From: Chitinophagaceae bacterium
Lineage (GTDB): Bacteria > Bacteroidota > Bacteroidia > Chitinophagales > Chitinophagaceae
Assembly: GCA_947450165.1 (NCBI GenBank)
Contig: CANFUJ010000010.1
Coordinates: 1 to 32,161 of the forward strand
Direction of reading: 5' to 3'
Length of the DNA: 32,161 bases
Both the position numbers and the translations under genes were made by a program. The notes under the pieces are model-generated. The model saw only the letters and a list, made by a program, of their open reading frames with translations, made no database searches and was not told the DNA's origin. Each line of letters starts with the position of its first letter. Within the stretch, counting starts at the first letter, position 1. This document shows, one piece after another, positions 1 to 32,161 of this stretch.

Positions 1-548
1 ACCAATGATAAAATAAACTGCGAAATAGATTGAAGCAATTGCTTCTTGTTTATGCTGTCGGTTCCGTATGCAGAAGCAATTAAATTTTTATACTTTTCAG
101 TATTGTTTATTTTCTGAATGACATGATTTATATTTTCACCCATTTCCTTTGGATGCGTTATTGGAAAGACAGCTTGTTCATCTAAATCAACAATTGCGCC
201 ATCCCACATAAATGAATGCTGCCAAGCAAGATTAAATAAAGCGGGTGCGTTTCTAAAGCCAATACTGTCGCCTATTCCATGACTTAACGCATGATCGGTA
301 TGTGCAAATGCATTATATGGCGAGTGACAACTGGCGCAAGAAATGGTGTTGTCATTTGATAATATGGGGTCATAAAATAATACCCTTCCCAACATGATTT
401 TTTCATTAGAAAATTTATTCTTTTTAAACTCATACACTGGTTTGGGCCAGCCCATTGGAACTTTAAAAACAGGCAAATCAATCAACACAAAACCCATGGT
501 TAATAATAAAAAAAACAAGGAAACAAAACCAAGCTGCTTTTTACTCAT
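1..548 (-). CDS. Diheme cytochrome-c peroxidase/MauG family protein, MbnH-like (partial)
   Basis: The gene runs off the left edge, so only about 182 N-terminal residues are visible. The N-terminus is a short basic stretch followed by a hydrophobic segment (residues about 6-24), a signal peptide or anchor, which places the enzyme in the periplasm. The first c-type heme site is visible as CASCH at residues 71-75, followed by the family-typical stretches around residues 98-118 (RNAPALFNLAWQ, FMWDG). This is the bacterial diheme peroxidase/MauG fold. The start codon overlaps the stop of the upstream gene as ATGA, indicating translational coupling. Because that partner is an MbnP-family protein, the better reading is an MbnH-type enzyme, which in the characterised pair oxidises a tryptophan of MbnP to kynurenine. 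A generic H2O2-reducing peroxidase remains possible. The second heme motif lies outside the window. Confidence 0.85.
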   Translation of the reverse strand, partial: MSKKQLGFVSLFFLLLTMGFVLIDLPVFKVPMGWPKPVYEFKKNKFSNEKIMLGRVLFYDPILSNDNTISCASCHSPYNAFAHTDHALSHGIGDSIGFRNAPALFNLAWQHSFMWDGAIVDLDEQAVFPITHPKEMGENINHVIQKINNTEKYKNLIASAYGTDSINKKQLLQSISQFILSL

Positions 549-1234
549 TTAACAAGAATTGATTGCGCAATTTTTTTTGAAAGCAATACTGCTGAAGTAC
601 CTGGAGACATGATGTTGTATTTATTTTCCAAAAGCACATTTTTAAAAATCAGATCGACCGGCATTTGAAATTGAATATCTGAATGAGCTTGAATTGGTAA
701 ATCAACCAATTGATAAGCGTTATTTTTATCTGAATAACCCCCTAAATGATATTCAAACTTTTTTTCTTCTTTTGAAATATCACCAATGAAACCTTCCATC
801 TTAAAATTAATGTAGCCACTTTGCCAAGTCCAATACATGCCCATTAAAGGATCTAGTGCGTCATCTAATGCACCAGAAGTATTGGTAATGCTATCAATAC
901 CCAAACCGAATTGAATTCGATTAAATGAAAGGTTTTGAGGAATATCAAATTTAAGGTTCAAACTTTCTTCTAAATTTAATAAATAAACCCCAGCAGTATT
1001 TTTATAAACAACCTTATCGTTGTTTAGCAACACGATATTAGATATGTAAAATTTTAATTTAGAAATCGAAATGCTGTCATTTAATTCAGTAGAAAAATAA
1101 TGTTGATTTAATGAAATTGGTGAACCATTTATGATTGGTAAAAACGACAATTGAAATGGTTTAACCGTTTGGGATATAGCCATACTACGACAAGCGCATA
1201 TTATACAACATAAAAGTAAAACCCGCTTCATCAT
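545..1234 (-). CDS. MbnP-family protein (candidate periplasmic copper-binding protein)
   Basis: A 229-residue exported protein with a signal peptide in the first about 22 residues. The rest looks like the MbnP domain: the segment at residues 128-147 contains LDP, then YWTWQSGY (Trp135, Trp137) and INFKMEG, followed by a YHLGGY motif and a beta-rich C-terminus. In the characterised methanotroph pair, MbnH oxidises an MbnP tryptophan to kynurenine, creating a copper site. The paired tryptophans here are the obvious place to look for such a change, but this is inference. The gene starts 11 nt after the upstream methionine sulfoxide reductase gene and ends in an ATGA overlap with the diheme enzyme gene, so the three form one operon. 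No methanobactin biosynthesis genes are visible. The family call rests on motif recognition only. Confidence 0.75.
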   Translation of the reverse strand: MMKRVLLLCCIICACRSMAISQTVKPFQLSFLPIINGSPISLNQHYFSTELNDSISISKLKFYISNIVLLNNDKVVYKNTAGVYLLNLEESLNLKFDIPQNLSFNRIQFGLGIDSITNTSGALDDALDPLMGMYWTWQSGYINFKMEGFIGDISKEEKKFEYHLGGYSDKNNAYQLVDLPIQAHSDIQFQMPVDLIFKNVLLENKYNIMSPGTSAVLLSKKIAQSILVK

Positions 1235-1245
1235 GGATATTGCTA

Positions 1246-2307
1246 TTAATTTTTCTTGAGTCTATCTTTAAATAATTTTTCAAACTTCTCAATCTTTGGT
1301 TGAATCACCATTTTACAATAGCCACTCGATTTGTTGGCATTGTAATAATCCTGATGATCATCCTCCGCTTTATAAAAAACTTTAAAAGGCTGAACAGCAG
1401 TAACTACTGGTTGGTCATACACTTTTTCTTTATTGAGTTGATTGATGATATCTGTTGCTGTTTTTTGTTGAGCAGCATTTCTATATAAAATTACAGAACG
1501 ATATTGTTCGCCCACATCTGCACCTTGTCTGTTTAACGTTGTTGGGTCATGGACCGTAAAAAACACTTTTAATATTTCATCAAGCGATGTTTTCTTATTA
1601 TCGTAAACAATTTGTACTACTTCGGCATGACCTGTAGTGCCCATGCAAACTTCACGATAACTTGGATTAGCTACTTTTCCGCCTGAAAACCCCGACTCTA
1701 CTGATTTTACACCATCTAACATTTCATAAATGGCTTCTACGCACCAGTAGCATCCTCCACCTAATGTAATGGTATCATGATTTGATTGTGCTACAATATT
1801 TGATTTCTTTTCAAAATTCAAGGATAAAGAATTAACGCAATAACGCATACCAGTAGACGTTGGGCCATCATCAAACAAATGCCCCAAATGTCCACCACAA
1901 TTGGCACATACAATTTCAGTACGATTCATGCCATGAGTATGATCTTCAACTTTTTTTATTTTACCTCCAGCAATTTCTTTATCAAAACTCGGCCATCCAC
2001 AATGTGAATCAAATTTCATTTCATCGGTAAACAATTCATTACCACAACCTGCGCATTTGTAAACACCTTGTTCCTTACTGTACAACAACTTTCCGGTGTA
2101 AGGCGCTTCTGTTTCTTTATTTCTTAAAACACCAAACTGATCTTTGTTTAAAATCTGCTTCCATTCTTCAGGAGATTTAAATATTGTGAAGCTTGGTGTG
2201 TCTTGTGATTTGTTTGATTTTTCTACATTACTTTGACCACAAGCCACTAAAGATGAAGCAATAAACAAAACGTAAAAAATCGCATTGGTGTAAAATAGTT
2301 TATTCAT
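1246..2307 (-). CDS. msrAB: Bifunctional peptide-methionine sulfoxide reductase MsrB-MsrA, lipoprotein
   Basis: A 353-residue fusion that reduces both methionine sulfoxide epimers. A lipoprotein signal ends at VACGQ (lipidated Cys23), so the enzyme is anchored outside the cytoplasm. Residues about 40-168 are MsrB (R-epimer): zinc cysteines in two CxxC pairs (85/88 and 134/137) and catalytic Cys157 in MRYCVNS. Residues about 178-350 are MsrA (S-epimer): GGGCYWC with catalytic Cys186, and a late Cys in the GYCK segment that probably serves as the resolving residue. The B-then-A order is the reverse of the PilB-type A-B fusion. A TATCTTTG -7 element lies 20 nt upstream, so this gene probably opens the operon with the MbnP-like and diheme enzyme genes. 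The context suggests repair of oxidised methionines in periplasmic, perhaps copper-exposed, proteins. Confidence 0.95.
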   Translation of the reverse strand: MNKLFYTNAIFYVLFIASSLVACGQSNVEKSNKSQDTPSFTIFKSPEEWKQILNKDQFGVLRNKETEAPYTGKLLYSKEQGVYKCAGCGNELFTDEMKFDSHCGWPSFDKEIAGGKIKKVEDHTHGMNRTEIVCANCGGHLGHLFDDGPTSTGMRYCVNSLSLNFEKKSNIVAQSNHDTITLGGGCYWCVEAIYEMLDGVKSVESGFSGGKVANPSYREVCMGTTGHAEVVQIVYDNKKTSLDEILKVFFTVHDPTTLNRQGADVGEQYRSVILYRNAAQQKTATDIINQLNKEKVYDQPVVTAVQPFKVFYKAEDDHQDYYNANKSSGYCKMVIQPKIEKFEKLFKDRLKKN

Positions 2308-2327
2308 AAAAAAGAATTTAATTGCGT

Positions 2328-2335
2328 CAAAGATA
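2328..2335 (-). promoter_or_regulatory. -7 promoter element of the msr operon
   Basis: On the minus strand this reads TATCTTTG, a perfect match to the Bacteroidota TAnnTTTG element, 20 nt before the msr start codon. No clear TTG lies at the expected distance upstream, so the -33 part is weak or absent. Confidence 0.5.
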
Positions 2336-2365
2336 TTCGATTGAACACAAAAGAGTTGTTAACAT

Positions 2366-3718
2366 TTATTCTGATTCTTCTTCCTTTTTTTCTTTTTTCT
2401 CAGGTTTATCTTTCGCTTCTTTTTTGTCTTTTTTATTTCCATGTCTGCCACTTCCATCTCCAGTATCTAAAATACCTCCAGCAGGATTTAATTGAGCTAG
2501 AATTTCAGTCAATTTTTTTCTTGCCGCTGCAGATTCCGTATTGTCATTAGAAGCCAATACCAATTTTTCTTCGAAAGGTGCATTGCTCATATCATATAAT
2601 TCATCCGCTCTATTCAATTTCCATTTTGCATCTCTTACGTACCATTTGTTACCCAATTCAATAAAAATCCAGTCGCGCGGATTTCCTTTTTTACCCAACA
2701 ATTGAGGCAATAAACTTCTGCCATCTAACACATTTTTAGTCGGCAATTTGGCTCCAGCAATATCAGCAAACGTTGGTAACAAATCACTCGCATCCATTAA
2801 GGTATTGGTTACCTGACCTGGTGCAATCACATTTGGCCAATAAGCAATATTTGGGACCAAGGCACCACATTCCAACATCGAACCTTTTTTCCCTGAAAGT
2901 GGCTTGCCATGTATCGTTCCTCTTGCTGCATATTGATTTGCAGTACCATTATCACCCATGAAATAAATAAAAGTATTTTCTTTTATTTTCAAACTGTCTA
3001 ATAGATTCAATAGTTTACCAACCATCTTATCCATGTACGCTAAATTATCAGAATAGATATCACTACCAGGTTTGCTATCTGGCGTAGGTTGAATTTTCGC
3101 ATGTACTTGCACCAATGAGTAGTAAAGAAAAAATGGCTTGTTCTTATTATTGCAAACAAAATTCACCATGTGATCATGCATCAAATCTGGCATATAATTT
3201 TCACCCAATGGTTTATCTACACCATTTTCAGTGTACATCTCTGTTTTTGATTTTCCTTTGCTCCAATAAACGCCACTCCCTTTGAATCTGATATAATCAT
3301 CAAAACCAAAATCCGAAGGTTGTAATGGAAGCTGTCCCCATTTACCCACCATTGACGTTTTATATCCAGCTGTTTTTAATACTGAAGGAATCAATACTTC
3401 ATTTTCTGGAAGTACATTTAAACACATGTCTTGATTAACAGCGCCTGTTCTAAATGCATATCTACCTGTTAATATCAGAGCTCTTGATGGACCACACAAT
3501 GGAGCCGTATATCCATTATTAAATCGAATGCCGCCTTTTGCCAATTTATCAATGATAGGCGTATAATTACTATCAGAGCCGTAACAACTTACATCTCCAA
3601 TACCTAAGTCATCTGCAAGAATGTATATGATATTCGGTTTTTTGGATTTAGATTGTGAAAATGATTGGGTAGAAAAAAAACAAAATAAAAGAAACAGGGA
3701 TGATTTTAAAAAACGCAT
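2366..3718 (-). CDS. Sulfatase (type I, Cys-type formylglycine)
   Basis: A 450-residue secreted arylsulfatase-family hydrolase. Residues 1-22 are a signal peptide, so the enzyme is periplasmic or exported. The N-terminal metal site IIYILADDLG is at residues 30-39. The sulfatase signature C-G-P-S-R begins at Cys75, the residue that a formylglycine-generating enzyme converts in the family. A second metal-site segment, MGDNG, lies near the middle. The protein ends in an unusual tail of about 25 Lys, Glu and Asp residues not needed for the fold. The substrate cannot be told from the sequence; sulfated polysaccharides are usual targets in this phylum, but no SusC/D pair or glycoside hydrolase is nearby. 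The gene is separated from msr by that gene's own promoter and is divergent from the glycosyltransferase at 3803. Confidence 0.93.
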   Translation of the reverse strand: MRFLKSSLFLLFCFFSTQSFSQSKSKKPNIIYILADDLGIGDVSCYGSDSNYTPIIDKLAKGGIRFNNGYTAPLCGPSRALILTGRYAFRTGAVNQDMCLNVLPENEVLIPSVLKTAGYKTSMVGKWGQLPLQPSDFGFDDYIRFKGSGVYWSKGKSKTEMYTENGVDKPLGENYMPDLMHDHMVNFVCNNKNKPFFLYYSLVQVHAKIQPTPDSKPGSDIYSDNLAYMDKMVGKLLNLLDSLKIKENTFIYFMGDNGTANQYAARGTIHGKPLSGKKGSMLECGALVPNIAYWPNVIAPGQVTNTLMDASDLLPTFADIAGAKLPTKNVLDGRSLLPQLLGKKGNPRDWIFIELGNKWYVRDAKWKLNRADELYDMSNAPFEEKLVLASNDNTESAAARKKLTEILAQLNPAGGILDTGDGSGRHGNKKDKKEAKDKPEKKEKKEEESE

Positions 3719-3770
3719 AATTTGAATGTTAGTGGGTTGATTTTATAAAAAATATTAAAGTTATTGCATT

Positions 3771-3778
3771 TACCTTTG
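3771..3778 (+). promoter_or_regulatory. -7 promoter element for the GT39 gene
   Basis: TACCTTTG matches the Bacteroidota TAnnTTTG element and ends 24 nt before the start codon of the glycosyltransferase gene. No good -33 box is seen. Confidence 0.4.
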
Positions 3779-3802
3779 AAATTAATTTAAAAAATTCATT
3801 AA

Positions 3803-5464
3803 ATGGAAAGCCAAAAAAATACTTCAATAAAACATGTACTTTTTCTAGTATTATTTTCTGCTGTTTGCTTTTTACCTTTTTTAGGCAATGCCCATTTATT
3901 CGATTGGGACGAAATTAATTTTGCAGAAATAGCCAGAGAAATGCTGGTTTCTAAAGATTATTTTCATCCCAAAATGAACTTTGAATTGTTTACCGAAAAG
4001 CCTCCATTTTTCTTTTGGCTTCAGGCAATTTGTATGAACATTTTTGGTGCTAATGAATTTGCTTCCCGTTTGCCCAATGCCATTTTAGGAATCATCATTT
4101 TACCATTATTATATTACACGGGCAGTAGACTCAAGAACAATCGCTTTGGTTTAATTTGGGCAATAGCTTACGGCTGCACCATACTTCCACATCTTTATTT
4201 CAAATCTGGCATCATCGATCCTTGGTTTAATTTTTTTATTGCCTTGGGCTTATTTGGATTGATAAAAGCCAGGGCAAACAAATTGAATAATGCGGCTTCT
4301 TTTAAATGGCTTTTAATTGCCGGAGTTTCAACTGGATTATCCATATTAACAAAAGGACCAGCATCAATCATCATTCTTGGCTTAACCGGATTTGTATATT
4401 TTACTAGCACTCGTTTTAAAAACTTTTTTAGTTTTAAACAAATCATTCTTTTCATACTAATCACCGTTATATCAACCGGAACTTGGCTGACCATTGATTA
4501 TCTACAAAACGGTGATCAATTTATAAAAGAATTTACCATCAGACAATGGGAACTATTAACCACAAAAGATGCCGGACATGGAGGTTTCTTTTTTTATCAT
4601 TTTGTGGTGTTGTTTTTTGGATGCTTCCCTATATCTGCATTTTTTATTGACGAACTGTTTAGAAAAAAATCTGCAGAAAATAATGAATGGGTAGATTTCA
4701 GAAAATGGATGATTACTTTATTTTGGGTAGTACTGATTTTATTTTCTGTTGTACAAACCAAGATTGTACATTATTCTTCCTTGTGTTATTATCCAATGAG
4801 TTTTATTGCAGCATTGAGTATTTACAATATTCAAAATCAAAAATCAGGATTTAATTTACGCACGAAAATATTATTGATTATTTCTTCAATTCCTTTTGTG
4901 ATTGCGCCATTTGCACTGGTTTTCTTCGGAAGAAATAAAGAGCTATTAAAGCCCTTATTAAGCAAAGATCCTTTTGCGGTAGAAAATATTCAAGCGAATG
5001 TAACATGGACTGGCTTTGAAATGCTACCCGGAATAATGGTTTTGATTTGCCTAATTGCTTGTTTATATTATTTTAAAAAACAAAAAATGACAAATGGATT
5101 AATAGCACTTTTTTTAGGCAGTTTATTATTTATACAAGGCGGATTATACTTTTTTATAAATAGAATTGAATCAATTAGTCAACGTGCTAATATTGAATTC
5201 TGGCAAAGCCATAGTAAAGAAGACGCCTATAAAATTACCTACCATTATAAATCTTATGGGAATTTCTTTTATGGCGAGGTAACGCCACAAGCCAATAAAA
5301 ATTACACAGATGAAGCTTGGTTGTTAAAGGGTAAAATCGACAAGCCCGTTTATATTTCTTGCAAAGTAAATGGCAAAAACGATTTTGAAGCTGAGGTAAA
5401 AGATGCTCAGTTTCTATACAATAAAAATGGATTTTATTTTTATAAAAGAAGTCCGTTACCTTAA
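3803..5464 (+). CDS. ArnT/PMT-like membrane glycosyltransferase (GT39 family)
   Basis: A 553-residue polytopic inner-membrane protein with about ten or more hydrophobic segments and a soluble C-terminal tail of about 110 residues. The first periplasmic loop has the family pattern DWDE..FAEIAREML followed by a TEKPPFFFWLQA segment (residues about 34-75), typical of PMT_2/GT39 enzymes that take a sugar from a polyprenyl-phosphate carrier and move it to lipid A, protein or glycan on the outer face. It overlaps tail-to-tail by 9 bp with a GT2 of the polyprenyl-phosphate-sugar synthase type, which could supply the donor. The acceptor is unknown. ArnT in the strict sense is not supported because no other aminoarabinose genes are present. 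Confidence 0.87.
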   Translation: MESQKNTSIKHVLFLVLFSAVCFLPFLGNAHLFDWDEINFAEIAREMLVSKDYFHPKMNFELFTEKPPFFFWLQAICMNIFGANEFASRLPNAILGIIILPLLYYTGSRLKNNRFGLIWAIAYGCTILPHLYFKSGIIDPWFNFFIALGLFGLIKARANKLNNAASFKWLLIAGVSTGLSILTKGPASIIILGLTGFVYFTSTRFKNFFSFKQIILFILITVISTGTWLTIDYLQNGDQFIKEFTIRQWELLTTKDAGHGGFFFYHFVVLFFGCFPISAFFIDELFRKKSAENNEWVDFRKWMITLFWVVLILFSVVQTKIVHYSSLCYYPMSFIAALSIYNIQNQKSGFNLRTKILLIISSIPFVIAPFALVFFGRNKELLKPLLSKDPFAVENIQANVTWTGFEMLPGIMVLICLIACLYYFKKQKMTNGLIALFLGSLLFIQGGLYFFINRIESISQRANIEFWQSHSKEDAYKITYHYKSYGNFFYGEVTPQANKNYTDEAWLLKGKIDKPVYISCKVNGKNDFEAEVKDAQFLYNKNGFYFYKRSPLP

Positions 5465-6196
5465 ATATGCTGGCTTAATAATTCCCCATTTGTGCAACCG
5501 ATATTGAAAGCAAACTTTCAATACGCCCAAACCATATACAACGCTACGTTTTAGGTTGATGGAAGACGCTTCTGGGAAATATTTTGTAGGACAAGTTATC
5601 TCTCCAATTTCAAAATTCCTGTCAAATATTTGCGCGATCATTTGATTGTCGAAAACAAAATCGTCAGAGTTTAAATTATATGAAATACTCGTAAGTACTT
5701 TTGAAGAAAAAGCACGATAGCCAGTATGGTATTCCGACAGTTTTTGATTAAGTAAAATATTTTGAAATGAGGTTAGAATTCGATTAGCAATATATTTATA
5801 CATGGGCATGCCTCCGTTAAGCGCACCTTTGCTTAAAATACGAGAGCCAAAAGCAACTGGATAAACATCATTGGCAATTAGGAAAGCCATGCTATGAATC
5901 AGTTTTGGCGTATACTGATAATCTGGGTGAAGCATGATTACGATGTCGGCATTAATTTCAAGCGCTTTATTGTAACAAGATTTTTGATTGCCGCCATACC
6001 CTCTATTTTTAGGATGAACTATGATGTGCTTAATCCCTAAAGAAGCAGCCACTTCAGCTGTGTTATCTTTACTATTATCATCAACCAAAATAATATCATC
6101 AACAATATCAAATGGTATTTCATTATACGTTTGCTCAATGGTTTTAGATGCGTTGTATGCTGGAAGAACAATAACCAATTTTTTCCCTAGTATCAT
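5456..6196 (-). CDS. Family 2 glycosyltransferase, polyprenyl-phosphate-sugar synthase-like
   Basis: A 246-residue cytoplasmic GT-A enzyme. LPAYNAS (residues 11-17), VDDNSKDNT (38-46), NRGYGGN (64-70) and HPDYQY (90-95) are the nucleotide-sugar and metal-binding segments of the dolichol-phosphate mannose synthase (DPM1-like) branch of GT2. No membrane segment is present at the C-terminus, unlike ArnC/GtrB enzymes. It probably charges a polyprenyl phosphate with a sugar. The convergent GT39 gene (9-bp overlap of the 3' ends) is the type of enzyme that uses such donors, which supports but does not prove a partnership. The sugar is unknown. Confidence 0.88.
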   Translation of the reverse strand: MILGKKLVIVLPAYNASKTIEQTYNEIPFDIVDDIILVDDNSKDNTAEVAASLGIKHIIVHPKNRGYGGNQKSCYNKALEINADIVIMLHPDYQYTPKLIHSMAFLIANDVYPVAFGSRILSKGALNGGMPMYKYIANRILTSFQNILLNQKLSEYHTGYRAFSSKVLTSISYNLNSDDFVFDNQMIAQIFDRNFEIGEITCPTKYFPEASSINLKRSVVYGLGVLKVCFQYRLHKWGIIKPAYLR

Positions 6197-6266
6197 TTTA
6201 AATAAAATTAATTAACCGCAAATATCTGTATTTAATGTGAATTTGGTTTTATTCGCCATTAACTTA

Positions 6267-6296
6267 TTGCTTTTCAGATAATAAAAAATAATTTCG
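6267..6296 (+). promoter_or_regulatory. Promoter of the radical SAM gene
   Basis: TTG at 6267-6269, a 19-bp spacer and TAATTTCG at 6289-6296 fit the Bacteroidota promoter with one mismatch in the -7 box. The predicted transcript starts around 6303, about 11 nt before the TTG codon used as the start of the gene, which supports that start. Confidence 0.55.
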
Positions 6297-6313
6297 TGTT
6301 ATAAAAAAATCAC

Positions 6314-8518
6314 TTGAGCGCACCAATATATTTAATAACGCCACCATTTACGCAGCTGAATACCCCGTATCCGGCGACGGCATACTTGAAAGGATTTTTG
6401 AATACCAAAGGAATTTCTTCCTATCAAAGTGATTTAGGTATAGAAGTTACATTGAAGATTTTTTCAAGTGCAGGATTAGAAAATATATTCAATGCTTGTC
6501 CAACTCAAGATGCTGAAAAATGGGAAACCATCTCTGAAAATTCCAAAAGAATCATTCGTTTAAAATCAGCATATATCAATACGATAGATGCGGTCATTTC
6601 TTTTTTACAAGGAAAGCAAAACTCATTAGCGCATCAGATTTCTACGCGTAATTTTTTACCAGAAGCCAGTCGCTTTTCGCAATTGGATGATTTAAGTTGG
6701 GCATTTGGTACAATGGGCATTCATGATCGCGCAAAATATTTAGCTACAATGTATCTCGAGGATTTGAGTGATTTAATAAAAGAATGTGTTGATGATCATT
6801 TTGGATTTAGTAGATATGCAGAAAAATTGGGGAGAAGTGCCAATAGTTTTGACGAATTGCATCTTGCTTTACAACAACCATTAACTTTTGTTGATGAAAT
6901 ATTGATTGAACTTTTAGATAAAAAGCTTAATGAAATCAAACCGAAATTCATTGCTTTATCGGTTCCGTTTCCCGGAAATTTATATGCCGCTTTTAGAATT
7001 GCACAACATGTAAAAAAGTATTTTCCAAACATTAAAATCTGCATGGGTGGCGGATTCCCGAATACAGAACTGAGAAGTTTAAAGGATAAAAGGGTTTTTG
7101 AATATTTTGATTTTATTGCCCTTGATGATGGAGAAGCGCCCATCGAAAACTTGTTGTTATTTATAGATGGGAAAATTGAAATTGAATCTTTAAAAAGAAC
7201 ATACGCTATAAAAGATAATGAACTAACCTACATAAATAATGCCTCTTGTGTGGATTATAAACAAGGGCAAGTTGGCACACCTGATTATTCAGATTTATTG
7301 CTCAACGATTATATACAAGCCATTGAAATCATCAATCCAATGCATAGCTTATGGAGCAATGGCAGATGGAACAAACTCACAATGGCGCATGGTTGCTATT
7401 GGGGAAAATGTACATTCTGTGATGTGAGTTTAGATTATATCAAATTATACGAACCGATAACCGCCAGTTTGATTTGCGACAGAATGGAAGAACTTATAGC
7501 ACAAACGGGTGAGACAGGATTTCATTTTGTGGATGAGGCAGCTCCTCCGGCTCTAATGCGCGCTTTGGCATTGGAAATCAATGAACGGAAATTAGTGGTT
7601 AGCTGGTGGACAAACATCCGTTTTGAAAAAAGTTTTACAAGAGATTTATGTATACTGCTTAAGGAAAGTGGTTGCATTGGTGTATCGGGTGGACTCGAAG
7701 TTGCAAGCGATCGATTATTGGCATTAATAAACAAAGGCATAACTGTAGAACAAGTAGCAAAAGTAAATCGGCATTTTACAGAAGCAGGAATAATGGTACA
7801 TGCTTATTTGATGTATGGATTCCCTACACAAACGGCACAAGAAACCATAGACAGTATGGAAATGGTAAGGCAATTGTTTAAATCAGGTGTTTTGCAATCT
7901 GCATTCTGGCACCAGTTTGCCATGACGGCGCATAGTCCGGTTGGGCTAAATCCTGAAAAATTCGGGGTAAAAAAAGCGAAAGAAATAGCAATCACATTTG
8001 CAGATAATGACGTTGAACATATTGATGCTACTGGAACTGATCATGAAAGTTTTAGTTATGGTTTAAAAAAATCATTATTGAATTATATGCATGGTGTTGG
8101 TATTGATGAGCCATTATTTAAATGGTTTGAAATGAAGGTTCCTAAAACAACCATAGATCCAAATTTCATTACCAATGTGCTTTCAGATGATTCTTTACAA
8201 AACTATAAGCCAACTACACAATTAATATTTTTAGGAAATCTGCCATCAATAGAAATAATCACCAAATCAAAAAAAGGCAATCAATGGGAGTTGGCATCAA
8301 TTACATTTGAAACAAAATCAACCACAATAAATATTCGTATAGATAAAGCAGAAGGAGTTTGGCTTTACGAATTATTGACTCAAATAAAAAGTGGCAGTAA
8401 GTTGAATATGAAAGAGGTAATGGGAAATTATGAATCTGCTGGCTTAGAAGATTTTGAATTATTTTGGGATAACAAACCTATGAATCAATTGCACAAGGTT
8501 GGGCTGTTGATGATTTGA
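6314..8518 (+). CDS. B12-binding-domain radical SAM protein of unknown function
   Basis: A 734-residue protein. The only start that keeps the N-terminal domain is TTG at 6314: an in-frame stop lies 12 nt upstream (6302-6304), and the conserved-looking stretch IYLITPP begins four codons in. Residues about 5-300 resemble the cobalamin-binding Rossmann domain (IALSVPFPGNLYAAFRIA, then ICMGGGFPN near 210-255), without an obvious DxHxxG lower-ligand motif. The radical SAM core follows, with cluster cysteines Cys361, Cys366 and Cys369 in GCYWGKCTFC. That spacing is CX4CX2C rather than CX3CX2C. Downstream segments FHFVDEAAPP, GVSGGLEVAS and YLMYGFPTQT fit the SAM barrel. The last about 130 residues match nothing I recognise. 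Substrate and reaction are unknown; B12-dependent enzymes of this class often methylate unactivated carbons. It is divergent from the GT2 gene. Confidence 0.85.
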   Translation: MSAPIYLITPPFTQLNTPYPATAYLKGFLNTKGISSYQSDLGIEVTLKIFSSAGLENIFNACPTQDAEKWETISENSKRIIRLKSAYINTIDAVISFLQGKQNSLAHQISTRNFLPEASRFSQLDDLSWAFGTMGIHDRAKYLATMYLEDLSDLIKECVDDHFGFSRYAEKLGRSANSFDELHLALQQPLTFVDEILIELLDKKLNEIKPKFIALSVPFPGNLYAAFRIAQHVKKYFPNIKICMGGGFPNTELRSLKDKRVFEYFDFIALDDGEAPIENLLLFIDGKIEIESLKRTYAIKDNELTYINNASCVDYKQGQVGTPDYSDLLLNDYIQAIEIINPMHSLWSNGRWNKLTMAHGCYWGKCTFCDVSLDYIKLYEPITASLICDRMEELIAQTGETGFHFVDEAAPPALMRALALEINERKLVVSWWTNIRFEKSFTRDLCILLKESGCIGVSGGLEVASDRLLALINKGITVEQVAKVNRHFTEAGIMVHAYLMYGFPTQTAQETIDSMEMVRQLFKSGVLQSAFWHQFAMTAHSPVGLNPEKFGVKKAKEIAITFADNDVEHIDATGTDHESFSYGLKKSLLNYMHGVGIDEPLFKWFEMKVPKTTIDPNFITNVLSDDSLQNYKPTTQLIFLGNLPSIEIITKSKKGNQWELASITFETKSTTINIRIDKAEGVWLYELLTQIKSGSKLNMKEVMGNYESAGLEDFELFWDNKPMNQLHKVGLLMI

Positions 8519-8563
8519 TAAAATAAGATACGGCAATTTTGACTTTTTAATTAAACATACCAA

Positions 8564-8908
8564 ATGAAAAAGCTAATCTCAATATTCATTTTTATAATGA
8601 TCAACAATACAAATTATGCACAAACCATTACAGGCAGCACTATCAAAGATTCCATAAAAAATGAAGTCAAAATATTTTATGCTGAAAAAAGTGAGTTGAT
8701 TGTGATACAAAGCATCGGATTAAACAAAGAAAATTTGACTATCCAATTAATTGACCAAAACGGAAAATTTATACAGGAAACGATTTTATATCAAGGGAGC
8801 ACACTTGCCTATTTTGATACACAGGCATTTTATAATGGAGATTACACCGTAAAAATAATTGGATCAACTGGCACTTCGATTGAAAATGTAACAATCAAAA
8901 AGAAATGA
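8564..8908 (+). CDS. Small secreted protein resembling a lone T9SS C-terminal domain
   Basis: A 114-residue protein with a signal peptide (residues 1-19, ending NYAQ). The mature part, about 95 residues, is beta-rich. It has the layout of a Por secretion-system tail domain: a strand around LTIQLIDQNGKFIQE, then YNGDYTVKIIGSTG, then a basic C-terminus (VTIKKK). Normally such domains follow a large cargo region and the N-P motif; here no cargo is present and the N-P motif is missing. It starts 45 nt after the radical SAM gene on the same strand, so it could share its transcript. Function unknown; it could also be a short gliding or secretion accessory protein. Confidence 0.6.
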   Translation: MKKLISIFIFIMINNTNYAQTITGSTIKDSIKNEVKIFYAEKSELIVIQSIGLNKENLTIQLIDQNGKFIQETILYQGSTLAYFDTQAFYNGDYTVKIIGSTGTSIENVTIKKK

Positions 8909-8915
8909 TTTTTTA

Positions 8916-9506
8916 CTAGTAGACCTTAACTCCTTTTGCCGTTCTTACACTGGTTTTATTTTTATTGATTTGCCTTTTCTTGATAAGTAATTTAGGCATA
9001 ATTGGTAGTTCAGTCTGATATACTTTTCCATCATAATTCACTGTACATTCATTCACATCTTTAATTACATCTTTAGTTATTGGCTCCCCCTTTGCTCTGT
9101 CTACATTTATAGCGGTAGATGTTCTTTTAACAACTTTACAATTGGTTGGTTTTAATTGATAATTGTTGAAATTGTTTTCAAAAACCAAGCTTCTGTTGTT
9201 TCCTGCTTCAAAACTTATGTTTAAAATATTAGAACCTACCATATCACATTTACCCCTTGTGTTTTTTTTGATTTTAATTATCTCTGTGTAAATTCCATTT
9301 TGAAAAGTAACTTTTCCTGAAGCCAAACTCACTTCAGAAGATGCTAAAGTCCTTGTCAATATAATTTTATCTGAGTTATAAAATTGAATCTTGGTTAAAT
9401 CAATTTTTTGCTTTTCTGCTTTTTGACGCAATTGTTCGGTAAACAACACTCTACAAGAAGAAAAAAGTATAACAATAATAAATAACAAGCCAACTTGCTT
9501 TTTCAT
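8916..9506 (-). CDS. Hypothetical lipoprotein
   Basis: A 196-residue protein with a lipoprotein signal (LFSSC, lipidated Cys at about residue 18). The body is beta-rich with basic patches and three more cysteines, and has no motif I recognise. It ends 7 nt from the stop of the convergent small T9SS-like gene. It is most likely anchored in a periplasm-facing or outer membrane. No functional clue from the neighbours. Confidence 0.7.
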   Translation of the reverse strand: MKKQVGLLFIIVILFSSCRVLFTEQLRQKAEKQKIDLTKIQFYNSDKIILTRTLASSEVSLASGKVTFQNGIYTEIIKIKKNTRGKCDMVGSNILNISFEAGNNRSLVFENNFNNYQLKPTNCKVVKRTSTAINVDRAKGEPITKDVIKDVNECTVNYDGKVYQTELPIMPKLLIKKRQINKNKTSVRTAKGVKVY

Positions 9507-9692
9507 AAACGGTAATTTAGAAACGAAAATAAAGATTCAAATAAAATCAAAACTATTGAATTTAGTTTTAAAATGTTAATGATGTTTTAATTTTAACGAA
9601 ATAAAATTAATTATTTAAAAAAGTAAAAAAATCAAAATGCATAATTGATTCAAAAATCATCTTAAGCTTTAATCCTAATTCACAGAATAAAT

Positions 9693-9719
9693 AAAGCCCC
9701 TGCAAACTACAGAGGCTTT
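9693..9719 (-). terminator. Intrinsic terminator, probably of the decayed T9SS gene
   Basis: AAAGCC, one mismatch, CTG pairs with CAG, mismatch, GGCTTT around a 7-nt loop. T-rich sequence lies on both sides, so it could work in both directions. On the minus strand it lies about 95 nt downstream of the pseudogene at 9814-10013, the likeliest gene it served. Confidence 0.6.
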
Positions 9720-9749
9720 GTTTTTTTGTTGAGTTTATAATTGAAAAAT

Positions 9750-9780
9750 AAATCTGTTTGGAGGATAATAAAACAGATTT
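9750..9780. repeat. 10-bp perfect inverted repeat
   Basis: AAATCTGTTT and its exact reverse complement are separated by 11 nt. It lies between the pseudogene and its terminator. There is no T-run directly after it, so it is not a typical terminator. Confidence 0.5.
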
Positions 9781-9813
9781 GATGCGAAATCCTGATTTAA
9801 ACAATTCCCATCA

Positions 9814-10013
9814 TCAGTATTTAACGACACGTAAAATTTGACTTTCTGATCCTAGCTTTATTTGCACCATATATATTCCTGGTTTATAGTTTTGTCCAAA
9901 ATGAAAACTATTCAATCCTTTGGCTTGCCATTGCTCCATTCGTTTTCCCGCTATGCTAGTTGAAGAAAACTAATTAATAAAGAAAATGTAAATAGGATAA
10001 TGTTACGTTTCAT
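9814..10013 (-). pseudogene. Decayed T9SS cargo gene: signal peptide joined out of frame to a T9SS C-terminal tail
   Basis: On the minus strand an ATG at 10013 opens a typical signal peptide of 20 residues (MKRNIILFTF...), then a TAG at 9951-9953. In another frame, open from 9969 and ending at the TGA at 9814-9816, the translation reads AGKRMEQWQAKGLNSFHFG, then PGIYMVQI and ILRVVKY. This matches the end of a T9SS type A sorting domain. The two halves overlap by a few codons, with no cargo region between them. The simplest reading is an internal deletion that removed the whole mature protein and left the export ends out of frame. The terminator downstream persists. A sequencing frameshift would restore only a tiny protein, so the loss of cargo is real either way. 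Confidence 0.7.
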
Positions 10014-10057
10014 TTTAAGTTGTTTTTGTAAAAATATTATTATTGTATTTTCTAAAC

Positions 10058-10077
10058 AATACCAACCACTTGGTATT
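10058..10077. promoter_or_regulatory. Palindrome, candidate operator
   Basis: AATACCAA and TTGGTATT flank a 4-nt centre (CCAC), a perfect 8-bp dyad 45 bp upstream of the pseudogene start. It is shaped like a TetR-type operator. A short T-run follows it on the plus strand, so a weak terminator is the alternative, although no plus-strand gene lies just upstream. Confidence 0.3.
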
Positions 10078-10152
10078 TTTGAAGCAAAAACATAGACATT
10101 TTTTTATTATTTAATAACCTATTTCAATTCATGATACCCCATAAACGCATTG

Positions 10153-10241
10153 AACCTATTTTTCAGGTTGAAAATCTTCAAACCTCATAAACCTCTTATA
10201 AGGGTTGAAAATGTTCAACCTCTACAAACCTCAATCACCTT
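10153..10241. repeat. Degenerate 9-bp repeat array upstream of mnmA
   Basis: On the plus strand AACCTC-like cores start at 10181, 10190, 10217, 10227 and 10236 (spacings 9, 27, 10 and 9). An AACCTA core lies at 10153. Between them sit GTTGAA and TTCAAC words that form small hairpins. The reverse strand reads GGTTTGAAG-like units, the same family as the arrays near 14100, 16070 and 32100. It ends about 8 bp before the mnmA -7 element. Confidence 0.65.
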
Positions 10242-10248
10242 TAATTCC

Positions 10249-10256
10249 TATCTTTG
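10249..10256 (+). promoter_or_regulatory. -7 promoter element of mnmA
   Basis: TATCTTTG is a perfect TAnnTTTG element 15 nt before the ATG at 10272. It contains the alternative TTG start at 10254, which makes that upstream start unlikely. No -33 TTG is visible; the expected place is occupied by the 9-bp repeat array. Confidence 0.5.
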
Positions 10257-10271
10257 CTCAGGATAAAAAAT

Positions 10272-11384
10272 ATGAACACAAAAGGAAAAGTATTAATGGC
10301 AATGAGCGGCGGTATTGATAGTACCGTAGCCGCATTAATGTTGCATAAAGAAGGGTATGAAGTGGTGGGCATTACCATGAAAACTTGGGATTATGCTACT
10401 AGCGTAGGCGTTTCCAATAAAAAAGAAACTGGTTGCTGTAATTTAGATAGTTTCAATGATGCCAGACAAGCAGCTGTAGACCATGGTTTCCCGCATTTTA
10501 TTTTAGACATCAGAGAAGAATTCGGCGATTTTGTAATTGAAAATTTTGTTGAAGAATATATTGCTGGTCGTACACCCAACCCATGTGTGATGTGCAATAC
10601 CCACATAAAATGGCGTGCCTTGCTGAAACGTGCCGATGCGCTCGGTTGCGACTTTATCGCCACCGGACATTATGCTCAAATTCACCAACATACCAATGGC
10701 CGTTTTTTTATACGAAAAGGAAAAGACGATACTAAAGATCAAAGCTATGCCCTATGGGGATTACAGCAAGATTTATTAAGCAGGACTTTATTACCACTTG
10801 GCGGTTTTCATAAAACCGAAATCAGACAAATGGCGCACGATTTCGGCTATCCAGAACTTGCAAAAAAGAATGAAAGCTATGAAATCTGCTTTGTACCTGA
10901 TAATGACTACCGTGGATTTTTAAAAAGAAACGTTGAAGGATTAGAGGAAAAAGTAGATGGTGGTCTTTTTGTTGATAAAACGGGTAAGATTTTAGGCAAA
11001 CATAAAGGTTATCCGTTTTACACCATAGGTCAAAGAAAAGGTTTGGAAATCGCATTAGGCGCTCCCGCTTTCGTTACAGAAATTATTCCAGAAACCAATA
11101 CTGTTGTTTTAGGAACAGAATCGGATTTAAATAAAACCATCATGACGGTTGATAAAATCAACTGGATCAAATACGAGGGCATTTCTGAAAGTATGGACGC
11201 AGTAACTAAAATTCGTTACAAAGACAAAGGCGCATTAAGTTCATTACAAATCATAAACAACAATTCCGTTAAAGTTGTTTTTTATGACGACGTAAAAGGT
11301 GTTGCGCCCGGACAAAGCGCTGTTTTTTATGAAGGCGATGATGTAATTGGTGGAGGCATTATTCAAAGAGAGATAAAGAAATAG
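10272..11384 (+). CDS. mnmA: tRNA-specific 2-thiouridylase MnmA
   Basis: The 370-residue cytoplasmic enzyme thiolates U34 in the anticodon wobble position of tRNA for Lys, Glu and Gln. Family hallmarks are clear: the ATP-binding PP-loop SGGIDS at residues 12-17, the nucleophilic Cys105 in NPCVMC, the TGHYAQ segment (131-136), the DQSYALWGL motif, and the second catalytic Cys206 in YEICFVPD. The C-terminal beta-barrel ends in GGIIQRE. I chose ATG 10272 rather than the in-frame TTG at 10254 because a -7 promoter element overlaps the latter and the family begins close to MNTKGKVLMAMSGG. Length is normal. The next genes follow on the same strand after about 100 bp. Confidence 0.97.
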   Translation: MNTKGKVLMAMSGGIDSTVAALMLHKEGYEVVGITMKTWDYATSVGVSNKKETGCCNLDSFNDARQAAVDHGFPHFILDIREEFGDFVIENFVEEYIAGRTPNPCVMCNTHIKWRALLKRADALGCDFIATGHYAQIHQHTNGRFFIRKGKDDTKDQSYALWGLQQDLLSRTLLPLGGFHKTEIRQMAHDFGYPELAKKNESYEICFVPDNDYRGFLKRNVEGLEEKVDGGLFVDKTGKILGKHKGYPFYTIGQRKGLEIALGAPAFVTEIIPETNTVVLGTESDLNKTIMTVDKINWIKYEGISESMDAVTKIRYKDKGALSSLQIINNNSVKVVFYDDVKGVAPGQSAVFYEGDDVIGGGIIQREIKK

Positions 11385-11486
11385 CAAATAAAAATTCAAA
11401 AGTAAAAAGTAATAAAGGATGAATCAACTATTTTCATTTTAAGTCTTACATTTTTAATTTTGACTTTTGACTTAAATAATTTCAAA

Positions 11487-12242
11487 ATGAAAAACAAGCT
11501 CAATTTTTCAATTTTTACTTTTTACTTTTTAATTGTATCATTTTTACTTTTTACTTTTTATGCTTGTAAAAAATCTGAAACTTATACATCGCCAACAATC
11601 AGCGAATACAATCCTTTACAAACCGGAAAATATATTACATACCAACTCGACTCTTTAATTTACCTTGCTTTTGGCACAAGAGATACCGTAGTTTCTTATC
11701 AGGTTAAATATCAAACAGATTCTTTAATTACCGATAATCTTGGAAGACCTGCATACAGAATATTTCGTTTTATTCGTAAAAATGAAAGTCAGGCCTGGAC
11801 TCCAGATGCAACATTCATGGCCATTTCAACAGAAAATCATTTAGAATTTATTGAAAATAATTTACGCTACATCAAACTTCAAATGCCAATTGTAAATAAT
11901 TACAGCTGGAAAGGGAATAGTTATATCGACACCTATTCTGCAAATTCTTTATTGCGTTATTTGGATGGCTGGGATTATACTTACAGCAATGTTAACGGTA
12001 CTGATACTGTTGGAAATCAAGTTTTAGAAAATACACTAACGATAAATCAACGCGATGAAGTTGTTGGCATTCCTGAAGAACCAAACAGTTATAGTGAAGT
12101 AAACTTTGGACAAGAGAAATATGCAAAAGGAATAGGCATGGTTTACAGAAAGTTTTTTCATAGCGAATACCAACCCAATAATGGCGGATATTTCGCCGAT
12201 GGTTCTTACGGTGTTACCTATACGATGATTGATCACAATTAA
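11487..12242 (+). CDS. Hypothetical lipoprotein
   Basis: A 251-residue protein from ATG 11487; the in-frame upstream TTG would only add a non-signal stretch before the basic N-terminus MKNK. A long hydrophobic signal ends in a lipobox-like FYACKK. The mature part has no motif I recognise, and its repeated YQxDSL and aromatic pattern suggests a beta-rich fold. The signal region contains two close copies of a TTTTTACTTTTTACTTTTT-like stretch, so part of the signal peptide arose from a small duplication. It ends 12 nt before the acetyltransferase gene, suggesting co-transcription. Confidence 0.7.
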   Translation: MKNKLNFSIFTFYFLIVSFLLFTFYACKKSETYTSPTISEYNPLQTGKYITYQLDSLIYLAFGTRDTVVSYQVKYQTDSLITDNLGRPAYRIFRFIRKNESQAWTPDATFMAISTENHLEFIENNLRYIKLQMPIVNNYSWKGNSYIDTYSANSLLRYLDGWDYTYSNVNGTDTVGNQVLENTLTINQRDEVVGIPEEPNSYSEVNFGQEKYAKGIGMVYRKFFHSEYQPNNGGYFADGSYGVTYTMIDHN

Positions 12243-12254
12243 TTTTTTTCCTCA

Positions 12255-12716
12255 ATGAATATTAACATCCGTAAAGCTGAGAAAGCAGATTGCTTGCGCA
12301 TGATGGAACTTGTGAAAGAATTGGCTTTATATGAAAAAGCACCTAACGAAGTAACTGTTGATTTAAATCATTTTATAGAAAGCGGATTTGGACCAAACCC
12401 AGTATGGTGGGCTTATGTAGCCGAAATGACAAATGAAAAAAACTCAAAACAAATTGTTGGCTTTGCGCTTTACTATATTCGTTATAGCACATGGAAAGGT
12501 CAGCGCATGTATCTCGAAGATATCATTGTAACCGAAAGCATGCGTGGAAATGGAATCGGGAAAAAACTATTTGATCAGCTTATTGTAGTTTGCAAGGAAC
12601 TTCAATTTAAAGGCATCACTTGGCAAGTGCTCGATTGGAACGAACCTGCAATAAACTTTTACAAAAAATTTGATGGGGTGCAATTCGATGGTGATTGGGT
12701 AAACTGTTCATTGTAG
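12255..12716 (+). CDS. GNAT N-acetyltransferase, SSAT/thialysine acetyltransferase-like
   Basis: A 153-residue cytoplasmic acetyl-CoA-dependent acetyltransferase. The acetyl-CoA loop is RGNGIG at residues 97-102, preceded by the strand YLEDIIV (86-92) and followed by WQVLDWNEPAINFYKKF (about 123-139). This combination is typical of the spermidine/spermine and thialysine acetyltransferase branch, so a polyamine or lysine analogue is a likely substrate. Exact specificity cannot be read. The gene begins 12 nt after the lipoprotein gene. Confidence 0.88.
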   Translation: MNINIRKAEKADCLRMMELVKELALYEKAPNEVTVDLNHFIESGFGPNPVWWAYVAEMTNEKNSKQIVGFALYYIRYSTWKGQRMYLEDIIVTESMRGNGIGKKLFDQLIVVCKELQFKGITWQVLDWNEPAINFYKKFDGVQFDGDWVNCSL

Positions 12717-12750
12717 CTTTCTGAATTTCTATTTTTTATGATTGATTTTA

Positions 12751-12781
12751 TTGTTAAAAACAATCGTTCTTTCTACATTTG
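12751..12781 (+). promoter_or_regulatory. Promoter of icd
   Basis: TTG at 12751-12753, a 20-bp spacer, then TACATTTG at 12774-12781. The -7 box ends 20 nt before the ATG at 12802. Any start further upstream would lie in or before the promoter, so 12802 is the better start. Confidence 0.65.
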
Positions 12782-12801
12782 TTCCAAATAAAAACCAACT
12801 C

Positions 12802-14067
12802 ATGTCTACTAAAATCAGCATGGGAAACGATGGCAAACTCCACGTTCCCAACAACCCCACTATTCCATTTATTGAAGGCGACGGCATTGGACCAGACATT
12901 TGGGCTGCAAGTGTTCGTGTATTCGATGCGGCAGTTGAAAAAGCATACAGCGGTGAACGAAAAATAAATTGGCTTAAAGTATTAGCCGGAGAAGAGGCAT
13001 TTGTAAAAACAGGCACTTGGATGCCGGAAGAAACCATGCAAGCTTTTAAAGATTATCTCATTTCTATAAAAGGACCATTAACCACTCCAGTTGGCGGAGG
13101 CATAAGAAGTTTAAATGTAGCATTGCGCCAAGAATTGGATTTATATGTTTGCTTGAGACCAGTAAAATATTTTGAAGGAACGCCATCACCAATGTGGCAA
13201 CCCGAAAAAGTAAACATGACTATTTTTAGAGAAAATACTGAAGATATTTATGCTGGGATTGAATACATGACGGGTACTCCAGAAGCAAAAAAACTATTAC
13301 AATTTTTAGTAGAGGAAATGGGGGTAAAAAATCTTCGTTTCCCTGATAGCACTTCGTTTGGGATCAAGCCAGTGAGCAAAGAAGGCAGTGAACGATTGAT
13401 TCGATCAGCTTTACAATTTGCCATCAACAACAAAATGCCATCACTGACCATAGTGCACAAAGGCAATATCATGAAATTTACAGAAGGCGCTTTTAAAAAC
13501 TGGGGCTACGAATTGGCAGAAAGAGAATTTTCGGGAGATGTATATACTTGGCGCCAGTGGGAAAAAACAAAAGCGGAAAGTGGTGAAGCCGTTGCCAATG
13601 AAGAAATGCGCATCAGTGCTATCGGAGGAAAAGTAATTGTGAAAGATGCCATTGCCGATAATTTTTTACAACAAGCGTTATTGGCACCTCAAGATTATAG
13701 CGTAATTGCCACGTTGAATTTGAATGGCGATTATATCAGTGATGCATTGGCCGCACAGGTTGGTGGCATTGGCATTGCGCCTGGTGCAAATATTAATTAC
13801 ATCACCGGTCATGCTGTATTTGAAGCCACGCACGGCACTGCACCACGTTTTGCAAACACCAACACTATGAATCCAAGTTCGGTTATTCTCAGCGGTGTGA
13901 TGATGCTCGAATATATGGGTTGGAGAGATGCCGCCGATTTAATCACAAATGCCGTTGGCAAAACAATCCGCAATAAAACAGTTACCATTGATTTTTATAA
14001 CTTAATGAAAGAAGGTACACTGTTAAAAACCAGTGAGTTTGGGGATGCGATTGTGGCGAAAATGTGA
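12802..14067 (+). CDS. icd: Isocitrate dehydrogenase, bacterial (E. coli-like) type
   Basis: A 421-residue TCA-cycle enzyme that oxidatively decarboxylates isocitrate to 2-oxoglutarate. Substrate-site features of the E. coli-type family are present: GDGIGPD (26-32), [10 protein letters not shown] with Ser103 (the phosphorylated Ser113 in E. coli), [11 protein letters not shown] with Tyr150, [12 protein letters not shown] with Lys220, and the FEATHGTAP loop. The residues that bind the NADP 2'-phosphate in E. coli (Lys344, Tyr345, Val351, Tyr391, Arg395) align here to Arg349, Phe350, Met356, Ile396 and Asn400. Two key contacts are therefore lost and cofactor preference is uncertain. The promoter supports the ATG at 12802. 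A second, unrelated-type isocitrate dehydrogenase gene converges on it from 15819. Confidence 0.96.
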
Positions 14068-14079
14068 GGGGTATAAGAA

Positions 14080-14133
14080 GTTCAAAAGGTTCAAGAAGTT
14101 CAATGCGTTCAAAAGGTTGGAAGAGTTTTCCAA
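14080..14133 (+). repeat. 9-bp phased repeat array after icd
   Basis: Units start exactly 9 bp apart at 14080, 14089, 14098, 14107, 14116 and 14125. The first four begin GTTCA (for example GTTCAAAAG, GTTCAAGAA, GTTCAATGC), then GTTGGAAGA and GTTTTCCAA. The stretch 14098-14123 is repeated perfectly, in inverse orientation, at 16028-16053. The array starts 12 bp after the icd stop codon. Confidence 0.85.
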
Positions 14134-14161
14134 TTACTAGCATTTTGGTTTATAAAAAACT
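14115..14161 (+). repeat. Outer direct repeat, copy 1 (about 46 bp)
   Basis: GGTTGGAAG, two variable bases, TTTTCCAATTACTAGCAT and on to ATAAAAAACT. It recurs with four or five changes at 14357-14402, 242 bp downstream. The two copies bracket the pair of palindromic repeats. Confidence 0.75.
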
Positions 14162-14162
14162 G

Positions 14163-14226
14163 CCATTGGCGCCGGTTTCCAAACCGGTGTATAAGAGAGA
14201 TTTTAGTCGCAGACTGGATTTTTAAG
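14163..14226 (+). repeat. Palindromic repeat, copy 1
   Basis: The first 41 bp are identical to copy 2 at 14266. It contains the perfect hairpin CCGGTTTCCAAACCGG (14172-14187) and, 20 bp on, a second small hairpin AGTC-GCA-GACT. It resembles a REP-type element with two stems, and it lies where a terminator for icd would be expected. Confidence 0.75.
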
Positions 14227-14228
14227 AA

Positions 14229-14250
14229 GTTCAATGAGTTCAAAAGGTAT
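14229..14250 (+). repeat. 9-bp phased repeat, short array
   Basis: GTTCAATGA at 14229 and GTTCAAAAG at 14238, followed in register by GTATT at 14247. It separates the two palindromic repeats. Confidence 0.65.
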
Positions 14251-14265
14251 TATTATCCTGAAAAT

Positions 14266-14327
14266 CCATTGGCGCCGGTTTCCAAACCGGTGTATAAGAG
14301 AGATTTCAGTCTTAGACTGAATTTTAA
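14266..14327 (+). repeat. Palindromic repeat, copy 2
   Basis: The hairpin CCGGTTTCCAAACCGG recurs at 14275-14290, exactly 103 bp after copy 1. The second hairpin here is TTCAGTC-TTA-GACTGAA. Its loop differs from copy 1 while the stem is kept, with T-G wobble pairs in copy 1 becoming Watson-Crick pairs here. Confidence 0.75.
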
Positions 14328-14330
14328 GAA

Positions 14331-14375
14331 ATTGAATAGGTTCAATGAGTTCAAAAGGTTGGAAGGATTTTCCAA
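14331..14375 (+). repeat. 9-bp phased repeat array
   Basis: Units start at 14331, 14340, 14349, 14358 and 14367 (ATTGAATAG, GTTCAATGA, GTTCAAAAG, GTTGGAAGG, ATTTTCCAA), exactly 9 bp apart. The last two overlap the outer direct repeat, copy 2 (14357-14402). Confidence 0.75.
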
Positions 14376-14399
14376 TTACTAGCATCTTGGTTCATAAAA

Positions 14400-14476
14400 A
14401 ACTTTGTGTCTTAGTGTCTTTGTTTTTCTTGCCTTCACAACTTAGCGCCTTTGTGTCTTCGAGTCTTTGTGTTTCC
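14400..14476 (-). repeat. 8-bp phased repeat array (CACRAAGA family), left copy
   Basis: On the plus strand GTGTCT-like words start at 14406, 14414 and 14422, then after one 7-bp step at 14429, 14437, 14445, 14453, 14461 and 14469. The minus strand reads AGACACAA-like units. The same family lies in the opposite orientation at 15871-16021, across the isocitrate dehydrogenase gene. Confidence 0.8.
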
Positions 14477-14502
14477 TGCCCTCGTATCAAAATTATTCGC
14501 AC

Positions 14503-14554
14503 AAAAAAAGGTTTATGATTTTTAAATGAAATTCCATGCTAAAAATCATAAACC
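14503..14554 (-). terminator. Strong intrinsic terminator of the second isocitrate dehydrogenase gene
   Basis: A perfect 14-bp stem (GGTTTATGATTTTT at 14510-14523 with its complement at 14541-14554) around a 17-nt loop. On the minus strand it is followed by seven T residues (14503-14509). It lies 32 nt after the stop codon at 14587. Confidence 0.85.
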
Positions 14555-14586
14555 CTTTAATAATAAATCGTAACGATAAAACGTGT

Positions 14587-15819
14587 TTATAAACCCATTC
14601 TCTTTTTCAAATTCTCATCAATTGCATCTAAAAATTCTTCAGTGTACAAATAATGATCTCCGTGAGATACTTTATTGCCGTGGATACAAACCGCTAAATC
14701 TTTTGTCATTTTTCCGCTTTCAACAGTTTCGATACAAACTGCTTCTAAGGCATTACAGAAATCAATCAACTCCTGATTGTTATCTAATTTACCACGGAAT
14801 GCCAAACCTCTTGTCCATGCAAAAATAGATGCAATTGGATTTGTACTGGTTGGTTTTCCTGCTTGATGATCACGATAGTGACGTGTAACCGTTCCATGAG
14901 CAGCTTCCGACTCCATTGTTTTTCCATCAGGTGTAACCAACACTGAAGTCATTAAACCTAATGAACCAAAACCTTGAGCAACAGTATCGCTCTGAACATC
15001 ACCATCATAATTTTTACAAGCCCAAACAAAGTTTCCGTTCCATTTTAAAGCACTAGCAACCATGTCATCAATCAAACGATGCTCGTAAGTGATGCCTGCA
15101 GCTTCGTATGCAGCTTTAAATTCATTTTGATATACTTCTTCAAAAATGTCTTTGAAACGTCCATCATATTTTTTAAGAATGGTATTTTTTGTAGAAAGAT
15201 ATAAAGGCCATTTTTTACTCAATGCCATGTTGAAGCAACTGCGTGCAAATCCAAAAATACTTTCATCGGTATTATACATTGCCATTGCAACACCATCACC
15301 TTTGTAATTATATACTTCAAATACTTGAGCTTCTCCACCACCTTCAGGAGTGAACGTCATGGTTAATTTTCCTTTTCCTTTGATAACGGTATCGGTTGCA
15401 CGATATTGATCACCAAAAGCATGACGACCAACAATGATAGGTGCAGTCCAGTTTGTAACCAAACGAGGTACATTTTGCATTACGATTGGTTCTCTAAAAA
15501 CCGTACCATCAAGGATATTACGAATCGTTCCATTAGGGCTTTTCCACATTTGCTTCAAGCTGAATTCTTTCACACGTGCTTCATCGGGTGTGATGGTAGC
15601 ACATTTGATACCGACTCCACAAGCTTTAATTGCATTTGCAGCATCAATGGTAACTTGGTCATTGGTTTCATCGCGATACTCCATTCCTAAATCATAATAT
15701 TGAATAGGCACTTCGATGTAAGGAAGAATCAATTTGTCTTTGATAAATTTCCAGATGATGCGCGTCATTTCATCACCATCTAATTCCACTACGGGATTTG
15801 CAACTTTTATTTTTGACAT
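14587..15819 (-). CDS. NADP-dependent isocitrate dehydrogenase, eukaryote-like (IDH1/IDH2) type
   Basis: A 410-residue homodimeric-type enzyme of the subfamily found in mitochondria, the eukaryotic cytosol and many Bacteroidota. Numbering matches human IDH1 in the N-terminal part: [11 protein letters not shown] (72-82) with Thr77, [11 protein letters not shown] with Ser94 and Arg100, FRE with Arg109, and [10 protein letters not shown] with Arg132. This is a full isocitrate site, so an active NADP-linked enzyme is expected. It has a strong terminator and a -7-like element, and converges on the bacterial-type icd gene. The gene is flanked on both sides by mirrored 8-bp and 9-bp repeat arrays, including a perfect 26-bp inverted repeat (14098-14123 and 16028-16053). 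Confidence 0.96.
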
Positions 15820-15838
15820 GGCTTAAATTTTTGAATCG

Positions 15839-15846
15839 CAAAAGTA
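15839..15846 (-). promoter_or_regulatory. -7 promoter element of the second isocitrate dehydrogenase gene
   Basis: The minus strand reads TACTTTTG, a perfect TAnnTTTG match, 19 nt before the start codon. The nearest TTTG upstream is 25 bp away, longer than the usual 19-20, and lies inside the 8-bp repeat array. Confidence 0.45.
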
Positions 15847-15870
15847 GGGAAAAAACTGTTTGTTTCATGC

Positions 15871-16021
15871 GCAAAGGGAATTGAAACACGAAGATGAAAT
15901 GCTTGCAGCATTTTTTTGACTCGAAGACGCGAAGGGGTTGAAACACGAAAGCACCAAGACACGATGTCACGAAGTTTTTTTATTTCACGCAAAGCTCGCA
16001 AAGGAGCAAAGACGCAAAGAA
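15871..16021 (+). repeat. 8-bp phased repeat array (CACRAAGA family), right copy
   Basis: Units in exact 8-bp register start at 15920, 15928, 15936, 15944, 15952, 15960 and 15968 (CTCGAAGA, CGCGAAGG, GGTTGAAA, CACGAAAG, CACCAAGA, CACGATGT, CACGAAGT). Others lie at 15871-15894. A GCAAAG-type run starts at 15989, 15998, 16006 and 16014. The array is inverted relative to the left copy at 14400-14476. Confidence 0.8.
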
Positions 16022-16027
16022 TAGATA

Positions 16028-16113
16028 CTTCCAACCTTTTGAACGCATTGAACATCACAAACCTCTCAAACATCACAAACCTCTTAAATCTCCTTAACCT
16101 CCCTAACCTCTCT
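16028..16113 (-). repeat. 9-bp phased repeat array running into the rlmL-like gene
   Basis: On the plus strand AAC cores start at 16033, 16042, 16051, 16060, 16069, 16078, 16096 and 16105, with AAT at 16087: nine units in exact 9-bp register. The stretch 16028-16053 is the perfect inverted copy of 14098-14123. The array crosses the stop codon of the methylase gene and encodes its last residues. Confidence 0.85.
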
Positions 16114-17265
16114 CGTCCCCGCATACAACTCATACTCAAATAATCGGCAATCTATTTTTCCGGTGTAAAACTCAATTCTTCTTTTTGGTTTTAATCCAAT
16201 TTTTTTGGCCAATTCTAAATTGCCGGTGAAAATACAACCCCAATATCCTTTACATTTTTGTTTTAAAAAATCGCCCATTCTTGAATAGGTTTCTTCCAAT
16301 TCAATTTCATCTCCCAAACGATCACCATATTCTGGATTGAAGTAAATAACCCCTGCTTCGTTTTCAGGAATAGTTGTAGATGCAAAATCACAAAGCTCAA
16401 ATGTGATTATATCTTCAACACCTGCAATGCCCGCGTTTACTTTCGAAATATTTACGGCATCTTCACTAATGTCTGAAGCGATGATTTTAACCGAACAATT
16501 TTCAATAACTGCAGTTTCAATTTCTTTGTAAAAATTCAAATAGAATGATTCATCATACCCACATAGATGCATAAACGAATAGTTACTTCTATACAAACCT
16601 GGCTTACGATTGCTGGCCAATAAAGCAGCTTCAATGGCAAGTGTACCAGAACCACACATTGGATTTATAAACGCAGATTTCCGATCCCATTTTAATGCCA
16701 ACAAATTGGCTGCTGCCAAAGATTCAAGCATTGGCGCTTTTCCTGGAATTTTTCTATATCCATGCTTCGACAATGTTTCTCCACTAGTATCTAAAAATAA
16801 TTCTGCAATAGTTTCTTTCCAATATAAATGAACCACTACCCCATTTAGCTCAGGACCTGAATTTGGACGCACACCCGTTTTTTCTCTGAACCTATCTGCT
16901 ATGGCATCTTTAACCTTAACATTGGCAAATAAATTATTGGTGATTGTTTCATTGGTTACATTACTCGTGATTGAGAAGTTTTCTTCCGCTGGAATTATTT
17001 TTTCCCATTCAACTTTTACAAGCGCATTGTATAAATCAGATGCATTATGCGCAGTAAATTCTTTAATAGAAAACAACACCTGGCTCGCACAACGTAAATT
17101 TAAATTCAACCGAATACAATCCTGCATCGTTCCAAATAACTCCACACCTGTTTTGAAAATTCTAACTGGAACAAATCCGAGTTCAGAAATTTCTTGTTGT
17201 AAATAATTTGATAACCGATTGCTACAGGTAACAATGATGCGGCTTTGCAAAGAAAATAAATTCAT
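16084..17265 (-). CDS. rlmL: THUMP-domain class I SAM-dependent RNA methyltransferase, RlmL-like
   Basis: A 393-residue cytoplasmic enzyme matching the N-terminal methylase half of E. coli RlmKL, which makes m2G2445 in 23S rRNA. A THUMP/ferredoxin-like RNA-binding region covers residues about 1-160. The Rossmann methylase follows, with NPMCGSGTLAIEAA (201-214), the acidic IIASDISEDA (261-270) and the catalytic FNPEYGDRLG (309-318; NPPY in E. coli). I chose ATG 17265 rather than the ORF start at 17313 because the family begins near this point and the longer form overlaps rfbD. The last residues, REVREVKEI, come from the 9-bp repeat array: each unit encodes three residues. It is the last gene of the polysaccharide operon, 26 nt after rfbD, though functionally unrelated. 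Confidence 0.88.
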   Translation of the reverse strand: MNLFSLQSRIIVTCSNRLSNYLQQEISELGFVPVRIFKTGVELFGTMQDCIRLNLNLRCASQVLFSIKEFTAHNASDLYNALVKVEWEKIIPAEENFSITSNVTNETITNNLFANVKVKDAIADRFREKTGVRPNSGPELNGVVVHLYWKETIAELFLDTSGETLSKHGYRKIPGKAPMLESLAAANLLALKWDRKSAFINPMCGSGTLAIEAALLASNRKPGLYRSNYSFMHLCGYDESFYLNFYKEIETAVIENCSVKIIASDISEDAVNISKVNAGIAGVEDIITFELCDFASTTIPENEAGVIYFNPEYGDRLGDEIELEETYSRMGDFLKQKCKGYWGCIFTGNLELAKKIGLKPKRRIEFYTGKIDCRLFEYELYAGTREVREVKEI

Positions 17266-17291
17266 GAATTGAGTATGAGGATAATAAATAC

Positions 17292-18149
17292 TTACCGTAA
17301 AAGCTCCATACATTTCTGTAAACTATCTTTCCAGTAAGGAATCTGTATATTAAAGGTATGTTCAATTTTATTGGTATTTAAAATTGAATAATTGGGACGC
17401 TTTGCAGGAACAGGATATTCACTAGATGCTATGGGATTTACTGTGCAATTGTACCCACCAATTTCTTTGATAGCCGTTGCAAAATCATACCAAGATATTA
17501 TGCCTTGATTGGCAAAATGATACATGCCTGGCACAAATTCTTTTTCAGAAAAAATGATTTGAAATATTGCTGATGCCAAATCTGCTGCATAAGTTGGTTT
17601 ACCTATTTGATCAGAAACTACATTTAGCGATTCGCGTTCCTGCATCAATTTCATCATTGTTTTTACAAAATTCTTTCCATGATAGCTATATACCCATGAT
17701 GTACGAATAACAATGGTTTCTGGGTTTAATGACAAAGCCAATTTTTCGCCTTCTAATTTTGTGGCACCATATACATTTATTGGAGCAGTAGCATCATCTA
17801 CATCATAGCCGATTTCATTTGTACCGTCAAATACATAATCCGTTGAAATGTGAATTAGCTTACAATTATTTTTATGACAAGCATCTGCTAAATATCCAAC
17901 GGCAGTAGCATTTATTAAATGAGCCAATTCTGTTTCTGTTTCGGCTAAATCTACAGCTGTATATGCGGCAGCATTTATGCAATAATCAAATTTATTTTTA
18001 GAAAATATTTCTGCAACCGCATTACTATCTGTAATGGATAACTCTGCCACATCTGTAAATACAAATTCAGCATTGGCAATGCTTTCAGCTAAAGTTCTAC
18101 ATTCGTTTCCCAATTGACCATTAGCTCCAGTTACAAGAATTTTTTTCAT
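17292..18149 (-). CDS. rfbD: dTDP-4-dehydrorhamnose reductase
   Basis: A 285-residue SDR enzyme that makes the last step to dTDP-L-rhamnose. The NADPH-binding GANGQLG is at residues 8-14; the catalytic segment STDYVFDG (102-109) and the YGATK pair (Tyr127, Lys131) are intact. It follows rfbC by 14 nt. The earlier pathway genes (rfbA, rfbB) are not in the window, so they must be elsewhere or the operon relies on another locus. Confidence 0.95.
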   Translation of the reverse strand: MKKILVTGANGQLGNECRTLAESIANAEFVFTDVAELSITDSNAVAEIFSKNKFDYCINAAAYTAVDLAETETELAHLINATAVGYLADACHKNNCKLIHISTDYVFDGTNEIGYDVDDATAPINVYGATKLEGEKLALSLNPETIVIRTSWVYSYHGKNFVKTMMKLMQERESLNVVSDQIGKPTYAADLASAIFQIIFSEKEFVPGMYHFANQGIISWYDFATAIKEIGGYNCTVNPIASSEYPVPAKRPNYSILNTNKIEHTFNIQIPYWKDSLQKCMELLR

Positions 18150-18163
18150 TTTTTAATGTTGAA

Positions 18164-18724
18164 TTATGGATTAAAAACAAAGTTGTTTTTACAGTTTGCA
18201 AACGTAGGATGTAATTTATCTTTATCTGAAATGATTTGTTTATCCGCTGGGATTTTCCAATCTATATTTAAAGCAGGGTCATAAAATTGAATGCCTGCTT
18301 CTAATTCTTTGCTATAAAAATCATCGCACTTATAAAACACTTCTGCAGTTTCGCTTAATACAGAATAGCCATGCGCAAATCCTTGTGGGATGTACAATTG
18401 CCTTTTATTTTCCGCAGACAATTCGATAGAAAAATGCTTTCCGTAAGTTGGCGAACCAACACGCAAATCTAGTACTGCATCTAAAATTGTACCACTTAAA
18501 GCCCTAATAAATTTTGTTTGTGCATGCGGATTCAATTGATAATGCATGCCACGAATTACACCATACACCGACTTCGCCTGATTGTCTTGTAAGAAATTCG
18601 TTGTCAACCCATTATCTGCACAAGTTTTTTGATTATAACTTTCAAAAAAATATCCACGTGCATCTTCAAATACATTGGGTTCAAAAATTAATAATCCGGG
18701 AAATTCGGTTTTAATAAAAGGCAT
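18164..18724 (-). CDS. rfbC: dTDP-4-dehydrorhamnose 3,5-epimerase
   Basis: A 186-residue cupin-type epimerase acting on dTDP-4-keto-6-deoxyglucose before RfbD. RGMHYQ carries the catalytic base His61, and IPQGFAHGYSVLSE is the conserved active-site strand. YFFESYN and the C-terminal YDPALNIDW segment are also typical. Length is normal for the family. It sits 16 nt after the epimerase gene and 14 nt before rfbD in the nucleotide-sugar operon. Confidence 0.96.
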   Translation of the reverse strand: MPFIKTEFPGLLIFEPNVFEDARGYFFESYNQKTCADNGLTTNFLQDNQAKSVYGVIRGMHYQLNPHAQTKFIRALSGTILDAVLDLRVGSPTYGKHFSIELSAENKRQLYIPQGFAHGYSVLSETAEVFYKCDDFYSKELEAGIQFYDPALNIDWKIPADKQIISDKDKLHPTFANCKNNFVFNP

Positions 18725-18740
18725 AAACCTGCTTTTTTAT

Positions 18741-19730
18741 TTATGAATATAGTTGCTTGAAAAATTCAATCGTTTCTATTAATCCTGCTTCAAATTTTTT
18801 CACGGGCTGATATGCTAAAAGTTGATTTGCCAATGAAATATCTGCTAAAGAATTTCTGATGTCACCTGCTCGTGGCTCACGGTGTGTAGGTTTGAATGAA
18901 CTGTTTAATTGATTGGCACATGCATTGTACAAATGATTTACCGAATAATATTCGCCTACAGCTACATTATATACTTTGTTGAACGCTTCTTCATTATTGG
19001 TAAGCATACCTTTCACATTGATTTGTACAGCATTATCAACAAAAGTGAAATCGCGTGTTTGCTCTCCATCACCATTTATATACACAGGCGTTTCTTTCAT
19101 AATTCCTTTTACAAACAATGGAATTACTGCTGCATAAGGCCCATCAGGATCCTGACGTGGACCAAAAATATTGAAGTATCTAAACCCCATTAATTTCAAC
19201 CCATAAACATCTGCAAAAACCTGCGCATAAAGCTCATTTGTTTTTTTTGTGGCTGCATAAGGCGATAAACAATTTCCAATTCTATGCTCCACTTTAGGCA
19301 AGGTGGGTTCATCTCCATATACCGATGACGATGATGCATAAACGAAGGTTTTAACTTTACAATCTACAGCCGCTTTTAGCATGTTTACAAAACCGCCAAC
19401 ATTTACCTCGTTAAAATAAACAGGCTCTTTTATTGACCTAGGCACCGAGCCCAACGCAGCTTGATGACTGATATAACCAATTCCCTCACAAGCTTTTACA
19501 CAAGTTTCATAATCTCTAATGTCGCCTTGTAAAAATTCGAAAGCAGGATATGCACGTAATATGTCGAGATTTTTTTCAAAACCATTCACCATATTATCCA
19601 ACACCCTTACTTTTTTTGCGCCATTTTTCAAAAGATATTCAGCAATATGCGAACCGATAAAACCCGCACCACCAGTGACTAAAAAACAATCGTTGCCTAT
19701 ATCTTTTTCGTGAAATTTATGCGTACTCAT
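18741..19730 (-). CDS. UDP-N-acetylhexosamine/uronate C4-epimerase, WbpP/TviC-like
   Basis: A 329-residue extended SDR epimerase. GGAGFIGS (20-27) binds NAD, SSSS (133-136) with Tyr158 and Lys162 form the catalytic set. HQAALGSVPRSI and GFRYFNIFGPRQDPDGPYAAVIP are hallmarks of the WbpP/TviC group, which interconverts UDP-GlcNAc and UDP-GalNAc or their uronic acids. The preceding gene encodes the matching C6 dehydrogenase, so the pair probably makes UDP-GalNAcA, as for Vi antigen or Pseudomonas O6 precursors. Direction and exact substrate are inferred. Confidence 0.88.
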   Translation of the reverse strand: MSTHKFHEKDIGNDCFLVTGGAGFIGSHIAEYLLKNGAKKVRVLDNMVNGFEKNLDILRAYPAFEFLQGDIRDYETCVKACEGIGYISHQAALGSVPRSIKEPVYFNEVNVGGFVNMLKAAVDCKVKTFVYASSSSVYGDEPTLPKVEHRIGNCLSPYAATKKTNELYAQVFADVYGLKLMGFRYFNIFGPRQDPDGPYAAVIPLFVKGIMKETPVYINGDGEQTRDFTFVDNAVQINVKGMLTNNEEAFNKVYNVAVGEYYSVNHLYNACANQLNSSFKPTHREPRAGDIRNSLADISLANQLLAYQPVKKFEAGLIETIEFFKQLYS

Positions 19731-19753
19731 TTTTTATAATTGGGATTAAAAAA

Positions 19754-21043
19754 TTATAAACTCCAGTATTTTCTTTGAGTCAATTTGCCGCGATAAATTC
19801 CTTTAAGGTCGGCTACGATTCCATGTGGCTTTGTAATTGAAGCAAAATAAGCATCGTCTAAAGTTTTATAATCATTATGCGGAACAGTTACTATTACTGC
19901 ATCGTAGTCTTTAGATAATTCTTTTGTTAAACCAAACCCATACTCATGAATTAATTCATCGCTATCTGCATAAGGATCAGCAACATCTACATTAATGGAA
20001 AATGCTTGCAATTCTTTTACCACATCTGCCACTTTACTGTTTCTGATGTCACTAACATTCTCTTTAAACGTTGCACCCATCACCAACACTTTACTATCTT
20101 TTACATTTCCATTGCTTTGAATAATAGATTGCAATACTTTTTTCGCTACATAACCCGCCATCCCATCATTAATAGACCTTCCTGCCAAAATCACTTGGCT
20201 ATCATAACCCAATTGCTGTGATTTATATGTGAGATAGTAAGGATCAACGCCGATACAATGTCCACCTACTAAACCAGGTTGAAACCTCAAGAAATTCCAT
20301 TTTGTACCCGCAGCTTCAAGTACCTCAAATGTATTGATGTTCATTTTGTCAAAAATGATTGACAACTCATTCATCAACGCTATGTTCAAATCACGTTGGG
20401 TATTTTCAATAATTTTTGCAGCTTCTGCTACTTTTATAGATGATGCTTTATGCACGCCTGCTTTAACGACAAGCTCATACACTTTTGCAATTACTTCCAA
20501 ACTTTCTGCACAACATCCACTAACTACTTTTACAATAGTGGTAATGGTATGTTCTTTATCTCCTGGATTTATTCTTTCTGGCGAGTATCCAATTTTGTAA
20601 TCTTCCACCATTTTCAATCCAGATAAATTTTCAATGATCGGCACGCAATCTTCTTCGGTACAACCTGGATAAACAGTGCTTTCATAAACGACGTAATCCC
20701 CTTTTTTAATCACCTTACCAATGGTTTCACTTGCACGTTGTACTGGAATTAAATCTGGAACATTATGTTCATCTACTGGTGTAGGAACAGCTACAATGAA
20801 AAAATTTGCTTTGCGTAAAACATCTAAATCATTGGTAAATTCAATATCGCAATTTTCAAATGCAGATGATTCCAACTCTTGACTAGGGTCAATGCCATTG
20901 CGCATCATTTTTACACGTTGTGCGTTTATATCAAAGCCAATTACTTTTATTTTTTTTGCAAACTCAAGCGCAATAGGCAACCCAACATAACCCAATCCAA
21001 TTACGGCAAGTGTTTTTTTCTTTTCAACTAAATCTTGGTACAT
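19754..21043 (-). CDS. UDP-N-acetylhexosamine C6 dehydrogenase, WbpO/TviB-like
   Basis: A 429-residue nucleotide-sugar dehydrogenase. The NAD-binding GLGYVGLP is at residues 16-23; YSPERINPGD (153-162) and the catalytic Cys263 in GGHCIGVDPYY mark the UDP-GlcNAc/ManNAc dehydrogenase branch, unlike the UDP-glucose dehydrogenase two genes upstream (GGSCFPKD). The third domain carries GATFKENVSDIRNSK. It is coupled to the WbpP/TviC-like epimerase 23 nt downstream, so oxidation of UDP-GlcNAc or UDP-GalNAc to the uronic acid is the best call. Confidence 0.9.
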   Translation of the reverse strand: MYQDLVEKKKTLAVIGLGYVGLPIALEFAKKIKVIGFDINAQRVKMMRNGIDPSQELESSAFENCDIEFTNDLDVLRKANFFIVAVPTPVDEHNVPDLIPVQRASETIGKVIKKGDYVVYESTVYPGCTEEDCVPIIENLSGLKMVEDYKIGYSPERINPGDKEHTITTIVKVVSGCCAESLEVIAKVYELVVKAGVHKASSIKVAEAAKIIENTQRDLNIALMNELSIIFDKMNINTFEVLEAAGTKWNFLRFQPGLVGGHCIGVDPYYLTYKSQQLGYDSQVILAGRSINDGMAGYVAKKVLQSIIQSNGNVKDSKVLVMGATFKENVSDIRNSKVADVVKELQAFSINVDVADPYADSDELIHEYGFGLTKELSKDYDAVIVTVPHNDYKTLDDAYFASITKPHGIVADLKGIYRGKLTQRKYWSL

Positions 21044-21057
21044 CTAAAATGTTGATT

Positions 21058-22044
21058 TTAATTTTTTTGACTATTGAATTCCAATGGCTGTTTATTTAAT
21101 TCTTCCACTGATAGCCCTTTGAAATATTCGTATGTTATTTTTAACCCTTCTGCTCTATTTATTTTAGGCTCCCATCCCAATATCTCCTTTGCTTTTGTAA
21201 TATCCGGTCTTCTTTGTTTTGGATCATCTGCAGGAAGTGGTTTGTACACAATTTTTTGTTTTGAATCTGTCAATTTTAAAATCTCTTCCGCAAAATCTTT
21301 TAATGATATTTCATCTGGATTTCCAATATTAACTGGTGATGCATAATCACTTAACAACAAACGATAGATCCCTTCCACCAAATCATCCACATAACAAAAA
21401 CTTCTTGTTTGACTACCATCTCCAAAAACTGTTAAGTCCTCACCTCTCAAAGCCTGTCCAATAAATGCAGGCAATGCTCTTCCATCATTTAGCCGCATTC
21501 TTGGACCATATGTATTGAATATTCTTATGATTCTGGTTTCTACATTATGGAATGTATGATAGGCCATGGTCATCGCTTCTTGAAAACGTTTTGCTTCGTC
21601 GTAAACACCTCTTGGACCAACTGGATTTACATTTCCCCAATATTCTTCCGTTTGAGGATGTACTAACGGGTCACCATAAACTTCGCTTGTACTAGCTACT
21701 AAAATTCTTGCTCCTTTTGCCAAAGCCAATCCCAAACAATTGTGTGTACCCAAAGAGCCAACCTTTAAAGTTTGAATAGGAATTTTTAAGTAATCAATCG
21801 GACTTGCTGGAGACGCGAAATGCAAGATATAATCAAGCTTTCCGGGTACATGGATAAACTTAGAAACATCATGATGATAAAATTCAAATTCTGGTAATTT
21901 GAAAAGATGTTCGATGTTTTTTATGTTTCCCGTAATTAAATTGTCCATCCCAATAACATGATTACCTTCACGAATAAAGCGATCGCATAAATGAGATCCT
22001 AAAAATCCGGCAGCACCTGTTATTAATATTCTTTTTTTATTCAC
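21058..22044 (-). CDS. uxs: UDP-glucuronate decarboxylase (UDP-xylose synthase)
   Basis: About 328 residues; it converts UDP-glucuronate to UDP-xylose. [10 protein letters not shown] is at the N-terminus. [35 protein letters not shown] (catalytic Tyr and Lys) and [10 protein letters not shown] identify the UXS family rather than a generic epimerase. No ATG precedes the NAD motif in frame. I chose GTG at 22044 ([10 protein letters not shown]), which matches the family N-terminus; a TTG at 22068 would add eight residues and leave only a 2-nt gap to the upstream gene. UDP-glucose dehydrogenase, which supplies the substrate, is directly upstream. Confidence 0.93.
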
Positions 22045-22070
22045 AACTAATGATTTTATTAATTTCAATA

Positions 22071-23402
22071 TTATGGATGAATAGGACTTCTACCTACGCT
22101 TTCGTAATGAAAACCGAGTGATTGCATAGCTTCTAAATCAAATAAATTCCTTCCATCAAAAATTGCTTTTTGTTTCAACGATTTTTCGATTCTTTCAAAA
22201 TCAGGCGTTCTAAATTCGTTCCATTCAGTAGCAATAATTAACGCATCTGCGTTTTCTAACGCTTCGTATTGACCTTCAGTAAACTTAATTTTATCTCCAA
22301 GTACTTGTTTAGAATTGGCCATTGCTTCTGGATCAAAAGCCGAAACAGTAGCACCCATTTCAATTAACGCATCAATCATATAAAAAGCGGGTGCTTCCCT
22401 GATATCATCCGTATTTGGTTTGAAGGAAAGTCCCCAGATGGCAAAATGTTTGCCATTCAAATCATTGTTGAAATAGGTTTTAATCTTTGGAATCAAATGT
22501 AGTTTTTGCAATTCATTTACTTCCATTACCGATTTCAAAATTTTAAAATCGTAGTTTACTTCGCTAGAGGATTTTGCTAAGGCTTTCACATCTTTTGGAA
22601 AGCAACTTCCACCATATCCAATACCTGGAAATAAAAAACGTTTGCCAATTCTTTCATCGCTTCCAATTCCTTTTCTCACCATATCCACATCTGCACCCAA
22701 CCTTTCACAAAGCTGTGCAATTTCATTCATGAAAGTAATTTTAACGGCAAGAAATGCATTAGCAGCATATTTGGTTAATTCAGCAGAATGTTCATCCATG
22801 AAAATGATTGGATTCCCTTGACGCACGAATGGCGCATAAAGTTCGTTCATGATTTTAATCGCTTTATCAGAAGTTGTTCCAATAACAACCCGATCTGGTT
22901 TCATAAAATCTTCAACGGCAACGCCTTCGCGTAAAAATTCTGGATTGCTTACTACATCAAAAGCATGGGCAATATCTGATCCTGCTGATAACAGAATAGC
23001 TTGCTTTACTTTTTCAGAAGTTCCAACTGGAACCGTGCTCTTATCAATAATCACTTTGTAACCATCTGGTTTCAACAACTTGCCCAATACTTCGGCAACA
23101 TTCAAAATGTAAGACAAATCAGCACTTCCATCTTCTCCAGGTGGTGTTGGCAATGCCAAGAAAATCACCTGTGCATTTTCAATAGCTTCTTCAATTGAAG
23201 TAGTAAAATGCAATCTACCTTCTTTTTGATTGCGTAAAAAAATCTTCTCTAATCCTGGTTCAAATATGGTGATTTGTCCGTTAGATAATTTATTCACTTT
23301 GTTGATGTCAATATCCACGCATATTACATCGTTTCCAGTTTCTGCAAAACAGGTTCCTGTTACCAACCCTACATAACCTGTACCAATTACGGCTAATTTC
23401 AT
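22071..23402 (-). CDS. ugd: UDP-glucose 6-dehydrogenase
   Basis: A 443-residue NAD-dependent enzyme oxidising UDP-glucose to UDP-glucuronate. [10 protein letters not shown] is at residues 7-16, FEPGL at 47-51, SNPEFLREG (152-160) is in the substrate site, and the catalytic Cys267 lies in [10 protein letters not shown]. The C-terminal domain has [16 protein letters not shown]. Length is normal. It sits 3 nt after the aminotransferase gene and feeds the decarboxylase downstream. Confidence 0.96.
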
Positions 23403-23405
23403 GAT

Positions 23406-24536
23406 TTAGTTTTTTAAAAATATTTTAATTTCGTTTACAATTAGTTGCTGTTGAATTTCATCCAATTCGGTATGAATCGGTAAAGAAATTACACGTTCTG
23501 TAAGCCAATCTGTAATGGGCAATTGAAATTCATTCCCACCAAATGCCTCAAACATTTTTTGACGATGAGCAGGTACTGGATAATAAATCATAGACGGAAT
23601 TCCTTTGTCTGCAAGATGTTGATGCAATGCATCTCTATTAGCATCGTGCAAGATTAAAGTGTACTGATGAAATACGTGATTATTATTTGATGCACGAAAA
23701 GGGATTTCAACATTTGGATGATTCTTAAATTGTTCATCGTAAAAATCGGCTGCCTTTCTTCTAGCATCTATGTATTCGTTGAGGTGTTCTAATTTAATAT
23801 CTAAAATAGCGGCTTGCATCGCATCTAATCTAGAATTACAACCAATTACATCATGATAATACCTTTTACTTTGTCCATGAGATGCAATCATACGCATCAT
23901 ATCTGCTAAAGCATCATCTTCTGTAAACATTGCACCGCCATCGCCAAATGCACCTAAATTTTTAGACGGATAAAAAGAGGTACAACCAATATGCCCCATC
24001 GTTCCTGTTTTCTTTACCGTTCCATCAGAAAATGTGTAGTCATTTCCAATACCTTGCGCATTATCTTCAATTACAAATAAATTATGCTTTTTAGCAATTT
24101 GGAGTATGGGCTCCATATCTGCTGCGTGTCCATATAAATGAACGGGTACTATGGCTTTAGTTTTTGGTGTAATGGCTTTTTCAATTTCATTGGCATCGAT
24201 GCAAAAAGTACGTTTATCTACTTCAACAAAAATGGGCTTAATGCCCAACAATGCCGCTACTTCCACTGTTGCGATGTATGTAAATGAAGGTGTAATCACC
24301 TCATCTCCTGCTTTTAAACCCAAGGCCATCATGGCAATTTGAAGTGCATCAGTACCATTTGCACTTGGGATTACATGCTTGCTTCCGTGATACTTTGCTA
24401 AATTGTTCGTGAAATCATTTACCACTTTACCGCCAATGAATTGCGAACTTTCCATTACCGACAAAACAGCCGCATCAACCCTCTCTTTTATCTTAAGGTA
24501 TTGATTTTTAGTATCCACCATTTGAATTGGCCTCAT
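23406..24536 (-). CDS. DegT/DnrJ/EryC1/StrS-family sugar aminotransferase
   Basis: A 376-residue PLP-dependent enzyme that aminates keto nucleotide sugars. SANGTDALQIA (58-68), TPSFTYIAT (82-90), IEDNAQ (156-161) and the PLP lysine Lys192 in FYPSKNLGAFGDGG are clear. The overall pattern is close to WbpE-type enzymes that aminate UDP-3-keto-GlcNAcA, but the other wbp pathway genes are absent here, so the substrate is open. It is the first gene of the operon, with a well-formed promoter about 24 nt upstream. Confidence 0.92.
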   Translation of the reverse strand: MRPIQMVDTKNQYLKIKERVDAAVLSVMESSQFIGGKVVNDFTNNLAKYHGSKHVIPSANGTDALQIAMMALGLKAGDEVITPSFTYIATVEVAALLGIKPIFVEVDKRTFCIDANEIEKAITPKTKAIVPVHLYGHAADMEPILQIAKKHNLFVIEDNAQGIGNDYTFSDGTVKKTGTMGHIGCTSFYPSKNLGAFGDGGAMFTEDDALADMMRMIASHGQSKRYYHDVIGCNSRLDAMQAAILDIKLEHLNEYIDARRKAADFYDEQFKNHPNVEIPFRASNNNHVFHQYTLILHDANRDALHQHLADKGIPSMIYYPVPAHRQKMFEAFGGNEFQLPITDWLTERVISLPIHTELDEIQQQLIVNEIKIFLKN

Positions 24537-24559
24537 AATTCATGTATTTTTTAGACGGG

Positions 24560-24589
24560 CAAAGATATGATTTTGAGTTTCAATTCCAA
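24560..24589 (-). promoter_or_regulatory. Promoter of the nucleotide-sugar operon
   Basis: On the minus strand TTG (24587-24589), exactly 19 bp, then TATCTTTG (24560-24567): a full Bacteroidota consensus. The -7 box ends 23 nt before the aminotransferase ATG. It is back-to-back with the waaA promoter, with 15 bp between the two -33 boxes. Confidence 0.75.
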
Positions 24590-24604
24590 TCATTACGTAA
24601 CGAA

Positions 24605-24635
24605 TTGATAATACAAGATTATGGCTGTATTTTTG
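24605..24635 (+). promoter_or_regulatory. Promoter of waaA
   Basis: TTG at 24605-24607, a 20-bp spacer, TATTTTTG at 24628-24635. The box overlaps the in-frame ATG at 24621, which argues for ATG 24642 as the start and a nearly leaderless mRNA. Confidence 0.5.
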
Positions 24636-24641
24636 ATAAAA

Positions 24642-25919
24642 ATGTTCAATTTGACGCCAATTTTATACGATATATTTATAAATATCTATTTGATCAGTTT
24701 GAAGGCCGCTTCATTTTTTAGTGTAAAAGCAAAAAAATGGGTTGATGGCAGAAGGAATTTCCCAGCTTTAAACAAAAAAGAAAAAAAAATTTGGGTGCAT
24801 TGTGCCAGTCTTGGTGAATTTGAACAAGGACGCCCTATTTTAGAAAAACTAAAACAAACTTATCCCGATTATCCAATTGTTTTAACCTTCTTCTCTCCCA
24901 GCGGTTATGAAATTAGAAAAAATTACTCTGGGGCAGATTATGTTTTTTATTTGCCTATTGATACCCAAAAAAATGCGACCAAATTCATTCAAGAAGTTAA
25001 TCCAGCATTGGTGGTTTGGGTTAAATACGAATATTGGTTTCATTATTTGAATGAACTAAAAAAACAATCTATTCCGGTTTTGCTGGTTTCTGCAATTTTT
25101 AGACAATCGCAACCATTTTTTAAATCAAACAACAAATTCTGGAAAAATATCCTTTCTTGTTTTGATCAAATTTTTGTTCAAGATGAAGCTTCTCAGAAAT
25201 TATTAACTGGCATTGGAATAACTCAAAATGTGATCATTTCTGGTGATACGCGTTTCGACCGTGTTTTAGAAATTGCTTCAAAAAAATCAGCAATTCAAGA
25301 GATAGAAAACTTCATAGAAAAAAAACAAGTATTAATCGCTGGTAGTACTTGGCTTCAAGATGAAAAGTTGTTGGCAAAATATATCATGCAAAACGAAACA
25401 AAAAAACTAATCGTTGCGCCACATGAAATTGATGCCACTCACTTAAAAAATATCAAGCAATTATTTCCAAGTTCAATTTTTTATTCGGAATGGATAAGCT
25501 TAAAAGACAAGCCCAATAACATTAAAGTATTGATAATCGACAACGTTGGTATGCTTGCTCAATTGTATCAATATGCTACGATATGCTATATTGGTGGCGG
25601 TTTCAACAAATCAGGAATACATAATATTTTGGAAGCAGCGGTGTATGGGAAAGCAATAATTTTTGGACCGCATTATCAAAAATTTAGGGAAGCTGTAGGT
25701 TTAAATAAACGCAATAGCGCATTTTCAATTACTAACGAAAATGAATTAGCGTTCAAGTTGGACAGTTTATTTGCAGATACTGTCGCCCTAAAAAATGTGG
25801 AAGATTTGGCAAAACAATTTGTAATTGAAAAAAGCGGCGCTACAAAAATAATCATTGATTATGTAGAAGGGAAACGCCTTTTAACCAACGCATCAAATTG
25901 TTTAACGGATTCAGATTGA
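24642..25919 (+). CDS. waaA: 3-deoxy-D-manno-octulosonic acid (Kdo) transferase
   Basis: A GT30 enzyme of about 425 residues that adds Kdo from CMP-Kdo to the lipid A precursor at the inner membrane. The N-terminal hydrophobic anchor covers residues about 5-27. VHCASLGEFEQGRP carries the catalytic Glu59. VKYEYWFHYLNELK, LIAGSTWLQDE, VAPHEID and YIGGGFNKSGIHNILEAAVYGKAIIFGPHYQKFREA are family segments of the donor site. The start at 24642 is preferred over 24621 because the promoter overlaps the latter. The last 61 bp overlap the convergent hypothetical gene. kdsA, two steps earlier in the pathway, is at 30938. Confidence 0.95.
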   Translation: MFNLTPILYDIFINIYLISLKAASFFSVKAKKWVDGRRNFPALNKKEKKIWVHCASLGEFEQGRPILEKLKQTYPDYPIVLTFFSPSGYEIRKNYSGADYVFYLPIDTQKNATKFIQEVNPALVVWVKYEYWFHYLNELKKQSIPVLLVSAIFRQSQPFFKSNNKFWKNILSCFDQIFVQDEASQKLLTGIGITQNVIISGDTRFDRVLEIASKKSAIQEIENFIEKKQVLIAGSTWLQDEKLLAKYIMQNETKKLIVAPHEIDATHLKNIKQLFPSSIFYSEWISLKDKPNNIKVLIIDNVGMLAQLYQYATICYIGGGFNKSGIHNILEAAVYGKAIIFGPHYQKFREAVGLNKRNSAFSITNENELAFKLDSLFADTVALKNVEDLAKQFVIEKSGATKIIIDYVEGKRLLTNASNCLTDSD

Positions 25920-26692
25920 AGATCCCATCCCAATTTAGTTTTCAATTCTCTTCTTATCCAAAATTCAGCTTCTGCGTAAATCGAAAAACCATTAATTGTT
26001 TTAATGCTTCTTTCAAAACTGGTTTCATCTCCCTGAAACAATTCGTTGATGAATAAAAAGCGGTCGTTGATTCCAATTGCTTTCTTTAAATCCTTTATCG
26101 GTGAATTTTGTAGTGTTTCGCTTAATTCTTCTTTATCTTCTTTTAGTATCTCGTTCAGAGAATCCGATTCGTCGATTAAAATCACTTCATGCACTTCTTT
26201 TATTGGCAAGGAATCTATAACATTTGGAGTTTCTGGTTTCGATTCCTCTGCTGGTGCTGATTCAGTTATTGTTTCTGATTCAGAAACCACCTCAGGTACT
26301 ATTAAAGGATCTGGAGTTAATACAACTGGAGTTTGATGCATCAAAGTTGGCGTATCTTCTACAGGGTCAAATCTAAATCGTGGACGATTGCTGGCACTGA
26401 TGCTATTTTTTGTTTGCGCATTTTTTTTAATTTGCTCCAATTCTGCGGCAATTTCTTCATCATCAATGTCTAAAGACAATATTTCTTTCTCCTCGGATGT
26501 TAAATTCATTTCTTCATGCAAGTTTGGCAATTGTATGGCTACACCAGGAACTTGCATAATTTGTTGATTTGATGATTGAATATGCATCAATTCAGATTGA
26601 ATCATTTGAACAGTTAGCAACATTTCTTCAACAGTTGCACGTTGTTTTATTTGATTCTGTAGTTTCTCACAGAGTGTTTCCACTCGATCCAT
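25859..26692 (-). CDS. Conserved-looking Bacteroidota hypothetical protein
   Basis: A 277-residue soluble protein without signal peptide. Residues 1-60 are predicted helical, rich in Gln, Glu and Met. Residues about 80-200 are acidic, Pro/Ser/Glu-rich and probably disordered. The last about 75 residues form a compact module (IKDLKKAIGINDRFLFINELF, then FERSIKTINGF, then EAEFWIRRELKTKLGWD) that I recognise as recurring at the C-terminus of Bacteroidota hypothetical proteins. No function is assigned. The 3' end overlaps waaA by 61 bp, and the gene is divergent from tdk. Confidence 0.8.
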   Translation of the reverse strand: MDRVETLCEKLQNQIKQRATVEEMLLTVQMIQSELMHIQSSNQQIMQVPGVAIQLPNLHEEMNLTSEEKEILSLDIDDEEIAAELEQIKKNAQTKNSISASNRPRFRFDPVEDTPTLMHQTPVVLTPDPLIVPEVVSESETITESAPAEESKPETPNVIDSLPIKEVHEVILIDESDSLNEILKEDKEELSETLQNSPIKDLKKAIGINDRFLFINELFQGDETSFERSIKTINGFSIYAEAEFWIRRELKTKLGWDLQSESVKQFDALVKRRFPST

Positions 26693-26733
26693 ATAAGATA
26701 ATTTGATTAGTTAAAAATTTCTTTTAAATATCT

Positions 26734-26764
26734 TTTGTGCGAAGCAATGAAAACCCAATCTTTG
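26734..26764 (+). promoter_or_regulatory. Candidate promoter of tdk
   Basis: TTTG at 26734-26737, a 19-bp spacer and AATCTTTG at 26757-26764, one mismatch to TAnnTTTG. It would give a 5' leader of about 40 nt. Confidence 0.45.
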
Positions 26765-26812
26765 CACAAAGGATGATTAAAGTTACAAACAACAATTTAA
26801 ATAAATTACTTA

Positions 26813-27373
26813 ATGTTTATCGAACCAAATTTAAAGGGTGAAAAAAGAGGATGGGTTGAAGTGATCGGCGGAAGTATGTTTAGTGGAAAAACCGAAGAAT
26901 TAATCCGCAGATTAAAACGTGTACGTATTGCCAATTTGAAGCTGGCTATTTTTAAGCCAGAAATAGACACTCGTTATAATGAAAAAAAAATAGTAAGTCA
27001 TGATACCAATTCTATAGACTCAATTCCTGTAAAAAGTTCGCTTGAAATTTTAGACTTGGCTAAAGATGTGGATGTAGTAGGTATTGATGAAGCTCAATTT
27101 TTTGATGAGCACATCGTTGAAGTATGTGAAAAACTCGCATTGCGTGGGATTAGGGTTATTGTAGCGGGTTTGGATATGGACTATTTGGGAAAACCATTTG
27201 GACAAATGCCAAATTTATTTGCGATTGCAGATTATATAACAAAACTGCATGCCATTTGTGTAAAATGCGGCCATATTGCCAACGTGAGTTATAGAATTGT
27301 AAAAAATGAAAGTCAAATATTATTGGGTGAGAAAGATGCTTATGAACCAAGATGTAGGATGTGTTGTGATTAA
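26813..27373 (+). CDS. tdk: Thymidine kinase
   Basis: A 186-residue type II (TK1-like) thymidine kinase for dTMP salvage in the cytoplasm. The Walker A loop GSMFSGKTE is at residues 20-28; the Mg/catalytic IDEAQFF (91-97) carries Glu93. A zinc site is formed by CVKC (149, 152) and CRMC (181, 184). The lasso-region [22 protein letters not shown] is typical. Full length. It ends 13 nt from the convergent barrel-protein gene. Confidence 0.97.
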
Positions 27374-27386
27374 ATTTAATGGGGGT

Positions 27387-28016
27387 TTAAAAACAACTGC
27401 AGTTTTGATGTTTTTTTGAGGTTAGGTTTGACACAATACCCAATTGAAAAAAAGAACCACCTACATAACCTGCTTCGCCGAATACTCCGAAGTTTTTAAG
27501 CATAAAATAATTAATTCCTATTTGGGCTGAATACCCCAACTCCCCAGGCACATTTGTGCTTTTGGTATTTAAATTATTTTGGTATTTCGAATATACATAC
27601 CCTATCCCACCACCAAGATATGGATCTAGTTTTTTATGATTTATAAAATGATAATTAACACGCGCAAGTGCTGTAAAAATAATAAGCTGATCTGAAAACA
27701 CAAATCCACTATTATTGTACGAACCTTTTATTTGTGAATAAGAAATGATGGCGCCTACACTAAAATTTTTAAAAACTTCATAATCATATTGCAAATTAAT
27801 CGGACCGTTAGATTTTATTGTATAGTTTTCTATGCTAACTCCTTTTTCTAAAAATGATTTCCAGATATTACCGACGCCGTGCCCAATAGAAATTGTTTGA
27901 CTATGATATAAGTAATATTTTTTTTCAAATTCTTGTGCATGTGATGACAAAACAATGATTAAAATATTCAGCATAAAAAGAAATGAAATCCTGAAGCAAG
28001 TTTGAAGAAAAGACAT
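27387..28016 (-). CDS. Outer membrane beta-barrel protein
   Basis: A 209-residue protein with a signal peptide (residues about 1-28). The mature part consists of alternating amphipathic strands (for example VGAIISYSQIKGSY, ARVNYHFI, PYLGGGIGYVYSKY, YSAQIGINYFML, FGVFGEAGYVGG), the pattern of an eight-stranded OmpA/OmpW-type barrel. The C-terminus has an unusual Cys pair (NCSCF). Function beyond outer-membrane location is unknown. Confidence 0.78.
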   Translation of the reverse strand: MSFLQTCFRISFLFMLNILIIVLSSHAQEFEKKYYLYHSQTISIGHGVGNIWKSFLEKGVSIENYTIKSNGPINLQYDYEVFKNFSVGAIISYSQIKGSYNNSGFVFSDQLIIFTALARVNYHFINHKKLDPYLGGGIGYVYSKYQNNLNTKSTNVPGELGYSAQIGINYFMLKNFGVFGEAGYVGGSFFQLGIVSNLTSKKHQNCSCF

Positions 28017-28209
28017 TTATTTTATTTTAAAAATTAATCAATATTACATCCTGAAAATTAGCGGATTGTCTAAAAAAAATAATTTCTTTTTAAAAAAACT
28101 TTAACATATATTTGAAATGAAAAATTATTTAATTGAACGATGCTTTATAAAAAAGCAAATTATTTTTTTCACTAACCAACAACATTAACTAAACCCAAAA
28201 AAATCAAAC

Positions 28210-28662
28210 ATGAAACAAAAAATTTCTTTAGTTGCCGCTTTGCTTTTCGCAGTTATTTTTTCTGTGAACGCAATAAACCCTTCAAACAAAACAATTGCTA
28301 CTAACCCTACCTCAGTTGATTTTAGCAATTTTGATAAATCAACTACCATTAATGGAAAATCGTTGACAAACATTACACCAAACGATATTCAAAAATTAAC
28401 GGGTAAAAAATTAAGCTTAAAAGAAGTTATTAAATTAAAAGCTGCTCAAAAATTATTAAAAGCAAAAGCAAAAAAAGGTGGAGACGGATATTCTAAAGGA
28501 ATTTTCATTTTACTTGCATTGTTAGGATGGTCTTGGTTGTTAATGGGTATCCAAGATGATTTTTCTGGAAGCACTTGGTTGGTAAATTTATTATTGACAG
28601 TTCTTTGCTGGTTGCCAGGATTTATTCACTCACTAGTTCACATGAAAGATTATACTAAATAA
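28210..28662 (+). CDS. YqaE/Pmp3-domain membrane protein with N-terminal signal and linker
   Basis: A 150-residue protein: signal peptide (1-21), a polar linker, a basic module QKLTGKKLSLKEVIKLKAAQKLL (61-83), then residues about 95-146 with two hydrophobic helices and LLLTVLCWLPGFIHSLVHM, the Pmp3/YqaE signature. Classical Pmp3 proteins are only about 50 residues and lack a signal. The basic LTGKKLSLKE module also occurs, to my knowledge, ahead of other small membrane domains in this phylum. In other organisms Pmp3 affects membrane potential and salt tolerance; the role here is unknown. A strong terminator follows. Confidence 0.82.
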   Translation: MKQKISLVAALLFAVIFSVNAINPSNKTIATNPTSVDFSNFDKSTTINGKSLTNITPNDIQKLTGKKLSLKEVIKLKAAQKLLKAKAKKGGDGYSKGIFILLALLGWSWLLMGIQDDFSGSTWLVNLLLTVLCWLPGFIHSLVHMKDYTK

Positions 28663-28681
28663 TCTCATTCAACATAATTTT

Positions 28682-28715
28682 AAAAAAGCCATGTAATCAA
28701 GCATGGCTTTTTTTT
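28682..28715 (+). terminator. Intrinsic terminator after the Pmp3-domain gene
   Basis: AAAAAAGCCATG pairs perfectly with CATGGCTTTTTT around an 8-nt loop, followed by more T residues. It lies 20 nt after the stop codon. Confidence 0.9.
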
Positions 28716-28775
28716 AAATCAGTTTTTGTATTAAATCCTATCGAAAAATCTAGTTATAATAAAATATTTTTTCTA

Positions 28776-29108
28776 ATGGCGCTTATAAATTTTATAAACC
28801 CTGCTTCAAAGTATAAATGGTTTAATGTTCTTTGGATAATGGCTATGCTTTCATTTCCAATTGTATTGTGGTTGTTGCCTGCCAATTTATTCGACAATAC
28901 TGGCTTCGAACTATGTCCATCTAAAGCATTATTTAATTTCGAATGTCTGGGTTGTGGTATGACAAGGGCCGTTATGCATGCGCATCATTTCGAATGGGCA
29001 GAAGCTTTCTATTATAATTACGGCATTGTCGCCATTTATCCTGCTTTAATTGCTGTTTGGATTTATTGGTTAATAAAAGCCAGAAAAAGACATTTGAAAT
29101 TTAAATAA
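28776..29108 (+). CDS. DUF2752 membrane protein
   Basis: A 110-residue protein with two hydrophobic segments (about 15-35 and 80-101). Between them lies the DUF2752 signature: CPSKALFNFECLGCGMTRAV, with a CxGCG core, then an acidic-aromatic stretch EAFYYN. The biochemical role of this family is unknown. It has its own transcription unit, since a terminator separates it from the upstream gene, and it converges on the threonine dehydrogenase gene. Confidence 0.88.
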   Translation: MALINFINPASKYKWFNVLWIMAMLSFPIVLWLLPANLFDNTGFELCPSKALFNFECLGCGMTRAVMHAHHFEWAEAFYYNYGIVAIYPALIAVWIYWLIKARKRHLKFK

Positions 29109-29126
29109 TTGATTTCCCCTGATGAC

Positions 29127-30071
29127 TTATTTAGAAATATTGTCAAACATTTCTCTAGTCATTTTTTCTAAATTATAATCTTCCTGCCACCCCCAATCCT
29201 TTCTAGCAACAGAATCATCTATGCTTTGAGGCCAACTATCTGCAATGGCTTGACGATAATCTGATTTGTAACTCATTTCAAAATCAGGAATGTGTTTTTT
29301 TATTTCTTCCGAAATTTCTTTTGGCGAAAAGCTCATTCCAGATATGTTATAAGATGTACGTATGGTAATATTTGATGCCGGCGCTTCCATTAATTGTAAC
29401 GTTGCTTTAATCGCATCTTCCATGTACATCATCGGTAAATAAGTGTCCTCATTTAAAAAACATTGATATTTTTTTTCTTCCAATGCCTCATGGAAAATTT
29501 CAATGGCATAATCTGTTGTACCGCCGCCAGGTGCACTTTTATAACTAATCAATCCAGGATAACGCAAACTTCTTACATCCACACCATATCGGTTAAAATA
29601 ATAATTACACCAAAATTCACCTGCATATTTACTTATCCCATAAACAGTAGTTGGTTCAATGATGGTTTGCTGCGGACAATTCATTTTAGGAGATGTTGGA
29701 CCAAATACCGCAATACTACTAGGCCAATATACTTTTGACAATTTTTCTTCTCTGGCAATATCCAATACATTCAACAGCCCTTGCATATTTAAATGCCAAG
29801 CCAAATTTGGATTTTTTTCACCTGTGGCAGAAAGAATAGCAGCCAATAAATAAATTTGAGTAATCCCTTGGCGAATCACTTGAACATGCAACATTTCCTT
29901 ATTCATCACATCCATACTAACATAAGGTCCAGTGCCTTTCAACAAAGGATTTTCTTCTCTCAAATCAGACGCAATCACATTATTATTTCCGTAAATTTTC
30001 CTCAATGCCAATGTGAGTTCTACCCCAATTTGTCCGCTTGCGCCAATTACCAATATTTTTTCTTTAGCCAT
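29127..30071 (-). CDS. L-threonine 3-dehydrogenase, SDR (epimerase-like) type
   Basis: A 314-residue NAD-dependent enzyme oxidising L-threonine to 2-amino-3-ketobutyrate. GASGQIG (10-16) binds NAD. WPSSIAVFGPTSP (116-128), EPTTVYGISKYAGE (Tyr144, Lys148) and SLRYPGLISYKSAPGGGTTDYA are specific for the short-chain L-threonine dehydrogenases, distinct from the zinc-dependent Tdh of E. coli. Because it resembles sugar epimerases it might be mistaken for a polysaccharide gene, but it stands apart from that operon. Confidence 0.93.
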   Translation of the reverse strand: MAKEKILVIGASGQIGVELTLALRKIYGNNNVIASDLREENPLLKGTGPYVSMDVMNKEMLHVQVIRQGITQIYLLAAILSATGEKNPNLAWHLNMQGLLNVLDIAREEKLSKVYWPSSIAVFGPTSPKMNCPQQTIIEPTTVYGISKYAGEFWCNYYFNRYGVDVRSLRYPGLISYKSAPGGGTTDYAIEIFHEALEEKKYQCFLNEDTYLPMMYMEDAIKATLQLMEAPASNITIRTSYNISGMSFSPKEISEEIKKHIPDFEMSYKSDYRQAIADSWPQSIDDSVARKDWGWQEDYNLEKMTREMFDNISK

Positions 30072-30108
30072 GGTTTTTATTTTAGTGTGTAAATGTAAAA
30101 GATATGGT

Positions 30109-30129
30109 GCTACAACAAAATTTTATTTC
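30109..30129 (+). repeat. 21-bp direct repeat, copy 1
   Basis: Begins GCTACAACAAAATT and ends TTATTTC; identical to 30903-30923. It lies 50 bp upstream of the lipoprotein start. Confidence 0.7.
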
Positions 30130-30178
30130 AATTCATCGATTATATACGAATAATACTATATTGCATAAAATTTATTAT

Positions 30179-30823
30179 ATGAAAAAAACAACAATTTACA
30201 TTTTTCTTGCTTTTATTGTATTCAGCACAACAAGTTGCTCTAAATACCTTCAGTCTGGAAATGGCGCATTCAGTGATGTTTCTTTAAACAGAAATTCGGA
30301 TGAATACTCTATTAAAAGATTAAAACAAATCGAAATGGATGGAAATGCAATCTGTGGTATCCCTGGCCTAGGTGCTCAGAACAATAAAAATAAAAATAAA
30401 TCTGGCTTGATGTTTAGATTCAACGGAATAGAAATTGGAAGAACTCCAAGAATTTTTCCTATAATTACTATGCTAGGTTTTACATATGGATATGGTTATT
30501 TAGCTCAAGCCGCTTTTGGGAGAAAAAAAGAAACCATTAACACTGGTTTTGGTAGTTATACCATCAAAGGGGATTATAAGTTAAGAAAAGGGTTACAATA
30601 TATCGTTGGACTTCCATTTGCTGGGGTTACCAACAATTTACTTTGGGATGGAGTTGCAGCAAGCGGTTTAACCAATCAGGTTTATTATAAATTAGTTGAT
30701 GAAAACCAAGACATCGACGTATTTGTAAACCCTAAATACAAAGTTGATTATCATCCAGGTATTTTTACACAAAAAGCACACGTGATTTTAAATGCAACAG
30801 GTGCAATTTTAAAAATGAAATAA
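30179..30823 (+). CDS. Hypothetical lipoprotein
   Basis: A 214-residue protein from ATG 30179; the longer in-frame form would place 25 extra residues before a good lipoprotein signal (MKKTTIYIFL, then STTSC). The mature part begins SKYLQSGNGAFSDVSL and has a glycine-rich hydrophobic middle (MLGFTYGYGYLAQAAFG) that could contact a membrane, then a beta-rich end. No family recognised. A strong terminator follows the gene. The 21-bp repeat upstream is shared with kdsA. Confidence 0.7.
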   Translation: MKKTTIYIFLAFIVFSTTSCSKYLQSGNGAFSDVSLNRNSDEYSIKRLKQIEMDGNAICGIPGLGAQNNKNKNKSGLMFRFNGIEIGRTPRIFPIITMLGFTYGYGYLAQAAFGRKKETINTGFGSYTIKGDYKLRKGLQYIVGLPFAGVTNNLLWDGVAASGLTNQVYYKLVDENQDIDVFVNPKYKVDYHPGIFTQKAHVILNATGAILKMK

Positions 30824-30841
30824 ATTCAACTTATTCTGATT

Positions 30842-30868
30842 AACCCCACTTAAAAAGTGGGGTTTTTT
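30842..30868 (+). terminator. Intrinsic terminator after the lipoprotein gene
   Basis: AACCCCACTT pairs perfectly with AAGTGGGGTT around a 3-nt loop, followed by a T-run. It lies 18 nt after the stop codon. Confidence 0.92.
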
Positions 30869-30902
30869 ATTCGCTTCAATTATTAAACCCATTCAGAATT
30901 AA

Positions 30903-30923
30903 GCTACAACAAAATTTTATTTC
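30903..30923 (+). repeat. 21-bp direct repeat, copy 2
   Basis: Identical to 30109-30129. It is followed at 30926-30933 by TACATTTG, a perfect -7 promoter element, 4 nt before the kdsA start codon, so the repeat fills the region between the -33 and -7 positions of the presumed kdsA promoter. Confidence 0.7.
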
Positions 30924-30937
30924 TCTACATTTGCGAT

Positions 30938-31750
30938 ATGAATCAATCTATATTTCAAAGCCAATCGTATAACAAAAACAACTTTTTTCTAATCGCAGGA
31001 CCTTGCGTGGTAGAAAACGAAGAAATGGTTTTTACAATTGCTGAAAAAGCATCCAGCATTTGTAAAAAACTAGAGATTCAATACATCTTCAAAGCTTCTT
31101 ATAGAAAAGCAAATCGCACCAGCGGAAGTTCTTTTACTGGAATTGGTGATGAAAAAGCTTTACAATTAATTCAAGCTGTTGGCAAACAATTCAACTTGCC
31201 TACAACTACCGATATTCATACTACAGGAGAAGCGGCTATTGCTGCTAATTTTGTTGATGTACTTCAAATACCTGCATTTTTGTGCAGACAAACCGATTTA
31301 TTATTGGCTGCAGCAGCTACTGGAAAAATTGTAAACGTAAAAAAAGGACAATTTGTAAATGGTCCTTCTATGAAATTTGCAGTAGACAAAATCAAACAAG
31401 CTGGAAATGAAAATGTTTGGCTGACTGAAAGAGGCAATAGTTTTGGATATCAAGATTTAATTGTTGATTATAGAAATATCACTTGGATGAAAGAAATTGG
31501 CGTTCCCGTAATTATGGACTGCACCCATTCTTTACAACAGCCCAATCAAACAACTGGCGTTACTGGCGGAAATCCCCAACTTATTGAAACCATTGCTAAA
31601 GCTGCTATTGCAACAGGTGCTGATGGTTTATTTATTGAAACGCATCCCAACCCTTCCATTGCAAAAAGCGATGGGGCCAATATGTTGCACTTGGATTTAT
31701 TAGAAGCTTTACTCGAGAAATTAGTGACGCTAAGAAAGGCGGTAATTTAA
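30938..31750 (+). CDS. kdsA: 3-deoxy-8-phosphooctulonate (Kdo-8-P) synthase, metal-dependent class
   Basis: A 270-residue cytoplasmic enzyme condensing arabinose-5-phosphate with phosphoenolpyruvate, the first committed step to Kdo. IAGPCVVE, KASYRKANRTSGSSFTG (52-68), GQFVNGPSMKF and TERGNSFGY are family motifs. Cys23 in AGPC, with His197, Glu234 and Asp245, forms the metal site of class II enzymes; class I enzymes such as E. coli KdsA have Asn in place of the Cys. Full length. It ends 6 nt from the convergent PspC-domain gene. Confidence 0.97.
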   Translation: MNQSIFQSQSYNKNNFFLIAGPCVVENEEMVFTIAEKASSICKKLEIQYIFKASYRKANRTSGSSFTGIGDEKALQLIQAVGKQFNLPTTTDIHTTGEAAIAANFVDVLQIPAFLCRQTDLLLAAAATGKIVNVKKGQFVNGPSMKFAVDKIKQAGNENVWLTERGNSFGYQDLIVDYRNITWMKEIGVPVIMDCTHSLQQPNQTTGVTGGNPQLIETIAKAAIATGADGLFIETHPNPSIAKSDGANMLHLDLLEALLEKLVTLRKAVI

Positions 31751-31756
31751 TACTAG

Positions 31757-31978
31757 CTAAACCCGAACAGGGTTTCTTCTTGAATTGCGGATGTATTTTT
31801 TGATGTTCATCCAAAAAGCAATAAATAGATAAATAATCAAAGGCGAACCCATTGTAATAAACGAAATATAAATAAAATATTTTCGGATTATAGTGGTTGC
31901 AATGCCTATTCGTTCGCCAATTGCGGTGCAAACGCCAAACACATGCCATTCCACGAATTGTTTAATCTTATTCATCAA
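31757..31978 (-). CDS. PspC-domain small membrane protein
   Basis: A 73-residue protein. The segment FGVCTAIGERIGIATTIIRKYFIYISFITMGSPLIIYLFIAFWMN has the PspC pattern: a GVC..(I)xE.hGI..T..R start, then a transmembrane helix. PspC is part of the envelope-stress (phage-shock) response in proteobacteria; the role of stand-alone PspC proteins in Bacteroidota is not clear. The start could be either of the two leading Met codons. Its last codons overlap a small stem-loop that may end the kdsA transcript. Confidence 0.8.
   Translation of the reverse strand: MMNKIKQFVEWHVFGVCTAIGERIGIATTIIRKYFIYISFITMGSPLIIYLFIAFWMNIKKYIRNSRRNPVRV
31759..31780 (+). terminator. Possible terminator of kdsA, inside the PspC gene end
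   Basis: AAACCC-GAACA-GGGTTT followed by CTTCTT, 8 nt after the kdsA stop. The stem is only 6 bp and the T-run is broken. The complementary strand of the stem encodes the last residues of the PspC protein. Confidence 0.35.
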
Positions 31979-32047
31979 ATTAAAATTACATCATTTTAAT
32001 CTAAATTCTCAACACATTTTTTGTAATTTCGCGCACGGGAGAAAAAA

Positions 32048-32161
32048 GGTTCAAAAGGTTCAAAAGGTTCAAAAGGTTCAAAAGGTTCAAAAGGTTCAAA
32101 AGGTTCAAAAGGTTCAAAAGGTTCAAAAGGTTCAAAAGGTTCAAAAGGTTCAAAAGGTTCA
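32048..32161 (+). repeat. Perfect 9-bp tandem repeat reaching the window end
   Basis: GGTTCAAAA is repeated 12 times without change, plus a partial copy, and continues past the window edge. It follows TAATTTCGCGC, a weak -7-like element pointing the same way. The unit is the exact core of the degenerate arrays near 14100, 14340 and 16050. Confidence 0.95.

What the first reader, a model, noticed from the sequence alone, without database searches (positions are those of the whole stretch)
14080..16113. Family of strictly phased, degenerate 9-bp repeats at several sites
Units related to GGTTCAAAA occur in exact 9-bp register at 14080-14133 (six units), 14229-14250, 14331-14375 and 16031-16113 (nine units), loosely at 10153-10241, and as a perfect array at 32048-32161. 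The degenerate arrays keep the phase while the bases diverge. This suggests either selection for spacing or repeated birth of arrays from a seed followed by decay. It is not a CRISPR array (no spacers), not a transposon, and not protein-coding in most places. A role in chromosome organisation, transcript ends or recombination is conceivable.
Basis: partly seen in the sequence, partly recalled or inferred. Interest (0 to 1): 0.7.

Follow-up and report, generated by a model that had tools for sequence, protein, structure and literature searches.

The report
Gene-edge repeat arrays with fixed polarity
Short, degenerate 7- to 9-base repeat arrays lie in many gaps between genes of this bacterium and its close relatives, and they nearly always point the same way relative to the nearest gene, as if they were one-way barriers that stop stray transcription from running into genes.

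Summary
The 9-bp arrays are real and part of something larger. In samples of this genome and its genus, degenerate arrays of period 7, 8 or 9 lie in intergenic gaps, and their strand follows the nearest gene edge: the strand leaving the gene is G/T/A-rich and nearly C-free (93 of 104 arrays; own genome 27 of 27). This holds for all gene directions and does not depend on which strand carries stop codons. Outside the genus evidence is thin (2:2 in other families). Many nonamer arrays start within 12 nt of a stop codon (21 of 52). Genes before arrays shift synonymously to G-ending codons over their last 16 codons. At one stop codon, relatives carry arrays of unrelated units: composition and polarity are kept, not the unit or the 9-bp spacing. 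RNA made towards the gene is C-rich and G-poor and usually meets a Rho-site criterion (17 of 24 against 33 of 315). Best reading: slippage-built, Rho-loading insulators; polarity is shown, mechanism inferred. The same polarity is published for GGGNATC arrays of Xanthomonas and Nostoc, with quadruplexes suggested; most arrays here lack the G-tracts.

The parts
14017..14067 (+). last 16 codons and stop of the isocitrate-dehydrogenase-like gene 12742-14067, rich in G-ending codons
   Evidence: group statistics
14080..14133 (+). nonamer array, six units of the GTTCAA type, 12 nt after the stop codon, G-rich strand in sense
14115..14160 (+). array end GGTTGGAAG with short hairpin and conserved tail, copied elsewhere in the genome
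14229..14250 (+). short array remnant (two to three units), marginal on its own
   Evidence: p 0.027
14331..14375 (+). nonamer array plus second copy of the hairpin end; mid-gap, does not follow the polarity rule by position
16027..16113 (-). nonamer array, both unit types, overlapping the stop codon (16084-16086) of the methyltransferase-like gene on the minus strand; RNA read on the plus strand has 32 C and 3 G in 87 nt
16084..16134 (-). 3' end of the methyltransferase-like gene 16084-17313: conserved codons shifted to G endings and a repeat-coded tail (REVREVKEI)
10153..10241 (-). loose array with hairpins, C-rich on the plus strand, just upstream of the plus-strand gene starting at 10254; follows the polarity rule
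32044..32161 (+). perfect 13-copy array of AAAAGGTTC running to the contig end, G-rich strand leaving the last gene

Best explanation
The arrays are one form of a one-way composition signal at gene edges. Slippage and copying between sites build short-period arrays whose outward strand is G/T/A-rich and almost free of C. A polymerase entering a gene from outside (antisense at the 3' side, read-through at the 5' side) therefore makes C-rich, G-poor, ribosome-free RNA; Rho loads on it and stops the polymerase, insulating the gene. At the 3' side the signal can reach into the last ~16 codons because antisense RNA of the gene is not translated; at the 5' side it cannot, because inbound RNA there is the translated mRNA. 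Shown here: the arrays, their polarity, anchoring at stop codons, the synonymous codon shift, unit turnover, a rho gene, and sequence criteria of a Rho site. Inferred: that Rho reads them and that insulation is what is selected.
For: Polarity 93:11 over ten sample sets, single-array gaps 48:5 (p 7e-10), G arm left of C arm in 8 of 8 mixed gaps; independent of stop-codon content (28:3 when stops are commoner in the C-rich strand; 11:0 with none in the G-rich strand) and present 40-80 nt from the edge (11:0 stop side, 10:1 start side). 21 of 52 nonamer arrays start within 12 nt of a stop codon. G-ending codons 118/182 and 86/161 in the last 8 and previous 8 codons against 168/646 mid-gene, no shift further upstream, and no such extension at gene starts. 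Unrelated units at one orthologous stop codon. RhoTermPredict-like first step met inbound by 17 of 24 array ends, outbound by 0 of 24, inbound by 33 of 315 array-less ends. Inbound RNA of 16027-16113 folds at -0.8 kcal/mol. Rho present, 637 bits. Arrays are commonest in convergent gaps: 17 of 57, against 15 of 82 and 9 of 92 tandem and 7 of 70 divergent.
Against: No transcript data. The Rho criterion is crude and depends on base composition: 42 of 88 array-less E. coli ends pass it in antisense, 28 in sense. The inbound RNA of the other array, 14071-14160, holds a hairpin and folds at -9.3 kcal/mol. Published Rho spacing rules (C every 11-13 nt; YC with 9-13 nt between) do not ask for periods of 7-9. 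Intrinsic terminators are not significantly rarer beside arrays (p 0.22 and 0.59). Polarity is lost beyond 80 nt on the stop side (1:4) and undecided in other families of the order (2:2). The codon shift is not confined to array genomes: G055, G054, G043 and G004, with 0, 1, 0 and 1 arrays seen after stop codons in the sample, also rise before gaps (0.65 against 0.50, 0.31/0.18, 0.40/0.27, 0.46/0.37). Arrays near start codons may lie in the leader itself. Nostoc, which lacks Rho as I recall, has the same polarity.
Confidence: 0.42

Rival explanations
1. Neutral minisatellites: slippage and copying fill gaps with arrays, and an unknown strand-asymmetric mutation process at gene edges gives the polarity and the G-ending codons without any function.
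For: Rapid turnover of unit number and sequence; perfect array at 32044-32161; array-free gaps show a mild skew of similar sign in several classes.
Against: Polarity is set by the gene edge and not by transcription direction (start and stop sides agree), so a transcription-coupled bias does not fit simply; the codon shift ends sharply 16 codons from the stop and is absent at starts.
Confidence: 0.28
2. A dispersed, mobile-like composite repeat (arrays + hairpin) that inserts next to stop codons in one orientation.
For: Similar composites at many places (59 matches), with shared order of units; sense orientation next to stop codons.
Against: Arrays of other units and periods obey the same polarity (7-mers 39:5, 8-mers 9:0); insertion does not explain synonymous changes upstream; no empty site was seen in 30 ortholog pairs.
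Confidence: 0.12
3. Quadruplex or R-loop element: the outward G-rich strand or RNA forms a structure that acts on polymerase or RNA decay, as proposed for GGGNATC arrays.
For: Same polarity as GGGNATC arrays (PMC4692102); 33 of 104 arrays have at least four GG tracts.
Against: Only 1 of 104 has four GGG tracts, and arrays with fewer than four GG tracts still follow 62:9.
Confidence: 0.08
4. Artefact of stop codons and gene calling: arrays carry stops on one strand, which truncates or limits gene calls.
For: Some arrays supply the stop codon themselves (window 16084-16086; L035, L042, L150). MacGregor 2015 makes this argument for TAACTGA repeats (passages).
Against: The rule holds when stops are mainly in the other strand (28:3), when the G-rich strand has none (11:0), and 40-80 nt from the edge.
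Confidence: 0.04

Closest known systems
GGGNATC / GGGGA(C/T)T heptamer arrays of Xanthomonas and Nostoc (Rehm et al. 2015, PMC4692102: abstract, sections 15 and 16 and passages read)
   Same: Short-period non-coding arrays; G-rich strand in sense within 50 bp of stop codons and in antisense within 50 bp upstream of genes; inverted pairs; same gene neighbours but varying length between relatives; function left open.
   Different: Different units and periods (7, 8, 9), mostly without quadruplex capacity; no four-unit preference was looked for here; extension into codons and a Rho reading are not in the parts I read ('Rho' 0 occurrences).
TAACTGA direct repeats of Beggiatoaceae, Cyanobacteria and some Bacteroidetes (MacGregor 2015, PMC4679880: abstract and passages read)
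   Same: Dispersed intergenic heptamer arrays, some in Bacteroidetes, some overlapping stop codons.
   Different: One fixed unit, mostly just upstream of start codons in the host studied, proposed as translational binding sites.
Rho utilisation (rut) sites (criteria from passages of PMC6407284 and PMC9160355)
   Same: C>G, G-poor RNA with repeated cytosines over about 80 nt.
   Different: Here read inbound to genes, built of tandem repeats; no termination shown; periods 7-9 are not the published spacing.
REP/palindrome elements (GTAG/CGTC-tagged repeats, PMC3733652: search listing only)
   Same: Dispersed, extragenic, near gene ends; palindromic elements are interleaved with the arrays at 14163-14334.
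   Different: The arrays themselves are tandem repeats, not palindromes.

Membership tests
GGGNATC-type quadruplex arrays | heptamer with G-tracts able to form G-quadruplexes | tested here: not met
   1 of 104 arrays has four GGG tracts; 71 of 104 have fewer than four GG tracts
GGGNATC-type quadruplex arrays | G-rich strand outward: sense near stop, antisense near start | tested here: met
   93:11
TAACTGA repeats | unit TAACTGA | tested here: not met
   window units are GTTCAATGA- and GAGGTTTGT-like
Rho utilisation site | 78-nt window, C/G above 1, C every 11-13 nt (first RhoTermPredict step) | tested here: met
   17 of 24 array ends inbound, 0 of 24 outbound, 33 of 315 array-less ends inbound; not specific in E. 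coli (42 of 88)
Rho utilisation site | little RNA structure | tested here: inconclusive
   -0.8 kcal/mol for 16027-16113 inbound, -9.3 for 14071-14160 inbound
Rho utilisation site | host has Rho | tested here: met
   TIGR00767, 637 bits over the cut-off of 509, G000:C6:13360-15015
Rho utilisation site | Rho-dependent 3' ends observed | not testable with these tools
   no transcript data
Intrinsic terminator | GC hairpin followed by T run at array ends | tested here: not met
   1 of 24 array ends; insensitive finder
CRISPR array | repeats separated by unique spacers | tested here: not met
   head-to-tail 9-bp units without spacers
Known structured RNA | Rfam gathering score | tested here: not met
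   0 matches in the window
REP / RAYT element | tagged palindrome with associated transposase | not tested
   arrays are not palindromes; a transposase was not searched for

The most novel reading that the evidence does not exclude
A general rule of bacterial genome layout: intergenic DNA is selected to be C-poor on the strand leaving a gene so that inbound RNA is a termination substrate. Short-period arrays of arbitrary sequence are its quickest evolutionary solution, built again and again in Bacteroidota, Xanthomonas and Nostoc, and the signal reaches into the codons of the gene.
Probability: 0.25. Interest if true: 0.85.

Novelty: new variant of a known kind. Interest (0 to 1): 0.62.

Why it matters
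It gives a sequence-independent rule (polarity set by the nearest gene edge) for repeats usually passed over as noise, links them to codon choice at gene ends, offers an alternative to quadruplexes for polar heptamer arrays in other phyla, and makes a testable claim about how AT-rich bacterial genomes keep incoming transcription out of genes.

Tried and rejected
Intrinsic-terminator replacement: not supported (1 of 24 array ends against 47 of 315, p 0.22; convergent gaps 7 of 18 against 27 of 56, p 0.59). Stop-codon or gene-calling artefact: refuted for the bulk. Quadruplex: not needed. Rfam: nothing at the gathering score in the window. Codon extension at gene starts: none clear. Array gain or loss between own and G069: none in 30 ortholog pairs sampled. 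The correlation of codon bias with downstream G-C in two sets of loci (rho 0.63, n 20; 0.44, n 25) mixes different genes (10 of the 20 end in the recognisable IDH1 C-terminus), so it is a hint only. My patterns found the IDH1 C-terminus in 11 of 30 loci and the methyltransferase C-terminus in 6 of 30. Literature: ten searches of an open-access library listed no paper whose title or abstract start describes these nonamers, the unit-independent rule or the codon extension.

Biases: genes are from my own codon-usage caller. Own sample: 428 of 2629 kb (first 20 kb of C1-C9 and C11-C20, all of C47, the window); C47 was taken because it held arrays. G069: 18 stretches obtained of 20 asked; 10 of the 18 were picked because matches fell there. 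Named loci were chosen by the pattern. Densities are therefore inflated; polarity should not be. Arrays with equal G and C were dropped from polarity counts; arrays in genes are not in them. On rechecking I lowered the probability of the general case from 0.30 to 0.25 because other families gave only 2:2 and show a codon rise without arrays.

Full report
WHAT IS THERE. The window is the whole of contig C10 (32161 bp) in a 2.63 Mb, 237-contig genome. A same-genus genome, G061, has a contig of 175436 bases, the length of a named Chitinophagaceae contig (CANGYR010000004.1), so I take the genus to be Chitinophagaceae (inference). The period-9 arrays at 14080-14133, 14331-14375, 16031-16113, 10153-10241 and 32048-32161 exceed a Markov null; 14229-14250 is marginal. 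51 window positions reach the lag-9 threshold against a mean of 0.04 in shuffled sequence; 396 kb of other stretches hold 16 period-9 and 12 period-7 regions against none in one shuffled copy. The exact double unit occurs 25 times in the genome on four contigs, and in 4 of 59 genomes searched, own included. BLAST with 14076-14160 hits 12 of 59 same-genus genomes, own included. The exact triple unit is found in 23 stretches of a species-wide collection, 18 of them labelled as Bacteroidota groups.

ANATOMY. On the G-rich strand the usual order is (GAGGTTTGT)n, (GTTCAATGA)n, GGTTGGAAG plus a short hairpin, then often an 8-bp-type block (TTTGTGTC) or palindromes. 59 BLAST matches to 14060-14240, some to its palindrome part only, and a shared order of units (17 copies picked by their hairpin junction) show copying of composites between sites.

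ANCHORING. Of 52 merged nonamer arrays outside genes (own 428 kb and G069 340 kb), 34 have a same-strand gene on their 5' side, and 21 of 52 start within 12 nt of its stop codon or overlap it. For the 47 with both neighbours known, 19 do so against 1.69 on average (maximum 8 in 10000 draws) for random place and orientation in the same gap. Only 1 of 32 arrays facing an opposite-strand gene has its other end within 45 nt of that stop codon.

POLARITY. A motif-blind scan (periods 6-12) of gaps of 60 nt or more in ten sample sets (16 genomes) found 104 arrays with unequal G and C, of period 9 (48), 7 (45), 8 (9), 10 (1) and 12 (1). Arrays nearer the left gene are G>C on the plus strand (43:8), those nearer the right gene C>G (50:3): ++ 31:4, +- 26:2, -- 23:2, -+ 13:3. 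By genome: own 27:0, G069 38:7, G061 11:0, G018 10:1, G022 2:0, G004 1:1, G009 1:0, G026 1:0, G062 none, seven genomes of other families together 2:2. Single-array gaps follow 48:5; in 8 of 8 gaps with both kinds, G lies left of C. Six thresholds on seven of the sets give between 75:15 and 49:4. Contigs chosen for holding the triple unit, mostly other Bacteroidota, follow 23:7. The strand leaving the gene is T 37, A 30, G 25, C 7 percent. In the window, 14080-14133, 16027-16113, 10153-10241 and 32044-32161 follow the rule; 14331-14375, in mid-gap, does not.

NOT A GENE-CALL ARTEFACT. Where stop codons are commoner in the C-rich strand the rule holds 28:3; with no stop in the G-rich strand 11:0; 40-80 nt from the edge 11:0 (stop side) and 10:1 (start side); beyond 80 nt it holds on the start side (13:2) but not on the stop side (1:4).

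INTO THE GENE. Before a G-rich 3' array (38 genes; own, G069, G018, G061), G-ending codons make up 118/182 in the last eight codons, 86/161 in the eight before, then 38/139 and 32/131, against 168/646 mid-gene. Genes before array-free gaps (311) rise less: 477/1272 against 1326/5262. Genes with a close same-strand follower do not rise (110/588). G026 and G062, almost without arrays, and E. coli show no clear rise, but G055, G054, G043 and G004 do rise before gaps though few or no arrays were seen there, so the codon effect is wider than the arrays. In the conserved end LFEYELYAG of the methyltransferase-like protein, own and G069 use G-ending codons at 6 of 7 and 5 of 6 scored sites; G024 and G071, with a hairpin terminator by eye and no array, at 3 of 6 and 2 of 6; G012, with a G/T tract, at 4 of 6; but G030, without an array directly there, at 6 of 7.

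TURNOVER AT A FIXED PLACE. After the stop codon of the isocitrate-dehydrogenase-like gene, 6 of the 11 genomes whose end I could locate carry arrays, of unlike units: own and G030 nonamers, G004 TGAATTA, G005 TTTGGCG (by eye), G009 GTTTAAG-like, G061 GAAGATTT; G076 has a nearly C-free tract without an array; four have neither. G069 has a nonamer array of other units. Of 30 sampled ortholog pairs own/G069, three own genes have arrays and all three have array-like flanks in G069 (two by the caller, one by eye); the other 27 have none in either.

MECHANISM. A home-made version of the first RhoTermPredict step (criteria from passages of PMC6407284) is met inbound by 17 of 24 array ends, outbound by 0 of 24, inbound by 33 of 315 array-less ends before gaps; in GC-richer E. 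coli it is unspecific (42 of 88). Inbound RNA of 16027-16113 has 32 C and 3 G in 87 nt and folds at -0.8 kcal/mol; that of 14071-14160 folds at -9.3 because of its hairpin. The genome has rho. Rho is reported to suppress antisense RNA and read-through into convergent genes (PMC9931155 passages). No codon extension on the start side fits, since translated RNA is closed to Rho (established knowledge).

KNOWN OR NEW. The same polarity was reported in 2015 for GGGNATC-type arrays in two Xanthomonas and one Nostoc genome, with quadruplexes suggested and function left open (PMC4692102); 'Rho' does not occur in its main text. Here quadruplex capacity is mostly absent. What I have not seen described, within ten searches of one library, is the unit-independent rule in Bacteroidota, the codon extension and the Rho-insulator reading.

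Noticed in passing
14163-14230 and 14266-14334: Two copies of a palindromic element (GGCGCCGGTTTCCAAACCGGTG...AGTC..GACTG) interleaved with the arrays; also repeated on contig C69 and elsewhere in the genome. Looks like a REP-type element; no transposase was searched for.
   Followed up: partly
14403-14480 (+) and 15900-16020 (-): Degenerate 8-bp-type blocks (TTTGTGTC / GACACGAAG) that often follow the nonamer hairpin; neither strand is clearly G-poor (by eye; one search lists period 8 at 14402-14420 and 15998-16021).
   Followed up: no
L078, L079, L081, L082: A GC-rich element (CTCACCCCCAACCCCTCTCC...GGAGAGGGG) recurs in gaps of several relatives, in places where the own genome has arrays.
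   Followed up: no
L089, L091 (G024, G071): The corresponding gene ends in array-less relatives have a clear hairpin-plus-T-run terminator (ACCTTCGGATTATCCGAAGGT).
   Followed up: partly
array-free gaps of own and G069: Array-free gaps also show a mild skew of the same sign in several classes (divergent 0.21 left, -0.09 right; convergent near zero), so composition polarity may not need arrays.
   Followed up: partly
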